Of a stretch of 64,000 nt of DNA, positions 1-64,000 are shown piece by piece. Positions within the stretch are counted from its first letter, which is position 1. Each line of letters begins with the position of its first letter. A program made the translations under genes and the position numbers. The DNA is taken from NCBI RefSeq assembly GCF_014323565.1, contig NZ_CP058669.1, positions 1,577,501 to 1,641,500 on the forward strand, read 5' to 3'. The notes beneath the pieces were generated by a model. That model ran no database searches. It saw only the letters and a program-made list of their open reading frames with translations, and was not told the origin of the DNA. The stretch is from Hyphobacterium sp. CCMP332. Lineage in GTDB: Bacteria > Pseudomonadota > Alphaproteobacteria > Caulobacterales > Maricaulaceae.

Positions 1-179
1 AGCAGGCCGATAGCGAACAGCCAGGGCTGCCCTTCGCCAAAGACAAAACTGTCTTCGGCCAGGCCCTTCATCCAGACCACAGCGCCCAGCATCATGATGA
101 ATGCAAACAGCGACGCTACAACCGGCCATGGGCTCGGATTGACGAGATGATAATCGTGTTTGACGGCGTGACCGGCCAT
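1..179 (-). CDS. ctaE: Cytochrome c oxidase subunit III, N-terminal part (runs off the window)
   Basis: Only the first 59 or so residues lie inside the window; the 3' part is beyond base 1. The visible protein begins MAGHAVKHDYHLVNPSPWPV and continues into a hydrophobic first membrane helix at about residues 20-38, which is the usual start of bacterial COX3 (seven-helix, heme-free subunit of aa3 oxidase in the inner membrane). A good ribosome site (AGGAGA) sits 6-8 bases before the ATG at 179. It is the last gene of the ctaC-D-B-F-G-E group and lies 72 bases after ctaG. The assignment relies on the N-terminus plus operon position. Confidence 0.88.
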   Translation of the reverse strand, partial: MAGHAVKHDYHLVNPSPWPVVASLFAFIMMLGAVVWMKGLAEDSFVFGEGQPWLFAIGL

Positions 180-251
180 GTCCTGTCTCCTGCGAGTCGT
201 CCCCGGACGAATTTCAAAACCTGATACAGGCCGCCGGGGAAAGGATCAATG

Positions 252-827
252 CTATGGTGCCGCTTCGCGGCGACCTGTCGCGCCTGCGCCGTCGGCATCC
301 TGTTCGAAAAAGGTGTAGGACAATGTGATAGTGTGCACATCATCCATGCGGCTTTCTTCATCCATCAACGGATCGACGAAGAATAATACGGGCATTTCAA
401 TACTTTCGCCGGGCTGCAGGGTCTGCTCGGTAAAGCAGAAACATTCCAGCTTGGAAAAATACGGCGCGGCCTTGAACGGGGTCACATTATAAGACGCCAT
501 CCCGGTCACCGGGCGGTCCGAATTATTGGTCGCGCGATAGAAGGCCAGAGAGGTTTCTCCCACCCGCACCGTCATCGACGACTGCATCGGTTCAAAGGTC
601 CAGGGCAAATCGCGCGACTGGCTGGCATCAAACCGGACCTCAACCGTGCGGTCGAGAATGGAACCCGCCTCGGCGGTGGCCACCTGCGTCGTGCCGCCAT
701 AGCCCGTCACCTGACAGAACAGATTGTAGAGCGGAACCGCCGCATAGGCCGCGCCGACCATGGCAATCGCCACGCCGGACAGCGTCACCATCAGGCGCGT
801 ATTCTTATTCTTCAGAAGTTGCTTCAT
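252..827 (-). CDS. ctaG: Cytochrome c oxidase assembly protein CtaG/Cox11
   Basis: 191-residue Cox11-family copper chaperone that delivers copper to the CuB centre of subunit I on the periplasmic side of the inner membrane. One N-terminal membrane helix (about residues 12-31) anchors it. The copper-binding C-F-C-F motif is present (Cys129, Cys131), with a further conserved Cys38 just after the helix. I chose ATG at 827; a GTG at 830 directly precedes it and is equally possible. The start overlaps the 3' end of the small upstream gene by 23 bases, so translation is probably coupled. Length and layout match alphaproteobacterial Cox11. Confidence 0.95.
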   Translation of the reverse strand: MKQLLKNKNTRLMVTLSGVAIAMVGAAYAAVPLYNLFCQVTGYGGTTQVATAEAGSILDRTVEVRFDASQSRDLPWTFEPMQSSMTVRVGETSLAFYRATNNSDRPVTGMASYNVTPFKAAPYFSKLECFCFTEQTLQPGESIEMPVLFFVDPLMDEESRMDDVHTITLSYTFFEQDADGAGATGRREAAP

Positions 828-1062
828 CACCTGTCACAGCCTCCTCTTCCGCGGCCATAGCGTCCTGACGGGCGCTCACATTCTGCGTCAACCGGATCGC
901 CGTAATCGAAAAGATCAGCACCATGAACGCCACCAGCGACAGGGCGATCATCACATTGCGGCGGCCACGCGCCTTGATGAAATCACGCTGGTGTTGCGCA
1001 GCATCGACTGCCGGCGTTTCGCCGGGAGCATGTGTGTCCGGAGGCGCGTTGTCTTCGGTCAT
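805..1062 (-). CDS. Small single-helix protein of the cytochrome oxidase operon (CoxF-like)
   Basis: 85-residue protein with a charged, Pro/Ala-rich N-terminus, one predicted membrane helix at about residues 37-57, and an acidic Glu-rich tail. Its start codon overlaps the ctaB stop in an ATGA arrangement, and its 3' end overlaps ctaG. A small, poorly conserved one-helix protein between ctaB and ctaG is common in alphaproteobacteria and is often labelled CoxF or hypothetical. The sequence itself carries no catalytic motif; a role in oxidase assembly is inferred only from position. Confidence 0.75.
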   Translation of the reverse strand: MTEDNAPPDTHAPGETPAVDAAQHQRDFIKARGRRNVMIALSLVAFMVLIFSITAIRLTQNVSARQDAMAAEEEAVTGDEATSEE

Positions 1063-2060
1063 AGAAGACCTCCGAGCGGCGTCGCGAAATAGGCGCCCAT
1101 CGCATGCTCGGCGATCAATGCGGCGAACAGTGTTGCCAGGTATCCGATCGAATAGGCGAACAGATCCCGCGCCGCCTTGTCGCCAACGCGCACGGCATAG
1201 AGCGCACCATCCTCTGCCGATCCGGCTTCACCGGCGCGCGAATCAAAGATGCGCCAGGCCAGAATCAGGAAGACCGCTCCGCCCAGAAGCGCCGCCAGAC
1301 CATAAAGCAATCCCCCCAGGCCGGTCAGCACCGGGGCCAGGGCGAAGGGTGTCAGGATCAGCGAATAGATCAGGATTTCCAGACGCGTGCGTTTCGGCCC
1401 CTTGGCCACCGGCATCATCGGCACGCCCGCGTCGGAATAATCGCCGGACTTGTAGAGCGCCAGTGCCCAGCTGTGCGGCGGCGTCCACAGGAAGATGATG
1501 GCAAACAGGATGACCGCATCCATCGACACGCCGCCCGTGGCGATCACCCAGCCAATCATGGGCGGGAATGCCCCGGCCGCACCGCCAATGACGATATTCT
1601 GCGGCGTCCGGCGCTTCAGGATCATGGTGTAGATGACGGCGTAGAAAAAGATCGAGAAAGCCAGCATGGCGGCGGCGAAGACATTGGCCGCCAGCGACAT
1701 CAGGACAATCGCCAGTGCGGACGCAACGAGGCCGAAGCCATAGGCATCTTCCTGACGGACCTTGCCCAGCGGCACCGGGCGCAACCGTGTGCGGCGCATT
1801 TTCTGGTCGATATCGGCGTCATACGCCATGTTCAGCGCACCCGCCGCCCCGGCACCGAGGGCCAGAGCAAAGATGGCAATCGCCGCCATAAGCGGATGGA
1901 TCGAGACCGGCGCCGCCACATAGCCGGCAAAAGCCGTGAACACGACAAGCGTCATCACCCGCGGCTTCATCAGCGAGACGTAATCCCGCCACTCTGCGGG
2001 TCTGGACGAGACATGCCCCGTCATGGCGATATCGCTTCGCATTTCCATTGTGTCATTCAA
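1059..2060 (-). CDS. ctaB: Protoheme IX farnesyltransferase (heme O synthase)
   Basis: 333-residue UbiA-superfamily membrane prenyltransferase that joins farnesyl diphosphate to protoheme to make heme O, the precursor of heme A used by the adjacent oxidase. About eight or nine membrane helices are visible. The first Asp-rich Mg-diphosphate motif reads N-x3-D-A-D-I-D (residues about 77-85), with a second motif (YSDAGVPMM) in the middle of the protein. The ATG at 2060 is used; ATG at 2048 is an in-frame alternative and neither has a strong ribosome site. A perfect hairpin separates it from ctaD upstream, and its stop overlaps the next start (ATGA). Confidence 0.95.
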   Translation of the reverse strand: MNDTMEMRSDIAMTGHVSSRPAEWRDYVSLMKPRVMTLVVFTAFAGYVAAPVSIHPLMAAIAIFALALGAGAAGALNMAYDADIDQKMRRTRLRPVPLGKVRQEDAYGFGLVASALAIVLMSLAANVFAAAMLAFSIFFYAVIYTMILKRRTPQNIVIGGAAGAFPPMIGWVIATGGVSMDAVILFAIIFLWTPPHSWALALYKSGDYSDAGVPMMPVAKGPKRTRLEILIYSLILTPFALAPVLTGLGGLLYGLAALLGGAVFLILAWRIFDSRAGEAGSAEDGALYAVRVGDKAARDLFAYSIGYLATLFAALIAEHAMGAYFATPLGGLL

Positions 2061-2068
2061 TTGCGGCC

Positions 2069-2092
2069 GGGGCGGAGGTTTGCCTCCGCCCC
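2069..2092 (-). other. Perfect 10-bp stem-loop between ctaD and ctaB
   Basis: The two 10-base arms (2069-2078 and 2083-2092) are exact reverse complements of GGGGCGGAGG around a 4-base loop. It sits 11 bases after the ctaD stop and 9 bases before the ctaB start, with no T-run on the minus strand, so it is not a standard intrinsic terminator. It could protect the 3' end of a ctaC-ctaD mRNA or lower ctaB expression relative to the structural subunits; that role is inference. Confidence 0.6.
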
Positions 2093-2102
2093 GTAACCAT
2101 TT

Positions 2103-4612
<2,510 letters not shown>

Positions 4613-4845
4613 GGCTTCCCCAGATAATTGCTTGCCCACAAGTAGCCCTCTCGTGGATTGCGGCGGAATATAGAGCGCTACGTCGAGCCTGTCAGGCCGC
4701 TATCAGCGCTTTTTTGTCGCATACGTGGCTCTGCCCGGATTGTCGACGAAAAACATCTGCCAGATTCAGTGTTTTCCATGCCCGTACAATCTGCTATTTT
4801 GAAACCTCGAACAGTTGACCGTCCGCTGCAGGAGGGCTGGTAGCC

Positions 4846-5400
4846 ATGACAAGACTGATCGCAGGAGTTCTGATTGCCTGCTTTTGGGCAGGCGTCGCAA
4901 GTGCGCAGTCGCTTGTCGTGATCGGCGAAACGCCGGCCGCCCGGTGTTACGATCATGCCCGCTGGGCCCGCGCCCATTATTCCTCACTGAATGCCTGCGA
5001 TAACGCACTGGCTGCCGACGACTTGCCCTTGCGCGACCGTCAGCGCACCTGGGTCAACCGCGCCGTCATCAATCTCCATCTTGGTGAAGCCGAGGAAGCC
5101 TTGCGCAATCTCGACCGCGCCGTTGAGCTGGGCTTCGAGTCTCCCGAAATCGCAATGAATCGGTCCGCTGCACTGATTCGCCTCTCCCGTTTCGAGGAAG
5201 CGATTGAAGCCGCGACACTGGCGCTGGAAGGCGGATTGGCGGAAGTCGAAAAGGCCTATTTCAACCGCGCCGTCGCTCACGAACGCCTCGGGCGCATTGC
5301 CGAAGCCTATGCCGATTTCCGCGCCGCCAGCGATGCGGCACCGTCATGGGCCGCCGCACGCGAGCAGCTGGATCGCTTCAGCGTTTCCAACGGCACCTGA
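4846..5400 (+). CDS. Exported TPR-repeat protein
   Basis: 184-residue protein with a signal peptide (MTRLIAGVLIACFWAGVASA) and then a mature part made of tetratricopeptide repeats at about residues 60-165; typical TPR residues recur in 34-residue steps. There are two Cys in the mature N-terminal part (about 32 and 45). TPRs mediate protein contacts, so a periplasmic scaffold role is likely, but the partner is unknown. The ribosome site GGAGGG is well placed. It stands alone between divergent ctaC and tldD, 88 bases ahead of tldD; co-transcription with tldD is possible. Confidence 0.8.
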   Translation: MTRLIAGVLIACFWAGVASAQSLVVIGETPAARCYDHARWARAHYSSLNACDNALAADDLPLRDRQRTWVNRAVINLHLGEAEEALRNLDRAVELGFESPEIAMNRSAALIRLSRFEEAIEAATLALEGGLAEVEKAYFNRAVAHERLGRIAEAYADFRAASDAAPSWAAAREQLDRFSVSNGT

Positions 5401-5488
5401 TCACCTGATTCATCTATAAACAGTTCGCAGGCTCGCAACCGGGGCGCGGCACGGCTATGTCTGATACACGCCTTGCAGGAGTAGTGAT

Positions 5489-6901
5489 ATGTCGAGCGAT
5501 CCCTTCGCCCCCTTTCAATTTGACGCCGATTCAGCGCGGTCGGTTATCGCCGACCCCTTGAATGGCGCCGATGATGGCGAGCTTTTCCTCGAACATGGCA
5601 CGTCCGAAACACTGGCCTTCGATGATGGCCGGCTGAAAACCGCCTCTTTCGATGCCTTCCGCGGCTTCGGACTGCGCTGCGTGTCCGGCGAGGCGTCTGG
5701 CTATTCCCACTCCAGCGACCCCACGATTGACGCATTGAAACGCGCCGCCGGCACGGTTGGCGCCGCCAGAGAGGGCCGCAGCGGCACATTCGCCGCCGCG
5801 CCACAGGGCACAAACCGCCATCTCTATGATGCGATCGATCCGGTCAACGAGCCGGGCTTTGAAACCAAATCCGTTCTGCTGCAGGAAATCGACGCCTATC
5901 TGCGGGCCCGCGATCCTTCCGTGGTGCAGGTCTCCGCCTCCATCGCGGGATCAAAACGGGTGGTCGGTATTCTGCGCCCGGATGGCGATCTGAAAACCGA
6001 TGACCGGCCGCTGGTCCGGCTGAATGTTTCCGTCACCGTGGAACGCGATGGCCGCCGCGAATCCGGGTCTGCCGGCGCTGGTGGACGCGACGCCTTCGAG
6101 GCCTGGATTTCGCCGGACAGCTGGAAGGCGCTCGCCGACGAAGCCTTGCGCATTGCCCGGGTCAATCTGGACGCCGTCGATATCAAGGCCGGTCAGATGG
6201 ATGTGGTCCTCGGGCCCGGCTGGCCGGCCGTGCTCCTGCACGAAGCTGTCGGCCATGGACTGGAAGGCGACTTCAATCGCAAGGGCACATCGGCCTTTGC
6301 CGGGCGTATGGCCCAGCAGGTGGCGTCGAAGGGCGTCACCGTCGTCGACGATGGCACGATGGAAAAGCGCCGCGGCTCCCTGACCATTGATGACGAAGGC
6401 ACACCCACCGAACGCACTGTCCTGATCGAGGATGGTGTGCTGGTCGGCTATATGCAGGATCGCCAGAATGCCCGCCTGATGGGGGTCGCGCCCACCGGTA
6501 ATGGCCGCCGCGAATCCTATGCCCACACCCCCATGCCGCGTATGACCAACACCTACATGCTCGGCGGTGATCACGACCCGGCAGAAATGCTCGAAAGCCT
6601 GAGTGACGGGCTTTACGCCGTCGGCTTCGGCGGCGGTCAGGTCGACATCACCTCCGGCAAATTCGTCTTTCAATGCACCGAGGCCTATCGCGTCCGGAAT
6701 GGCAGGATCGAGGAGCCGGTCAAGGGCGCAACCCTGATCGGCGACGGTCCGACCGCTCTGACCAAAGTGTCGATGATCGGCAATGACTTTGCCATGGACC
6801 CCGGCGTCGGCGTCTGCGGCAAGGGCGGTCAGGGCGTGCCGGTCGGCGTCGGTCAGCCCTCATTGAAAGTCGCCGGTTTGACGGTCGGCGGCGCAGGCTG
6901 A
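5489..6901 (+). CDS. tldD: Metalloprotease TldD
   Basis: 470-residue U62/TldD-family protease subunit. In known systems TldD and TldE (PmbA) form a heterodimer that degrades unfolded peptides and trims microcin or RiPP leader peptides in the cytoplasm. The zinc motif is seen as H251-E252-A-V-G-H256 followed by the conserved G-L-E-G-D-F-x3-G. The conserved C-terminal Cys region (FQCTEAYRVRNG, then GPT) is also present. It begins at ATG 5489 after GGAG. Its partner gene tldE lies about 27 kb away in this same window (32820-34181). No obvious peptide precursor gene is next to it. Confidence 0.96.
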   Translation: MSSDPFAPFQFDADSARSVIADPLNGADDGELFLEHGTSETLAFDDGRLKTASFDAFRGFGLRCVSGEASGYSHSSDPTIDALKRAAGTVGAAREGRSGTFAAAPQGTNRHLYDAIDPVNEPGFETKSVLLQEIDAYLRARDPSVVQVSASIAGSKRVVGILRPDGDLKTDDRPLVRLNVSVTVERDGRRESGSAGAGGRDAFEAWISPDSWKALADEALRIARVNLDAVDIKAGQMDVVLGPGWPAVLLHEAVGHGLEGDFNRKGTSAFAGRMAQQVASKGVTVVDDGTMEKRRGSLTIDDEGTPTERTVLIEDGVLVGYMQDRQNARLMGVAPTGNGRRESYAHTPMPRMTNTYMLGGDHDPAEMLESLSDGLYAVGFGGGQVDITSGKFVFQCTEAYRVRNGRIEEPVKGATLIGDGPTALTKVSMIGNDFAMDPGVGVCGKGGQGVPVGVGQPSLKVAGLTVGGAG

Positions 6902-7016
6902 TCACAGCAGTTCGCAGTTCAGTGATTGAAATTACAACCATTTAATCCAGATGAGTCGTTTTCTCCGCTAGCTTCCCCTGGCTTGGCCGGAGGGGGTCAG
7001 ACAGGGATAGGATCTC

Positions 7017-9113
7017 ATGCGAGAGAGATTGACCGCCTGCGCGTCCGCGCTGGCATTATTGCTGCTTGCCACACCGGCTGGCGCGCAGGACCTGAACCCG
7101 AATTCAGGGCCGATAGCCAATTCAGCCATTGTCGGCTTCGATTCGGCTTTCTTCACGGCCTTCAGCCCGGTCACGGCGCTCGACATGGTCAGCCGCATTC
7201 CGGGGTTCTCCCTTTCCGGCGGCGATACCGAACGACGCGGCCTGGCGGATTCCTTCGGCAATTTGCTGATCAATGGCCGCCGTCCGTCGAACAAGACAAT
7301 CTCGCTTGAAACCGTGCTTCAGCGCATCAATGCCGATGATGTCGAACATATCGAGCTGATCCGCGAACCGCTGCCCGAATACGAAATGCGCGGCCATGCG
7401 CGGCTGGTGAATGTTGTCCTGCGTGAAGGCGCGGGCTCGTCAGGCTCGTGGAACACCCGGATCCGCTATTTTGACGGTGGCCGTCTTGTCGGAGATGGCG
7501 AGATCGCCTGGTCAACGACACGCGGCAATACGGATTACAATTTCGGTCTGGAGACAGATTTGAGACCGCAACGGGTCAGGCGCCGGGAATCCCTTTTCGA
7601 CGCGGCAGGAAACCGGCTCGAAGCCCGGAACGACAGCGAACACCGTCGCTGGTGGGAGGTGGCCATCAATGCCTCCATCGCCCATCAGATCAGTCCAGAC
7701 ACCCGCATTCAGCTCGATGCGAGGGGCAGTACCTGGAATTGGCGGCGAAACCAGTATTCGCTGGTAGACGGATTCGCCGGCGGCACCCCCACGCTGATCC
7801 GCTACGAGCAATCCAGCACCACAAATTACGGCAATGAAGGGTCACTGACGGCCACCCTCAATCACACATTCAGTGATCGCTTTTCAACAACGACAACCGC
7901 GCTGTGGCGGCAATCAGGCTCCGAGGACGGACCAGAAGCATTCGAAGTCTATGATCCCGGCAACTTTGTCGAAGCGACAATCGTTTCCGTGGACAGCGAG
8001 AATTCAGAGCAGGTTCTGCGTCAGGCCTTCAGCTTCATCATCAATCCGACACACCTCGTCGAGTTCGGCGCGGAGGCCGCGCTGAACTGGCAGGAAACGC
8101 GGCTCGACATCCAGTTTGACGACGGCATCAATATTGTACCGATTGCCTTGCCCGTCGCCAATTCCCGCGTCGAAGAGCGGCGCGCTGAAGCCTTCTTCAA
8201 CCATGTCTGGACCGTCAGCGAGTCCCTGATTCTGGAATCCGGACTTCGCTATGAGTTTTCGGAAATCGAACAGACCGGTGATACCAGTCAATCACGCAGC
8301 TTTTCCTATCCGAAGCCGTCGATCGCGCTGACATGGCAGGCCAGCGCCAATACCAGTCTCAGGCTTTCGGGCCGGCGCGATGTCGACCAGCTCGACTTTG
8401 ACAAATTCGCCAGCTCCGTGGACGTGGCGGACAATAATGCCGTTGTCGGAAATCCGGATTACGAGCCGCAGCGGACCTGGACGCTGGAAGCGGAGGCCGA
8501 ACGCCGGATCGGCGACGGCGGGTCCGTCTCCTTCCGCATTGGGCAGGACTGGATCGAAGGCGTTGATGACTTCATTTCCATCGTGACGCCCGAGGGCGTG
8601 TTTGATGCGCCGGGGAATATCGGTGATGGCACCATCTTCCGACTAACGGCCGAAGCCTCCTTGCCTCTGGACGCGATCGGGCTTTCGAATGCCGTCTTTG
8701 ATGGCTTTCTCGAATGGTACAATACCGACATCTTCGACACGCTGACACAGCAGCACCGCCACCTGTCCGGTCTGCGGGAATGGGAGTTGCGGCTGGACTA
8801 CCGGCAGACCTTTCCGGCGCTGGATCTGGCCTGGGGATGGGATTACTTCTGGCTCTCGGACGGTGAGGTGTTCCGCGCCAGCGAATATCGTCTCGAAGGC
8901 CGCACCGACGGCGATCTCGATATCTATGTTGAAACCACACGCTGGACCGGTCTGACCGCTCGTCTGGGCATAGATCAGGCGCTCGACAATGGGAATTCGC
9001 GGCAGCGGGTTTTCTTTAACGGTTCAAGGGCGCTGAACGTGATCGACCGCATCGAGTATCAGAACCGCCGTGAAGGCCCCCGGGTCTATCTCGAATTCCG
9101 CGGTACATTCTGA
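7017..9113 (+). CDS. TonB-dependent receptor-like outer membrane protein
   Basis: 698-residue exported protein with a signal peptide ending near ALLLLATPAGAQ. Residues about 40-140 look like a TonB plug domain (D-M-V-S-R-I-P-G-F, G-L-x-L-I-N-G-R-R-P-S, V-E-H-I-E-L-I-R), and the rest is a strand-rich barrel ending in an aromatic residue (EFRGTF), as outer membrane barrels do. It is shorter than many TonB receptors and I do not recognise a TonB box. Ligand unknown. It is followed after 116 bases by a secreted aspartyl protease-like protein, which may or may not be related. Related plug-bearing proteins of this type are common in marine Caulobacterales. Confidence 0.85.
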   Translation: MRERLTACASALALLLLATPAGAQDLNPNSGPIANSAIVGFDSAFFTAFSPVTALDMVSRIPGFSLSGGDTERRGLADSFGNLLINGRRPSNKTISLETVLQRINADDVEHIELIREPLPEYEMRGHARLVNVVLREGAGSSGSWNTRIRYFDGGRLVGDGEIAWSTTRGNTDYNFGLETDLRPQRVRRRESLFDAAGNRLEARNDSEHRRWWEVAINASIAHQISPDTRIQLDARGSTWNWRRNQYSLVDGFAGGTPTLIRYEQSSTTNYGNEGSLTATLNHTFSDRFSTTTTALWRQSGSEDGPEAFEVYDPGNFVEATIVSVDSENSEQVLRQAFSFIINPTHLVEFGAEAALNWQETRLDIQFDDGINIVPIALPVANSRVEERRAEAFFNHVWTVSESLILESGLRYEFSEIEQTGDTSQSRSFSYPKPSIALTWQASANTSLRLSGRRDVDQLDFDKFASSVDVADNNAVVGNPDYEPQRTWTLEAEAERRIGDGGSVSFRIGQDWIEGVDDFISIVTPEGVFDAPGNIGDGTIFRLTAEASLPLDAIGLSNAVFDGFLEWYNTDIFDTLTQQHRHLSGLREWELRLDYRQTFPALDLAWGWDYFWLSDGEVFRASEYRLEGRTDGDLDIYVETTRWTGLTARLGIDQALDNGNSRQRVFFNGSRALNVIDRIEYQNRREGPRVYLEFRGTF

Positions 9114-9229
9114 CCAACACCGGTGCGGCCGCAGCAGCATCTTCCAAGATCACAATGCCGCGATCAGGCTCTTGCTGGCGTTGGAGCGGCAGCGCGCCTG
9201 CGCTAGGCTCGCTTCAAAAGGAGGATGCC

Positions 9230-10132
9230 ATGTCCCTGAAATTCGGGAATACAGCCATTGCTCTTGCCGCTCTTGTGGCCCTGACTGTCAGTGGAGCCGC
9301 CGTGGCGCGCCTGGACAGCGTAACTCTGGAGCGAGCGCCGAGCGGTCATTTCCTCGTCCCGGTGACGATCAATGGCCAGGGCCCCTACACTTTCCTGTTC
9401 GATACAGGCGCAAGCCACACGGCCATTGCTCAACCGGTAGCCGAAACACTGGGATTCCGTTCGGAATGGAATCGAACCGACGATGTGCAATCGCTGACCA
9501 CCCGGTTCGAAGCCGAGCGCTTTGCACTGAACCGGTTTGAATTTGCCACAACCGGCCCGATGCTGATCGACAGCGTCGTCATTCCGGACAGTGCGGACAA
9601 TCCCAATCCGATTGATGGCCTTCTCGGCGCGGATGCGATCAATGCAAGGCGTTATGCCATGGATTTCTCTGCCGGCACGCTGACCTTTCATGCCGCGCCG
9701 GCACAGATTGCGGATGGCCGCGTCAGCCCGATTGGACTGCTCCTGTCGCGCGCTCACCTTCAACGCGGCGTCAGCCACATCAATGTCATTATCGATTCCG
9801 GAAGTGCGCTATCCATCGTCAATCAACGCCTCGCGCGCTATATCCGTCACCGCTCCGGAACGGTGCGATACAACATCAATGGTGTTGATGACGACGTCGA
9901 TATCGAGGCCGCGCCGGTGAATGTTCGCCGCTTCCAGATCGGCGGACTTTGCGTTGACAGATTTCCGGCCCTGCAGGCCGATCTCGATGTCTTCAGTGCG
10001 CAGGGCTGGGATCATGAACCGGCGATGATACTGGGCATGGATGTGCTTCAATATGCGACCATCTCGATCGACCGGGATTCGGGCATCGTCCAGATCGACG
10101 CGTCCGACGCCAGCCATTCCTGCGCGCGCTGA
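9230..10132 (+). CDS. Retropepsin-like aspartyl protease, exported
   Basis: 300-residue protein with a signal peptide (residues 1 to about 24) and two aspartyl protease half-domains. The catalytic triads are D58-T-G-A-S and D189-S-G-S-A, each followed by the hydrophobic segment expected of clan AA (gag-polyprotein/retropepsin-like) bacterial proteases. The start is fixed by AAAGGAGG six bases upstream of ATG 9230; an upstream in-frame ATG at 9155 lacks this and would spoil the signal peptide. Likely acts in the periplasm. Substrate unknown. Two Cys near the C-terminal half (about 243 and 299) could form a disulfide. A strong terminator follows. Confidence 0.83.
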   Translation: MSLKFGNTAIALAALVALTVSGAAVARLDSVTLERAPSGHFLVPVTINGQGPYTFLFDTGASHTAIAQPVAETLGFRSEWNRTDDVQSLTTRFEAERFALNRFEFATTGPMLIDSVVIPDSADNPNPIDGLLGADAINARRYAMDFSAGTLTFHAAPAQIADGRVSPIGLLLSRAHLQRGVSHINVIIDSGSALSIVNQRLARYIRHRSGTVRYNINGVDDDVDIEAAPVNVRRFQIGGLCVDRFPALQADLDVFSAQGWDHEPAMILGMDVLQYATISIDRDSGIVQIDASDASHSCAR

Positions 10133-10164
10133 TCCACAAGGCAAGACAACAGTTATCCGTAGAA

Positions 10165-10193
10165 AAAAGCCCCGGCACAGGACCGGGGCTTTT
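10165..10193. terminator. Bidirectional intrinsic terminator
   Basis: An 11-bp perfect stem (10165-10175 with 10183-10193; AAAAGCCCCGG) with a 7-base loop. A-run on the left and T-run on the right make it work on both strands. It separates the plus-strand protease gene from the minus-strand transporter gene, which converge here. Confidence 0.93.
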
Positions 10194-10215
10194 CCATTTC
10201 AGACCTACGCCTGAC

Positions 10216-12042
10216 TTACGGCGCGCCGGACGACCGGTCCATCGAGGGACCACCGGCTTCGGTGTCCTCGGGATGCGGCGTCATCGTGCCATCCGCATCA
10301 CCCATCAATTTCTTGATGATCGGCGAGATCAGCAACATGCCGACCGCAATCGCCATCGCGATCAGGCCGACCTGCGTATACACCGCCGTATAGGTCGCTT
10401 TCGCCGCTGCAACGTCTGTCAGCTGGCCGCCAATGGTTTCCGCGCCCGTTGACGAGGCGATTATGCCGGCCAGGAAGTTGGACAGGCCCGAATAGAGGAA
10501 CCAGGCCCCCATCGTCATGCCGACGACACGCGCCGGAGCCAGCTTGGTCACGGCTGACAGGCCAACCGGCGACAGCATCAGCTCACCCATCGTGTGAACG
10601 AAGTAGATGAGGAAGATGAAGTAGACCGCCGTCATGCCGGCTGTGCCACTGACATTCATGCCCAGAACGAGTGCCAGGAAGCCCAAGCCGACGAGGAAGA
10701 CGCCAAAGGCAAACTTCACCGGCGTTGACGGATTCATTCGCCGCTTGGCGAGGTATATCCATAGCCATGCGATCAACGGCGCGAAGATGAAGATGAAGGC
10801 CGCATTCAGGCTCTGGAAGACCGGTGCGGGCACCGACCATCCGAGTATCGTCCGGTCCACAAGGCGGTCCGTGAACAGGTTCAGCGAAGAGCCGGCCTGT
10901 TCAAACAGCGCCCAGAACGGAATCTGTGCCAGTACGAAATAGATGGCGGCCAACATCTGGCCGCGTTCCTGCCCGGCCGTCTTGGTAAAGGCGTAGATCA
11001 CAAGGAAGGCCAGCATGATCAGGCCAAGCGGACCCAGAATGCCGCCCATATATTGCGGGTTCATCACCGCCAGCATGGAAATGCCAATGATGGCCAGCCC
11101 TGCCAGATAGCAGGCCCATTCCACATTGATTGGGCCAAACACCTTCTTTTTCAGCTTTTCCGCATCGGGCGGATCCGCGCGGCCTTCAAGCCATCCCTGG
11201 AAGAACAGGAAGGTCAAAAGGCCGACTAGCATGCCAACGCCGGCAAGCCCGAACCCCCACGCCCATCCATAAACGATACCGATAATCCCGACCGAGACCG
11301 ATGACAGGAATGACCCCAGATTGATGCCCATATAGAAGAGCGTGAACCCGGAATCCCGGCGTGTATCGCCCAACCCGTAAAGCGTTCCGACAATGGTCGA
11401 GATATTCGCCTTCAGGAAACCGACCCCGGCAATGATCAGTGCCAGAGCGAGATAGAGAATATTGACGTAAAGCTCTTCCTGCTCGATCCGGGTCATGTCA
11501 CCGGAAAAATCGATCTGAGCGGGAAGACCGACCGCCGCCGGGTCAGCGACAACCATGACGCTGCCTTCATTCTCGAATGAAACAATCGACTGGCCGGAGT
11601 CTGAAATGACGATCTGGTTCGCATCCCCTCCGCGGCCATCAAGCGTCAGCTGATATTCCGCGCCCTCATAGGTCATGATTTCGCGGGAACCCGCGCCTTC
11701 GAACGCCATCATGCCGTGACCGAGCACCAGAAGAATGGCCCCGAATGTCACCGCTTTTCGTTGTCCGAGATAACGGTCAGCGAGTGTCCCGCCTATAATC
11801 GTCATCACGTAAACCAGCGCCGTATAGGCACCATAAATCAGCGTCGATTGCTGATCCGAAAACAGGAAATGCTGGGTCAGATAGATGATCAGCAGGCCGC
11901 GCATCCCGTAATAGGAAAAGCGCTCCCACATCTCGGTGAAGAACAGAATGGCCAGCCCTTTCGGGTGCCCGAAGAAACTTGTATCGCGCGAAGCGGCGTC
12001 GCCCGGCTGCCCCGCGACTGCTGGTGTATCTGTCACACTCAT
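10216..12042 (-). CDS. POT/PTR-family proton-coupled peptide transporter
   Basis: 608-residue major-facilitator protein for di- or tripeptide uptake across the inner membrane. The family signature is visible near the N-terminus (F-F-T-E-M-W-E-R-F-S-Y-Y-G, residues about 34-47), with about 12-14 membrane helices. Residues about 115-190 form a hydrophilic, strand-rich insertion between helices that E. coli DtpA-type proteins lack; I believe similar insertions occur in marine relatives. The GGGGAGG ribosome site abuts ATG 12042, so GTG at 12036 (6-base spacing) could be the real start. It is divergent from nothing and follows gshA in the same direction after 87 bases. Confidence 0.93.
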   Translation of the reverse strand: MSVTDTPAVAGQPGDAASRDTSFFGHPKGLAILFFTEMWERFSYYGMRGLLIIYLTQHFLFSDQQSTLIYGAYTALVYVMTIIGGTLADRYLGQRKAVTFGAILLVLGHGMMAFEGAGSREIMTYEGAEYQLTLDGRGGDANQIVISDSGQSIVSFENEGSVMVVADPAAVGLPAQIDFSGDMTRIEQEELYVNILYLALALIIAGVGFLKANISTIVGTLYGLGDTRRDSGFTLFYMGINLGSFLSSVSVGIIGIVYGWAWGFGLAGVGMLVGLLTFLFFQGWLEGRADPPDAEKLKKKVFGPINVEWACYLAGLAIIGISMLAVMNPQYMGGILGPLGLIMLAFLVIYAFTKTAGQERGQMLAAIYFVLAQIPFWALFEQAGSSLNLFTDRLVDRTILGWSVPAPVFQSLNAAFIFIFAPLIAWLWIYLAKRRMNPSTPVKFAFGVFLVGLGFLALVLGMNVSGTAGMTAVYFIFLIYFVHTMGELMLSPVGLSAVTKLAPARVVGMTMGAWFLYSGLSNFLAGIIASSTGAETIGGQLTDVAAAKATYTAVYTQVGLIAMAIAVGMLLISPIIKKLMGDADGTMTPHPEDTEAGGPSMDRSSGAP

Positions 12043-12129
12043 CCTCCCCAGATGAATTAAGTCTCGAATCCGGCCGGCACTTGACCACGGTGTTAACCAC
12101 AGAACAAGTCGGGAGATGTCACGAATCTG

Positions 12130-13503
12130 TCAGTAAGCGCATTCGCGGAAGGCGGGGTCGACAGAATGCTCCCAGCCGGAGTGGTAGCGCTGCAGGAGTT
12201 CGCGCGCCGGACTGCGGCCACTGGCAGCAATGGCATCCAGCTCATCCAGGAAGATGGTTTCGTTCTCGCCATGGCCATTCAGCCGCGCCCGGGCCCGCAA
12301 CCCATCGCGGGAAATCCGGAGTACGTCCCTGGCAATGTCCTGCAGGGTGTGATCGCGGAAGGGCGTGTGAAGTGCATCCCGCGCGGCACCGCGGCGCAGG
12401 CCTTCACGCTCCTCGGCGGTCCAGTCTTTCACCAGCTGCCAGGCGGCGTCCAGCGCGGCATCATCATAGAGAATCCCGGTCCAGAAGGCCGGCAGGGCGC
12501 ACAGCCGGTTCCACGGCCCGCCATCCGCACCGCGCATTTCCAGGAAGGTCTTCAGGCGCACTTCCGGGAAAATCGTCGAGAGGTGATCGTCGAAATCATC
12601 CATGGTCGGGCGTTCACCCGGCAGCACCGAAAGCTTGCCATCGAGAAAATCGCGGAAGCTGAGCCCGGTCGCATCCAGAAACACGCCCTTGCGCTTCACG
12701 AAATACATCGGCACGTCCAGCGCATAATCGACATAGCGCTCGAAACTCATCCCGTCATCGAAGACGAAGGGCAGCATGCCGGTGCGGTTATTGTCGGTGT
12801 CGGTCCAGATATGCGCGCGATAGGACATGAAGCCGTTCGGCTTGCCATCCGAGAAGGGCGAGTTCGCGAACAGCGCCGTCGCCACCGGCTGCAGCGCCAG
12901 CGAGACGCGGAACATCTTCACCATTGTCGCTTCGCTGTCGAAGTCGAGATTGACCTGAACCGTACACGAGCGGAACATCATCTGATGACCCAGCGTGCCG
13001 ACTTTCGGCATGTAAGCCTTCATCAGGTCATAGCGGCCCTTGGGCATCATCGGCGTTTCTTCCAGAGACCATTTCGGCGAAAAGCCCAGCCCCAGAAAGC
13101 CGGCCCCGATTTCATCGGCGACAGCGCGCACTTCGCGCAAATGGCTGTTCACTTCGGCGCAGGTCTGGTGGACGGATTCCAGCGGCGCACCCGACAATTC
13201 AAACTGCCCGCCCGGTTCCAGGCTGACGCTGGCACCATCACGCTTCAGCGCAATCGGCTTGCCGTTTTCCAGCACCGGTTCCCAGCCAAACCGCGTCATG
13301 CCTTCCAGCATCTTGCGCACGGTCGGTCCGTCGCCTTCATAAGGCAAAGGCCCATGATCATTCAGGCGGAAGCCGAATTTCTCGTGCTCTGTGCCGATCC
13401 GCCACCGGTCTTTGGGCTTGCAGCCCGTGGCAAGGTGTTCGGCCATCTGGCCGATGGACTCGATAATGGGCCCCTGGCCACCGTCTGAATAGGATCCGCT
13501 CAA
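12130..13503 (-). CDS. gshA: Glutamate-cysteine ligase
   Basis: 457-residue enzyme of the GCS2/plant-type family used by alphaproteobacteria for the first step of glutathione synthesis (gamma-glutamylcysteine from Glu, Cys and ATP). Visible family segments include [10 protein letters not shown] near residue 40, the Glu-rich active-site strand G-x-Q-F-E-L-S-G-A, and later R-G-A-D-G-G-P-W-N and F-W-T-G. The start appears to be TTG at 13503, with AAGGGAG about 10 bases upstream; no ATG gives a complete N-terminus. It lies after rsmE in the same direction (70 bases). Confidence 0.94.
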
Positions 13504-13573
13504 AGCCTGTCGCTCCCTTGCCCTTTGAGCCTAGGTAATCAGCCGATACCCCTGCGGCAAGGCGGAACACGCA

Positions 13574-14320
13574 TTATTCACGCGGTTGTGCACCGCCGGC
13601 CCAGTCACCGCACTGGCTCTGCCAGAGGCTCAGGGCCGCCGCCGCCGCTGTGTCGGCTCGCAATATGCGCGGGCCGAGGCTCACCGGCAGGGCCGATGGC
13701 AGGCTGCGAATTCTGGCCCGCTCTTCCGGCGTGAACCCGCCTTCCGGCCCGATCAGGATGGCGGCCTTGTTCGTCGGGCGATCGCGCAGCGCCGTCGCCA
13801 TTGGCAAGGCCTCTCCGGCCTCGTCGCAATAGATCAGCACGCGATCCGCTGGCCAGCCATCCAGAATGGCGGCCAGTTTTTCCGCTTCGAATATCTCCGG
13901 CAGATCGAACCGTTCCGTCTGCTCGGCAGCTTCCTTCGCAAGCGCGCCCAACCGGTCGATTCGGACCTTGTCGGCGATGGTGCGCTGCGTCAGCACGGGC
14001 CGAATCCGGCGTACGCCCAGCTCGGCTGCTTTTTCCACAATGAAATCGGTCCGCGCTTTCTTCACCGGCGCAAACAGAAGATCGAGATCCGGTACACCCT
14101 GCGCCACCCGCAACCGCGCCCCGACAGTCAGGACAGCGCCCTTGCGGTCAGCGGCCCCGATTTCGGCCTCCCACTCACCGTCTTGCGCGTTGAAAAGACG
14201 AACTTTATCGCCGGTTTTCCGGCGCATGACGGAAATCAGGTAATGGCTCTCATCCCGCCCCAGCCGGATTTCGGCAGCGGCACTGAGCGAAGAGTCGCAA
14301 TAAAGGCGCGGGTCGGTCAT
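13574..14320 (-). CDS. rsmE: 16S rRNA (uracil-1498-N3)-methyltransferase RsmE
   Basis: 248-residue SPOUT methyltransferase. The C-terminal trefoil knot motifs are clear: L-I-G-P-E-G-G-F-T-P-E-E and L-x-I-L-R-A-D-T-A near the C-terminus, which bind S-adenosylmethionine. The N-terminal part is PUA-like. I chose ATG at 14320 (MTDPRLYCD), which gives the normal family length; an upstream ATG at 14398 would overlap the divergent ubiA start. It shares the short 76-base intergenic region with ubiA, a gene order I recall as common in alphaproteobacteria. Confidence 0.94.
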   Translation of the reverse strand: MTDPRLYCDSSLSAAAEIRLGRDESHYLISVMRRKTGDKVRLFNAQDGEWEAEIGAADRKGAVLTVGARLRVAQGVPDLDLLFAPVKKARTDFIVEKAAELGVRRIRPVLTQRTIADKVRIDRLGALAKEAAEQTERFDLPEIFEAEKLAAILDGWPADRVLIYCDEAGEALPMATALRDRPTNKAAILIGPEGGFTPEERARIRSLPSALPVSLGPRILRADTAAAAALSLWQSQCGDWAGGAQPRE

Positions 14321-14396
14321 ATCCTGCCGGTACGCATGACAGACTGCGGCGTCAACTCTCTTGCCCGGCTTTGCCGGTTCGGGGCAGAACAGACGC

Positions 14397-15329
14397 ATGG
14401 TAACGGAATCAGATCGACGGGTGGCGGACAGCCTGCCGAAAAGCTGGGTGGATGCAGCGCCCGTCCGCTTCCGGCCGTTTCTGCGTCTCGCCCGCTATGA
14501 CCGGCCGGTCGGCTTCTGGCTCCTGACCATCCCTTGCTGGACCGGCCTGCTGCTGGCCCGCCTCGGCAGCGGCGTTCCCCCGCAATGGAGCGATCTCGGG
14601 CTCGCCGTCCTGTTTGCCATCGGCGCCATCGCCATGCGCGGCGCGGGCTGCACCTATAACGACATCGTCGACCGGGATTTGGATCGCCGCGTCGCCCGCA
14701 CCGCCGACCGCCCGCTGGCCGCCGGAACCCTGTCGGTACGCTCGGCATGGCTCTTCCTGCTCGCGCAATGCCTGATCGGTTTTGTGGTCCTGATGCAATT
14801 GCCGCCGCTGGCGATCTGGATCGCACTCGGCTCTCTGGCACTGGTGGCCGCCTATCCCTTCATGAAACGCATCACCTGGTGGCCGCAGGCCTGGCTCGGC
14901 CTGACCTTCAACTGGGGCGTTCTCGTCGGGTATGCCACTATCGCCGGGCAGATCGATGCAGCCGTGCTCGCCCTGTTTGCCTCCAGCGTTTTCTGGACGA
15001 TCGGCTATGACACCATCTATGCCTGTCAGGATATGGAAGACGATGCGCTGGTCGGCGTGAAATCCACGGCCCGCGCCCTGCAATCCAATCTGCACCTCTG
15101 GCTATGGGTGTTTTACGCCCTGACCGCGCTGGGCGCGGCGCTCGCCGGCGTATTGGCGGGCGCGCCCGCCTGGTTTGCACTCGCCATCCTGCCCTTCACA
15201 TTCCACCTTTTTGACCAGATCCGGAAGGTTGACCCGGATGACGGGCCCGCCTGCCTTGCCGTATTCAAAAGCAACCGGACGACAGGTCTGTTGCTGGCGG
15301 CGTCCTTTCTTTTCTGTTCGTTCATTTGA
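14397..15329 (+). CDS. ubiA: 4-hydroxybenzoate polyprenyltransferase UbiA
   Basis: 310-residue membrane prenyltransferase that attaches the polyprenyl tail to 4-hydroxybenzoate in ubiquinone synthesis. Both Asp-rich motifs are present: N-D-I-V-D-R-D-L-D near residue 88 and Y-A-C-Q-D-M-E-D-D near residue 210, with about eight membrane helices. The N-terminal D-R-P-V-G-F-W-L segment is typical of UbiA. The ATG at 14397 is chosen because earlier in-frame ATGs fall inside the divergent rsmE leader. The quinone made here would feed the respiratory chain ending in the oxidase at the start of this window. Confidence 0.94.
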   Translation: MVTESDRRVADSLPKSWVDAAPVRFRPFLRLARYDRPVGFWLLTIPCWTGLLLARLGSGVPPQWSDLGLAVLFAIGAIAMRGAGCTYNDIVDRDLDRRVARTADRPLAAGTLSVRSAWLFLLAQCLIGFVVLMQLPPLAIWIALGSLALVAAYPFMKRITWWPQAWLGLTFNWGVLVGYATIAGQIDAAVLALFASSVFWTIGYDTIYACQDMEDDALVGVKSTARALQSNLHLWLWVFYALTALGAALAGVLAGAPAWFALAILPFTFHLFDQIRKVDPDDGPACLAVFKSNRTTGLLLAASFLFCSFI

Positions 15330-15401
15330 CCTTTGTTCCGCATCATGGCGGGATAGGCACAGGCTTGCGCCCGGTGCGGCGCGATTAGAGGGAGGCTTTT
15401 A

Positions 15402-16868
15402 ATGGCAAACCGGCTTTTGGCCGTATTGGGTGCCGCGGCATTATTTGCATGCAGTGAACCCGTCACGGAAACAGTTGTCGTCGATGCGCCCGATACCGAA
15501 ACGACGGTCTCGGGCATTCAGGTCGATGTTCAGTATCACACGCTTGAAAACGGCCTGCGGGTCGTCTTGTCCCGCGACACCTCCGTCCCGACGGCCACCG
15601 TGGCCGTCTATTACGGCGTCGGTTTCCGCAATGAACCACGCGGCCGCACCGGCTTTGCCCACCTGTTCGAGCACCTGATGTTCGAAGGATCCGAAAACCT
15701 GCCCGGCGGCACGATGACCAATCTCATCTACAATGCCGGCGGCGTACAGAACGGCTCCACCCGCTTCGATTTCACCAATTACTTCGAGGTCGTGCCCAAT
15801 AATGCGCTGGAAGCCATCATCTGGGCCGAATCCGACCGCATGGCGCGCCCGATCATTGATGAGGAAAATCTCGCAGCCCAGGGCGGCGTCGTGGAGAACG
15901 AGGTTCTGGTGAACGTCATCAACCAGCCCTATGGCGGCTGGATCTGGATCGACCTGCCCATGCTCGCCAATGAAAACTGGCACAATGCCCATAATTTCTA
16001 TGGCGATCTGGACGATTTGCGGGCCGCCACGCTGGACGATGTCCAGACCTTCTTCGACACCTATTATGCGGTCAACAACGCCACGATCGTCGTCGTCGGC
16101 GATATTGATTACGACGAAACCCTCGGCTGGATCGAGGCCAATTTCGCCAGTATCGAACCGGGTCCGCCCCTGCCGGAGATCGATATTTCCGAGCCGCGCC
16201 AGGAAGAAGAGAAGTTCGGCGAAATCTATGACCGTCTGGCGCCGCAGCCCGCCTTGGGTTTCGGCTATCACATGCCGGAGCGCGGCACGCCGGAATATTA
16301 CGCCATGGCCGTGATCGACCAGATTCTGGTCCAGGGCGATGACAGTCTCCTGAACCAGCGCATCGTCAATGAAGAGGGCTACGCCTCCAGCGTTTTTGGC
16401 GGCATCAATCTGCTCGGCAACATGTACAATTATAATGGCCCGATGCTGTGGTCGGCCGGCATGATTCACGGTGATGAATACGACCACGAAGTCATCATGG
16501 CCGATGTGGACGAGGTGATCGAGCAACTGCGCACCGAGGAGATCAGCGAGGAACAGCTCAACCGCGCCATCACCAAATTGCGCTCGCAATTCTACAATAT
16601 CGTCGATTCCGCGTCGCGGTTCGGCCTGGCGGATCTGCTCGCGGTTTTCGCCATGTTTGATGATGATCCGTCCCGGATCAACCGGATCGAGCAAGGCTTT
16701 GATCAGGTCACGCCGGAACTGGTTCTGGCTACCGCGCAGGAATATCTGCGGCCCACCAACCGATCCGTGCTGCGGGTCATTCCGGATCCCGATGGCACAT
16801 TGGGCGGTCAGGCAGAGGATACAGATCAAGGCGACTCCGGGACTGAAACACCGGATGAGGATCAATAG
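15402..16868 (+). CDS. M16 family zinc metallopeptidase, catalytic subunit (lipoprotein)
   Basis: 488-residue pitrilysin/insulinase-family protein. The inverted zinc motif is intact (H87-L-F-E90-H91) and the distal Glu ligand is found about 75 residues later (Q-G-G-V-V-E-N-E, residues 165-167), so this is an active peptidase. The N-terminus has a lipobox (L-F-A-C17), predicting a periplasm-facing lipoprotein. The C-terminus is acidic and low-complexity. GGAGG-like sequence (GGGAGG) precedes the ATG. It is followed 13 bases later by a non-catalytic M16 paralogue; such pairs form heterodimers in the PqqF/Ymx-like subfamily. Confidence 0.93.
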   Translation: MANRLLAVLGAAALFACSEPVTETVVVDAPDTETTVSGIQVDVQYHTLENGLRVVLSRDTSVPTATVAVYYGVGFRNEPRGRTGFAHLFEHLMFEGSENLPGGTMTNLIYNAGGVQNGSTRFDFTNYFEVVPNNALEAIIWAESDRMARPIIDEENLAAQGGVVENEVLVNVINQPYGGWIWIDLPMLANENWHNAHNFYGDLDDLRAATLDDVQTFFDTYYAVNNATIVVVGDIDYDETLGWIEANFASIEPGPPLPEIDISEPRQEEEKFGEIYDRLAPQPALGFGYHMPERGTPEYYAMAVIDQILVQGDDSLLNQRIVNEEGYASSVFGGINLLGNMYNYNGPMLWSAGMIHGDEYDHEVIMADVDEVIEQLRTEEISEEQLNRAITKLRSQFYNIVDSASRFGLADLLAVFAMFDDDPSRINRIEQGFDQVTPELVLATAQEYLRPTNRSVLRVIPDPDGTLGGQAEDTDQGDSGTETPDEDQ

Positions 16869-16881
16869 GGAGGACATGACG

Positions 16882-18294
16882 ATGATGAAATCGACCACAT
16901 TTCTGATGGCGGCATCCCTGATGCTTATGTCCGCTCCGACGGCTTTCTCGCAAGCCCTGCCGCGGCCGGAAATCGGCCCGGCACCGGCGTTCGAACTGCC
17001 GGAAACATCGACCGTCGTGCTCGATAACGGGCTCGAAGTCACCTTCATCCATTTCGGCCTGGCGCCGAAGGTGAACATTTCGGTGCAGATTCTGGCCGGC
17101 AATGTCTTTGATGGCGAGAATACCTATATCGCCGACCTGACCGCCGCCATGATGGAAGAAGGTGCCGGCGGGGAATCGCCGGAATCGATTGCCCGGGCCT
17201 TTGCTTCCATGGGCGGCGACATGAATGTCGGCGTCGGCATGCATACGACGAATTTCTCGGCCAATGTGCTGACCGAATTCGGGCCGGAAGCCCTTTCCCG
17301 CATCGCCACCGTGATCCGCAATCCGGATTTTCCGGAATCGGAATTCGAGCGCATCCGCCAAAGCCAGGTCCGCAATATGACAGTGGCCCGGTCACAACCG
17401 GGGCCGGTCGCCAATGAAGCCTATGTTGGCCTCCTCTACGGCACTGACCATCCCTATGGTCAGGGCATGCCGGACGAAGACCAGATGGAAAGCTTCACCA
17501 TGGATCAGGTGCGCGCTTTCTATGACGCCAATTTCGGTGCCGCCCGGACCCGAATCTATGTGGCCGGACGCTTTGACGAAGAGCGTCTGGAGGCCGCCAT
17601 TCGCGAGGCATTCGGCGACTGGGAGTCCGGCCCCGAAGCCAATATTCCGCCCGCCTCGATCAATGGCGGCCCGGTAGTCCAGCTGATTGATCGTCCCGGC
17701 GCACCGCAGGCCACCATCCGTCTCGGCTTTCCGGTTGCACCGATCGGTACCGAAGACGCCTACCGGATGACCGTCATGAACGCGATTCTCGGCGGCTCCT
17801 TCACCTCCCGCCTGACCAGCAATCTGCGCGAGGAGCGCGGCTGGACCTATTCGCCCGGATCCGGTGTCACCAACCGGGTCGGTACATCCTACTGGACTTT
17901 CAGTGCGGACATCACGACGGGTGCCACGATCCAAGCCTTCTCGGAAATCTTCAGTGAAATCCAGACACTCCAGCTGAATACGCCCGACGAGGAAGAAGCG
18001 GGCGGCATGCGAAGCTGGCTGTCGGGCCTGTTCATTCTCCAGAACGCCTCGACCGGCGGGCTAATCGGCCAGATTTCGAACCGCGATTTCTACGGTCTTC
18101 CGGGCGATTATCTGGAAACCTATGTTGACCGCATCAATGATGTCTCCAATGGCGACATCTCGGCAGTAGCGTCCGAATACCTGCAACCGGACCGCATGGT
18201 GCTGGTTGTGGTCGGCGACCTCGATTCGATTGGCGAAGGGCTTCAGGCCTTCCCGCAATTCGCGGATGCCGAATTCATCATGGACGAGGAATAG
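16882..18294 (+). CDS. M16 family protein, non-catalytic partner subunit
   Basis: 470-residue M16-fold protein with a signal peptide (MMKSTTFLMAASLMLM...TAFSQ). At the position of the zinc motif it reads A-D-L-T-A-A-M-M-E-E-G, lacking H-x-x-E-H, so it should be catalytically silent. The C-terminal half keeps the Arg/Tyr substrate-gripping region typical of the partner subunit (S-R-L-x-S-N-L-R-E-E-R-G-W-T-Y). Three in-frame ATGs (16876, 16882, 16885) follow GGGAGG; 16882 has the best spacing (8). With the upstream gene it probably forms a periplasmic heterodimeric peptidase. A strong terminator follows. Confidence 0.9.
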   Translation: MMKSTTFLMAASLMLMSAPTAFSQALPRPEIGPAPAFELPETSTVVLDNGLEVTFIHFGLAPKVNISVQILAGNVFDGENTYIADLTAAMMEEGAGGESPESIARAFASMGGDMNVGVGMHTTNFSANVLTEFGPEALSRIATVIRNPDFPESEFERIRQSQVRNMTVARSQPGPVANEAYVGLLYGTDHPYGQGMPDEDQMESFTMDQVRAFYDANFGAARTRIYVAGRFDEERLEAAIREAFGDWESGPEANIPPASINGGPVVQLIDRPGAPQATIRLGFPVAPIGTEDAYRMTVMNAILGGSFTSRLTSNLREERGWTYSPGSGVTNRVGTSYWTFSADITTGATIQAFSEIFSEIQTLQLNTPDEEEAGGMRSWLSGLFILQNASTGGLIGQISNRDFYGLPGDYLETYVDRINDVSNGDISAVASEYLQPDRMVLVVVGDLDSIGEGLQAFPQFADAEFIMDEE

Positions 18295-18312
18295 CTTCGG
18301 ATAACGGAATTG

Positions 18313-18343
18313 AAAGGCCGGGCGGAATACGCCCGGCCTTTTT
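18313..18343 (+). terminator. Intrinsic terminator after the M16 gene pair
   Basis: An 11-bp perfect stem (18313-18323 with 18331-18341), 7-base loop and a T-run of five on the plus strand. The A-run on the left would allow some function in reverse. Confidence 0.92.
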
Positions 18344-18391
18344 CCAATCCGGTTTCTTTCGGAAACGAACGAATCGGCCTTATCTTCCGGC

Positions 18392-18826
18392 ATGGCCAGA
18401 ATCCGCGCCGTCGACCGGCGATTATTCCTCTTGATAGAAATTGCCGCCCGGCGTCTCAACCGGGAGGCGGACAAGCGCCTGAAAGACGAGGCCGGCGTCT
18501 CGTCCGCTCAGGCCGGCGTGCTGTTTCTGCTGCTCCGGCGCGGCCAGCGCCGGATGGGCGGTCTGAGCAAGACCCTGTCGCTGAATCCGCCTGCCGTCAC
18601 CGGGCTCGTGGACCGCATGGTCAAGGCCGGGCTGGTATCCCGGACAACCGACAAGACAGACGGGCGCGGTGCCATGGTGGCGCTCACCCGCAAGGGCACC
18701 GAGGCGGCCGAGCGGGCCGATATCGTGCTACGCGAATTGAATGCGGATCTGGAAGCGCGCCTCGGCGAGGAGGTCTCCGACATTCTCCACGACGCCCTGA
18801 CCCGGATTGTTATCGCGGAAAGTTGA
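18392..18826 (+). CDS. MarR family transcriptional regulator
   Basis: 144-residue winged-helix regulator. The MarR DNA-binding region is evident: the recognition helix N-P-P-A-V-T-G-L-V-D-R-M and the wing with the signature D-K-T-D-G-R-G-A-M-V-A-L-T, between N- and C-terminal dimerisation helices. MarR proteins usually bind palindromes near their own or neighbouring genes and release on ligand binding. It lies 74 bases ahead of an enoyl-CoA hydratase whose upstream region carries a 14-base palindrome (18872-18885), a possible target. Ligand unknown. Confidence 0.92.
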   Translation: MARIRAVDRRLFLLIEIAARRLNREADKRLKDEAGVSSAQAGVLFLLLRRGQRRMGGLSKTLSLNPPAVTGLVDRMVKAGLVSRTTDKTDGRGAMVALTRKGTEAAERADIVLRELNADLEARLGEEVSDILHDALTRIVIAES

Positions 18827-18871
18827 CGCCTACGCGAACTGGATTTGGTCCGCAGACTTGCCTACACATTG

Positions 18872-18885
18872 ACCGATCAATCGGT
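18872..18885. promoter_or_regulatory. Palindromic operator candidate ahead of the enoyl-CoA hydratase gene
   Basis: ACCGAT-CA-ATCGGT is a perfect inverted repeat with 6-base arms, ending 15 bases before the ATG at 18901. It could be the site of the MarR protein encoded just upstream, or of a TetR-type regulator of acyl-CoA metabolism elsewhere; sites with similar TTGACCGAT half-sites are known for such regulators. Which protein binds is not shown by the sequence. Confidence 0.45.
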
Positions 18886-18900
18886 AACGGAGCCCGCCGC

Positions 18901-19677
18901 ATGAGCAATCTAGTCTCGGTCGAAACATCAGACGGCGTGCGGACCATCCGCTGGAACCGTCCGGAAAAGAAAAACGCCCTCCTGCGTGAAATGTACACCG
19001 CCGCAGCCGAGGCCATTGAATCCGGTGAAGCGGAAAAGTCGGTGCGGGTTTTCGTACTGGGCGGACAGCCCGGCCTGTTCACGGCCGGCAATGATCTGGT
19101 CGATTTCATGGAAGCCCCGCCTCATATCGGTTCGGGCGATATGCCGCCGGTCGAGCGTTTCATGCGCGCCCTGATGGGAGCGAAAAAGCCCGTAATCGCC
19201 GAAGTGGACGGCCTCGCCATCGGCATCGGCACGACGCTTCTGATGCATTGCGATCTCGCTTACGCATCCGAGAATGCCGCCTTCAAGACGCCTTTTGCCG
19301 ATCTGGCTTTGGCCCCGGAATTTGCCTCCAGCCTGCTCTTTCCCACGCGCCTCGGACGCGCGGCGGCCTCGGACCTTTTGATGCTGGGCAGTGTCTGGAA
19401 TGCGGCCCGCGCCCTCGAGGCCGGCCTGATTACCGGTATCTTCCCGTCGGCGCGCCTTGCCAATGATGTGCGCGAGAAGGCGCTGGCCCTCGCCGCCAAA
19501 TCCCCCGGCGCGGTCCGCAAGGCCAAGGAGTTGATGATGACGCCGGACGAGCCACTTGATGCCCGGATGGCCCGCGAGGGCGGCATTTTCGCCGAGATGC
19601 TGCAATCGCCGGAATTTTCCGAAGCCGTCACCGCTTTCATGGAACGCCGCGCGCCTGACTTCTCGAAGTTCGGCTGA
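18901..19677 (+). CDS. Enoyl-CoA hydratase/isomerase family protein
   Basis: 258-residue crotonase-fold protein. The two oxyanion-hole segments are recognisable (F-T-A-G-N-D-L near residue 62 and D-G-L-A-I-G-I-G-T-T near 105), as is the C-terminal region. The catalytic Glu pair of classical enoyl-CoA hydratase is not clearly matched at the second site (F-A-D-L-A-L-A-P-E-F), so it may be an isomerase-like or atypical member. Starts at ATG 18901 with CGGAG upstream. Its TGA overlaps the next ATG by one base, so it heads a coupled string of genes with the aminotransferase and sulfotransferase-like genes. Confidence 0.88.
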   Translation: MSNLVSVETSDGVRTIRWNRPEKKNALLREMYTAAAEAIESGEAEKSVRVFVLGGQPGLFTAGNDLVDFMEAPPHIGSGDMPPVERFMRALMGAKKPVIAEVDGLAIGIGTTLLMHCDLAYASENAAFKTPFADLALAPEFASSLLFPTRLGRAAASDLLMLGSVWNAARALEAGLITGIFPSARLANDVREKALALAAKSPGAVRKAKELMMTPDEPLDARMAREGGIFAEMLQSPEFSEAVTAFMERRAPDFSKFG

Positions 19678-20585
19678 TGGGCAAGGGCGCGCATTCCTAT
19701 ATCGACGATCCGCGCAATGCGGATGTGAAGGTCTGGATCAATGGCGCGCTCTATCCGCGCGCCGAGGCGAAAATCTCCGTGCTCGATTCCGGCTTCGTGC
19801 TGGGCGATGGCGTCTGGGAGGGCCTGCGCGTTCACAAGGGCAGGATCGCCTTTCTGGACACCCATCTCGACCGGCTGGAAGAAGGCGCAAAAGCGCTCGA
19901 TTATGATCTGGGCCTGTCGCGGGAAGACCTAACCAAAGCCCTCTACGACACGCTTGATGCCAATGGCATGCTCGACGGCGATGGCGTCCATATCCGCCTG
20001 ATGACCACGCGCGGCCTTAAGGCGACGCCCTATCAGGATCCGCGTGTCACCATATCGTCGGCCACCATCGTTATCCTGCCCGAATGGAAGCGCCCGGACC
20101 CGGCAGTCGCGGAAAAAGGCCTGCGCCTCTTCACCGTCCATGTCCGCCGCGGCTATCCCGATGTTCAGGACCAGAAGCTGAACTCGCATTCCAAAATCAA
20201 CTGCATCACCGCCTGCATCCAGGCCACCAAGGCCGGGGCCGACGAAGCCCTGATGCTGGACCCGCACGGATTTGTGGCCACCTGCAATTCGACGCACTTC
20301 TTCATTGTCCGCAAGGGCGAAGTATGGACGTCCACAGGCGATTATTGCCTCGGCGGCGTCACGCGCGGTGTGATCATCGACATTTGCCGCGAAGCCGGGA
20401 TTCCGGTGTTCGAGAAGAATTTCACCCTGGCTCAGGTCTATTCAGCCGAAGAAGCCTTCACCACCGGCACTTTCGCCGGGCTGGTGCCGGTCATCGAGGT
20501 CGATGGCCGCAAGATTTCCGGCGGCCGCGGACCCATGGTGGAGCGCTTGCAGGCGCTCTATCGACGGAAGCTCGAGGCGGAATGA
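19677..20585 (+). CDS. PLP-dependent class IV aminotransferase (BCAT-like)
   Basis: 302-residue fold-type IV aminotransferase, the family of IlvE, D-amino acid aminotransferase and aminodeoxychorismate lyase. The N-terminal segment S-V-L-D-S-G-F-V-L-G-D-G-V-W-E-G and the C-terminal phosphate-binding segments (L-G-G-V-T-R-G, T-T-G-T-F-A-G) are typical; Lys167 (in D-Q-K-L-N-S-H) aligns best with the PLP lysine. Substrate cannot be told from sequence. Start overlaps the upstream stop by 1 base and its stop overlaps the downstream start by 4 (ATGA), so it is tightly coupled to the sulfotransferase-like gene. Confidence 0.9.
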   Translation: MGKGAHSYIDDPRNADVKVWINGALYPRAEAKISVLDSGFVLGDGVWEGLRVHKGRIAFLDTHLDRLEEGAKALDYDLGLSREDLTKALYDTLDANGMLDGDGVHIRLMTTRGLKATPYQDPRVTISSATIVILPEWKRPDPAVAEKGLRLFTVHVRRGYPDVQDQKLNSHSKINCITACIQATKAGADEALMLDPHGFVATCNSTHFFIVRKGEVWTSTGDYCLGGVTRGVIIDICREAGIPVFEKNFTLAQVYSAEEAFTTGTFAGLVPVIEVDGRKISGGRGPMVERLQALYRRKLEAE

Positions 20586-21316
20586 CGCAAACCATCCGTA
20601 TCTGCCTCTGGTCCGGGCCGCGCAATATCTCGACGGCGACCATGCGCGCGTTTGAAAACCGTCCCGATTGCGCCGTCTGGGACGAACCCTTCTACGGGCC
20701 CTATCTGGTTCGCACCGGCCTCGATCACCCCGGCCGCGACACCATTCTCGCCGCTGTACCGCTGGACGAGGATGACATCGCCGCCCGCTGCGCCGGTGAG
20801 GCACCCGATGGATCGCCGCTCTTCTTCCAGAAACATATGTGCCAGCACATGCTGGACGGAATACCGCGCGACTGGGCGGCCCATTGCCGTCACATCTTCC
20901 TGATCCGCGACCCGGCCGAGGTTGCCGCCAGTTTTGCCGCGACCACGGGCAGTGTGACCGCCGATGACATCGGTCAGGTCCGGCAGTCGGAACTCTACGA
21001 GAAAATCAGCCAGCGCACGGGCCGGGCCTGGCCGGTGATCGAGGGCGCGGATGTGCTCGCCGATCCCGAAGGCCTGCTACGCGCGCTTTGCGCCGCAATA
21101 GACATTCCTTTCGATGCCGCCATGCTGTCCTGGCCTGCGGGAAAGCGGGAGAGTGATGGCGTCTGGGCGCCGTGGTGGTATGGCCGCGTCGAGGCCTCGA
21201 CCGGTTTCGAGCCGCCACAGCCGAGCCCGCACGATCTGCCGGACGGCGCGCGCAACGCCGTCGAAACCAGCCAGCCGCATTACGAGAAAATGCAGGCGCG
21301 GAAACTGAGGATCTGA
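20582..21316 (+). CDS. Sulfotransferase-like P-loop protein
   Basis: 244-residue protein with an N-terminal P-loop-like segment W-S-G-P-R-N-I-S-T-A (residues 8-17), matching the 5'-phosphosulfate loop of the sulfotransferase superfamily, a middle strand F-L-I-R-D-P (3'-phosphate-binding region) and a distinctive C-terminal D-G-V-W-A-P-W-W-Y block. It overlaps the aminotransferase gene by 4 bases. From memory, plant proteins annotated as BCAT-like 1 and 2 fuse a domain of this kind, with the same W-A-P-W-W-Y block, to a class IV aminotransferase. Whether it moves sulfate is unproven. Confidence 0.82.
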   Translation: MTQTIRICLWSGPRNISTATMRAFENRPDCAVWDEPFYGPYLVRTGLDHPGRDTILAAVPLDEDDIAARCAGEAPDGSPLFFQKHMCQHMLDGIPRDWAAHCRHIFLIRDPAEVAASFAATTGSVTADDIGQVRQSELYEKISQRTGRAWPVIEGADVLADPEGLLRALCAAIDIPFDAAMLSWPAGKRESDGVWAPWWYGRVEASTGFEPPQPSPHDLPDGARNAVETSQPHYEKMQARKLRI

Positions 21317-21320
21317 AGCC

Positions 21321-21611
21321 ATGAGTGAATATGAAATCCAGCATGAATCATCTGAAACCAAAGGCCGGTTCTTCATGGATCTGGGCGATGGATCGGAAGC
21401 CGAGCTGACCTATTCCATTGCCGGCCAGACCCGCTGGATCGCCGACCATACCGGTGTCCCGCAACAGCATGGCGGCAAGGGGCTGGCAGGCGAGCTCGTG
21501 CGCGCACTGATCGCGGGCGCCCGCAAGGCCGATGTAAAAATCATCCCGCTCTGCCCCTATGTGAAAGCCTGGGCACAAAAACATCCTGAAGAGGCGGAGA
21601 TTTTCGACTAG
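21321..21611 (+). CDS. Small GNAT-like N-acetyltransferase (YidJ/Gcn5-related)
   Basis: 96-residue protein of the short, single-domain GNAT-like family (N-acetyltransferase domain PF14542 type). The acetyl-CoA loop is visible around Q-Q-H-G-G-K-G-L-A-G-E-L-V-R and is followed by the family's P-L-C-P-Y-V-K segment. Substrate unknown. It starts 4 bases after the sulfotransferase-like stop, so it is the last gene of the 18901-21611 string. Confidence 0.85.
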   Translation: MSEYEIQHESSETKGRFFMDLGDGSEAELTYSIAGQTRWIADHTGVPQQHGGKGLAGELVRALIAGARKADVKIIPLCPYVKAWAQKHPEEAEIFD

Positions 21612-21644
21612 GCTGCAGCCAGGACGTTTTCGGGGGAGAACCAC

Positions 21645-22988
21645 ATGACCATTCTGCGCTGGATCGGCGGCATCGTCGTTATCACCATCATCGCCGGCCT
21701 TGTCTGGCTCAACACATCGTCGATTGGCCGCATCTATATTCCGACCGCGACCGGCATCACCGCCAAACAGATCTGCTCGCTGACCTTCGTCTCGGATATC
21801 GATCCCGGTCTCGCCCGCGAGCTCTATGTCGACCCGTTGTTGGGCGGTCCGGCTTCGCTGATCAGCGCCAATGTCGACCGCGAGGACATGTCCGTGCATT
21901 CGCGCCTGCTCGGCCTCTGGCATGCCGAAGCCCAGTACCGCGAAGGGATGGGCTGTACGCTGGTCCACGGCGCACGGGAATTCGACCGTGATCTGACCGC
22001 GCCGTGGGAAAACGACCCCCAATATTATGCGCTGGATGCCGCGCACCGCGATGCCACCTTCGATTCGGACGCCTTGCAAGCCGCTATCGACGGCGTGTTT
22101 GATGACGATTTCGGTGCGCGCAATACGCTGGCCGTCGTCGTGCTGCAGGACGGCCGCCTGGTCGCCGAGCAATATGCGCCCGGCTTTTCCCGCGAAAACC
22201 GCCTGCACTCCTGGTCGATGGCCAAATCCGTTGCCGCCACCCTCGCCGGCGCCATGACCTTGCGCGGTGATCTCGACGTCTACGAAGAAAGCACGATCGA
22301 GCTTTTGGACGGTCTGGGCGAGGACGCGGAGACGACCACAATTGACGATCTTTTGCGCATGACCGGCGGCCGCGCCGCGCATGAGATCAATGACGGCACG
22401 GATCCCAATTCCGACATGCTGTTTACAGAGACCGACATGGCCCGCTTTTCCGCGACACGCGAGCGGCTCTTCCCGCCGGGCGAGCACTGGGAATACCAGT
22501 CCGGCGATACCGTGCTGGCCACCTGGGAGATGCAATCGCGCCTCGGCGACACGCTGGACGATCAGGTCCGCGCCCTGCGCGCGCTGATCTTCGAGCCGGC
22601 GGGTATTTATTCGCCGATTTTCGAGGCCGATGCCTCGGGCACGCTGCAGGGCTCGTCCTACATCTACGCCACGCCGCACGACTGGGCCCGTCTGATGCAG
22701 GTCTATCTTGATGACGGCATGGCCAATGACACCCGAATCCTGCCAGAAAACTGGCGCGACTATGTCACCACGGAAACGCCCGGCTCGAACGGGATTTACG
22801 GGTCAGGCTTCTGGCTCGCGCCGGAACTCTCGCCGCAGGCCTTCTATATGTCCGGCTTCCAGGGACAGACCACGCTCGCCATCCCGGAACATGATCTGGT
22901 GATCGTGCGCATGGGCGCCACGAATTATACCGGCACCGGCACATGGGACATGGCGCGGGCCATCATGGCGGCGCATATCGCGGAGTGA
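21645..22988 (+). CDS. Serine hydrolase, class C beta-lactamase family
   Basis: 447-residue protein with an N-terminal membrane helix (residues about 7-27) that should tether it to the inner membrane facing the periplasm. The serine motif is S191-M-A-K194; the second motif appears as Y-Q-S rather than Y-x-N, within W-E-Y-Q-S-G-D, and F-Q-G-Q-T near the C-terminus may act as the third. These features are usual for EstB/6-aminohexanoate hydrolase-like members rather than true beta-lactamases. A good site (GGGGGAG) precedes ATG 21645. Probably an esterase or amidase; substrate unknown. Confidence 0.88.
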   Translation: MTILRWIGGIVVITIIAGLVWLNTSSIGRIYIPTATGITAKQICSLTFVSDIDPGLARELYVDPLLGGPASLISANVDREDMSVHSRLLGLWHAEAQYREGMGCTLVHGAREFDRDLTAPWENDPQYYALDAAHRDATFDSDALQAAIDGVFDDDFGARNTLAVVVLQDGRLVAEQYAPGFSRENRLHSWSMAKSVAATLAGAMTLRGDLDVYEESTIELLDGLGEDAETTTIDDLLRMTGGRAAHEINDGTDPNSDMLFTETDMARFSATRERLFPPGEHWEYQSGDTVLATWEMQSRLGDTLDDQVRALRALIFEPAGIYSPIFEADASGTLQGSSYIYATPHDWARLMQVYLDDGMANDTRILPENWRDYVTTETPGSNGIYGSGFWLAPELSPQAFYMSGFQGQTTLAIPEHDLVIVRMGATNYTGTGTWDMARAIMAAHIAE

Positions 22989-23004
22989 CGCCAGACGCCG
23001 CGCG

Positions 23005-23280
23005 CTAGTCCGGCTGTCTGTGCCAGCCATCACTGTCCGTACTGCGCAGGATGCGGTCGAACGGGTCGGGCAGAAGGCGCTCGGCCTTGCGCAACCACTT
23101 GTCCAGCTTCCGGTGGTCTGCGCGCAGATTGCGCAGGCGGTTTCGCGCGGCGGCCGAATTGGCGAGGATCAGCCCCGCGCCAATGCCGACGATGACAATC
23201 CCGACCGGCACGGGCGAAAGCGTGAGCGGTAATCCCACGAGCACCAGCACCCAGCCGATCAATTGCAGAAACAGCGTCAT
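23005..23280 (-). CDS. Small two-helix membrane protein
   Basis: 91-residue protein with two adjacent hydrophobic stretches (about residues 3-20 and 24-41, containing V-G-L-P-L-T-L-S-P-V-P-V-G) followed by a basic, Arg-rich cytoplasmic-looking tail. The Pro/Gly-rich turn between the helices recalls the PGPGW-type putative membrane protein family, but the match is loose. I chose ATG at 23280; the frame stays open further upstream, but that part would overlap the ubiD promoter and is not membrane-like. It is convergent with the beta-lactamase-like gene and divergent from ubiD. Confidence 0.65.
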   Translation of the reverse strand: MTLFLQLIGWVLVLVGLPLTLSPVPVGIVIVGIGAGLILANSAAARNRLRNLRADHRKLDKWLRKAERLLPDPFDRILRSTDSDGWHRQPD

Positions 23281-23402
23281 CCGAACCTCATCCTGAAAAA
23301 AACAACGATTGCGACGCGGCGCGGTTCCATTCGCCGCAGGCGAAAGACTGGACAATGCCAGCGTAAATCGCAGATTGGGCGGCAGGCAAGAAGGCACCGG
23401 CC

Positions 23403-24905
23403 ATGGCATACAAATCTCTGCGCGATTTTCTGGCGATGCTGGAGGCAAATGGCGATCTGAAGCGCATCACCACGCCGGTCTCGACCCATCTGGAAATGAC
23501 CGAGATCCACCGCCGCGTGCTCGCCGCCGGCGGCCCGGCCCTGCTGTTCGAGAATGTCATCAACGAAAAGGGCGAGCGCTCGGACATGCCGGTGCTCGCC
23601 AACCTCTTCGGCACGGTGCAGCGCGTCGCCAATGCCGTCACCCTGGGCGGCACGCCGCGCTCTACCGCCGCCGAATTGCGCGAGGTCGGCGAGCTCCTCG
23701 CCTTCCTCCGCCAGCCCGAACCGCCGCGCGGCATAAAGGATGCGCTCTCCATGCTGCCGCTGGCGAAAACGGTGATGAGCATGCGCCCGAAAACCGTGCG
23801 CAACGCCCCCTGTCAGGAGGTGGTGCTCACCGGCGAGGATATCGATCTCGACAAACTGCCCATCCAGACCTGCTGGCCGGGAGAGCCGGCCCCGCTGATC
23901 ACCTGGCCGCTGGTCGTCACCAAAGGTCCGTCGGACAAGAAGGAAGACGATTTCAATCTCGGCATTTATCGCATGCAGAAGCTGGGCAAGGACAAAACCC
24001 TGATGCGCTGGCTGAAACATCGCGGCGGCGCACAGCATTATCAACGCTGGAAAGACAAAAAGCCCGACCCCCTGCCCGCCGCCGTCGTGCTCGGCGCCGA
24101 TCCCGGCACCATCCTCGCTGCGGTGACGCCCGTGCCGGACACGCTGTCGGAATACCAGTTCGCGGGCCTCCTGCGCGGGGCCAAGGCGGAACTCGTCGAT
24201 TGCAAGACCGTGCCCCTGAAAGTGCCCGCCGAAGCGGAAATCATCCTCGAAGGCCATGTCCTGCTGGATGAATATGGCGATGAAGGCCCCTATGGCGACC
24301 ACACCGGTTACTATAATTCGGTCGAGCCCTTCCCGGTGTTCCAGATCAGTGCCATTACCATGCGCAAGGACCCGATTTACCTCTCCACCTTCACCGGCCG
24401 CCCGCCGGACGAGCCCAGCGTGCTGGGCGAGGCGCTGAACGAGGTCTTCATCCCGCTTTTCCAGCAGCAATTCCCGGAAATCACGGATTTCTGGCTGCCG
24501 CCGGAGGGCTGTTCCTACCGCATCGCCGTGGTCTCGATGAAGAAGGCCTATGCCGGCCATGCCAAGCGGGTCATGCTCGGCGTCTGGTCTTATCTGCGCC
24601 AGTTCATGTACACCAAATGGGTGATCGTCGTGGATGACGACATCAATGCGCGCGACTGGAAGGATGTGATGTGGGCCATCTCCACCCGCATGGACCCGGC
24701 ACGCGACATCACCCTGATCGAGAACACCCCGATCGACTATCTCGACTTCGCCTCACCCGTCTCCGGCCTCGGCTCCAAGATCGGCCTCGACGCCACCAAC
24801 AAGATGGACGGCGAAACAACACGCGAATGGGGCGACAAGCTGGATATGGACGAGGCGACGAAAAAGCGGGTGGATGAGATGTGGGCGGAGCTGGGGCTGG
24901 GTTAA
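23403..24905 (+). CDS. ubiD: UbiD family decarboxylase
   Basis: 500-residue prenylated-FMN-dependent decarboxylase. In ubiquinone synthesis UbiD removes the carboxyl group of 3-polyprenyl-4-hydroxybenzoate, the step after UbiA (encoded at 14397-15329 here). Recognisable regions are the N-terminal L-R-D-F-L-x-x-L-E-x-x-G-D-L-K-R-I, the central [11 protein letters not shown] and G-R-P-P-D-E-P-S, and the C-terminal D-D-D-I-N. Length matches UbiD. The substrate assignment is from family similarity; UbiX is not in the window. Confidence 0.92.
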
Positions 24906-24916
24906 GCCCCAGCCCC
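24893..24916. terminator. GC-rich hairpin between convergent genes (possible terminator)
   Basis: A 9-bp perfect inverted repeat (24893-24901 with 24908-24916, GGGGCTGGG) with a 6-base loop spans the ubiD stop codon, 11 bases from the 3' end of the convergent membrane protein gene. No T-run follows on either strand, so termination strength is uncertain. Confidence 0.4.
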
Positions 24917-24926
24917 CATCCGGCCG

Positions 24927-25598
24927 CTAGACCGGGTCTGCCCGCTGGGTCGATTTGAGCAGGATCAAAGCAAGGCCCGCAACGACAAACCAGACGATAA
25001 AGCCGAGCCCGAACACCATCGTGGCATCGGACAGCGCCGGGATCGTCGAGACAATCCCGGCCCCACCCACGAGAAAGCCCAGCCCGCTCACGGCCAGCGG
25101 CAGAGTCTTGGTCTGGAATCCGGCCAGGCTCAGAACGAAGATCCACATGCCGCCGGTGATTTCATTGCCGCCGCCCAGTCCGGCGCTGACAACCGTCGTC
25201 GACCGCCAGAGCGCGACTGCCGAATCCATATCCACCTCTGCCAGCCGGACAATCTGGCCGATCGCGATATTTTCCAGCATGCCGGTGGCAAGGATCAGCC
25301 CGGCCCAGATCAGCCCGAAGGCAGAAGCCGTCTGCGCGATGGCCCCGCTGGCTGTCAGACGCCGGTGCAAGCCGATGACGATGAACACCATCAGCACCGC
25401 ATTGAGCACATAGATGACCTGGTTCCAAAGCGTCATCAGCGCCTGGTTGTCCACGAGAAAGCTGACATGGTCTGCGGCGGGCACAGCCGGGCTGCCATAT
25501 TGGGCCGGCCCCAGGATCGAGAAATAGACCCAGAAGCCGATGATATAGGTTGCGCCTGCGGCAATGGCCGCCAGCCCGCTGATTTTCTGAAAACTCAT
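24927..25598 (-). CDS. Six-helix membrane protein (DUF4386-like)
   Basis: 223-residue integral membrane protein with about six helices and few charged residues. The start F-Q-K-I-S-G-L-A-A-I-A-A-G-A-T-Y and the repeated Gly/Ala helices resemble the DUF4386 family of uncharacterised membrane proteins. No catalytic motif is seen. It lies 38 bases after another membrane protein gene in the same direction, and both are divergent from a membrane-anchored AraC regulator, so they may be its targets. Confidence 0.75.
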   Translation of the reverse strand: MSFQKISGLAAIAAGATYIIGFWVYFSILGPAQYGSPAVPAADHVSFLVDNQALMTLWNQVIYVLNAVLMVFIVIGLHRRLTASGAIAQTASAFGLIWAGLILATGMLENIAIGQIVRLAEVDMDSAVALWRSTTVVSAGLGGGNEITGGMWIFVLSLAGFQTKTLPLAVSGLGFLVGGAGIVSTIPALSDATMVFGLGFIVWFVVAGLALILLKSTQRADPV

Positions 25599-25636
25599 CT
25601 CGTCTTGCCTTTCGTGTTTCGTTGGATGGAGGAGGG

Positions 25637-26305
25637 TCAGTCCGCGACGGCGTGGCCAAACCGGGTGCGCACCGCATGGAATACGGTCCAGACGACGACC
25701 GCCAGAACCGGCAGCGCCAGAAAAACGGGTGTTCGGAGAACCTCCGGCAGGACATGGTTATTGCCGAAGAAGAAGATGCCGGTCGCCAGGAAGAAGGAAA
25801 ATCCCATCCGCCATAAATGCCGCGTCAGCCGCACCCGGAGCGCAGGCGCAGACATAAGGGCGTAGAAGATATCCAGCCCGCAAAGGATCGCGCTGACGAG
25901 CGCCAGCCCGTAGAAGGCGTCCGGAGGCAGGCCGTCGAGAGCGCCATCCGGGCTTGCGCCAGCGATCATGCCGCCCGCTACCGCCCCCAGCCCAATCAGG
26001 CCGGAAGAGACCGGTGCCATACGGCTGATCCAGCGGCACAGAACGAACCGGCTTTTGGCCGCCGCCCATCCGGTGATCAGCGCGTGAAAGCTGATCGCGG
26101 ACAAAAAGACCGTGAACAGAATCTCGCGCGCCAGGCTGAGCCAGAGACCGCTGATCGCCAGCAATCCCATTGAGACCACAAACAGCGTGCCCGCTTTCCG
26201 GTGCACACCTTCGCCCTTGCGCGAGGCAAACGCCGTAAAGCCCGCAGCAATCGCGCCGCATCCGATCCAGAAGTGAAGATCGCCGAGGAGTTCCGGTTCA
26301 GTCAT
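25637..26305 (-). CDS. Multi-helix membrane protein (DUF2306-like)
   Basis: 222-residue integral membrane protein with about seven helices. The N-terminal H-F-W-I-G-C-G-A-I-A-A-G-F-T-A and H-R-K-A-G-T-L-F-V segments resemble the DUF2306 type (haem-like two-histidine membrane proteins), where a His-Arg-x-x-G segment is usual. Function unknown. It is divergent from the AraC-type regulator gene, with 157 bases between the two starts. Confidence 0.72.
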   Translation of the reverse strand: MTEPELLGDLHFWIGCGAIAAGFTAFASRKGEGVHRKAGTLFVVSMGLLAISGLWLSLAREILFTVFLSAISFHALITGWAAAKSRFVLCRWISRMAPVSSGLIGLGAVAGGMIAGASPDGALDGLPPDAFYGLALVSAILCGLDIFYALMSAPALRVRLTRHLWRMGFSFFLATGIFFFGNNHVLPEVLRTPVFLALPVLAVVVWTVFHAVRTRFGHAVAD

Positions 26306-26462
26306 GTTTCGTCCGTTGTGAATGCCGGTAAACGGGCCGACGATGTGTCGTCTGGCACCCTCTATTCCGCATCACGCTATTGTCTGTCGTCCGTGCGGGA
26401 CGGCGCGGACAAATTGCCGGCACAAGATTGATCCGCCCGCAGCTCTCCCCTAGACCACGCCA

Positions 26463-27650
26463 ATGCAGACAGATGGCGTTCTTTTGCTTTCGGCACTGGT
26501 GACCGGAATTGCGCTGGCCGGTGCATTGGCGGTGGCCGTGACCGGCGCACGCCAGAATTCCGCCAAGTCGAGCCGGATTTATCTGCTCTCGGTTTTCGTG
26601 ACGATGGCCGGACTATGCGCTCTGCCGCTGGCAACGGCCGTGCAGCCAGCCCTCTTCACCTTCTACACGCCCGCGCTTCTACCGCTGATGTTCGCCTTGC
26701 CCGTCGCTGTTTATCGCTATGCACAAAGCCGGCTGACCGGCACGGCCGAACCGCAAAACTGGCAGCGGGATGCCGTGCTGCCCCTGGCCGGTCTGGGCGT
26801 CATGCTCGGTTATTGGATGCTTCCTGCATCGGCCCGGCGCGACTTGTTCATCAACGGCGACCTTCCCGGCGGCATCGCACCGGCGGCTTTGACCCTGCTG
26901 ACCTTCGCACTGATCTTCGTGTGGGTGGCCGCGTCCATCCTCTATCTGATCGCCACCTTGCGGACGCTGGCCCGCTACCGGGCGACTCTCAAATCCCTGT
27001 ATTCGAACACTGAAGCCTTCGAACTGCGTTGGATCGATGGATTTCTGATCCTTCTGGTCGGCGTGTGGGCCGCCGCCGCCATCTCCCTGTTGAGCGACAA
27101 TCTGGGCATCGGCTTTCTGACGCCGGACACGCTCGTATTTGCCCTCGCAGGCGGCGTCCTGTTGACGCTCACCGCTTTTGCCAACGCCCCTGTTCCACCT
27201 AATGCGTTGAATCTGCCGACCTCGCCGTCCGGCGACCCGGCCACGGAAAAATATGCGCGCTCGGCCCTCTCCACAGAGCGTGCGGAAAAGATCGCCGAAC
27301 GCATTCTCAAGGCCATGGAAACCGAAAAACTCTACCTCGATCCCGGCCTCTCCCTGCAGAAACTGGCCCGGCATGTCACCACGCCGCCGAACCTGGTGTC
27401 GCAAACCCTGAATGAACAGCTGGGCATGACGTTTTTCGACTTCGTCGCTCAATGGCGCGTTGAAGACGCAAAATCACGAATCCTCGCAGGCGATGATTCT
27501 GTTTTGAACATCGCGCTGGATGTCGGCTTCAACTCCCGCTCGACCTTCTACAAGGCCTTCAAGCGCGAGACCGGGCAAACACCGAAGGAATTTCGCCGCA
27601 TGCCGGGGGCATCCACGTCGATGGCGTCAACAGAACATGCCGGGCAGTGA
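26463..27650 (+). CDS. Membrane-anchored AraC family transcriptional regulator
   Basis: 395-residue protein with two parts. Residues about 1-235 hold roughly seven membrane helices; residues about 280-385 form an AraC/XylS DNA-binding domain with two helix-turn-helix units, the second seen as N-I-A-L-D-V-G-F-N-S-R-S-T-F-Y-K-A-F-K-R. This architecture is found in many marine proteobacteria and suggests a membrane sensor that acts directly on DNA. The signal is unknown. Likely targets are its own gene or the divergent pair of membrane protein genes (24927-26305). No clear ribosome site precedes ATG 26463. Confidence 0.88.
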   Translation: MQTDGVLLLSALVTGIALAGALAVAVTGARQNSAKSSRIYLLSVFVTMAGLCALPLATAVQPALFTFYTPALLPLMFALPVAVYRYAQSRLTGTAEPQNWQRDAVLPLAGLGVMLGYWMLPASARRDLFINGDLPGGIAPAALTLLTFALIFVWVAASILYLIATLRTLARYRATLKSLYSNTEAFELRWIDGFLILLVGVWAAAAISLLSDNLGIGFLTPDTLVFALAGGVLLTLTAFANAPVPPNALNLPTSPSGDPATEKYARSALSTERAEKIAERILKAMETEKLYLDPGLSLQKLARHVTTPPNLVSQTLNEQLGMTFFDFVAQWRVEDAKSRILAGDDSVLNIALDVGFNSRSTFYKAFKRETGQTPKEFRRMPGASTSMASTEHAGQ

Positions 27651-27761
27651 CGGATGCAACTCCCCCGAATTTGACACCCGCCGCTCATCTTGCGACCTAT
27701 AGGGACCGCAGCGCGTCACTGGAACGCGCGACACCTTTTCACCCTCCACCAGGAAGAATTC

Positions 27762-28199
27762 ATGCCAACAGCAAAAAAGGGCGACACCGTCCTGTTAACC
27801 TACATTGTAAAGACCGCAGACGGCACCGTCGTCGGCAAGACGGAAGATGATGCGCCCGTGCCGGTGACCATCGGCAATGCCGAAATTTTCCCCGAAGTCG
27901 AAGCCGCGCTGGACGGCCTGGAAGTCGGCAAGGAAAGCGCCGCCGTGGTCAGTTCCGGCAATGCCTTCGGCCCGCGCCGCGAGGAAATGGTCATCGACAT
28001 TCCGCTCGCCCAGCTGCCGGGCGATCTGACGCCGCAACCGGGTATGACGCTCGGCGCACAGCAGCCGGATGGCTCGACCCAGCAGCTCACCATCACAAAG
28101 GTCGGCGAGGAAAGCGTCACCGTCGACGGGAATCACCCGCTGGCCGGCGAAGATCTCCATTTCGGCCTGACCCTGGTCGACATCCAGACCGCCGCCTGA
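27762..28199 (+). CDS. FKBP-type peptidyl-prolyl cis-trans isomerase (SlyD-like)
   Basis: 145-residue protein. The N-terminal FKBP half-domain (G-D-T-V-L-L-T-Y) is followed by an inserted flap region (F-P-E-V-E-A-A-L-D-G-L-E-V-G) and the closing strand, with the SlyD-family H-P-L-A-G-E-D-L-H-F near the C-terminus. No signal peptide, so it acts in the cytoplasm as a folding helper. The His-rich tail of E. coli SlyD is absent. AGGAAG lies about 6 bases before ATG 27762. It stands alone. Confidence 0.92.
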   Translation: MPTAKKGDTVLLTYIVKTADGTVVGKTEDDAPVPVTIGNAEIFPEVEAALDGLEVGKESAAVVSSGNAFGPRREEMVIDIPLAQLPGDLTPQPGMTLGAQQPDGSTQQLTITKVGEESVTVDGNHPLAGEDLHFGLTLVDIQTAA

Positions 28200-28254
28200 G
28201 GCCATTCGTCAGAGCGCGCGCCTGCTGCAAATGCGGCGGCGCGCCTCGCTCACC

Positions 28255-28758
28255 CTAAGGCTCGCGGAACAGGAAGAGGTCGGGCGCCATGAAGGTCAGC
28301 CCGCCGAAGGCGAGGCAAAGCATAACGATCAGCGCGCCGCATGCCCGGGACAGTCCCGGGCTCGGCGCCGGAGCATGGTAAATCCCCACCGCGGCAAGCT
28401 GGCCCAACGCGATCGCGCCCACAAAAAGCACCATGTCGGCCAGCAGGCTGTGATGCCCGACGAGCGCCATGTAGCCGTAGAAGCCCAGCGCAATGACCAG
28501 CGGCGGCAAGGCCAGCGCGACCAGCCGCCCGGCCCAGAAACTCGGCAAACGGTGCCCGAACGCAAGAAAGCCGAAGCCCGACCAGGCCATCGCCGGCCAG
28601 AAGGCCAGCTTGAGATGCTCCCATACACTTTCATTGACGGCAGCGAAGACCGCAACCGGCCACGACTCACCTGACCATGCATAAGCGAAGTGCAGCGCCG
28701 AGCCGGCGAGCACGATGACGACAATGCCGAAAGTCTCGAAAAGCAGGAACCGGTGCAT
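28255..28758 (-). CDS. Five-helix membrane protein (DUF6512-like)
   Basis: 167-residue integral membrane protein with about five helices. The conserved-looking segment A-V-N-E-S-V-W-E-H-L-K-L-A-F-W-P (residues about 39-54) matches the small uncharacterised family annotated as DUF6512 in my memory. Function unknown. It is transcribed away from the repeat-bearing intergenic stretch, so its promoter lies in 28759-29154. Confidence 0.72.
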   Translation of the reverse strand: MHRFLLFETFGIVVIVLAGSALHFAYAWSGESWPVAVFAAVNESVWEHLKLAFWPAMAWSGFGFLAFGHRLPSFWAGRLVALALPPLVIALGFYGYMALVGHHSLLADMVLFVGAIALGQLAAVGIYHAPAPSPGLSRACGALIVMLCLAFGGLTFMAPDLFLFREP

Positions 28759-29154
28759 CGGGGTGTCCTTTCAACCGCAGCTGCCAGAATAGCACCGTTT
28801 GTGGCCGCGCGTCCGGGCGTGTTCGAAGCCGCGAGTGCCGCACCCTTCCTGTCCCCGCCGCCCTCTGCGGTATTAGACTGCCGGGTGGCGCTGGCCGTGA
28901 CCGCTGGAGAGGGGCATACAGAGGCAGGTGCCGCAATGACCGGAGAATCCGGAATCATTGGGGGATAAAACTGGAGTCGTTGGAGGAAAAACCGGAGTCT
29001 CTGGAGAAAAACCGGAGTCATGTCGGAAGACCGCCAGAACCGGGATCATGATGACAGGACAGGAAAATCCGACGACCAAACCGCATCCGTCGACGGAAAT
29101 TGTAGTAGTCGTAGTAGGAGACTCTTTTCTTCGTAGAATTATGAGACATTTTGA
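28759..29154. other. 396-base intergenic stretch with a repeat and an AT-rich leader
   Basis: This is the only gap over 300 bases. It lies between divergent genes for a DUF6512-like membrane protein and a symporter, so it should hold both promoters. From left to right it shows ordinary GC-rich sequence to about 28935, a degenerate ~21-base tandem repeat (28951-29022), a GTAGTAGTCGTAGTAG run at about 29101-29117, and an AT-rich leader up to the symporter start, which lacks a ribosome site. A short open frame crosses the repeat but has no good start or coding character. No known RNA motif was recognised. Confidence 0.6.
28951..29022. repeat. Degenerate ~21-bp tandem repeat (three and a half units)
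   Basis: Units run 28951-28972 (22 bases), 28973-28993 (21), 28994-29013 (20) and a partial unit from 29014. The shared core is GGAGTC-N3-GGAG-(G)AAAAACC. The first unit is the most diverged. The repeat sits in the shared upstream region of two divergent genes and could be a set of protein-binding sites spaced two helical turns apart, or a decaying duplication; the sequence does not decide. Confidence 0.7.
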
Positions 29155-30486
29155 ATGACCGAACCCAAACGCATCCGCACAAGAGGCCTCCGCAAGAAGC
29201 TGGAAAGCTGGATTCGCGGCCGCCTCTGGGCGCAGGTCATCACCGCGCTTGTCCTCGGCGCCGGTCTCGGCTTTCTGATCGGTCCGGATACCGGCCTTGT
29301 CAGCGCCGAAGCGGCGGATCTGGCCGGGCGCTGGCTGGCTCTGCCCGGCGGCCTGTTCCTCAACCTCATCCAGATGGTGCTGATGCCGCTGGTCGCCGCC
29401 TCCATCGTGCTCGGCCTCGCCGCCGGGGCGTCCGACCCGGAAAAGCTGCGCCGCCTCGGCGGACGGCTCGCCCTCTTCATCACCGGCACCACCCTGTTTG
29501 CCGCCGCCCTGGGCGCCACACTGGCGCTGTGGGTCCGGCCGGGGCTTTCTGTGATCACAAATCCCATGCCGCTGCCGCGCCTGCGCCCGGATCCGGCAAG
29601 TCTCACCGATCCCCTGACCGAAGCTGCGGCGCGCGCGCCCGATCTCATCGCCCGCATCGTTCCGTCCAACCCGCTCGGCGCCGCCGCCAACAGCGAGATG
29701 CTCGCCATCGTCGTGTTCTCGATCTTTGTCGGCCTCGCCTTCGTCGCCTCCAGCAATCAGGCGCGCCTCGCCCCGCTGAAGCAATTGTTCGAGGCCATGC
29801 TGGAAGTCTCGATGACCGTGGTGAAATGGGCCATGCACATCACCCCGCTGGCCGTGTTCGGCCTCACCGCCCAGCTCGTCGCGCGCATGGGCGTCTCGGC
29901 GATTTCCACGCTCGCCGCCTATGTCGGCCTTGTCCTCGGCGGGCTGGCGCTGCTGTTGATGCTCTATGTCGTCCTGGTCATGGTGCTGGGACGGATGGGG
30001 CCAGTGACCTTCCTGAAAGCCATCTTCCCGGTTCAACTTCTCGCCTTTTCCACCTCATCCTCGGCGGCCGTCATGCCGCTGTCGATGGAAACCGCGCGCA
30101 ATCGGCTGGGCACGCCGGGCGATACCGCCAGCTTCATCATTCCGCTCGCCGCCACCATGAATATGGCCGGCACCGCGCTCTATCAGGCCATCGCGGTGAT
30201 TTTCGTGGCGCAGGTCGCCGGGGTCCAGCTTTCCCTGCCGGAAGTCTCGCTGATCGTGCTCAGCCTTGTCGCCGCCTCGATCGGCGCACCGGGCGCGCCG
30301 GGCGTCTCCATCGCCATCCTGTCGGGCATGCTGGCCAGTTTCGGCATCCCGGCCGCCGGACTGGTCTTTGTCATCGGCGTCGACCGGCTGCTGGACATGT
30401 CGCGCACCGTCGTCAATGTCACCGGCGACCTCGCCGCCTGCCGGATATTGTCGCGAAATCAGGAGGAAACGGAAACCGGCGGTTAA
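29155..30486 (+). CDS. Dicarboxylate/amino acid:cation symporter (DAACS family)
   Basis: 443-residue inner-membrane transporter of the GltP/DctA family, which takes up glutamate, aspartate or C4-dicarboxylates with Na+ or H+. Family signatures are seen: the serine-rich re-entrant loop F-S-T-S-S-S-A-A-V-M-P and the N-M-A-G-T-A-L-Y motif (the usual N-M-D-G-T has Ala in place of Asp), followed by the second re-entrant loop S-I-G-A-P-G-A-P-G. The Ala change may affect cation or substrate binding. The start at ATG 29155 has no ribosome site and an AT-rich leader, so leaderless or weak translation is possible. Confidence 0.92.
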   Translation: MTEPKRIRTRGLRKKLESWIRGRLWAQVITALVLGAGLGFLIGPDTGLVSAEAADLAGRWLALPGGLFLNLIQMVLMPLVAASIVLGLAAGASDPEKLRRLGGRLALFITGTTLFAAALGATLALWVRPGLSVITNPMPLPRLRPDPASLTDPLTEAAARAPDLIARIVPSNPLGAAANSEMLAIVVFSIFVGLAFVASSNQARLAPLKQLFEAMLEVSMTVVKWAMHITPLAVFGLTAQLVARMGVSAISTLAAYVGLVLGGLALLLMLYVVLVMVLGRMGPVTFLKAIFPVQLLAFSTSSSAAVMPLSMETARNRLGTPGDTASFIIPLAATMNMAGTALYQAIAVIFVAQVAGVQLSLPEVSLIVLSLVAASIGAPGAPGVSIAILSGMLASFGIPAAGLVFVIGVDRLLDMSRTVVNVTGDLAACRILSRNQEETETGG

Positions 30487-30540
30487 GTCTGTTACCAGAT
30501 CCGGCTCGCCTTCGCGGCCGGGTCCGTGCAGTCTGGCGGC

Positions 30541-30759
30541 ATGAATACGGCCTATAACACCTCGCTGAACGCCATGACCGCCGCGCAGGCGCAAGTCGCC
30601 CAATCGGCCCGGCAGATCGCCAATCCCCGCGCCGACGAGAGCGGTGTGATCGAAGCCCTGATCGCCATCAAGGAAGCCGAAGCGCTGCATGCTGCCGCGG
30701 CCAGCGTCGCCCGCACCACAGCAGACATGGAACAGCATCTGATCGACATCATGGCTTGA
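30541..30759 (+). CDS. Small protein resembling the N-terminus of flagellar rod/hook proteins
   Basis: 72-residue protein. The N-terminal half (M-N-T-A-Y-N-T-S-L-N-A-M-T-A-A-Q, then A-x-x-I-A-N) has the heptad pattern and I-A-N of the flagellar basal-body rod N-terminal domain, where S-x-N-I-A-N is normal; the rest is one amphipathic helix ending in M-E-Q-H-L-I-D-I-M, recalling the C-terminal helix of FlgB/FlgC. It is thus like a rod protein with the middle removed. A GTG at 30526 could add five residues. No other flagellar gene is nearby. Coding is supported by its clean helical character; function unknown. Confidence 0.68.
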   Translation: MNTAYNTSLNAMTAAQAQVAQSARQIANPRADESGVIEALIAIKEAEALHAAAASVARTTADMEQHLIDIMA

Positions 30760-30818
30760 GGCCCGCGTCACAAAACGTCATCCTGTTGCCTGACAGATTC
30801 AACTGACAGGATTGATTC

Positions 30819-31214
30819 ATGCTGACCGTGCTTGCCGCCGCCTTGAGCCTGACCGCGCAGACCGCCGAATTCACCCACGACCCCGACCTGCTGAGCCAGT
30901 ACATGGTGCAGGCCTGCCAGGTCCAGCAAGTGGGCCGGAATGGCGCAACGGAAGCGGAAAACCTGCCTTTCTGCACCTGTCTCGACGGGGAGCTCGCGAG
31001 CAACGCATCCGATGAACTCTACCGCATTTTCGCCCTCGGCAGCCAGGGCGCCATCGGCGAAGACGCGCAGATCGATGCCGCCATGGCGCAGGCCGAAAGC
31101 CAGCGCATTTTCCTGGAAATGCCCGCCGAGGAACAGGCCGGCGTCCAACCCGTCCTGCAATCCGCCGTTCTTGCCTGCCGGGACGAAGCCCCCGTCACCA
31201 CGAGCGCGCAATAA
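30819..31214 (+). CDS. Small exported four-cysteine protein
   Basis: 131-residue protein with a short signal peptide (MLTVLAAALSLTAQTA) and a mostly helical mature part holding exactly four Cys: 33, 52, 54 and 120, arranged C-x18-C-T-C-L-x65-C. The same C...C-T-C-L...C pattern occurs in the lipoprotein at 31936-32370, so the two look distantly related. Its stop overlaps the start of the DsbA-family gene by one base (TAATG). I do not recognise a named family; two disulfides in the periplasm are likely. Confidence 0.72.
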   Translation: MLTVLAAALSLTAQTAEFTHDPDLLSQYMVQACQVQQVGRNGATEAENLPFCTCLDGELASNASDELYRIFALGSQGAIGEDAQIDAAMAQAESQRIFLEMPAEEQAGVQPVLQSAVLACRDEAPVTTSAQ

Positions 31215-31876
31215 TGCCGGGTCCGGTCCGGATTGATCTCGTCGCCGATTTCGTTTGCCCGTGGTGCTGGCTCGGATGGCGCAATTGGCTCGCCGCGAAA
31301 AAGCTCGCACCGGACATCCAGACCGAAGTGACCTGGCGGCCCTATGAGCTCGACCCCGCAATGCCCGAGGAAGGCGCGCCCTATCGCGACTACATGAAAG
31401 CCAAATTCTCCGGTGAAAATGCCGACCGCTGGAAAGCCATGCGCACTCATCTGGAAGCGGCCGGCCCCGGCGCGGGCATTGATTTCCGCTTCGATTCCAT
31501 CACCCGCCGTCCGTCCACCATCAATGCACATCGCCTCATCCGCTGGGCGCGCGGGCAAAGCGCGAAGAAAGCCGATGCCGTCGCCGAAGGGCTGTTTGCG
31601 GCCTTCTTCCGCGATGGCAAGGATATCGGCGATACCAGCGTGTTGGCCGATATCGCCGCCGAAGCCGGACTGGACAGGGACATCGTGACCGACCTCCTGT
31701 CTTCTGACCGGGACAAGGCCGATGTCCGGGAAGAAGCGAATTTCTTCCGCCAGCTGGGCGTGACCGGCGTGCCGAGTTTTATCTTCGAGGGGCAATTTGC
31801 CGTACCGGGCGCCGCAGAACCGCCCGTACTGGCAGACGCCTTGCGTCAGGCCGCGAACCTGCCCGGACACGAATAG
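31214..31876 (+). CDS. DsbA/FrnE-family thioredoxin-fold oxidoreductase
   Basis: 220-residue protein with the thioredoxin-fold active site C15-P-W-C18 directly after the first strand (R-I-D-L-V-A-D-F-V) and a helical insertion, closing with G-V-T-G-V-P-S-F-I-F (cis-Pro loop). This is the FrnE/2-hydroxychromene-2-carboxylate isomerase-like branch of DsbA. No signal peptide, so it should be cytoplasmic. The start is fixed by TAATG overlap with the preceding four-cysteine protein. The CxxC implies redox activity rather than isomerase activity, which usually lacks the pair. Confidence 0.9.
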   Translation: MPGPVRIDLVADFVCPWCWLGWRNWLAAKKLAPDIQTEVTWRPYELDPAMPEEGAPYRDYMKAKFSGENADRWKAMRTHLEAAGPGAGIDFRFDSITRRPSTINAHRLIRWARGQSAKKADAVAEGLFAAFFRDGKDIGDTSVLADIAAEAGLDRDIVTDLLSSDRDKADVREEANFFRQLGVTGVPSFIFEGQFAVPGAAEPPVLADALRQAANLPGHE

Positions 31877-31935
31877 TCTTTACCGCCGGGCGCTGCCGGG
31901 TTCATACTCCGGCCCAATCGGGACAGGAGATGGAA

Positions 31936-32370
31936 ATGAAAAAACTCACCCCACTGGCCATTCTGGCCGCGCTCGCCCTTGCCGCCTGCAACAACAGCAG
32001 TCCGGACACCACTGATGCCGCGACAGACAGCAATACGGAAATCGAAAACGGAAATGCCGGCAGCGGGAGCGGTCATGACTCCGGCGATATGGCCGTCGAA
32101 ACCGGTGATTCTAACGGCGCTTCGGACGATGAATTTGTCGCCGCTTGCCTCAGCGCATCAAATCAGACCGAATCGATGTGCACCTGCCTGTCGGAAAGGG
32201 CGGAAGCCGATCTGACAGAAACCAGCCGCGAATTCCTGATTGCCACGCTGAATGAGCAGTCCGATGAGGTCACGGAATTGCGTTCACGCATGAGCATGGA
32301 AGAAATGTCGACCGCCGGAATGTTTCTGGTGACGGCGTCCACACAGTGCGCCCGCGAAGGCCGCCAATAG
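31936..32370 (+). CDS. Four-cysteine lipoprotein related to the 30819 protein
   Basis: 144-residue lipoprotein: lipobox L-A-A-C18, then an acidic, Ser/Asn/Gly-rich linker to about residue 62, then a small domain with Cys 71, 82, 84 and 138 in the pattern C-x10-C-T-C-L-x53-C. The same pattern occurs in the protein two genes upstream. AGGAG directly abuts an ATG at 31930; ATG 31936 has the correct 6-base spacing and a better lipoprotein start. Probably anchored in a membrane facing the periplasm. Function unknown. Confidence 0.75.
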   Translation: MKKLTPLAILAALALAACNNSSPDTTDAATDSNTEIENGNAGSGSGHDSGDMAVETGDSNGASDDEFVAACLSASNQTESMCTCLSERAEADLTETSREFLIATLNEQSDEVTELRSRMSMEEMSTAGMFLVTASTQCAREGRQ

Positions 32371-32382
32371 AAAGCTGACCCC

Positions 32383-32775
32383 ATGACTGCACTACAAGCT
32401 GTCGCGCTTTACGCCGGCATCAACCTCTTGCTGCTGACATTTCTGTCCGTGCCCATCGGCCTGAATCGCAACAAGAAAAAGATCAGCATTGGCGATGGGG
32501 GCGATCCGCAGATGACGGCCCTCATTCGTGCCCATGGCAATGCCGCGGAATGGATCCCCGGCGCGCTGATCGGCCTGTTTCTGATGGCCTCGCTCGGCTA
32601 TGGTACGCTTTTCATCCATATCGTAGGCGTGCTGTTCACCATTGCCCGCGGCGCTCATGGCTATGCCTTTGTATCCAACCAGACCGGCGGACCGGCCCGT
32701 CGCATTGGTGCCGGGCTGACACTCCTTTGCTATCTTGTGATCTCGGGGGCGTTGATCTGGAAAGCGGTCAGCTGA
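32383..32775 (+). CDS. MAPEG family membrane protein
   Basis: 130-residue protein with four membrane helices. The family segment is visible as R-A-H-G-N-A-A-E-W-I-P-G-A-L-I (residues about 48-62) and R-x2-H-G-Y-A-F. MAPEG proteins act on glutathione or lipophilic electrophiles in the membrane; bacterial members are mostly untested. It starts 12 bases after the lipoprotein stop, without a strong ribosome site. Confidence 0.9.
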   Translation: MTALQAVALYAGINLLLLTFLSVPIGLNRNKKKISIGDGGDPQMTALIRAHGNAAEWIPGALIGLFLMASLGYGTLFIHIVGVLFTIARGAHGYAFVSNQTGGPARRIGAGLTLLCYLVISGALIWKAVS

Positions 32776-32819
32776 ACGAAGCGTTGCACCCACAGGGCGT
32801 CACGGGCTAGGTCAGGAGC

Positions 32820-34181
32820 ATGACGTCTGCAACCGATGCCCCTGACACCGACCAGCTCCTCTCGATCGCAGAGGATTTGATGAAACGCGCCCGGACCCTG
32901 GGCGCCGACGCAGCTGAAGCGGCGGTAACCCAATCGCGGGCAACCGAAGTTGCCGTCCGCGACGGAAAGCTGGAAGCCGTTGAAGGCTCCGAAAGCAAGG
33001 ATGCGGGCCTGCGGGTCTTTTTCGGAAAGCGGCAAGCGGGCGTCAGTTTTTCCGATCTCTCGGAAGAAGGCGTATCGCTGGCCGTCGAGCGCGCCATCGC
33101 GATGGCAAAGCTCGCTCCGGAAGACCCTTATTGTGGACTCGTGGAAGCGCATTTTCTGGCCACTGGGTCGCTTGAACTGGCGCTCTATGAAGCTCCGCAC
33201 TGGAACAGCGAAGACCTGTCGCGACTGGCACAGAGCGTCGAAACCGCCGCGCGGGACATCCCCGGTGTCACGATGACGGAAACAGCCTTTGCCAGCACGG
33301 GTGAAACCGCATCCGCTTCGGTCTCGACGAATGGCGTCAGCCATACGGCGCGCCGGTCCAATAGCGGTTATGGAGTCAGCGTCATCGCGGCCAGCGACAG
33401 CGGAATGGAACGCGACTATTCGATGACCAGTGCGCGCCGTGTCGCCGATCTCAGGGATGACGCAGAAATCGGCAAGGAAGCCGGTGAACGCACGGTAAGC
33501 CGCCTTGGCGCAACACAGATGTCTTCCGGCAATCGCCCCGTCATTTTTGACCGCCGCGTTTCAGCGCGCTTCCTCGGATCACTGGAAGGGGCGATATCCG
33601 GCCCGTCCATCGCCCGCGGTGTCTCTTTTCTGAGAGAGCATATGGGCCAGCCCGTGTTTGGCACCCACATCAACATCATTGACGACCCGCATCGTCCCTG
33701 GGGGCTGGGCTCACGGCCGGTGGATGGCGAAGGTCTCGCCAATACCAAATGCCACATCATCGAAAACGGTGTGCTGACGACCTGGCTCTTGAACTCGCCA
33801 TCGGCCCGACAGCTTGGTCTGGAGCCGAACGGCTATGCGACACGGTCGCTGGGCGGTTCGCCCGGCGTATCCTCGACCAATTTGCACATCGAAGCCGGCG
33901 AACAATCGCGCGAAGACATGATCGCGGACATCTCCGATGGCCTGCTCATCACCGAAATGTTCAGCCCCTCCCAGAATCCCAATACCGGCGACTGGTCGGT
34001 GGGCGTTTCCGGATTCGCAATTCTTTCGGGCGAGATTGCCCACCCGGTCAGTGAAATCACCGTCGCTGGCAATCTGAAAGACATTTTTGCGCGGCTGATC
34101 CCCGCCAATGATCTGAAATTCTGGTCCTCGACCAATGCACCCAGCCTTCTGGTGGATAATCTGTCCATCGGTGGCGCTTGA
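32820..34181 (+). CDS. pmbA: TldE/PmbA, partner subunit of TldD
   Basis: 453-residue U62-family protein. It matches TldD in fold but lacks the H-E-x3-H motif, as expected for the TldE (PmbA) subunit that completes the heterodimeric protease. Typical segments are F-F-G-K-R-Q-A-G-V-S-F-S-D near residue 63, the middle V-I-F-D-R-R-V-S-A-R, and near the end L-I-T-E-M-F-S-P-S-Q-N-P-N-T-G-D-W-S-V-G-V-S-G. GGAG lies close to the ATG (TCAGGAGCATG). It leads into DUF4170 and the lipid A gene block after 16 bases. Confidence 0.95.
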   Translation: MTSATDAPDTDQLLSIAEDLMKRARTLGADAAEAAVTQSRATEVAVRDGKLEAVEGSESKDAGLRVFFGKRQAGVSFSDLSEEGVSLAVERAIAMAKLAPEDPYCGLVEAHFLATGSLELALYEAPHWNSEDLSRLAQSVETAARDIPGVTMTETAFASTGETASASVSTNGVSHTARRSNSGYGVSVIAASDSGMERDYSMTSARRVADLRDDAEIGKEAGERTVSRLGATQMSSGNRPVIFDRRVSARFLGSLEGAISGPSIARGVSFLREHMGQPVFGTHINIIDDPHRPWGLGSRPVDGEGLANTKCHIIENGVLTTWLLNSPSARQLGLEPNGYATRSLGGSPGVSSTNLHIEAGEQSREDMIADISDGLLITEMFSPSQNPNTGDWSVGVSGFAILSGEIAHPVSEITVAGNLKDIFARLIPANDLKFWSSTNAPSLLVDNLSIGGA

Positions 34182-34197
34182 ACCGAAAGGCAGGCAT

Positions 34198-34440
34198 ATG
34201 AGCGACGCGCAACTCCTTCATCTGGTTATCGGTGGCGAGCTGACCGATCTCGGTCCAAACGCAAACCAGTTCAAGGACATGTCAAAAGTCGATTTCGTCG
34301 GCGCTTTCGCAAATTACGACGATGCGCGCCGAGCATGGAAATCGGCGGCGCAACGAACCGTGGACAACGCGCACATGCGATATTTCATCATCCACGCGCA
34401 CCGCTTGCTGGACCCCCGAGATGACGGGCACGACCACTAG
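34198..34440 (+). CDS. DUF4170 domain protein
   Basis: 80-residue alphaproteobacterial protein. The sequence L-V-I-G-G-E-L and the end M-R-Y-F-I-I-H-A-H-R-L-L match DUF4170, which is commonly found directly before an MsbA-like exporter in lipid A gene clusters. Its 3' end overlaps the msbA-like gene by 20 bases. AGG-rich leader (AAGGCAGG) precedes ATG 34198. Function unknown; a link with LPS export is inferred from conserved context. Confidence 0.88.
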   Translation: MSDAQLLHLVIGGELTDLGPNANQFKDMSKVDFVGAFANYDDARRAWKSAAQRTVDNAHMRYFIIHAHRLLDPRDDGHDH

Positions 34441-36202
34441 CCCCGAGCCCTCATCGCCCTCGGCGACCTCCGCGTCGGGCAATGCCCTGATTGCGCGATT
34501 CTGGCACGACCGGATTGCGCCGCGCTGGCGGCTGGTCACGATTGCCGTAATACTCTCGGCCACAACAGCGGCGGCGGCAACGAGCTACGCCTTCATGGTC
34601 CGCTGGGTGTTCGGCATGCTCGAGAGGGAGGACATGAGCGTCGTCTGGCTTGCGCCGGTCGTGATCATATCCATCACGTCAATTCGCGCGGCCTCGCTCT
34701 ATCTGCAAACCGTACAGAGCAATCGTTTGGCCCTGCGCATCATGCAGGACTTGCAGGAATCGCTTTTTATTCGACTCGTGCGTGCGGATTATGCACGCAT
34801 AATTGCGGAACCTGTCGGTGCCATTGTTTCGCGTTTTACCAATGACATAACCATTCTTCGCGACTTGCTGGTTCGTGCTGTCAATAACCTGCTGCGCGAT
34901 ACGCTGACCATTCTTGGCGCTGTCATTGCCATGCTCTACTTCGACTGGATGCTCGCCTTGCTCATTCTGGTCGTCTATCCATTGGCGGCCCTTCCCGTCA
35001 TCCGCATCGGTAACATGTTGCGCAAGACGTCCAGCAAGGCGCAAAGCCAGATGGGCGAAGTCACCAGTTTTCTGGAAGAGAGCTTTTCCGGAGCGCGTAT
35101 GGTGAAGGCTTACGGCCTGGAAGATCACGAGATTGATCGATCTCGATTTGCCTTCCTGCAACGGTTTCGCCTGGCATTGTCGCTCGCTTCGTCCAAGGCG
35201 CGGGTCGATCCGATCCTCGAAGTCGTCGGCGGCGTGGCCTTTGCTGGCGTGTTGGGTTTTGCGGGATGGCGAATATCTCACGATGCCATCACCATCGCAG
35301 ACCTTATGGGCTTCATCACGGCTATCGGTGTCATGGCCCCGGCGGTGCGCGCTGTCGGGACACTGGGCGCGGCCATACAGGAGGGCGTCGCCGTTCTTCA
35401 GCGTATCTATGATGTAACGGATGAGACCGATGACGTGGTAGAGCAGGCTGCTGCCAAACCACTGAACGTCATGCGGGCGCGAGTGGAATTCGACAATGTC
35501 AGTTTCTCATACGGTGGCGATCTGACGGCATTGCGCAATGTCGATATTATTGCCGACGCTGCAAAAACCACGGCCATTGTCGGCGCATCCGGATCCGGCA
35601 AGACAACTCTGCTCAATCTTATCCCCCGCCTGTATGATCCGGCCAGTGGTGCCGTGCTGATCGATAATCAGGACATAAGCAAAGCCACGATCCGTTCGGT
35701 CCGCGATGCCGTCGCGCTGGTAAGCCAGGATGTGGTTCTGTTCAACGACACCATCGCGGCCAACATCGCTTTCGGTCGAATGGATGCCAGCCGGGCCGAC
35801 ATAGAGGCCGCCGCAAAAGCGGCTGACGCACATGACTTCATAATGGAGATGCCAGATGGCTACGACGCATCGGTAGGTCCCCGCGGCAGTCAGTTATCGG
35901 GCGGCCAGCGTCAACGTATCGCCATTGCGCGCGCCATTCTCGCCGATGCACCGATATTGCTCCTCGACGAGGCCACAAGCGCCCTGGATGCCGAAGCCGA
36001 AGCAAGGGTTCAGGCTGCCCTCAAAAAGCTATCGGAAGGCCGCACGACGATCGTCATTGCGCATCGTCTGGCCACGGTGCGCGAGGCGGATCGTATCTAT
36101 GTCATGGACAATGGACGCATTGCCGAAACCGGCAAGCATGAAGAACTGATCGCTCAGGGCGGAATCTATGCACGCCTCTGCAAGCTCCAGTTCGCCAACT
36201 GA
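34421..36202 (+). CDS. msbA: MsbA-like lipid ABC exporter
   Basis: 593-residue half-transporter with six membrane helices (residues about 35-330) fused to an ATPase domain. Walker A is G-A-S-G-S-G-K-T-T at about 388-396, the signature is L-S-G-G-Q-R-Q-R, and Walker B is I-L-L-L-D-E-A-T-S-A-L-D. Its position between DUF4170 and the DUF374/waaA/lpxK genes points to flipping of lipid A-core across the inner membrane. I chose ATG 34421, inside the end of DUF4170, giving a 33-residue polar leader before helix 1. It ends exactly one base before the 3' end of the opposite-strand phosphatase gene. Confidence 0.92.
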   Translation: MTGTTTSPEPSSPSATSASGNALIARFWHDRIAPRWRLVTIAVILSATTAAAATSYAFMVRWVFGMLEREDMSVVWLAPVVIISITSIRAASLYLQTVQSNRLALRIMQDLQESLFIRLVRADYARIIAEPVGAIVSRFTNDITILRDLLVRAVNNLLRDTLTILGAVIAMLYFDWMLALLILVVYPLAALPVIRIGNMLRKTSSKAQSQMGEVTSFLEESFSGARMVKAYGLEDHEIDRSRFAFLQRFRLALSLASSKARVDPILEVVGGVAFAGVLGFAGWRISHDAITIADLMGFITAIGVMAPAVRAVGTLGAAIQEGVAVLQRIYDVTDETDDVVEQAAAKPLNVMRARVEFDNVSFSYGGDLTALRNVDIIADAAKTTAIVGASGSGKTTLLNLIPRLYDPASGAVLIDNQDISKATIRSVRDAVALVSQDVVLFNDTIAANIAFGRMDASRADIEAAAKAADAHDFIMEMPDGYDASVGPRGSQLSGGQRQRIAIARAILADAPILLLDEATSALDAEAEARVQAALKKLSEGRTTIVIAHRLATVREADRIYVMDNGRIAETGKHEELIAQGGIYARLCKLQFAN

Positions 36203-36874
36203 TTACTCGCGGCGCAGGATTTTTTCCGTCAGGAGACTGCCCCACCAACTGGCCATGAAGCCATCATGCACGGCTTGTCGGTCGTATCGGGTGCGCACCC
36301 ATTCGAGGAAGTCGATGGGCCCGGCCTCGTTCGCCAGACGATATTGCTCGAAGAAATAATCCAGCATCCCCGTCTTGCCCTGCTTTACATGCAGATATTT
36401 GAAAGACAGATGATCGATTGCTTCCTCGAACGGCGCTTTCTCGTGAAGCAGCATATACATGACCGCGACGATGCCAGCCCGGTCTGCGCCGGATTTGCAA
36501 TGCATCATCGCCGGATATTCGATCGAATTGAAGATCTCGATCAGATGCTCGATACGCTCGACGTAGGGCGCTTCCCGGGATCCCCACGGCAAGTCGTGAA
36601 TCGCCAGCCCAAGGCGCTCACAGGTCTCATGCTCCAGATCATAGTAGGACCGGCCCGGCTGTGTGCCGCGAAGATTCAATATCGTCTTGAAACCCTGATC
36701 TTTCAGCCATTCAAGCCGGTGGGGCGAGGGTTGATTGGCGCGCCACATACCCTTGCTGCCGACGGGATGCATGTTGTGAAAACGCAGACGCAAAACGCCA
36801 TGGTCCTGCCAGAGGTAATGATTCCAGGCGCGTTTGCGATCTTCAGGATTCGTCAAATCGTAGCTCATAAACAT
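36203..36874 (-). CDS. Dual-specificity/tyrosine phosphatase family protein
   Basis: 223-residue protein with the C-x5-R phosphatase loop H-C126-K-S-G-A-D-R132-A-G preceded by a plausible general-acid Asp in H-D-L-P-W-G-S-R. The N-terminal part includes M-W-R-A-N-Q-P-S-P-H-R, typical of bacterial DSP-like enzymes (KdsC-unrelated, PTP-like). No signal peptide. It is on the opposite strand inside a plus-strand lipid A operon, abutting msbA end to end. Start at ATG 36874 or 36868; neither has a ribosome site. Substrate could be a phosphosugar, phosphoinositide or phosphoprotein. Confidence 0.87.
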   Translation of the reverse strand: MFMSYDLTNPEDRKRAWNHYLWQDHGVLRLRFHNMHPVGSKGMWRANQPSPHRLEWLKDQGFKTILNLRGTQPGRSYYDLEHETCERLGLAIHDLPWGSREAPYVERIEHLIEIFNSIEYPAMMHCKSGADRAGIVAVMYMLLHEKAPFEEAIDHLSFKYLHVKQGKTGMLDYFFEQYRLANEAGPIDFLEWVRTRYDRQAVHDGFMASWWGSLLTEKILRRE

Positions 36875-36954
36875 TCATTTACGAGCCCACGCAGCGGGCG
36901 GCAACCGTGACGAACGCTTGACGCCCGCGCCAATCAAAGCAAGCAAAGACGCAA

Positions 36955-37704
36955 ATGTTGCGATCGCTTACATCCTCCGCCGCATTCCAGCAGGTGATTT
37001 CGTGGATACTCGCGAAATACATGCAGTTTTGCGCCGCCACAAAAAGCTGGGACAGACGCGGCATGGAACATCTGGACGCCTGTACGCAGTCCGGTGAAGG
37101 GCTGATTTCGGCTATGTGGCACTCCCGCCTGAGCCTCAGCTTTATGGGATGGGACAGAAAGGCACCGCAGAAACCGACCATGCTGATTTCCCGCTCGCGC
37201 GAGGGGGATTTCATTGCGCGGTTTGCGCACAATATCGGCGTTGATGTCGTCCGTGGATCGTCCCAGAACACTCGAAAGACAAAGCAAAAAGGCGGGATGA
37301 CAGCCTTTCGCGACATGCAACGCGCCATTGAGAACAAGGCGTGTATGGGCCTGACCGTCGACGGGCCGCGCGGGCCGCGCCAACGGGCCAGCATGGGGGC
37401 GATTCAGCTGGCCCGGATAACCGGCAAGCCCATCATGATTTTCTCCCTGTCTGTCTCCAACAAGAAAATCTTCAATTCCTGGGACCGGTTCATGTTGCCC
37501 TTCCCGTTCGGTAAAGGCGTGCTGATCTGGAAGGAACCGATGTTTGTTCCGCCAGACGCCGACGAGGACGCGATGGAGGCGATGCGCCTGGAATTGGAAC
37601 GCCGCCTGAACGAAGCCAGCAGAGAGGCCGATGAAGCGGTTGGCGGGCCTGTGATTGAGCCAGCAGCCCCCCGGCCGCCGCGCAGGGCGGCGCAAGGCGC
37701 GTGA
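36955..37704 (+). CDS. DUF374 lysophospholipid acyltransferase-like protein
   Basis: 249-residue protein of the DUF374 family, a branch of the PlsC/LpxL acyltransferase superfamily usually next to waaA in alphaproteobacteria. The acyltransferase block W-H-S-R near residue 56 and the later V-D-G-P-R-G-P-R block (residues about 138-145) are present. The C-terminal ~20 residues are Pro/Ala/Arg-rich. It likely acylates lipid A or a lipid A precursor at the inner membrane. Its stop overlaps the GTG start of waaA (GTGA). No clear ribosome site precedes ATG 36955. Confidence 0.9.
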   Translation: MLRSLTSSAAFQQVISWILAKYMQFCAATKSWDRRGMEHLDACTQSGEGLISAMWHSRLSLSFMGWDRKAPQKPTMLISRSREGDFIARFAHNIGVDVVRGSSQNTRKTKQKGGMTAFRDMQRAIENKACMGLTVDGPRGPRQRASMGAIQLARITGKPIMIFSLSVSNKKIFNSWDRFMLPFPFGKGVLIWKEPMFVPPDADEDAMEAMRLELERRLNEASREADEAVGGPVIEPAAPRPPRRAAQGA

Positions 37705-38969
37705 GCCTCCCGGTCTCCCTGCGCCTCTACAGGGCAATGGTCTGGCTGGCCGCTCCCGTTTCCGGATGGCTCCTCAATCGCCGGGCCGCGCGCGGGAAGG
37801 AAGACCCGGCCCGCATTCGCGAGCGCTTCGGCTATACGGCGGCCAAACGCCCGCAGGGGAAACTGCTCTGGCTGCACGGCGCCAGCGTCGGCGAATCCCT
37901 GATCCTTCTGGAACTGGTCCGCCGCTTGTCGGACGTGTCTGACTTGAACTTTCTGGTGACCACAGGCACCACGACGTCGGCGACGCTGATGCGCGAGAAG
38001 CTGCCCGAGCGCGCGCGGCACCAATATATTCCCATTGACCGGCTTGCCCCGGTTAGGCGGTTTCTGGATCACTGGAGGCCGGATGCCGCCGTTTTCGTCG
38101 AATCCGAACTCTGGCCGAACCTGCTTCTGGAAATGCAAAGGCGTGGTCTTCGGGCCGCGCTCGTGAATGCCCGCATGAATGACGGATCACTGGCGGGCTG
38201 GCGCAAGCGGCCCGGGGCCGCCAAACGATTGCTCGCGACGTTTCAATGGATCGGCGCAGCCGATGCCCGCACCGCAATAGGGCTGAGCGAGATCACCGGC
38301 CATGCTATTCCGCAGACAGGCAATCTGAAGCTTCAGATCACACCACCGGCGGCAGACGATGCACAGCTGGTGCCCATTCGCGCCGCAATTGGCGGCCGCC
38401 CGGTTTGGCTTGCGGCCAGCACGCATGCCGGTGAGGAGGAGATTCTGCTCGACGCCCACCGGCAATATCTGGAAGCCCGGCCAGATGCCCTGCTGATACT
38501 GGCTCCGAGGCATCCGGAGCGGGGTGATCACGTCGCGCATCTCGTAAATGAAACGGGTCTGATCTGCGCCCGGCGCTCCGCCGGCGAAACGCCGGGTCCC
38601 AAAACCCACGTTTGGCTGGCGGATACCTTGGGCGAGATGGCCTATTGGTACGCGGTCGCCGATCAGGCGTTTATCGGCGGCAGCCTCAGGGACGGTATCG
38701 GTGGCCACAACCCGATCGAAGCGACCCGGTCCGACTGCCCGGTCATGAGCGGCCGGTATACGGCCAGTTTTGATGACGTCTTCGCGGCCTACCTCGCCAA
38801 TGCAGGCGTCACGCTGGTCGACACGGCTGACGACATCGTCAAGGCGCTGGAAAAACCATCGCAAAGCAGTCTTGAGGGCGCCCATCGCGCCTTGCAGGAA
38901 TTGACAGGCGGCGCAATGGACGAAACGCTGAGTGCCATCCTTTCACTCATTCCCGAAGTCAGACAATGA
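37701..38969 (+). CDS. waaA: 3-deoxy-D-manno-octulosonic acid transferase (Kdo transferase)
   Basis: 422-residue GT30 glycosyltransferase that adds Kdo to lipid IVA. The N-terminal catalytic Glu is visible in H-G-A-S-V-G-E65-S, the V-F-V-E-S-E-L-W-P-N-L segment and the C-terminal F-I-G-G-S-L-x-D-G-I-G-G-H-N-P-I-E-A donor-binding block are typical. An N-terminal hydrophobic stretch holds it at the membrane. The start codon is GTG, overlapping the DUF374 stop by 4 bases; the stop overlaps lpxK by 4 (ATGA), so the three are translationally coupled. Confidence 0.95.
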   Translation: MSLPVSLRLYRAMVWLAAPVSGWLLNRRAARGKEDPARIRERFGYTAAKRPQGKLLWLHGASVGESLILLELVRRLSDVSDLNFLVTTGTTTSATLMREKLPERARHQYIPIDRLAPVRRFLDHWRPDAAVFVESELWPNLLLEMQRRGLRAALVNARMNDGSLAGWRKRPGAAKRLLATFQWIGAADARTAIGLSEITGHAIPQTGNLKLQITPPAADDAQLVPIRAAIGGRPVWLAASTHAGEEEILLDAHRQYLEARPDALLILAPRHPERGDHVAHLVNETGLICARRSAGETPGPKTHVWLADTLGEMAYWYAVADQAFIGGSLRDGIGGHNPIEATRSDCPVMSGRYTASFDDVFAAYLANAGVTLVDTADDIVKALEKPSQSSLEGAHRALQELTGGAMDETLSAILSLIPEVRQ

Positions 38970-39976
38970 AGCCCCCTCATTTCTGGTATCAAGAACCGGT
39001 AACGCTGATGGATCAGCTTGTGGCCCTGCTCACACGGCCGCTGGCACCGGTCTATGCCGCCAGAGTGGCTGCGCGAATTCGCAATTCCGAACCCGCCAAA
39101 GTCGATGCTGCAATTATTTGCGTCGGAAATCTGACCATGGGCGGCACCGGAAAAACTCCGGTGACGAGGGCCCTGATTGAAATGCTCACAGAGGCCGGAA
39201 CGAAGGCCCATGCTCTTAGCCGGGGATATGGCGGCTCGGTGAAAGGTCCGATTTGCGTCGATCTCTCTCGCCATACAGCGAAGGATGTCGGCGACGAACC
39301 GCTTATTCTGGCACAGGCGGCGCCCGTCTGGATCAGCCGCAACCGGCTGGACGGTGCCAGTGCAGCCATCCTGCACGAAGCGCAAGCCATCGTCATGGAT
39401 GACGGTCACCAGAACCCGCAACTCCACAAGGACCTTTCAGTTGTGGTGATGGATGCCGAAGCGGGATGGGGCAATAAACGCGTCTTTCCGGCAGGCCCGC
39501 TGCGCGAACCGGTGACAGAAGGCCTGTCACGCGCGCATGCGATCATCCTGATGATGCCGACTCCCGACTATGAACCGGACTACGATGCGTTGGGATTGAC
39601 CGATATCGAGCTGCCTGTCCTGAAAGCCTGGCTGGAACCGGTCGCGCCACCGCCGGATGGGCCGCTTTTGGCTTTCGCCGGCATTGGCCGCCCGGAAAAG
39701 TTTTTCAAAGCATTGGCGAATGAAGGCGGACAGCTTGCCGGTACCAAGGCCTATCCGGATCATCATGATTTTTCACGCAATGACTTGCGCCAACTGAAAT
39801 CGATGGCGTCCACCGCGGGCGCACAATTGATCACCACCGAAAAGGATTGGGTGCGCATTCCTGCCGCCGAACGGGACGGACTCCTTTCTTGGCCGGTCCG
39901 CGCGAAATTTGCCGAACCTGCCAGAGCGGCCGCCTTGCTCGCTCAGGCATTGGACGCCGCGGCTGCGCGGCGCTAA
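38966..39976 (+). CDS. lpxK: Tetraacyldisaccharide 4'-kinase
   Basis: 336-residue kinase that phosphorylates the 4' position of the lipid A disaccharide. The P-loop is V-G-N-L-T-M-G-G-T-G-K-T-P-V-T (about residues 53-67), with the membrane-proximal N-terminal helix expected of LpxK and the conserved S-R-G-Y-G-G segment after it. D-D-G-H-Q-N-P is the Walker B-like region. Start overlaps the waaA stop by 4 bases. Length is typical. Confidence 0.96.
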   Translation: MKPPHFWYQEPVTLMDQLVALLTRPLAPVYAARVAARIRNSEPAKVDAAIICVGNLTMGGTGKTPVTRALIEMLTEAGTKAHALSRGYGGSVKGPICVDLSRHTAKDVGDEPLILAQAAPVWISRNRLDGASAAILHEAQAIVMDDGHQNPQLHKDLSVVVMDAEAGWGNKRVFPAGPLREPVTEGLSRAHAIILMMPTPDYEPDYDALGLTDIELPVLKAWLEPVAPPPDGPLLAFAGIGRPEKFFKALANEGGQLAGTKAYPDHHDFSRNDLRQLKSMASTAGAQLITTEKDWVRIPAAERDGLLSWPVRAKFAEPARAAALLAQALDAAAARR

Positions 39977-39985
39977 ACCCCGGAT

Positions 39986-40930
39986 ATGAGCGCGGACATT
40001 CTTCAAAGAATCGGTTGGCGAGCGGAAGCTCTGGCCTGGGACAGTTTTCAGCTGACCTTCCAGTCCATGGGATTGGAAGGCGCTTCGGCCTTCGGCAGTG
40101 CGGCCTTGCGCCGTATCGGGCCCATGACATCGGTTCACCGGGTGGCGCGCATCAACATGCAGCGCTGTTTTCCCAATGCGTCCAAACCGGAACTGGATCG
40201 CCTTCTGGACCGCATGTGGGACAATTTCGGGCGTCTGGTCGGCGAGAACCCGAACATGCGCCACTACAGGCCTGAAGTTTATGACGAGCGCGGCGAGATT
40301 GCCGGCGAAGATATCGTCCTCGACCTGGAGCGACAGGGACAGCCCTATGTTCTGGTAGCTGGACACTTTGCCAACTGGGAAGTGATGGGCGCGGCCATCG
40401 CCAAGCTGAATCTCAACTGCAACATCACCTATCGGCATGCAAACAACCCGCTGGTCGACAAGCGAATTCTGGACTCGCGCCATGCCTACGGGATCAAGCT
40501 TCTGACCGCCAAGGGCGGCGTCGGTGCGAAGGAATTGCTGTTGAATCTGAAGCAAGGCATGTCCGTCGCCTTGATGAACGACCAGAAAATGAATGACGGA
40601 ATTGCGGCGCCCTTTTTCGGTCATGACGCCATGACGGCGTCCGGCCCGGCGAAAATGGCCATGCGTTTCGGCGCGCCCATTGTGCCCATTGGTGTCCGGA
40701 GAATAGGCGGCACGCGCTTTCGAGTGACCTTCTACGAGCCCATCCCGCATTCAACGCTGGAGGATAAATCCGCCGCGGTGCTGGAAACGGTGACCGGCAT
40801 CAACAAATGGGTCGAGAACCGCATTCTGGAAGCACCGGAACAATGGTTCTGGGTGCACCGCAGATGGGATAAGGCGATTTATCGCAAGGACGCCGGATCA
40901 AGCTCCAGCACCAGTGCCGGATCGATATAA
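39986..40930 (+). CDS. Lipid A biosynthesis acyltransferase (LpxL/HtrB family)
   Basis: 314-residue late acyltransferase that adds a secondary acyl chain to Kdo2-lipid A. The catalytic H-x4-E motif is seen as G-H127-F-A-N-W-E132, followed by later blocks (L-L-N-L-K-Q-G-M-S-V-A and the Q-W-F-W-V-H-R-R-W-D-K motif at the C-terminus, which is a strong marker of this family). It follows lpxK by 9 bases. Its last 52 bases overlap the 3' end of the M23 peptidase gene on the other strand. Confidence 0.94.
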   Translation: MSADILQRIGWRAEALAWDSFQLTFQSMGLEGASAFGSAALRRIGPMTSVHRVARINMQRCFPNASKPELDRLLDRMWDNFGRLVGENPNMRHYRPEVYDERGEIAGEDIVLDLERQGQPYVLVAGHFANWEVMGAAIAKLNLNCNITYRHANNPLVDKRILDSRHAYGIKLLTAKGGVGAKELLLNLKQGMSVALMNDQKMNDGIAAPFFGHDAMTASGPAKMAMRFGAPIVPIGVRRIGGTRFRVTFYEPIPHSTLEDKSAAVLETVTGINKWVENRILEAPEQWFWVHRRWDKAIYRKDAGSSSSTSAGSI

Positions 40931-41760
40931 CGGTTTCGCCACTTGATCCGCCAGTCGAGATGCGCGCCTGTCGCGCGGCCCCCTGAACCAATCTCACCGA
41001 TCTGATCGCCTTGCGCGACAATGTCGCCCACCTCGACCTCGACCGCGCCCAGATGCAGAAAGGCGCTGGTGAAGCCCTGACCGTGATCAATGAAGATCAG
41101 CCCGCCCTCATAATACATGTCCGGATGCGCCAGCGTGACGATGCCACCCGCAGGCGCGTAGACCGGCGTACCGGCAACATTGGCAAAATCCAGCCCGTAA
41201 TGCGGACGCCGGGGCTCGCCATTATAGACACGTTGTGACCCGTATACGCCCGAGATGATGCCTTCGGCGGGTTGAATGAAACCCGCGGCGAAACCGGCCC
41301 CATCCCAACGGCTGGTATAGGCTGCTGCCTTCATGCGCGATTGCTCACGGATCAGCACAAGCGCCTCTTCCGGAGGATTGACCGTGCGGGGCGGCACGCC
41401 GTCCACGCGCTGGATATCGTATTCCCGCTGCTCAACCAGATGCACCTGCCGGATCATTTCACCCGATGGCAGCACAGCGGTCAGCGTCATCTCCTCGTCA
41501 CTGTCGCGATTGAGGCCGAGAATGAGCCAGCCATCATCATCAGCCGTGGCTGACTGGTCACCCAGCGTCACAATCGTACCGGAAGCGGCCCGGCAGATAA
41601 TGGCCGCGCCTTCGACATAGTCGCCGATACAATTCAGGGAGGTTTCTGTTACGTCCTGTACTTCTCCTGCAAGCGGAAATTCGGAATCCGCCGTCAGGAC
41701 ATCGGCAATCGGATCCGCGGCGTGCGCCTGCAATGCCATCAAGGCGGCAAGAATGATCAT
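40879..41760 (-). CDS. M23 family metallopeptidase, exported
   Basis: 293-residue protein with a short signal peptide (M-I-I-L-A-A-L-M-A-L-Q-A-H-A) and a C-terminal LytM/peptidase M23 domain (residues about 160-280). The first zinc pair is P-H187-Y-G-L-D191. The usual H-x-H motif reads A-H267-L-D269-W, with Asp in place of the second His; I believe this H-L-D-W variant recurs in alphaproteobacterial relatives. It may still bind zinc or may be a non-catalytic activator. The ATG at 41760 overlaps the DUF2093 stop (ATGA). It converges on, and overlaps by 52 bases, the LpxL-type gene. Confidence 0.9.
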   Translation of the reverse strand: MIILAALMALQAHAADPIADVLTADSEFPLAGEVQDVTETSLNCIGDYVEGAAIICRAASGTIVTLGDQSATADDDGWLILGLNRDSDEEMTLTAVLPSGEMIRQVHLVEQREYDIQRVDGVPPRTVNPPEEALVLIREQSRMKAAAYTSRWDGAGFAAGFIQPAEGIISGVYGSQRVYNGEPRRPHYGLDFANVAGTPVYAPAGGIVTLAHPDMYYEGGLIFIDHGQGFTSAFLHLGAVEVEVGDIVAQGDQIGEIGSGGRATGAHLDWRIKWRNRYIDPALVLELDPASLR

Positions 41761-41993
41761 CGGCCCGGCTCCTCGTTTACAGATTTCCAGCGCTCGGCGG
41801 ACGCCACCCCGTCGCGATAGGCTTCCTGCAGCTCGGCGCTCCAATAGCGCAAATTCTGCAATGGAATTTCTTCTTTTGTGACGGCGCAGCGTACAAAAGA
41901 CCCCGGCTTCAGGATCATGAAATCGGAATCGCCGAATTCCAGTACAGCTTCGCCGGCAAATTCTTTGCTGAAAGGTGTTTTCATAAGCGTCAT
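41757..41993 (-). CDS. DUF2093 domain protein
   Basis: 78-residue alphaproteobacterial protein. The core L-E-F-G-D-S-D-F-x-I-L-K-P-G-S-F-V-R-C-A-V-T matches DUF2093, and I-P-L-Q-N-L-R-Y-W-S follows. A single Cys sits in the core. Function unknown; it commonly lies beside xseA, as here (20 bases after it). Start may be ATG 41993 or 41984. It overlaps the M23 gene by 4 bases. Confidence 0.87.
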   Translation of the reverse strand: MTLMKTPFSKEFAGEAVLEFGDSDFMILKPGSFVRCAVTKEEIPLQNLRYWSAELQEAYRDGVASAERWKSVNEEPGR

Positions 41994-42013
41994 CCTAGCA
42001 TGCTTGTCTCAGC

Positions 42014-43501
42014 CTAGAACAGTCGGCCCTGCTTTTCGGGCGCAGCCGGTTTGTTCTTGCGAGATCGGGGCCGTGGTGTCCCCGCCTGCCCTTCAATCAC
42101 TGCATCCTTCCGGCCATCGGCCAATTCGATGGAGACCGCCTGACCGCTCGACAGGCGGCCCGCCGATCTCACCAATTGACCATCTGCATCCCGGACAAGC
42201 GCAAATCCCCGTTTGAGAACAGATTGGTGACCCAGAAGCGCATGGCGTCCGGCCACGGCCGCCAGATCACGCGCTTTGCGATTGACGGCCCGCTCACCGG
42301 CCTGAACAAGCCGCCCCGCCAGCTTCCGCACGCTATCGCGGTTCTGCACCGCTTGCCGCAACGGGCTGGCACGGCCCAGGCGAGCGCTGATCGAAGACAA
42401 GCGCTCACGACCGGATCGGGATTGCCGCGCCAGACTGGCCGTCAAGCGTCCGCCCGCACTGGCCACTTTCTCCGCCTTCGCTCGAACATCCCGGCGCAGA
42501 GCGTCCGGACGGATACCCGTTGACGCCAGATCCAGCCTCTGCCGCATGGGGCCGAGCAGGGTTTGGGTTGTTGGAAACGCGCGCGCTGTCGCGCGAAAAT
42601 CGGTCCGCCGGCGATCGATCAACCGCGTCAGGCCGCGCGACAGGCGATCAGCCCATCCGCGCAGATCCTGCATCAGCTCCGAACGCACCGGAACAGCGAT
42701 TTCCGCGGCACCGGTCGGTGTCGGGGCACGGCGATCAGAAGCAAAATCTATCAGCGTCGTATCGGTTTCGTGCCCGACCGCTGAAATGAGCGGGATTTTG
42801 GAATTTGCAGCCGCGCGAACGACGCTCTCCTCGTTGAAGCACCAGAGGTCCTCGACCGACCCACCACCGCGCGCCACGATCAGCACATCCGGACGCGGGA
42901 TACCGCCCTGCCCGTCTATCGCGTTGAAACCGTCAATTGCCGCCGCGATCTGCGCTGCTGCCCCTTCGCCCTGGACCAGAACCGGCCACAGAAGAACATG
43001 CCGCGGAAAGCGATCCTCAAGCCGGTGCAGGATATCGCGAATGACCGCACCCGTGGGCGAGGTCACAACGCCGATCACCTTGGGAAGATAGGGAATCGGG
43101 CGTTTTCGCGATGTTTCGAACAGGCCTTCCGCCGCCAGCTTTTTCTTGCGTTCCTCCAGCAGAGCCATGAGCGCGCCCGCGCCGGCGGGCTCCATGCGCT
43201 CGATAATGATCTGGTATTTCGACTGACCGGGATAGGTCGTCAGCTTGCCTTCGCAAATCACCTCCAGCCCTTCCTCGGGCTTGAAATTGAGGCGCGCGGC
43301 CAGACCTTTCCAGATGATGCCGTTGATGACCGCCTTGTCGTCCTTCAGATCCAGATAGATATGACCTGAGCGCGGCACAGTGACCCGGCCCAGCTCTCCC
43401 CGCACCCGGACGTGACCGAACGCATCCTCGACGGTGCGTTTCAGCGAATTGGCGAGTTCGGAGACTGAAAACTCGGGCGTATTGGACTCGGTTTCTGCCA
43501 T
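42014..43501 (-). CDS. xseA: Exodeoxyribonuclease VII large subunit
   Basis: 495-residue subunit of the single-strand-specific nuclease ExoVII, active in repair and recombination. The N-terminal OB-fold (V-R-G-E-L-G-R-V-T-V-P-R-S-G-H-I-Y-L-D-L-K-D), the catalytic region (I-G-V-V-T-S-P-T-G-A-V-I-R-D-I, G-G-G-S-x-E-D-L-W-x-F-N-E-E) and a coiled-coil, Arg-rich C-terminal part are all present. I chose ATG 43501 (M-A-E-T-E-S), as residues further upstream in the frame are not part of the family. It is divergent from purD with 99 bases between. The small subunit gene xseB is not in the window. Confidence 0.95.
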   Translation of the reverse strand: MAETESNTPEFSVSELANSLKRTVEDAFGHVRVRGELGRVTVPRSGHIYLDLKDDKAVINGIIWKGLAARLNFKPEEGLEVICEGKLTTYPGQSKYQIIIERMEPAGAGALMALLEERKKKLAAEGLFETSRKRPIPYLPKVIGVVTSPTGAVIRDILHRLEDRFPRHVLLWPVLVQGEGAAAQIAAAIDGFNAIDGQGGIPRPDVLIVARGGGSVEDLWCFNEESVVRAAANSKIPLISAVGHETDTTLIDFASDRRAPTPTGAAEIAVPVRSELMQDLRGWADRLSRGLTRLIDRRRTDFRATARAFPTTQTLLGPMRQRLDLASTGIRPDALRRDVRAKAEKVASAGGRLTASLARQSRSGRERLSSISARLGRASPLRQAVQNRDSVRKLAGRLVQAGERAVNRKARDLAAVAGRHALLGHQSVLKRGFALVRDADGQLVRSAGRLSSGQAVSIELADGRKDAVIEGQAGTPRPRSRKNKPAAPEKQGRLF

Positions 43502-43600
43502 TCCCTGTTGGTAATCGCTTGTCTTTGCGGCGGCAATGGCGGTGACAGACTCGCCAACAGCTTTCCAATCCGCTAGCCGTGAAGCAACAGGAGGTCGGCG

Positions 43601-44881
43601 ATGAAAATACTGGTCGTAGGCGGCGGAGGCCGGGAACACGCACTGTGCTGGAAAATCCGCAAAAGCCCGCTGGTCAAGGCGCTCTTTTGCGCACCTGGAA
43701 ATGCCGGAATCGCAAAGGTTGCCGAACTGGTCGACATTGGCTCTGATGACGTGCCCGCCCTGATCGAATTTGCCATTGAAAAATCAATCGATCTGGTGGT
43801 GATTGGTCCTGAAGCACCTCTCGTCGCAGGCTTGGGCGACCGCTTGCGTGCCATCAGCATTCCCGTGTTCGGACCCAACGCAAATGCTGCGCAGGTTGAG
43901 GCCTCCAAAGCCTTTACAAAAGAACTCTGCGACCGGGCCAATATTCCGACCGCGCGATATGGAAAATTCACCGACCCGGCGGCCGCCAAGGCCTTCCTCG
44001 ATGAATTGTCGCCACCCTATGTCCTGAAAGCCGACGGCCTGGCGGCTGGCAAGGGCGTGGTCATTCCAGAGACCCGCGCGGAAGCCGAAGCCGAAATTGA
44101 CGAGATGATGTCGGGAAAATTCGGCGCCGCGGGCAAAACCCTCGTGATCGAGGAATTCCTAAAAGGTGAAGAAGCCTCATTCTTCGCGCTTTGCGACGGC
44201 ACGACAGCCATGCCGATGATCGCGGCGCAGGATCACAAACGCGTCCATGATGGCGACAAGGGACCGAATACCGGCGGTATGGGGGCCTATTCACCCACGC
44301 CGATAGCCGATCATGCGCTGGTGCGGCGAACCATGACGGACATCATTATCCCGGCGATAACCACCTTGGCGAATGAGGGCATGCCCTATTCCGGCGTTCT
44401 GTTTGCCGGCCTGATGATTGGCGAAGACGGCCCGAAGCTTATTGAATTCAATGCGCGCTTCGGCGACCCGGAATGCCAGATTCTGATGACGCGCTTGCTG
44501 AGCGACATCGTTCCGTATCTGAAAGCCTGCGCTGATAACGAGCTGGCGCTGATGCCACCCATGTCCTGGCACGGCAGCGCCGCCGTAACAGTCGTCATGG
44601 CCGCGAACGGCTATCCCGGTGACTATGAAAAAGGCACCGAAATTCGAAATGTCAACGCCGCCGACGCACTGGATCATGTCACCGTTTTTCACGCCGGCAC
44701 AAAGCGTGGGGCGAAGGGCGAGCTTCTGGCCAATGGCGGCAGGGTTTTGAACGTCACGGCCAGCGGCGACACCTATGCCCAGGCGATTGAACGCGCCTAT
44801 CAAGCGGTCGACACGATTGACTGGCCTGAAGGCTTCTGTCGCCGCGATATAGGCTGGCGTGCACTCGAGAGTTCACGCTAG
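43601..44881 (+). CDS. purD: Phosphoribosylamine-glycine ligase
   Basis: 426-residue ATP-grasp enzyme of purine synthesis that makes glycinamide ribonucleotide from phosphoribosylamine, glycine and ATP. The start K-I-L-V-V-G-G-G-G-R-E-H-A-L, the central A-D-G-L-A-A-G-K-G-V, the substrate loop H-K-R-V-H-D-G-D-K-G-P-N-T-G-G-M-G-A-Y and the metal-binding E-F-N-A-R-F-G-D-P-E are all intact. AGGAGG lies 7 bases before ATG. Complete and of normal length. Confidence 0.97.
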   Translation: MKILVVGGGGREHALCWKIRKSPLVKALFCAPGNAGIAKVAELVDIGSDDVPALIEFAIEKSIDLVVIGPEAPLVAGLGDRLRAISIPVFGPNANAAQVEASKAFTKELCDRANIPTARYGKFTDPAAAKAFLDELSPPYVLKADGLAAGKGVVIPETRAEAEAEIDEMMSGKFGAAGKTLVIEEFLKGEEASFFALCDGTTAMPMIAAQDHKRVHDGDKGPNTGGMGAYSPTPIADHALVRRTMTDIIIPAITTLANEGMPYSGVLFAGLMIGEDGPKLIEFNARFGDPECQILMTRLLSDIVPYLKACADNELALMPPMSWHGSAAVTVVMAANGYPGDYEKGTEIRNVNAADALDHVTVFHAGTKRGAKGELLANGGRVLNVTASGDTYAQAIERAYQAVDTIDWPEGFCRRDIGWRALESSR

Positions 44882-44909
44882 TCTGTGCAGCATCCCCGGG
44901 GAGGATCAA

Positions 44910-46187
44910 ATGAAATCAGTTTTCGCTGCCATTCTGGCTATTGCATTAAGTCCGCTGGCGTTCGCGCAGGACGACATCACGGTCATTCACGCCGGCTGGC
45001 TTCTGGCAGTCCCGGGGGACGCCCCCGCTGAAGACCAGTCCATTGTCATAATTGGCGAGCGGATCGACCGCATTGAGGACGGTTTCGTCGAAATCGAGGA
45101 CGCAACAATCATCGATCTCTCGGATCAGTATGTTCTGCCGGGCCTGATCGATAGCCATGTTCACCTGCTGTCAGAACTCAACCCGAACCGCCGTTTGCAG
45201 AATGTGACCTTCTCTTCGGCTGACTGGGCCATTGATGGCGTTCGCAATGCCCGATCAACCCTGATGGCGGGTTTTACGACCGTGCAGGATGTTGGTGGCG
45301 ACCTGGAAGCCATTATCGCTTTGCGTGACGGTCAGCGCGATGGCGATATCGTCGGTCCCCGCATGCGTGTATCCGGCCCGTCCGTCACGCCAACAGGCGG
45401 TCATGGCGATATCAACGGCTATAACGAAGACATCATGCACGCCTTCTCCAGCCAATCGGCCTGCAATGGTCCGGACGACTGCCGGCGCGCCGTGCGCGAA
45501 CTCGTGCGCGCCCGCGTTGACCTGATCAAGATCACAGCGACCGGTGGCGTGCTGTCGCAAACCGCCGCAGGAACCGAACAGCAATTCTTCGACGACGAAC
45601 TGGCCGCGATCATGGAGGCAGCCAGCATGATGGGCCGGTATGTGACCGCCCATGCCCACGGCGTCACCGGGATAAATTCCGCAATTGAAAATGGCGTTCA
45701 CTCCATCGAACACGGTACCTATCTGGATGGTGAATCCATCCGTCTTTTCCGGCGCAACAATGTCTATCTCGTGCCGACACTTCTGGCCGGTGCGACAGTT
45801 GTCGAACTGGCCGAAAACGCGGACTGGATGAGCCCGGAAACACGGCAAAAATCCCTCGAAGTCGGCCCGCAAATGCTCGAAATGGCCCGCCGTGCGCATG
45901 AAGGCGGTGTGATGATTGCCTTCGGCACCGATACCGGCGTCTCTCGTCACGGCGACAATGCCCGCGAATTCGCACTACTGGTCGAGGCCGGCCTGTCACC
46001 GATGGAGGCCATCCGGTCCGCGACGGTTACGGCGTCCGAACACGTCATGATGGACGACGACATCGGCACCATCGAGGCCGGCAAGTTTGCTGACATCATT
46101 GCCGTTGCCGCAAATCCTCTGGAAGATGTAACGGCGTTGGAAGATGTGGGTTTTGTGATGCAAGGCGGAGAGGTCTATTCCGACTGA
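44910..46187 (+). CDS. Amidohydrolase family protein, exported
   Basis: 425-residue metal-dependent hydrolase with a signal peptide (K-S-V-F-A-A-I-L-A-I-A-L-S-P-L-A-F-A). The metal ligands are recognisable: D-S-H83-V-H85, the probable carboxylated Lys in L-I-K-I-T-A-T-G-G-V (about 208), V-T-A-H-A-H-G, S-I-E-H-G and the catalytic Asp in F-G-T-D-T-G. This matches the imidazolonepropionase-like/Xaa-Pro dipeptidase (Sgx/Cc2672-like) group of exported amidohydrolases. The ATG at 44910 is set by GGGGAGG 6 bases upstream and by the signal peptide. Likely hydrolyses a dipeptide or N-acyl amino acid in the periplasm. Confidence 0.92.
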   Translation: MKSVFAAILAIALSPLAFAQDDITVIHAGWLLAVPGDAPAEDQSIVIIGERIDRIEDGFVEIEDATIIDLSDQYVLPGLIDSHVHLLSELNPNRRLQNVTFSSADWAIDGVRNARSTLMAGFTTVQDVGGDLEAIIALRDGQRDGDIVGPRMRVSGPSVTPTGGHGDINGYNEDIMHAFSSQSACNGPDDCRRAVRELVRARVDLIKITATGGVLSQTAAGTEQQFFDDELAAIMEAASMMGRYVTAHAHGVTGINSAIENGVHSIEHGTYLDGESIRLFRRNNVYLVPTLLAGATVVELAENADWMSPETRQKSLEVGPQMLEMARRAHEGGVMIAFGTDTGVSRHGDNAREFALLVEAGLSPMEAIRSATVTASEHVMMDDDIGTIEAGKFADIIAVAANPLEDVTALEDVGFVMQGGEVYSD

Positions 46188-47251
46188 TGGCAAACATTGA
46201 TGATACCTTTTCGGGCACCAAGGACGTTGCGGATGCCCTTCGATTCGACGAAACCGCTTTGCTCGAATGGATGGAAGCCAATGTCGACGGCTTCTCCGGC
46301 CCGCTGAAAATCGGACAATTCAAGGGCGGCCAGTCAAACCCGACCTACAAGCTGGATTCGCCCGGCGGATCCTATGTTCTGCGCCGCAAGCCACCGGGAA
46401 AATTGCTTCCGTCAGCCCATGCCGTCGACCGCGAGTTTCGCGTGATGAGCGCCCTGGGCGGGCAGAATTTCCCGGTGCCGAAAATGCATGGCCTGTGTGA
46501 AGATCCGGACGTTATTGGCACCGCCTTCTACGTCATGGACTTCATTGATGGACGTATTTTCTGGGATCCCTTCCTGCCCTCGATTGACGGCAAGGAACGG
46601 GCGAAAATCTACGACTCGATGAATGAAACACTGGCGTCACTGCATGCCTTTGATCCGGCGGAAATCGGCCTTGGCGATTACGGCAAGCCGGACGCCTATA
46701 TCCCCCGCCAGATCGCGCGATGGTCCAAGCAATACAAAGCATCGGAAACCCGAACAATCGCCGCCATGGACCGATTGATCGAATGGCTTCCGGCAGCCGC
46801 GCCGGAACAGGACCGCGCCAGCATCGTGCATGGCGATTTCCGGCTGGATAACATGATTTTCGCCAGGGATGAGCCGAAAGTCGTCGCCGTGCTCGACTGG
46901 GAGCTCTCGACGCTTGGCGATCCGTTGGCCGACTTCACCTATCAGCTCATGCAATGGCGGACGCCAAAGGAAATGCGCAATGGCTTCCTGGGCGCCAATC
47001 TGTCAGAGCTCAACATTCCCGACGAAACGGCCTATGTAGAGGCGTATTGCCGCCGGACGGGGCGTTCCGGTCTGCCGCAGCTCGACTTCTACTTTGCCTA
47101 TAATCTGTTCCGCCTCGCGGCCATTGTGCAGGGCGTCTACCATCGCTCGACGCTCGGTAATGCTTCCAATGCGAAAGCAAAGGAATACGGAGCCATGGTG
47201 GAGCCGATGGCGGATTACGCATGGTCGTTTGCGGAAAAAGCGGGCGTCTGA
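46187..47251 (+). CDS. APH-family phosphotransferase (ACAD10/11 kinase-like)
   Basis: 354-residue aminoglycoside phosphotransferase-fold kinase. Key residues: K-G-G-Q-S-N-P-T-Y near residue 45, R-R-K-P-P-G (nucleotide-binding Lys), the catalytic loop V-H-G-D217-F-R-L-D-N and the metal-binding L-D237-W-E. The R-K-P-P-G-x-L-L-x-S-A-H and D-R-E-F-R-V segments are typical of the branch fused to acyl-CoA dehydrogenase in animal ACAD10/11 and of bacterial LvaA-like kinases that phosphorylate 4-hydroxyacyl-CoA. The dehydrogenase half is encoded nearby at 48136-49353. Its ATG overlaps the amidohydrolase TGA by one base. Confidence 0.9.
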   Translation: MANIDDTFSGTKDVADALRFDETALLEWMEANVDGFSGPLKIGQFKGGQSNPTYKLDSPGGSYVLRRKPPGKLLPSAHAVDREFRVMSALGGQNFPVPKMHGLCEDPDVIGTAFYVMDFIDGRIFWDPFLPSIDGKERAKIYDSMNETLASLHAFDPAEIGLGDYGKPDAYIPRQIARWSKQYKASETRTIAAMDRLIEWLPAAAPEQDRASIVHGDFRLDNMIFARDEPKVVAVLDWELSTLGDPLADFTYQLMQWRTPKEMRNGFLGANLSELNIPDETAYVEAYCRRTGRSGLPQLDFYFAYNLFRLAAIVQGVYHRSTLGNASNAKAKEYGAMVEPMADYAWSFAEKAGV

Positions 47252-47668
47252 TCAGCCGCCGATATGGCCGAGGAAAGGTGACCAGAGCGCCAGGCCCATA
47301 ACGGTTTCAAAGCCGACCGCCGCAAGGTTATAGCCCGTGCGCGTTTCATGATCGCGGTTGTCAGCGACTATGGAAGCGATACGGCCGAGGGCCATGCCGA
47401 TCCAGAATGCACCCATGGCAAAGCTGGTACCCATCAAGGCCGCCGGGCCGGCCTGAGATCGCATGAAAAAGGTCAGCAGGATCGCGGCATGTCCAAGGAA
47501 AAACGCCCCGCCATAGCTGGCGCGGAATTCCGCCCAACCACCTTTCCATCTCGGATCGGCTTGCAAGCGAACCACCGACGCGCCCCAGCGCGGGACCACC
47601 AGGCTGGCCCCCCCCATGAGACAGCCGATAGCGGCGGCGATGACCGTCGGGATCAGAACCATTTCCAT
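47252..47668 (-). CDS. Four-helix membrane protein, paralogue of the next gene
   Basis: 138-residue integral membrane protein with about four helices. It shares a clear pattern with the protein at 47726-48133: V-V-R-L-Q-A-D-P...W-A-E-F-R-A-S-Y-G-G-A-F-F against M-V-R-M-Q-A-D-P...Y-A-E-F-R-A-T-F-G-G-V-F-F, followed by a Gly-rich helix and G-R-I. This looks like the DUF4345-type group of small membrane proteins, but I am not certain. GGAGAGG precedes ATG 47668 at a good distance. Its stop directly abuts the end of the APH-like kinase gene. Confidence 0.75.
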   Translation of the reverse strand: MEMVLIPTVIAAAIGCLMGGASLVVPRWGASVVRLQADPRWKGGWAEFRASYGGAFFLGHAAILLTFFMRSQAGPAALMGTSFAMGAFWIGMALGRIASIVADNRDHETRTGYNLAAVGFETVMGLALWSPFLGHIGG

Positions 47669-47725
47669 GCAACGCCTCTCCTGCCAGCTTCTGTCGTGAG
47701 TGACATAGACCGGTTTGCGCAGAAG

Positions 47726-48133
47726 TCAGGCCGGTGGCTGGATCACGAAGACAATGACCGGCAGCGCAAAGGCGACGGCGGCCACAAGTTCAACGCCCAA
47801 CGACACATAATTGTGCCGGGTCCGGACGGCTGGCCCGTCCAGCAGGAGCGACAATACCCGGCCAAATGCCGCGCCGCCCCAGCCAAAACATAGAACAGCC
47901 GCCGCACCGATAACGCCCTGACCGAGCAGGACCGCAGCCAGGAATGCGACATGAAGGAAGAAAAAGACCCCGCCGAACGTCGCCCGGAATTCGGCATAGC
48001 CGTCCGGATTGTCCGGGTCAGCCTGCATCCGGACCATCTTCGCCGACCAGGCCGGTGAGATCATGGCGCCGAGCCCCAGCCCGGCACCAATGACTCCGAA
48101 AATCCCGGCAATGCCCGTGGCCATGCTTTCCAT
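47726..48133 (-). CDS. Four-helix membrane protein, tandem paralogue
   Basis: 135-residue integral membrane protein, a diverged copy of the neighbouring 47252-47668 gene with the shared block V-R-M-Q-A-D-P...E-F-R-A-T-F-G-G between helices 1 and 2. A TTG at 48139 would extend it by two residues, but ATG 48133 is the simplest start. It begins 2 bases after the acyl-CoA dehydrogenase stop in the same direction, so the dehydrogenase and both membrane proteins probably form one transcript. Confidence 0.76.
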   Translation of the reverse strand: MESMATGIAGIFGVIGAGLGLGAMISPAWSAKMVRMQADPDNPDGYAEFRATFGGVFFFLHVAFLAAVLLGQGVIGAAAVLCFGWGGAAFGRVLSLLLDGPAVRTRHNYVSLGVELVAAVAFALPVIVFVIQPPA

Positions 48134-48135
48134 GA

Positions 48136-49353
48136 TCAAGCCTCGTTCGAATGCCGCTTCATTTCCATACGCGCAATCGCCCGCTCATGCACCTCATCCG
48201 GGCCATCTGCCAGACGCAGGGTGCGGATACCCGCATAGGCGCTGGCCAGCGGTGTATCGGCCGAAACCCCGGCCCCGCCGTGAATCTGGATCGCATCGTC
48301 GATCACCTGCAGGGCCACACGTGGTGCCAGCACCTTGATCATGGCGATCTCGCGCTGGGCGACCTTGTTGCCCACGGTATCCATCATCCAGGCCGCCTTA
48401 AGCGTCAGAAGACGGGCGCTTTCAATATCGATGCGCGCCTTGGCGATGCGGTGATGCCAGATCGAGTGATCGGCAACGCGCTGACCGAACGCCACGCGGC
48501 TCATGCCGCGCTTGACCATCAGTTCCAGTGCGCGCTCCGCGGCGCCAATCGTGCGCATGCAGTGGTGGATGCGGCCCGGTCCAAGCCGGCCTTGCGCGAT
48601 CTCGAAGCCACGCCCCTCGCCCAGCAGCATGTTGCCGGCGGGGACGCGAACATCCTTCAGTTCGACTTCCATATGGCCGTGCGGCGCATCATCATAGCCG
48701 AAGACGGGCAGATGGCGCTTTACCGTCACGCCCTTGGCATCGGCCGGCACGAGGATCATCGACTGCTGGCGATATTTATCGGCATTCGGATCCGACTTGC
48801 CCATCACGATATAGATCGCGCAACGCGGATCACCGGCACCAGATGACCACCATTTGCGGCCATTGATGACGTATTCGTCGCCATCGCGCTCGATCTTGCA
48901 CTGGATATTGGTAGCATCGGAAGAGGCCACATCCGGCTCAGTCATCAGGAAGGCCGAGCGGATCTTTCCGGCCAGCAGCGGTTCCATCCACTGCTTTTGC
49001 TGCTCTGGTGTTCCGTAGCGGGCCAGCACTTCCATATTGCCGGTATCCGGCGCGGCACAGTTGAACACCTCAGATGACCACGGCGCACGCCCCATTTCTT
49101 CGGCCAATGGCGCATAATCGAGATTGGTCAACCCGGCGCCTTTTTCGGATTCCGGCAGGAACAGATTCCAGAGGTCGGCGGCCTTGGCCTTTTCCTTCAG
49201 CTCTTCGATGATCGGAATCACCTGCCAGCGATTTTCGCCAAACCCGGCGAGTTGTTCGGCGTAGGTCGATTCATTCGGATAGATGTGTGCGTCCATGAAG
49301 GCGCGCAGGCGGTCCAGATAATCCTGGCATCGCGGTGAATACGAAAATTCCAT
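48136..49353 (-). CDS. Acyl-CoA dehydrogenase (ACAD10/11-like)
   Basis: 405-residue flavoprotein with the three-domain ACAD layout. Visible parts are [12 protein letters not shown] (FAD-binding), the middle [10 protein letters not shown], the helix [11 protein letters not shown] and the C-terminal I-H-G-G-A-G-V-S followed by L-A-D-G-P-D-E-V-H. The last blocks resemble ACAD10/ACAD11 rather than short-chain enzymes. I chose ATG 49353, with AAGGGGAG 8 bases upstream. In animals this domain is fused to an APH-like kinase, encoded separately here at 46187-47251. Confidence 0.93.
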
Positions 49354-49441
49354 AAGAGCTCCCCTTAAATCCCGGTCGGATATTTGAATACGATCTGACA
49401 CCGACTATAGCCGGGTCAATAGCTTTGCGGGGATGATTCAC

Positions 49442-50173
49442 ATGACATGGCCCTTCATTATTGTCGCAGCCCTCGTGACGTCCTTTATTTCCGGAATATT
49501 CGGAATGGCGGGGGGACTCATCCTGATGGGCGTTCTGGCCCTGCTCCTGCCGGTTTCGACAGCGATGGTCACCCATGGCGCCATCCAGAGTGTCTCGAAT
49601 GGCTGGCGTGCAATCCTGTGGCGGGATTTTATCGATTGGCGCGTGCTCGGCATTTATCTCGGCGGATCTGTTGCCGCCTTCGCGCTGCTGATCGGCATTG
49701 CGTTTGAAGTGTCAAAACCCTGGCTATTCATCATTCTGGGGCTGGTACCCTCGCTGGTCTGGATCCCGAAACGTCACCTCCATCTGGATGCCCGGCGTCC
49801 CGACCATGCCGTATTCTGCGGTTTTGCCGTCACCGGGTTGAACATCGTCGCGGGCGTCTCCGGGCCATTGCTCGACATCTTCTTTGTTGCCGACGGCATG
49901 GACCGGCGCAGCATCGTCGCGACCAAAGCCTCCACACAGGTCGCCGCCCACGCCGCGAAAATCGCCTTCTACCTGGCCCCCGCTCTGGCCGGAGGGGACC
50001 TGACTGAATGGCCATGGCTGCTGGCGGCCGCACCGCTGGCCATTATCGGCACAACGCTCGGTGCCCGTGTGCTCAATCTGATGAGCGACGCGGATTTCCG
50101 AAAATATACGAAATGGATCGTGACGGGCGTCGGCCTGATCTATGTGATACGCGGCGTCATTCTCTTGAGTTGA
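49442..50173 (+). CDS. TauE/SafE family membrane transporter
   Basis: 243-residue protein with about seven or eight membrane helices. The repeated N-terminal I-S-G-I-F-G-M-A-G-G-L-I-L-M-G and the later H-A-A-K-I-A-F-Y are typical of the TauE/SafE sulfite/organosulfonate exporter family. Substrate unknown. ATG 49442 is chosen because GGGG lies 9 bases before it; ATG 49433 would sit directly on that run. Followed after 11 bases by a GNAT gene in the same direction. Confidence 0.88.
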   Translation: MTWPFIIVAALVTSFISGIFGMAGGLILMGVLALLLPVSTAMVTHGAIQSVSNGWRAILWRDFIDWRVLGIYLGGSVAAFALLIGIAFEVSKPWLFIILGLVPSLVWIPKRHLHLDARRPDHAVFCGFAVTGLNIVAGVSGPLLDIFFVADGMDRRSIVATKASTQVAAHAAKIAFYLAPALAGGDLTEWPWLLAAAPLAIIGTTLGARVLNLMSDADFRKYTKWIVTGVGLIYVIRGVILLS

Positions 50174-50184
50174 GACCCGCCACC

Positions 50185-50769
50185 ATGAATTTGACGCCTG
50201 CCATTCTCGAAAACATCTGGGTCAGACTGGAGCCCATGAGCGACACCCATCGCGAGTCCCTGCGGCCGCTGGCCGGCGACCCCGACATCTGGTCGCTGAT
50301 GACGCTGCGCGGCGATGGCGAGCATTTCGATGCCTGGTTCGACCTGATGCTGGACACGCAGGCAACCGGCACACAGATCAGCCATGTCATCTATCGCAAG
50401 ACCACCGGCGAAATGGTCGGACATTCCGCCTATCTCGTGATTTCGCCACCCAATCAGCGCGCTGAAATCGGCTGGACCTGGTATGCGGCATCCGCCCGCG
50501 GCACGGAGGTCAATCCGGCGTCCAAACTCGCCCTGCTCGGCCGCCTGTTCGAATGCGGCGCCGAACGCGCAGAGCTGAAAACCCATGGCCTCAACAAGCG
50601 GTCACAGGCCGCTATGCTGAGAATGGGCGCGCAACATGAGGGCACGCTGCGACGGCAGATGCGGACCTGGCGAGGCGACTTGCGCGATACGGCCTGGTTC
50701 TCAATCTTGAAAGACGAATGGCCGGGTGTGAAAGCCGGGCTCGAAGCGCGCCTCAGCGCCGCTTCCTGA
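50185..50769 (+). CDS. GNAT family N-acetyltransferase (RimL-like)
   Basis: 194-residue acetyltransferase. The start I-W-V-R-L-E-P-M-S, the central G-H-S-A-Y-L-V-I and G-W-T-W-Y, and N-K-R-S-Q-A-A-M-L-R-M-G-A near the C-terminus fit the RimJ/RimL group; the acetyl-CoA loop is a relaxed version (A-R-G-T-E-V-N-P). Substrate unknown. Its 3' end overlaps that of the convergent deaminase gene by 17 bases. Confidence 0.88.
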   Translation: MNLTPAILENIWVRLEPMSDTHRESLRPLAGDPDIWSLMTLRGDGEHFDAWFDLMLDTQATGTQISHVIYRKTTGEMVGHSAYLVISPPNQRAEIGWTWYAASARGTEVNPASKLALLGRLFECGAERAELKTHGLNKRSQAAMLRMGAQHEGTLRRQMRTWRGDLRDTAWFSILKDEWPGVKAGLEARLSAAS

Positions 50770-51214
50770 AAAAGACCCGGAGCAACTCTGAGCTTTGTTC
50801 GGCCAGAACGCCTGACACCAGCTCGGGTTTCCAGTGACAGGTCGGCTGGTCGAAAAAGCGCGGGCCATGCAGGACGGCTCCGCCCTTTTCATCGCTGGCA
50901 CCAAACACAACGCGGCCGATCCGCGCGAAACTGATGGCACCCGCGCACATGGCGCAAGGCTCCAGCGTCACATACATTTCCAGCCCGGACAGTCGGTAAT
51001 TCCCTAGCTTTTCCGCCGCGATACGAATGGCCCGGATCTCGGCATGCGCGGTCGGATCATGACCGGCAATCGGCGCATTCCCAGCCTTTGCAAAAACCTG
51101 ATCGGTTGCCGGATCAACGATCACGGCACCGACCGGCACTTCACCAGCATCAGCGGCGGCTTGCGCCTCGGCCAGTGCCAACTGCATAAAGGATTGATCG
51201 CGGGTCTCGCTCAT
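50753..51214 (-). CDS. tadA: tRNA-adenosine deaminase-type nucleoside deaminase
   Basis: 153-residue CDA-fold deaminase. The zinc site is complete: H57-A-E59 and P-C87-A-M-C90. The G-E-V-P-V-G-A-V-I-V segment and the long C-terminal helix agree with TadA, which converts adenosine 34 of tRNA-Arg to inosine; a guanine or other nucleoside deaminase is the alternative. I chose ATG 51214 from family length. It is divergent from the pseudouridine synthase gene with only 14 bases between starts. Confidence 0.92.
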   Translation of the reverse strand: MSETRDQSFMQLALAEAQAAADAGEVPVGAVIVDPATDQVFAKAGNAPIAGHDPTAHAEIRAIRIAAEKLGNYRLSGLEMYVTLEPCAMCAGAISFARIGRVVFGASDEKGGAVLHGPRFFDQPTCHWKPELVSGVLAEQSSELLRVFFRKRR

Positions 51215-51228
51215 GACACTTGCGGCGT

Positions 51229-52002
51229 ATGCGTGAAGCGCAGAAGGGTCAAGCTTTGGCAGAACAACAACATTCCGGCGAGCGTATCGCAAAAGTGCTG
51301 GCGCGGGCCGGTGTCGCCAGCCGGCGCGGAGCCGAGCAGCTGATTGCCGACGGCCGTGTGGCGGTCAATGGCAAGACGTTGAAGAGCCCGGCGCTCAACG
51401 TCACGGCCAAAGACAGGGTGTCCGTTGATGGCAAGGATATCGGCGAACCGGAGAAAACACGCCTCTGGCGCTACCACAAGCCAACGGGGCTCGTGACCTC
51501 GCACAAGGATCCGGAAGGCCGCGACACCGTCTTCCAGAAATTGCCGAAGGAATTGGGCCGTGTGATCTCGATCGGCCGCCTCGATCTCAACTCCGAAGGC
51601 TTGCTGCTGCTCACCAATAATGGCGAGCTCTCCCGCGCCCTTGAGCTGCCGTCGACCGGCTGGGCCCGCCGCTACAGGGTCCGCGCCTTTGGCCGTGTCA
51701 CCGAAACGGAGCTGGAGAAGCTGCGCAAGGGCATTACCGCCGAAGGTGTGAAATACGGTCCGATCGAGGTCGAGATCGAACGCGAACAAGGCGGCAATAA
51801 ATGGCTGAATGTCTCCCTGCGCGAAGGCAAGAACCGGGAAATCCGTAAAGCGCTGGCCGCTGTCGGCATGACGGTGAACCGGCTCATTCGCATTTCCTAC
51901 GGGCCTTTCCAGCTGGGCAATCTGCAGCCCGGTGAAGTCAAGCCCGTGCCGGAGCGCGTCTTGCAGGATCAGTGCGGCCATTTCCTGAGCGGCAAGGACT
52001 GA
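51229..52002 (+). CDS. RsuA/RluB-family pseudouridine synthase
   Basis: 257-residue rRNA-modifying enzyme. It has an N-terminal S4 RNA-binding domain (E-R-I-A-K-V-L-A-R-A-G-V-A-S-R-R, residues 18-33) and the catalytic block G-R-L-D119-L-N-S-E-G-L-L-L-L-T-N; the later K-N-R-E-I-R-K motif is typical of the RsuA/RluB/E/F group. RluB (23S U2605) is the likeliest match. The start is uncertain: ATG 51229 is used, but a TTG at 51256 also fits. It precedes rsmD by 1 base. Confidence 0.92.
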   Translation: MREAQKGQALAEQQHSGERIAKVLARAGVASRRGAEQLIADGRVAVNGKTLKSPALNVTAKDRVSVDGKDIGEPEKTRLWRYHKPTGLVTSHKDPEGRDTVFQKLPKELGRVISIGRLDLNSEGLLLLTNNGELSRALELPSTGWARRYRVRAFGRVTETELEKLRKGITAEGVKYGPIEVEIEREQGGNKWLNVSLREGKNREIRKALAAVGMTVNRLIRISYGPFQLGNLQPGEVKPVPERVLQDQCGHFLSGKD

Positions 52003-52003
52003 G

Positions 52004-52567
52004 ATGCGTATCGTTGCCGGTAAATTCAAAGGCCGCCCGCTCAACGCCCCCAAAGGCGTGAATACAAGGCCGACCTCTGACAAGGCGCGCCAGGCTCTGT
52101 TCAATGTGCTGGAACATGCCGACTGGGCGCCCCCGCTGGATGATGCCCGGATTATCGATCTCTTTGCCGGATCGGGTGCGCTCGGCTTTGAAGCCATGAG
52201 CCGCGGCGGAAGCTTTTGCCTGTTCGTCGATACCGACGCCGGCGCACGCGGCGCTGTTCGCGACAATATCGAAACGCTCCAGCTCTTTGGAAATACGCGC
52301 CTTCACCGGCGGTCCGCGACAGATCTCGGCGAGAAACCGGCCAAGCTCGGCGCGCCCTTCAATCTGGTTTTTCTCGATCCGCCCTATGGCAAGGATCTCG
52401 CACCGCCTGCCCTTTCCGGTCTGATCGAGGGCCGCTGGATCACAGACGACGCTCTGGCCGTGCTCGAAGTCGCAGCCAACGAAGACGTGCCGACCCTGCC
52501 GGGTTGGGCGCCGGTCGATGAACGCATTTGGGGCGCAGCGAAAGTGGTCTTTCTGAAGCGGGGCTAA
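52004..52567 (+). CDS. rsmD: 16S rRNA (guanine-966-N2)-methyltransferase RsmD
   Basis: 187-residue Rossmann methyltransferase that modifies G966 in the small subunit. It has the N-terminal R-I-V-A-G-x-F-K-G-R-P-L, the S-adenosylmethionine motif D-L-F-A-G-S-G-A-L-G (52-61) and the catalytic D-P-P-Y (125-128). It directly follows the pseudouridine synthase gene, making a small rRNA-modification operon. Its stop overlaps the 3' end of the opposite-strand gene by 4 bases. Confidence 0.95.
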   Translation: MRIVAGKFKGRPLNAPKGVNTRPTSDKARQALFNVLEHADWAPPLDDARIIDLFAGSGALGFEAMSRGGSFCLFVDTDAGARGAVRDNIETLQLFGNTRLHRRSATDLGEKPAKLGAPFNLVFLDPPYGKDLAPPALSGLIEGRWITDDALAVLEVAANEDVPTLPGWAPVDERIWGAAKVVFLKRG

Positions 52568-53058
52568 TCGCTATGTGAATCGTGTGGTGACCAAGGCCGG
52601 TCAGGTTCCAAATGCGCATTTGAAGACGGTAGCCGAGTCACTTCAAACACTTCCTGAGCCAAAGTGATTTGCTGAATGGTTGCTTCGTAGACCGGATCAC
52701 CAACCCAATATTCGACGAGCAACGCGTTTTCAGCTTGCCAAGTCACCTCGAATGCGCGCCACGGAATGGTAGCGGCTCGTCCCGCGCAAGGCGCTTCGTC
52801 TCCGGTTTCGACGATATCAATTCGGGCTGTATCAGAGTCAATTGCACTGGTATGCGTTATACATACCACCGCTTCATACCGGTTGTCGGGTGACTCGACG
52901 CGATAATACTCGTGCGTGACATAACTGGAACGGATGGCCAGTCCCAGAATAAGCGCGGCGAGGATCAACAAGACGAAATAGCCCACAACGAGAATGACGG
53001 GTGACGCGATGAGCGCGACAAGAATCCAGAGCCATCTGCGACGAATAAAGACCCACAT
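52564..53058 (-). CDS. Hypothetical membrane-anchored protein downstream of mutL
   Basis: 164-residue protein with a short basic start (M-W-V-F-I-R-R-R), one long or two close hydrophobic helices (about residues 9-45) and a soluble remainder of about 115 residues rich in strands. Two Cys occur in the soluble part (about 70 and 93). I recognise no family. Its ATG overlaps the mutL TGA by one base, so it is co-translated with mutL, but its base composition is somewhat more AT-rich than its neighbours. Confidence 0.68.
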   Translation of the reverse strand: MWVFIRRRWLWILVALIASPVILVVGYFVLLILAALILGLAIRSSYVTHEYYRVESPDNRYEAVVCITHTSAIDSDTARIDIVETGDEAPCAGRAATIPWRAFEVTWQAENALLVEYWVGDPVYEATIQQITLAQEVFEVTRLPSSNAHLEPDRPWSPHDSHSD

Positions 53059-54872
53059 CACCGCCGCCCGAACAGGCGCTCGATATCGGCCAGTTTCAGT
53101 TCGACATAGGTCGGGCGGCCGTGATTGCACTGACCCGAATTTGGCGTGGTTTCCATTTCCCGCAGAAGCGCATTCATTTCCTCACCTGTCAGGCGGCGGC
53201 CTGCGCGCACAGAGCCGTGACAGGCCATTGTGCCAACGACTTCTTCCAGTTTTTCCTTGAGTGAGAGTGCCGTATCATAGTCGGCCAGATCATCGGCCAG
53301 ATCGCGGATCAGACCCTGCACATTCAGCTTGCCCAGCAAGGCCGGGACTTCGCGCACGGCAATCGAATTCGCGCCAAAGCCTTCCACCACCAGACCCAGC
53401 TCGGCCAACTCATCCGCGCGGGACAGAACCCGCTCGGCCTCGGCGGCATCCAGATCAACAATCTCGGGCACCAGCAAGGCCTGTTTTGAAACGCCGCTGT
53501 CCGCCAGCATCTTTTTCATGCGCTCATAGACAAGGCGCTCATGGGCGGCATGTTGATCCACAATCACCATGCCATCCTGCGTCTGCGCCACAACATAGGT
53601 CTCGTGCAGCTGCGCCCGCGCCATGCCCAGCGGATAGTCTCCAACAGGTGCCGTATCAGTACTCGGGCCTGCAAACCCGGCAGGCTGGGAAAAATCAGCT
53701 TCAACCCGCGCGGAGCGGTCCTGAACCAGCGTCCCGGACTCCGGCGGCCGCGCACTGCCCCAGGCCGCCATAAGTGAATGCGGTGTCTGATAAACCGCCC
53801 CGTCCGGCCGTGCTCGGCCCAGCGCATAGCCCGCCACAGTCGTTGACGCCCGGTGCCCGGCCCCGGCCAGCGCATGGCGCAGGGACCCGACAATCAGGCC
53901 GCGCACGAGGCCCGGATCCCGAAACCGCACTTCGGCTTTGGCCGGATGAACATTCACGTCCACTTGCCCGCCGGGCAGATCGACGAACAAAGCCACGACC
54001 GGATGGCGGTCGCGCGCCAGAAAGTCCTGATAGGCCCCGCGCACGGCGCCGCCGAGCAATTTGTCACGCACCGGACGGCCATTCACAAACAGGTATTGGT
54101 GCTGCGCGGACCCCCGGTTGAAGGTCGGCAGCGAGCCCAGACCCGTAATACGAACACCCTCGCGTTCCTGATCAATCTCGAGCGCGTTCTCGCCAAAATC
54201 CTTGCCGAGGATGGCCGAAAGGCGAAGCCGCCGCGCTTCGTCACCGCGTTCTGCGGCGAGCGCCAATCGGCTTCGCCCGTCAATTGTCAGGGTGAAGCCC
54301 ACATCCGGCCGCGACAGCGCCAGACGGCGGACAACATCGGCGATTGCATTGCCTTCCGCGCGTTCCGACTTCATGAATTTCAACCGGGCAGGCGTCGCAT
54401 AGAAAACATCGCGCACATCAATGCGCGTCCCGCCAAGCCCCATGGGCGGCGCCGGTTTGATGTCGCTCTGCCGCCCGCCCTCAACGCTTAAGGAAAACGC
54501 GTCCTTCGTGCCCTGCGCCTGCGTCGTGATGGACAGGCGGGCAATGGAGCCAATCGACGGCAGGGCTTCGCCGCGAAACCCCATGGTGTCGATATTCAGA
54601 AGGTCGTCCTCGCCATCTCCGCCAATGGGCAGTTTCGACGTGGCATGGCGCTCGACGCACAGCGCGAGCCGCTCCTCATCCATGCCTTCGCCGTCATCGG
54701 TCACGGTCAGGCGGGCCAGGCCGCCCTTTTCGGCATGGATATCAATCTGCCGCGCACCGGCATCGAGCGCATTTTCGACCAGCTCCTTGACCACGCTGGC
54801 CGGTCGCTCGACAACTTCGCCGGCGGCGATCCGGTTGACGGTTTCAGGGCTGAGTCGGCGGATTTTGGTCAT
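53058..54872 (-). CDS. mutL: DNA mismatch repair protein MutL
   Basis: 604-residue GHKL ATPase. The ATP-binding motifs are intact: [15 protein letters not shown], and [10 protein letters not shown]. The C-terminal domain carries the endonuclease metal motif D-Q-H-A-A-H-E-R and A-C-H-G-S, so this is the nicking type found in bacteria without MutH. I chose ATG 54872, the start of the conserved [16 protein letters not shown]. MutS is not in the window. Confidence 0.96.
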
Positions 54873-54903
54873 GACCGCAGCCTCTTGAAGGCCGGGCGGC
54901 GGG

Positions 54904-55191
54904 TCAAGCCGCTGCGGCGGTTCTGAAATGATCAAAAATGGTCCACCCGCCGACCAGGATAAAACCGATCCCGGCCAGCAATTTCAGTGGCAGGAAAGCC
55001 AGCCAGCGTTCTGCTGCGGTTCCGAGCGCCACGGCCAGCGCGGTCGAGGCCACAAGTGCGGCAGACGCTGCCAGAAAAATGAGGATAGGCGACGTCTGGC
55101 GCTCGGAGGCAAACAGCACCGTCGCCAATTGCGTCTTGTCGCCCAATTCGGCCAGAAAAACAGTTACAAAGATCGCAAGAAGTTGCGTCAT
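54904..55191 (-). CDS. Half-size GDT1/TMEM165 (UPF0016) family cation exporter
   Basis: 95-residue protein with three membrane helices and one copy of the family motif E-L-G-D-K-T-Q (residues 15-21). Full GDT1/UPF0016 proteins have two such halves; single-half bacterial members must pair. The family exports Mn2+ or Ca2+. I chose ATG 55191 because GGAG lies 6 bases before it; ATG 55203 is an alternative. A terminator-like hairpin lies just before it, so expression from the upstream gene would need read-through. Confidence 0.85.
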
Positions 55192-55210
55192 TCTGATCTC
55201 CATGGAAATG

Positions 55211-55242
55211 AAAAAGGCGGCGGGCCGAAGCCGCACCGCCTT
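55211..55242 (-). terminator. Intrinsic terminator after the DUF3035 lipoprotein gene
   Basis: On the minus strand AAGGCGG pairs with CCGCCTT around an inner GCGGC...GCCCGC stem and a TTCG loop, followed by five T. It starts about 20 bases after the DUF3035 stop and ends about 20 bases before the GDT1-like start. It could also act as an attenuator for the GDT1-like gene. Confidence 0.75.
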
Positions 55243-55262
55243 GAATCGGTAATGTTCGGGTT

Positions 55263-55793
55263 TTACAGGCCCGGGATTTTGCCAATGCCACCGCGGTCGC
55301 GGTGGATTTCCACCGTGCCACCGCCGGTGACGCGTTCAATCAGCTGAAGGCGCTCGGCCTCTTCTTCGGCGTCAATGGTCACGGCATTATCGCCAATGCC
55401 TTCCGTGCCCTCGCGCCAGAACAGGATCTGGTTGCTGAAATCGGTCGACTTGCGAACAACAGCGGCCGTTTCACCATCGATGATGGCGCGAATGAACGGG
55501 TCAGCATCACCGCCGCCAGCGCGTGCGACAAGCAGGGCTTCGCCATCAGAACCTTCAAAATCACCCTGCGCACCAAACAGTGCAGCGCGAGCAGCCTGAT
55601 CCGGATAGATTTCTTCCGGGCGCGGCTCACCGGGACGCGGCGGGCGCAAATTATATTCCGGCGGCACGGTCAAAGGCGCAATCGTGACAACGCGGAACTC
55701 ATCCGGCTCGGCGCTTCCGCCGCGAACCCCGGCGCATCCAGCTACCGCGATGGTCGCGGTCAGGACCGCGAGCGTGATCAGACGCTGACGCAT
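55263..55793 (-). CDS. DUF3035 lipoprotein
   Basis: 176-residue protein with a lipobox (A-V-A-G-C19). The mature start V-V-T-x-A-P-L-T-V-P-P-E-Y-N-L-R-P-P-x-P-G-E matches DUF3035, an alphaproteobacterial lipoprotein family of unknown function. The rest is acidic. It lies 68 bases after lspA in the same direction, so the signal peptidase that matures lipoproteins is encoded just before it. The terminator at 55211-55242 closes the transcript. Confidence 0.88.
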   Translation of the reverse strand: MRQRLITLAVLTATIAVAGCAGVRGGSAEPDEFRVVTIAPLTVPPEYNLRPPRPGEPRPEEIYPDQAARAALFGAQGDFEGSDGEALLVARAGGGDADPFIRAIIDGETAAVVRKSTDFSNQILFWREGTEGIGDNAVTIDAEEEAERLQLIERVTGGGTVEIHRDRGGIGKIPGL

Positions 55794-55861
55794 AAATATA
55801 CTCCCGAATAAACGTTCGTCGGTTTTCTAGCGAAAGACAGGCGGTTTCACCAGCCCGGCCC

Positions 55862-56383
55862 TCACCTCGCGTCGCGATCATTGACCAGCAGGTCAATCAG
55901 AAGCGCGACAACACCGATATTGATGGCGACATCCGCCACATTGAACACCCAGTTGAATTGAAACCCGAATGGCAAAGGCAGACTGGAAAAATCAAGGAAG
56001 TCTGCGACCGCGCCGTAAATGGCGCGATCAATCGCATTGCCCAGCGCACCGCCAATGATCAGCGCATAGGCGCTGGCCTGCAGCCAACGCGTCGCTTTCA
56101 ACATCCAGCTCGCCAAAAGCCCCGAGACGGCCAGCGAGAACAGAATAAGCAGCAGGCTTTGCCAGAAGGCTTGCGCCTGCAGAAAACCAAAGCTGATCCC
56201 GCGATTCCACACCATGGTCAGGTGAAAGAAGGAGAAGACCTCGATGCGGCTGCCCGGCGTCTGATTGATCAGGTCCAGCCCGTAAAGCATCCAGTATTTG
56301 CTGGCCTGATCAAGCGCGATCACCAATGCAGCCATGCCAAATCCGGAGTACGGAATGACAGGCGATATCCGGCGTTCAAACAT
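55862..56383 (-). CDS. lspA: Lipoprotein signal peptidase (signal peptidase II)
   Basis: 173-residue membrane aspartyl protease with four helices that cleaves lipoprotein signal peptides before the lipidated Cys. The two catalytic Asp are in G-N-A-I-D119-R and A-D128-F, with the conserved W-N60-R-G-I-S-F-G before them. It follows ribF by 11 bases. In most proteobacteria ileS sits between ribF and lspA; here it does not. Confidence 0.95.
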   Translation of the reverse strand: MFERRISPVIPYSGFGMAALVIALDQASKYWMLYGLDLINQTPGSRIEVFSFFHLTMVWNRGISFGFLQAQAFWQSLLLILFSLAVSGLLASWMLKATRWLQASAYALIIGGALGNAIDRAIYGAVADFLDFSSLPLPFGFQFNWVFNVADVAINIGVVALLIDLLVNDRDAR

Positions 56384-56394
56384 GCTGTGTCCAC

Positions 56395-57342
56395 TTACGG
56401 TTTGGTTGAGCCTTCATCCGTCGCGTCCGCGCCCAGAACCGAACGCGCCGCAATGGCATCCTGACCAATTTGCGCTTTCAGGGCGTCGAGTCCATTGAAC
56501 TTTTGTTCAGGCCGCAGGAACCGGACGAATTCGACGTTCACCATCTGCCCGTAAATGTCGGCGGCAAAATCAAAAACATGGACTTCCAGCCGCTCGGTGG
56601 TTCCATCAAACGTCGGACGCCGGCCCACATTGGCAACGCCGTCATGAAGCCGGGAATCAATACGGATCCGCACCGCATAGACCCCGAACGCCGGACGGCA
56701 ATAATCACCGAGGCTGATATTCGCCGTGGGAAACCCGATGGTCCGGCCACGTTGATCACCTTGCTCGACCTCGCCTCGCACGATCCAGGGCCGACCGAGC
56801 AATTGGCGGGCCGCATCAATATCACCAGCTTCGAGTGCCTGACGAATGCCGCTGGACGAAATTTTTTCATCGCCGTTCGATTTCAGCGTGACGCCGGTGA
56901 CGCCGAAACCGATTTGCGAGCCGATCCCGGCAAGTATCCGCACATCACCGCTTCGGCCTTTGCCAAACTCGAAATCCGCACCGACAAAAACATGGCTCGC
57001 ATGCGCCCAGCCGGTGAGCACCGTTTCTGCAAACTCGCGCGGCATCATGCGGGACATGGCCGTATTGAAGGGCAGGACGTGCAGGCGTTCAAATCCCAGT
57101 TCGCGGATGGCATCGGCCTGCTGCACATCGTCCATCAACCGAAAGGGCGGGGAGTCAGGTTGAAAAAAACGACGAGGATGCGGGTCAAAAACAGCAACCG
57201 CCGGTGCGAGACCCGCCTCTCTGGCCTTCTCCAGCGCGGCATCCAACACGACGCGATGGCCTTTGTGGACGCCATCAAAGTTACCCAGCGCCAGGGTGCA
57301 GGCAGGTAGCTCCGACTTTGGTGGGCCTTCGACAATCAGCAT
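56395..57342 (-). CDS. ribF: Bifunctional riboflavin kinase/FAD synthetase
   Basis: 315-residue enzyme that makes FMN and then FAD from riboflavin. The N-terminal FAD synthetase part has L-G-N-F-D-G-V-H-K-G-H, and V-G-A-D-F-E-F-G-K-G-R-S-G follows. The C-terminal riboflavin kinase part has G-R-T-I-G-F-P-T-A-N near residue 200 and ends normally. It supplies the flavin for the nearby acyl-CoA dehydrogenase and UbiD-type enzymes among others. It follows the MaoC gene by 9 bases. Confidence 0.96.
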   Translation of the reverse strand: MLIVEGPPKSELPACTLALGNFDGVHKGHRVVLDAALEKAREAGLAPAVAVFDPHPRRFFQPDSPPFRLMDDVQQADAIRELGFERLHVLPFNTAMSRMMPREFAETVLTGWAHASHVFVGADFEFGKGRSGDVRILAGIGSQIGFGVTGVTLKSNGDEKISSSGIRQALEAGDIDAARQLLGRPWIVRGEVEQGDQRGRTIGFPTANISLGDYCRPAFGVYAVRIRIDSRLHDGVANVGRRPTFDGTTERLEVHVFDFAADIYGQMVNVEFVRFLRPEQKFNGLDALKAQIGQDAIAARSVLGADATDEGSTKP

Positions 57343-57351
57343 GAAACGTCG

Positions 57352-57795
57352 CTATTCCGCGGATTTTCGCTTGCGGGTGCGGACCATGACCGAGGCCCGC
57401 GCCGTCATGACTTCAGTGTCACCTACCTTGCAGGAACAGGAGAGTTCGATCATCCGCGATTTGAGGTCGATCGAGATCACTTCCGCACGCGACCGCACGG
57501 TATCGCCAATCCGCACCGGAGACCGGAAGCCCAGATCCATGCTGACGAAAATCGAGCCCGGACCAGGCAATTCATTGCCCAGAAGCGCCGACAGGTAGGA
57601 CGCGATCAACGCGCCATGGGCAATACGTCCCCGATAGGGTGTGCGCCGGGCAAACTCTTCATCAAGATGCAGCGGGTTGTGATCGCCGGACACTTCGGCA
57701 AAGGCGCGCACGGTCGTATCGTCCACCAGCCGCGTGATCTCGGCTGATTGGCCAACGCGGAAGTCTTCTAGCGGAATGGGTGCCTTTTGCGTCAT
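57352..57795 (-). CDS. MaoC family dehydratase (hotdog fold)
   Basis: 147-residue single-hotdog protein. The hydratase 2 motif is F-A-E-V-S-G-D38-H-N-P-L-H43, giving the catalytic Asp/His of (R)-specific enoyl-CoA hydratases; G-R-I-A-H-G follows. It may hydrate an enoyl-CoA or, in this context, serve another acyl-thioester step. In the conserved order tipF-HAD-maoC-ribF it appears to be a fixed neighbour in this bacterial group, in my memory. Confidence 0.92.
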   Translation of the reverse strand: MTQKAPIPLEDFRVGQSAEITRLVDDTTVRAFAEVSGDHNPLHLDEEFARRTPYRGRIAHGALIASYLSALLGNELPGPGSIFVSMDLGFRSPVRIGDTVRSRAEVISIDLKSRMIELSCSCKVGDTEVMTARASVMVRTRKRKSAE

Positions 57796-57856
57796 ATCCG
57801 GGCTCCAGTGAGTTCACAGCCTATAGACGGCAACCGGGCGGCGCTGTCCAGACGGC

Positions 57857-58702
57857 TTACCAGATCAGCCGCGGCGCAAACCAGGTCGCGGTCACGTTGT
57901 AACGGGAAAGCTCGGTCTGAATCGCCGGCATATCAGATGGATCGAGTGCCCCGCCCAGAATTCCGTCGCCGATGAAAAGCGAGTCGATGGACATCCGCGC
58001 CGCGCCGGCAAGGTCGGTTTCCGGACCGTCGCCAATGGCCAGGACATTCGAACGGTCGCCGCGCCATCCCCGGTCCAGAAGCATGCGGTAAGCGAGCTCG
58101 TAGATCGGCTTGTGCGGCTTTCCGGCGATAACGCTCGTGCCGCCCAGCTCCCGATAGAGGCGCGCCAATGCCCCTGCACACCAGACAAGATCATCGCCAA
58201 CCTGAACCACAATGTCGGGATTGGCGCAGATCATGGGTAATTGCCGGTCGGCCAGCTCTGTCAGCAATGCTTCATAATCATCCGGAGCCGAACCCAGTTC
58301 GCGAACCAGCCCGGTGCACACAATGGCATGCGCCTCGTCGACATCCGAAAATGTAATATCCAGACCTGAATAGAGCAAATCGTCGCCGCCCGGCGGACCA
58401 ATCTTGAAAAATGGGCCCGGCGCATGGTCGTTCAGGGCTATTCGGGTCGCATCACCCGATGTCACAATACCGTCCCAGGCATCATCCGGCGCACCCATCC
58501 GGGCCAGCTGCCGCGCAACATCATGTGCCGGGCGCGGCGAGTTGGACACCAGTATGACCGGAACGCCGCTGGCGCGCGCCTGCTGCAGGGCCTCTATCGC
58601 ATCGGGCAAAATGGCGTGACCATCGCGGATGACGCCCCAGACATCACAAAAGATGGCCGAATAGCGCCCGGCAATGTCCCGAAAGTGAAATGCAGCCTTC
58701 AT
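57857..58702 (-). CDS. HAD-superfamily hydrolase, TIGR01459 family
   Basis: 281-residue class IIA HAD phosphatase-like protein. Motif I is D20-V-W-G-V-I (Trp where many relatives have D-x-D), then V-S-N-S-P-R-P, G-K-P-H-K-P-I-Y and the closing G-D-G-P-E-T-D-L-A-G-A. The D-x-W variant is usual for TIGR01459, so catalysis on a small phosphoester is plausible but the general acid is changed. Substrate unknown. Lies 42 bases after the TipF-like gene. Confidence 0.92.
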   Translation of the reverse strand: MKAAFHFRDIAGRYSAIFCDVWGVIRDGHAILPDAIEALQQARASGVPVILVSNSPRPAHDVARQLARMGAPDDAWDGIVTSGDATRIALNDHAPGPFFKIGPPGGDDLLYSGLDITFSDVDEAHAIVCTGLVRELGSAPDDYEALLTELADRQLPMICANPDIVVQVGDDLVWCAGALARLYRELGGTSVIAGKPHKPIYELAYRMLLDRGWRGDRSNVLAIGDGPETDLAGAARMSIDSLFIGDGILGGALDPSDMPAIQTELSRYNVTATWFAPRLIW

Positions 58703-58744
58703 ATCGCCTTACCTAGCGGTCTGGCCTGCCGATACAAGCGGATA

Positions 58745-59959
58745 TCAGGCAGAGCGGCGAATGGGCTGGGTGGTGGTTTCGTCAAGTATCTCGTCACGGA
58801 CCGGGCGGGGCTCACCAAAGAGATGGCCCTGCGCAAAGCCGGTATCGATATCCAGGAGTTCGACGACGGTTTGCTCCTGCTCCACCTTGTCCGCGATAAG
58901 GTCCATACCGAACTTGGCAAACAGGCTGGGAATATCCTCGGGCTGGATGGCCCCGGCTGCGAGCCCGCCAATGGGCTCCTCATTCCGGATTGCTGTCACC
59001 AGACGCTGGCCTTCGACCTTGGCGAACCGGACACCCGCCCGCTGCATTTCGGAAAAATCACTGTTGAGGTCGGTCATCTGATCGACCGAGAACCGGAATC
59101 CGAAATCGGCCAGACGTCCCATATTTCGTGCCGCCCCCGGCGTGCGGGCTTCAAAGGCGGCCTGTGAAACTTCAAAGATCAATGAGCTCGCGAGGTCGGA
59201 ATTGCGCCGCATGTAGTCGAGGAAATTCGGGAAGAAATCTTCATCCGCCAGAGACCGGAGGGAAACATTACAGAAAATGCCGATCCGGCGATCTGACTGG
59301 GTGAGCCGGCGCACGATCTGGACGCATCGGAAAAGCAAAAGATTGTCCACTTCCGCCATCAGGCCCGCATCTTCGGCAGCGCGAATGAAGGCCGCCGGCG
59401 TGATGATGTTACCCGCACGGTCTCTCAGTCTTGAAAAGCTTTCATAGAAATAGGTCTTGCGTTGCGGCAACGAGACTATGGGTTGGAGGTAGAGATCGAC
59501 CCGGTTGGCGGCCAGCGCATCGCGGACGATGTCCATGTTTACCGGTGTCTGACCCGTGTTCGTGGGCTTCGCCGGTGCGATGGACGCGCCACCACCAGCC
59601 CCCATGCGACGCACCAGATCTTCCAGAACCCGCACTTCATTCGTCAGGGTTTCTTCGCGCTGATGCGCCTCGGCGCGCATGGTGTCCGCAATAGTATCAA
59701 GGCGCGATTGCGCTTCCGCCATCTCTTCGGCGAGATCAAGATTCGCTGCTTTCAGCGCGTCGATTTCGGCGATCATTTCCTTGCGCTCGATGGCCCGGGC
59801 GGCTGCGGAATGCGCCTGCCCGGCAATCAGGAAGACCCCGGCGCCCATCATCCAGGCAAAACTGGTCGACATCAGCCCGAGGCGTTCAAACGCCAGCGCC
59901 GACACCACGGCAATCATGGCGTAGGTCAGGACGATCAGAATGTCGCTGGCGCGAGGCAT
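58745..59959 (-). CDS. tipF: EAL-domain protein, probable TipF flagellar assembly factor
   Basis: 404-residue protein with two N-terminal membrane helices (about residues 7-25 and 33-49), a coiled coil (about 55-120) and a C-terminal EAL domain (about 145-400). This layout is that of Caulobacter TipF, a c-di-GMP-binding protein needed for polar flagellum assembly. The signature E-A-L reads Y-E173-S-F, keeping the Glu but losing Ala-Leu, and it lacks a GGDEF domain, so it is more likely a c-di-GMP receptor than an active phosphodiesterase. Neighbouring HAD gene order supports the call. Confidence 0.85.
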   Translation of the reverse strand: MPRASDILIVLTYAMIAVVSALAFERLGLMSTSFAWMMGAGVFLIAGQAHSAAARAIERKEMIAEIDALKAANLDLAEEMAEAQSRLDTIADTMRAEAHQREETLTNEVRVLEDLVRRMGAGGGASIAPAKPTNTGQTPVNMDIVRDALAANRVDLYLQPIVSLPQRKTYFYESFSRLRDRAGNIITPAAFIRAAEDAGLMAEVDNLLLFRCVQIVRRLTQSDRRIGIFCNVSLRSLADEDFFPNFLDYMRRNSDLASSLIFEVSQAAFEARTPGAARNMGRLADFGFRFSVDQMTDLNSDFSEMQRAGVRFAKVEGQRLVTAIRNEEPIGGLAAGAIQPEDIPSLFAKFGMDLIADKVEQEQTVVELLDIDTGFAQGHLFGEPRPVRDEILDETTTQPIRRSA

Positions 59960-60057
59960 GGGCGATCCAAAGCAATCTAAAGCGAATCAGTTCGATTGGC
60001 TCCAGACTACGTTGGATCGCACCGTGTTGTCAGAACGTTAACGAATGCCCGACGGCG

Positions 60058-60729
60058 TTAGCTTGCGACGTGCGGACGAATGCGGATTTCGACACGGCGA
60101 TTTTGCGCCCGACCCGACGGTGTGTCGTTGGACGCGATCGGAGATGTCTCGCCCAAACCTGCCACATAGAAGCGGTCACGCAGGACACGTTGCGAGATCA
60201 GATAGCCCGCCACCGACTGGGCCCGGCGTTCCGACAATTGCTGGTTATAATCCGCCGCACCGGTTGAATCGGCATGACCGATCACGTCGACATAGGTCGC
60301 CGGATAGGTGTTCAGCACGTCCGAGACATCGTTCAGCACCGTATAGAAACGCGGCTCGATATCGGCGGAATTGGTCGCGAAGGTGACATCGCCCGGCATG
60401 ATCAACAAAAGATCATTGCCCTGACGGCGTACACCGACGCCGGAATCCCGCAATTGTTCGCGCATCGCGGCTTCCTGCCGGTCCATGTAGTTACCGACAC
60501 CGGCCCCTGCCAGAGCGCCGATACCTGCGCCGATCAGCGCGTTGGTGCGGCCTTCTTCGGAATCATTCGTGTTCGTCAGATAACCCAGGGCAGCACCCAG
60601 GCCCGCCCCGATCAGCGCGCCGCGAGCCGTATTGTTTGGCCGGGTTTCGCCGGTGTAGGGGTCGGTCGTCGTGCAGCCGGCTGCAAAGGAGAGGGCAGCA
60701 ACAGATACGACAAGGGTACGAAACAACAT
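60058..60729 (-). CDS. OmpA-family lipoprotein with glycine-zipper repeats
   Basis: 223-residue lipoprotein (lipobox A-A-G-C). Residues about 35-85 are two Gly-zipper segments (G-A-L-I-G-A-G-L-G-A-A-L-G and A-L-I-G-A-G-I-G-A-L-A-G) that can insert in or pair at a membrane; residues about 105-220 form an OmpA/Pal-like peptidoglycan-binding domain with G-H-A-D-S-T-G-A-A-D-Y-N-Q-Q-L-S-E-R-R-A-Q-S-V. It probably links the outer membrane to the cell wall, as in YiaD/YfiB relatives. Divergent from groES. Confidence 0.92.
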   Translation of the reverse strand: MLFRTLVVSVAALSFAAGCTTTDPYTGETRPNNTARGALIGAGLGAALGYLTNTNDSEEGRTNALIGAGIGALAGAGVGNYMDRQEAAMREQLRDSGVGVRRQGNDLLLIMPGDVTFATNSADIEPRFYTVLNDVSDVLNTYPATYVDVIGHADSTGAADYNQQLSERRAQSVAGYLISQRVLRDRFYVAGLGETSPIASNDTPSGRAQNRRVEIRIRPHVAS

Positions 60730-60867
60730 GGGTAAACTCCGTTTTGGTTTCAGAACGTCAGTATACGCCTATCATGGCAGAAATACGAGGGTCAGTTGAA
60801 AGATTCGCCGGTGAACCGAAGATGAATGATACGGCTCATCTGAAAGCAGACGAGTCGCCGCGCACCA

Positions 60868-60896
60868 CTTGACGCCTCCTCTCCGCATGCTTATCT
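60868..60896 (+). promoter_or_regulatory. Heat-shock (sigma-32-like) promoter candidate for groESL
   Basis: CTTGACG at 60868-60874 and TTATCT at 60891-60896 with a 16-base spacer resemble an alphaproteobacterial sigma-32 promoter (CTTG-type -35). It lies directly before the CIRCE element, as in Caulobacter-type groESL regions. Confidence 0.55.
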
Positions 60897-60905
60897 GCAG
60901 CCTCG

Positions 60906-60932
60906 TTAGCAGCCGGTGCATGTGAGTGCTAA
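60906..60932. promoter_or_regulatory. CIRCE element (HrcA operator)
   Basis: TTAGCAGCC and GAGTGCTAA are separated by exactly 9 bases; the right arm is a perfect CIRCE half-site and the left differs from the consensus at two positions. It sits 44 bases before the groES start. HrcA binding here would repress groESL until heat shock. Confidence 0.9.
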
Positions 60933-60976
60933 CCGGCTCTTCGCAACAACAATGAATACCAAACAGGGGTATGAAC

Positions 60977-61264
60977 ATGTCATTTCGTCCGCTGCACGAT
61001 CGTGTGCTCGTGAAACGCGTGGAAGAAGAATCCAAAACCAAGGGCGGGATCATCATTCCGGATACCGCCAAGGAAAAGCCGCAAGAAGGTGAAGTTATTG
61101 CCATCGGCGGCGGCGCCATCAAGGACGATGGTTCAGTGCGCGCACTGGACGTCAAGGTCGGCGACCGCATCCTGTTCGGCAAATGGTCGGGCACCGAAGT
61201 CACCCTCGGCGGTGACGAGCTGATCATCATGAAAGAGTCGGACATCCTCGGCGTGATGGGCTAA
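60977..61264 (+). CDS. groES: Co-chaperonin GroES
   Basis: 95-residue lid of the GroEL chamber. The sequence [12 protein letters not shown], the mobile loop [11 protein letters not shown] and the end E-S-D-I-L-G-V-M are complete and normal. ATG 60977 is preferred to 60971 because AGGGG lies 7 bases before it. Unlike groEL it has no frame problem. Confidence 0.96.
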
Positions 61265-61320
61265 CGCCCCGCCGGTTTCCGCTCATTCAAACCCAATCAA
61301 GACAAAGAAAACGGAACTGA

Positions 61321-62974
<1,654 letters not shown>

Positions 62975-63000
62975 GCCACGCCAACCTCGCTTGAATGATC

Positions 63001-63029
63001 AAGGGCGGCTCAATCGGGCCGCCCTTTTT
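63001..63029 (+). terminator. Intrinsic terminator after groESL
   Basis: A 9-bp perfect stem (63001-63009 with 63018-63026, AAGGGCGGC), 8-base loop and a run of five T on the plus strand, 26 bases after the groEL stop. Confidence 0.92.
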
Positions 63030-63112
63030 CTTTTCGTGCAGGAAATCGGCATGATGCAAGCCCGCCATATCCTGCTAAAGTGAGGCGATCAAAAAATAAC
63101 GGGAGATCGTAG

Positions 63113-64000
63113 ATGCGCCTGAATGCTTTTTTTGCCGCCATTCCTGCAGCCGTTTTGTTCGCCTGCAGTCCGGCGCCTGAAACCGGCACCGCGCCGGGAG
63201 AGTCGAATGGCACCTTTGCAGGCGCTCAGGAGGCATCATCCCGAACAATGCATGATGCAGCCACTTTCCACATGACAACGAGTTTCGGAATGGCCTCGAG
63301 CGCGGGTTTCCCGTTTTCGCCCGACGACAGCCGCATCCTGATCTCGTCCGACGAGACCGGCGTATTCAATGCCTATACCGTCGATCCCGAGACGGGCGAG
63401 CGCACCGCCCTCACCGACTCCGCCACCAACGCAATCTTTGCCGTCAGTTATTTCCCGGATGACGAGCGCATTCTGATCACCGCCGACAGTGGCGGCAATG
63501 AGATCAGCCATATTTTCGTGCGCGATGCGGATGGCGAAATATACGACATCACACCGGGCGAAGAGGTCCGTGCGCAATTCCTCGGCTGGTCGCCGGACGG
63601 CAGCGATATCTGGCTTATGACCAATGAGCGCGACCAGACAGCCATGGATATCCTCGCCTATGACACGGTGAGCTTTGAAAGCCAGATCGTTTTTCAGAAC
63701 GACTCGGCGCTGGAAATCGGTGATGTCAGCCCGGACGGGCGCTGGCTGGCGCTGGTACGCAACCGCACCTCTGCCGACAGCGACATCCTGCTGCTCGATC
63801 TGGCCTCTGGCGAAACAGAACCCACGCTGATCACCGAACACGAGGGCAATATCGCCCACGGCGTCTATGCCTTCACGCCCGATAGCGCCGCCCTTGTCTA
63901 TGCCACAAATGAGCACGGCGAATTCAACCAGGCCTGGACCTATGAGCTTGAGACAGGGACAACCGCCCCGCTGATCGAAGCGGACTGGGACGTGTCCTTC
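63113..64000 (+). CDS. S9-type peptidase (prolyl oligopeptidase family) lipoprotein, 5' part
   Basis: The gene runs off the window; 296 codons are visible and open. The N-terminus has a lipobox (L-F-A-C near residue 18), and the visible part is a beta-propeller: repeats such as F-S-P-D-D-S-R-I-L-I, Y-F-P-D-D-E-R-I-L-I, W-S-P-D-G-S-D-I-W-L and V-S-P-D-G-R-W-L-A occur about every 45 residues. This is the gating propeller of S9 prolyl oligopeptidase/DPP-like enzymes; the catalytic domain would lie beyond the edge. GGGAG is 7 bases before ATG 63113. A TolB-like propeller protein is the alternative. Confidence 0.8.
   Translation, partial: MRLNAFFAAIPAAVLFACSPAPETGTAPGESNGTFAGAQEASSRTMHDAATFHMTTSFGMASSAGFPFSPDDSRILISSDETGVFNAYTVDPETGERTALTDSATNAIFAVSYFPDDERILITADSGGNEISHIFVRDADGEIYDITPGEEVRAQFLGWSPDGSDIWLMTNERDQTAMDILAYDTVSFESQIVFQNDSALEIGDVSPDGRWLALVRNRTSADSDILLLDLASGETEPTLITEHEGNIAHGVYAFTPDSAALVYATNEHGEFNQAWTYELETGTTAPLIEADWDVSF

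Follow-up and report, generated by a model that had tools for sequence, protein, structure and literature searches.

A lysine-less aminotransferase-like protein paired with a Sulfotransfer_5 protein in Hyphobacterium and other Proteobacteria

Two overlapping genes of Hyphobacterium sp. CCMP332 encode a class IV aminotransferase-like protein (AT-like) and a sulfotransferase-like protein (ST) that are inherited together across many Proteobacteria and therefore probably carry out one job together. The new point, which we draw from sequence comparison, is that the aminotransferase half lacks the residue that defines its class, and does so throughout the family that is locked to the sulfotransferase. 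We consider the evidence evenly poised for and against a two-protein module in which a PAPS sulfotransferase and a lysine-less, re-tooled class IV enzyme act on one amino-acid-like small metabolite.

The gene pair and its inheritance

The window, meaning the whole 64,000-nucleotide stretch of DNA that was analysed, carries both genes as intact open reading frames on the + strand. The AT-like gene (19677–20585; 302 residues) runs from an ATG at 19677 to a stop ending at 20585, and the ST gene (20582–21316; 244 residues) from an ATG at 20582 to a stop ending at 21316; the four bases ATGA at 20582–20585 belong to both, as an earlier note on this DNA had described. The blocks quoted in that note, DGVWAPWWY in ST and WEGLR in AT-like, are present and are conserved in their respective families. 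AT-like matches Pfam PF01063 (Aminotran_4) with 140 bits (cut-off 28.5), and ST matches PF19798 (Sulfotransfer_5) with 224 bits (cut-off 23.2). Immediately upstream lies a gene of the enoyl-CoA hydratase (ECH) family (18895–19677, +; PF00378). Because it overlaps the AT-like start by one base (TGATG at 19675–19679), ECH, AT-like and ST form one tight run. A small GNAT-type acetyltransferase gene (21321–21611, +; PF14542) begins 4 bases 3′ of ST. Elsewhere in the window, two consecutive M16-type zinc-peptidase-like ORFs (15402–18294) lie upstream of a MarR gene. The host genome (2.69 Mb, one contig) has a single ST of the paired type, and its closest relatives are found in Hyphobacterium, Glycocaulis and other Maricaulales.

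A scan of genome contigs returned 80 ST loci, and loci were fetched from about 80 species. Searches by genome scan and by phylum placed ST in Pseudomonadota, in two oddly titled records and in distant plasmid-borne relatives. The two records (L019 and L073), titled Oceanobacillus and Flavobacteriia, contain Rhodobacterales-like ST genes and are probably mislabelled or contaminated. The two genes are neighbours in other genomes too: an AT-like gene stands beside ST in most of the fetched loci. Spacing was measured in 65 pairs; the 4-base overlap is the most frequent (31 of 65), ahead of 1 base (11) and 10 bases (7). The order is nearly always AT-like then ST, and is reversed in G032 (L191) and G384 (L192). 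No fused gene was found in the prokaryotic loci surveyed; two loci, L088 and L092, contain long reading frames that were considered as possible bacterial fusions, but these are antisense or other-frame ORFs, and AT-like and ST are separate there.

The neighbourhood of the pair varies by lineage. ECH adjoins it in many Maricaulales, and recurrence of the GNAT gene is limited to that order; in Rhodobacterales the neighbours are msrA, argG and ilvA, and in L069 and L079 they are hemL and ECH, all these genes being named by sequence likeness. An M24-type peptidase-like gene, read by eye, adjoins the pair in L189 and L190. We considered ECH as a putative third member of the module, since it recurs near the pair (L015, L069, L079, L183, L188), and set it aside because the ECH family is common. 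Argininosuccinate synthase, msrA and ilvA were likewise rejected as functional neighbours, their presence being explained by Rhodobacterales synteny only. That Rhodobacterales setting is what one would expect if two housekeeping genes had come to lie together by chance; such an origin has next to no probability and we regard it as already refuted, as the linkage recurs across many families whose neighbouring genes differ, and the two genes co-occur even when unlinked.

Co-occurrence was counted in 398 Pseudomonadota genomes, with AT-like called at E ≤ 1e-70 and orthologous ST at E ≤ 1e-80. Both genes are present in 37 genomes, AT-like only in 4, orthologous ST only in 0 and neither in 357, so that all 37 genomes with orthologous ST fall within the 41 that carry the AT-like family (Fisher p 5e-48, a value inflated by the relatedness of the genomes). 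The two genes are linked by position in 28 of the 37 and unlinked in 9. Among the listed genomes of one family (f2), three carry both genes and the others neither. Where ST has no AT-like neighbour (16 genomes), the Asn-type gene lies elsewhere in 15, the exception, G205, being a MAG; loss of AT-like where ST stands alone was therefore rejected. The conserved linkage, and the finding that none of the 398 genomes has orthologous ST without AT-like, whether or not the two are linked, support the reading of the pair as a functional unit. Conversely, four genomes (G267, G379, G292 and G325) keep AT-like without ST, and hence the AT-like protein can work alone in some lineages.

The replaced active-site residues of the AT-like protein

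In known structures of branched-chain aminotransferases (BCATs) and D-amino-acid transaminase, a lysine forms the Schiff base with PLP, a glutamate contacts the pyridine nitrogen and a tyrosine serves the O3′ position. A gap-free active-site alignment to the archaeal BCAT 5mqz pairs KLNSHSKINC of AT-like with NIKSLNYLNN. In the family signature K167-L-N169-S-H-S-K173-I-N175 (20175–20201, +), Asn169 (codon 20181–20183) replaces the PLP lysine and Lys173 replaces the O3′ Tyr; in A201-T-C-N-S-T-H207 (20277–20297, +), Thr202 replaces the Glu. The lysine column holds Asn in 67 of 67 loci, and then in all 108 distinct family members, 107 of which match N[ST]HS[KR][LI]N while the remaining one reads NSHSRLA. 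Over the same 67 loci, the Tyr column is Lys in 65 and Arg in 2, and the Glu column is Thr in 65, Ser in 2 and Glu in 0. The PLP phosphate cup is kept (Arg, the Thr and Arg of GITR, and the TG of TGT, each in 67 of 67), and so are the BCAT blocks GDGVWEGLR and R-x4-RG.

The other three class IV genes of the same genome, of the D-amino-acid, branched-chain and PabC types, keep the lysine (DIKSVS, GIKAGGNY and RFKTLSYADN), and so does the canonical class IV gene of L113. In a phylogenetic tree the Asn-type proteins form a single clade (support 99/96), and three canonical rows sit on very long branches. The AT-like protein misses the NCBIfam ilvE and transaminase cut-offs, scoring 229 of 363 bits for NF006185 and 188 of 246 for TIGR01122. 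Judged from these residues, AT-like departs from the canonical aminotransferases; the reading of the first gene as one, made in the earlier note, is not supported, because every member has other residues in place of the catalytic lysine and of two more positions that contact PLP.

The predicted AT-like structure superimposes on 7z79 with a TM score of about 0.9 and on 5e25 with 0.85. The model has pLDDT < 50 at residues 165–171, exactly the Asn loop, and is thus too weak there to show the active-site geometry. Archaeal-type BCATs (5mqz, 5cm0 and 5e25; 34–35% identity) are the nearest canonical relatives and share GDGV[FW]EG[IL]R, R-x4-RG and the phosphate cup, but they differ in having the PLP lysine, Glu and Tyr. 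The closest solved structure is the Variovorax paradoxus aminotransferase-like protein (7z79; about 52% identical), which has the same fold, Asn in place of the lysine and Thr/Ser in place of the Glu, but falls in a sister branch that has Arg in place of the Tyr. Entry 9j32 is, by its depositors' title, the mutant N174K of the Variovorax aminotransferase-like protein, and N174, counted along the alignment, falls in the Asn169 column. Our literature search found no paper naming 7z79 or 9j32 in this sense, or the WAPWWY block. We also considered Lys173 as a relocated Schiff-base lysine; this is unlikely, as Arg occupies the position in 7z79 and in at least 8 loci.

Sampled members of the 7z79 branch lie in amino-acid ABC transporter operons of genomes that have no paired-type ST. 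In G267, G379 and G292, AT-like is of this branch (G379 being assigned by its 7z79-type sequence, not as a tree row) and lies directly 3′ of a family-3 amino-acid ABC transporter (SBP, two permeases and ATPase).

Two other readings of the AT-like protein have to be weighed here. The main rival is that it is a non-catalytic partner of ST (a pseudoenzyme, scaffold or substrate-presenting subunit), much as a lysine-less subunit supports the PLP enzyme serine palmitoyltransferase. The loss of three PLP-contacting residues in all members and the finding that ST never occurs without AT-like across the 398 genomes are in its favour. However, the replacing residues (Asn, His, Lys/Arg and Asn) are nearly invariant, a constancy that a dead site does not need, and the 7z79 clade occupies its transporter operons in genomes where there is no ST to assist; we hold this reading to be unlikely. 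The second, that of the earlier note, is a true PLP transaminase that manages without the lysine, by working through external aldimines only or with another base, with ST acting on its product. The retained phosphate cup (Arg, ITR and TGT), the GDGVWEGLR and R-x4-RG blocks and the amino-acid transporter neighbours are compatible with it, but no member keeps the Lys, Glu or Tyr, canonical lysine-bearing class IV genes of three types are already present in the genome and the protein falls below every NCBIfam transaminase cut-off, which makes it improbable. We infer instead that AT-like is still catalytic, with an active site that is altered but retained, since the new residues vary as little as catalytic residues do.

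The probable sulfotransferase partner

The ST model is predicted with a pLDDT of 95.8. Fold searches (Foldseek, VIA-align) return PAPS sulfotransferases first, namely tyrosylprotein sulfotransferases (TPSTs), OLS and CurM at Z 13–14, and then glycopeptide, heparan and cytosolic enzymes. The 5′-phosphosulfate-binding loop W10-S-G-P-R-N-I-S-T18 (20609–20635, +) is invariant across 91 loci at every position except the Ile, and in the 3′-phosphate motif of PAPS sulfotransferases, R109-D-P-x5-S117 (20906–20932, +), which aligns with CurM and OLS, R109, P111 and S117 are invariant throughout the paired family. Glu35, Lys84 and His89 are conserved and are candidates for the catalytic base; Glu35 lies 21 residues past the P-loop Arg14, which we take to be the spacing of the TPST2 base.

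The TPSTs (5wrj and 3ap2) are the top structural matches (Z 13.7–14.2), but they differ from ST in their 10–13% identity, protein substrate and membrane anchor. The CurM and OLS sulfotransferase domains (4gbm and 4gox; Z 13.4–13.5) are the only significant matches of the ST sequence profile against the PDB (E 8e-9 for CurM and 2.5e-7 for OLS); a phmmer search of the PDB with the single ST sequence yielded antibody noise. These domains differ from ST in that they belong to polyketide synthases and act on carrier-bound chains, and the profile match spans ST residues 95–195 only. In the literature, PF19798 was found only within lists.

APS kinase is strongly matched in 42 of 44 ST-bearing genomes, with marginal matches in two MAGs (G231 and G241); its presence is weakly discriminating because it is also found in 11 of 14 control genomes. 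A PF19798 protein encoded on a cyanobacterial plasmid, 29% identical to ST, has cysC as its neighbour. It could be argued that ST, although a P-loop enzyme, has abandoned PAPS, perhaps as a kinase-like transferase, and that the pair is unrelated to sulfation, as kinases appear further down the fold list and identity to relatives in a sulfation setting is at best about 30%. Against this, every top structural match is a PAPS sulfotransferase, R109-x7-S117 is invariant and the cyanobacterial relative adjoins an adenylyl-sulfate kinase gene; we find such a departure from PAPS very improbable.

Distant members of the family occur in several other settings. On a Dolichospermum plasmid (L174, 6004–7932), a distant Sulfotransfer_5 gene lies beside genes for an adenylyl-sulfate kinase, amidohydrolases and a MATE exporter. 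In G067 (L093, 1378–2962), a second and divergent gene of the family overlaps an arylmalonate-decarboxylase-like gene, with a Rieske-type oxygenase-like ORF adjacent, a different setting from that of the pair. Two genomes, G164 and G389, have a distant ST relative only and no orthologous ST. That of G389 (L181, 3668–5616) directly follows a transaldolase-like gene, and the same run includes an APS-kinase-like ORF (9500–10114, read by eye), and that of G164 (L180, 4515–6274) adjoins aldo/keto-reductase-like and adenylation-domain-like ORFs.

A possible joint reaction and its reach

Gene neighbourhoods offer a clue to the substrate. SBP_bac_3 operons directly precede AT-like in L176–L178. Among unlinked ST-bearing genomes, AT-like follows an ABC ATPase/permease run in L197; in L098/L099 the gene ahead of it encodes a Liv-type binding protein, and in L101, L102 and L194 it comes after other ABC ATPase genes (all named by sequence likeness, by eye). 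As unpaired AT-like genes thus often follow amino-acid ABC transporter genes, the arrangement suggests that the substrate of AT-like and ST is amino-acid-like. MmgE/PrpD genes also lie near AT-like in two unrelated lineages (L176, 907–2322, and L185, 5925–7280).

In the two-protein module that we propose, ST would be a Sulfotransfer_5 enzyme that presumably depends on PAPS and transfers a sulfonate group to a small metabolite. AT-like would be a BCAT-like fold that has permanently lost the PLP lysine and acquired a new invariant site of Asn169, His171, Lys/Arg173 and Thr/Ser202, built over the ancestral pocket for phosphate and carboxylate. Both proteins would act on the metabolite, either one after the other or joined in a complex. 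As a guess at the chemistry, sulfation may turn a hydroxyl into a leaving group, and AT-like, holding the substrate or its PLP/PMP adduct, may perform the next step. PMP-dependent dehydratases such as ColD also have no lysine, and in CurM and OLS sulfation prepares elimination; for these reasons sulfation followed by elimination makes a coherent guess. Against PLP/PMP chemistry in such a module, the Glu at the pyridine nitrogen is lost, which argues against strong carbanion stabilisation and carbanion chemistry on these cofactors. We hold only as a long shot the most specific form of the idea, in which a lysine-less PLP fold and a dedicated PAPS sulfotransferase would carry out sulfation-then-elimination, or something similar, on an amino-acid-like metabolite, in bacteria and in a plant fusion, as an undescribed pathway.

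The plant fusion refers to BCAT-like 1/2, named in the earlier note, in which ST and AT-like domains would be joined in one protein. The Arabidopsis sequence that we take to be such a protein (555 residues), treated as a lead and not counted as evidence, aligns to ST over 11–236 (34%) and to AT-like over 258–544 (40%), and presumably has His in the Asn169 column. The plant domain order would then be ST followed by AT-like, opposite to that in the window; both gene orders occur in bacteria. Our literature search found no mention of the Arabidopsis loci At3g05190 and At5g27410, and the literature and data searched assign no function to the AT-like/ST pair.

Annotation by similarity would call AT-like a branched-chain aminotransferase, a name to which its active site gives no support. 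A conserved, lysine-less protein of PLP fold that is tied to a sulfotransferase suggests that many Proteobacteria carry out chemistry that has yet to be assigned. Should the plant fusion be as we take it to be, this chemistry would extend to plants, where the gene would be directly testable in a model organism.
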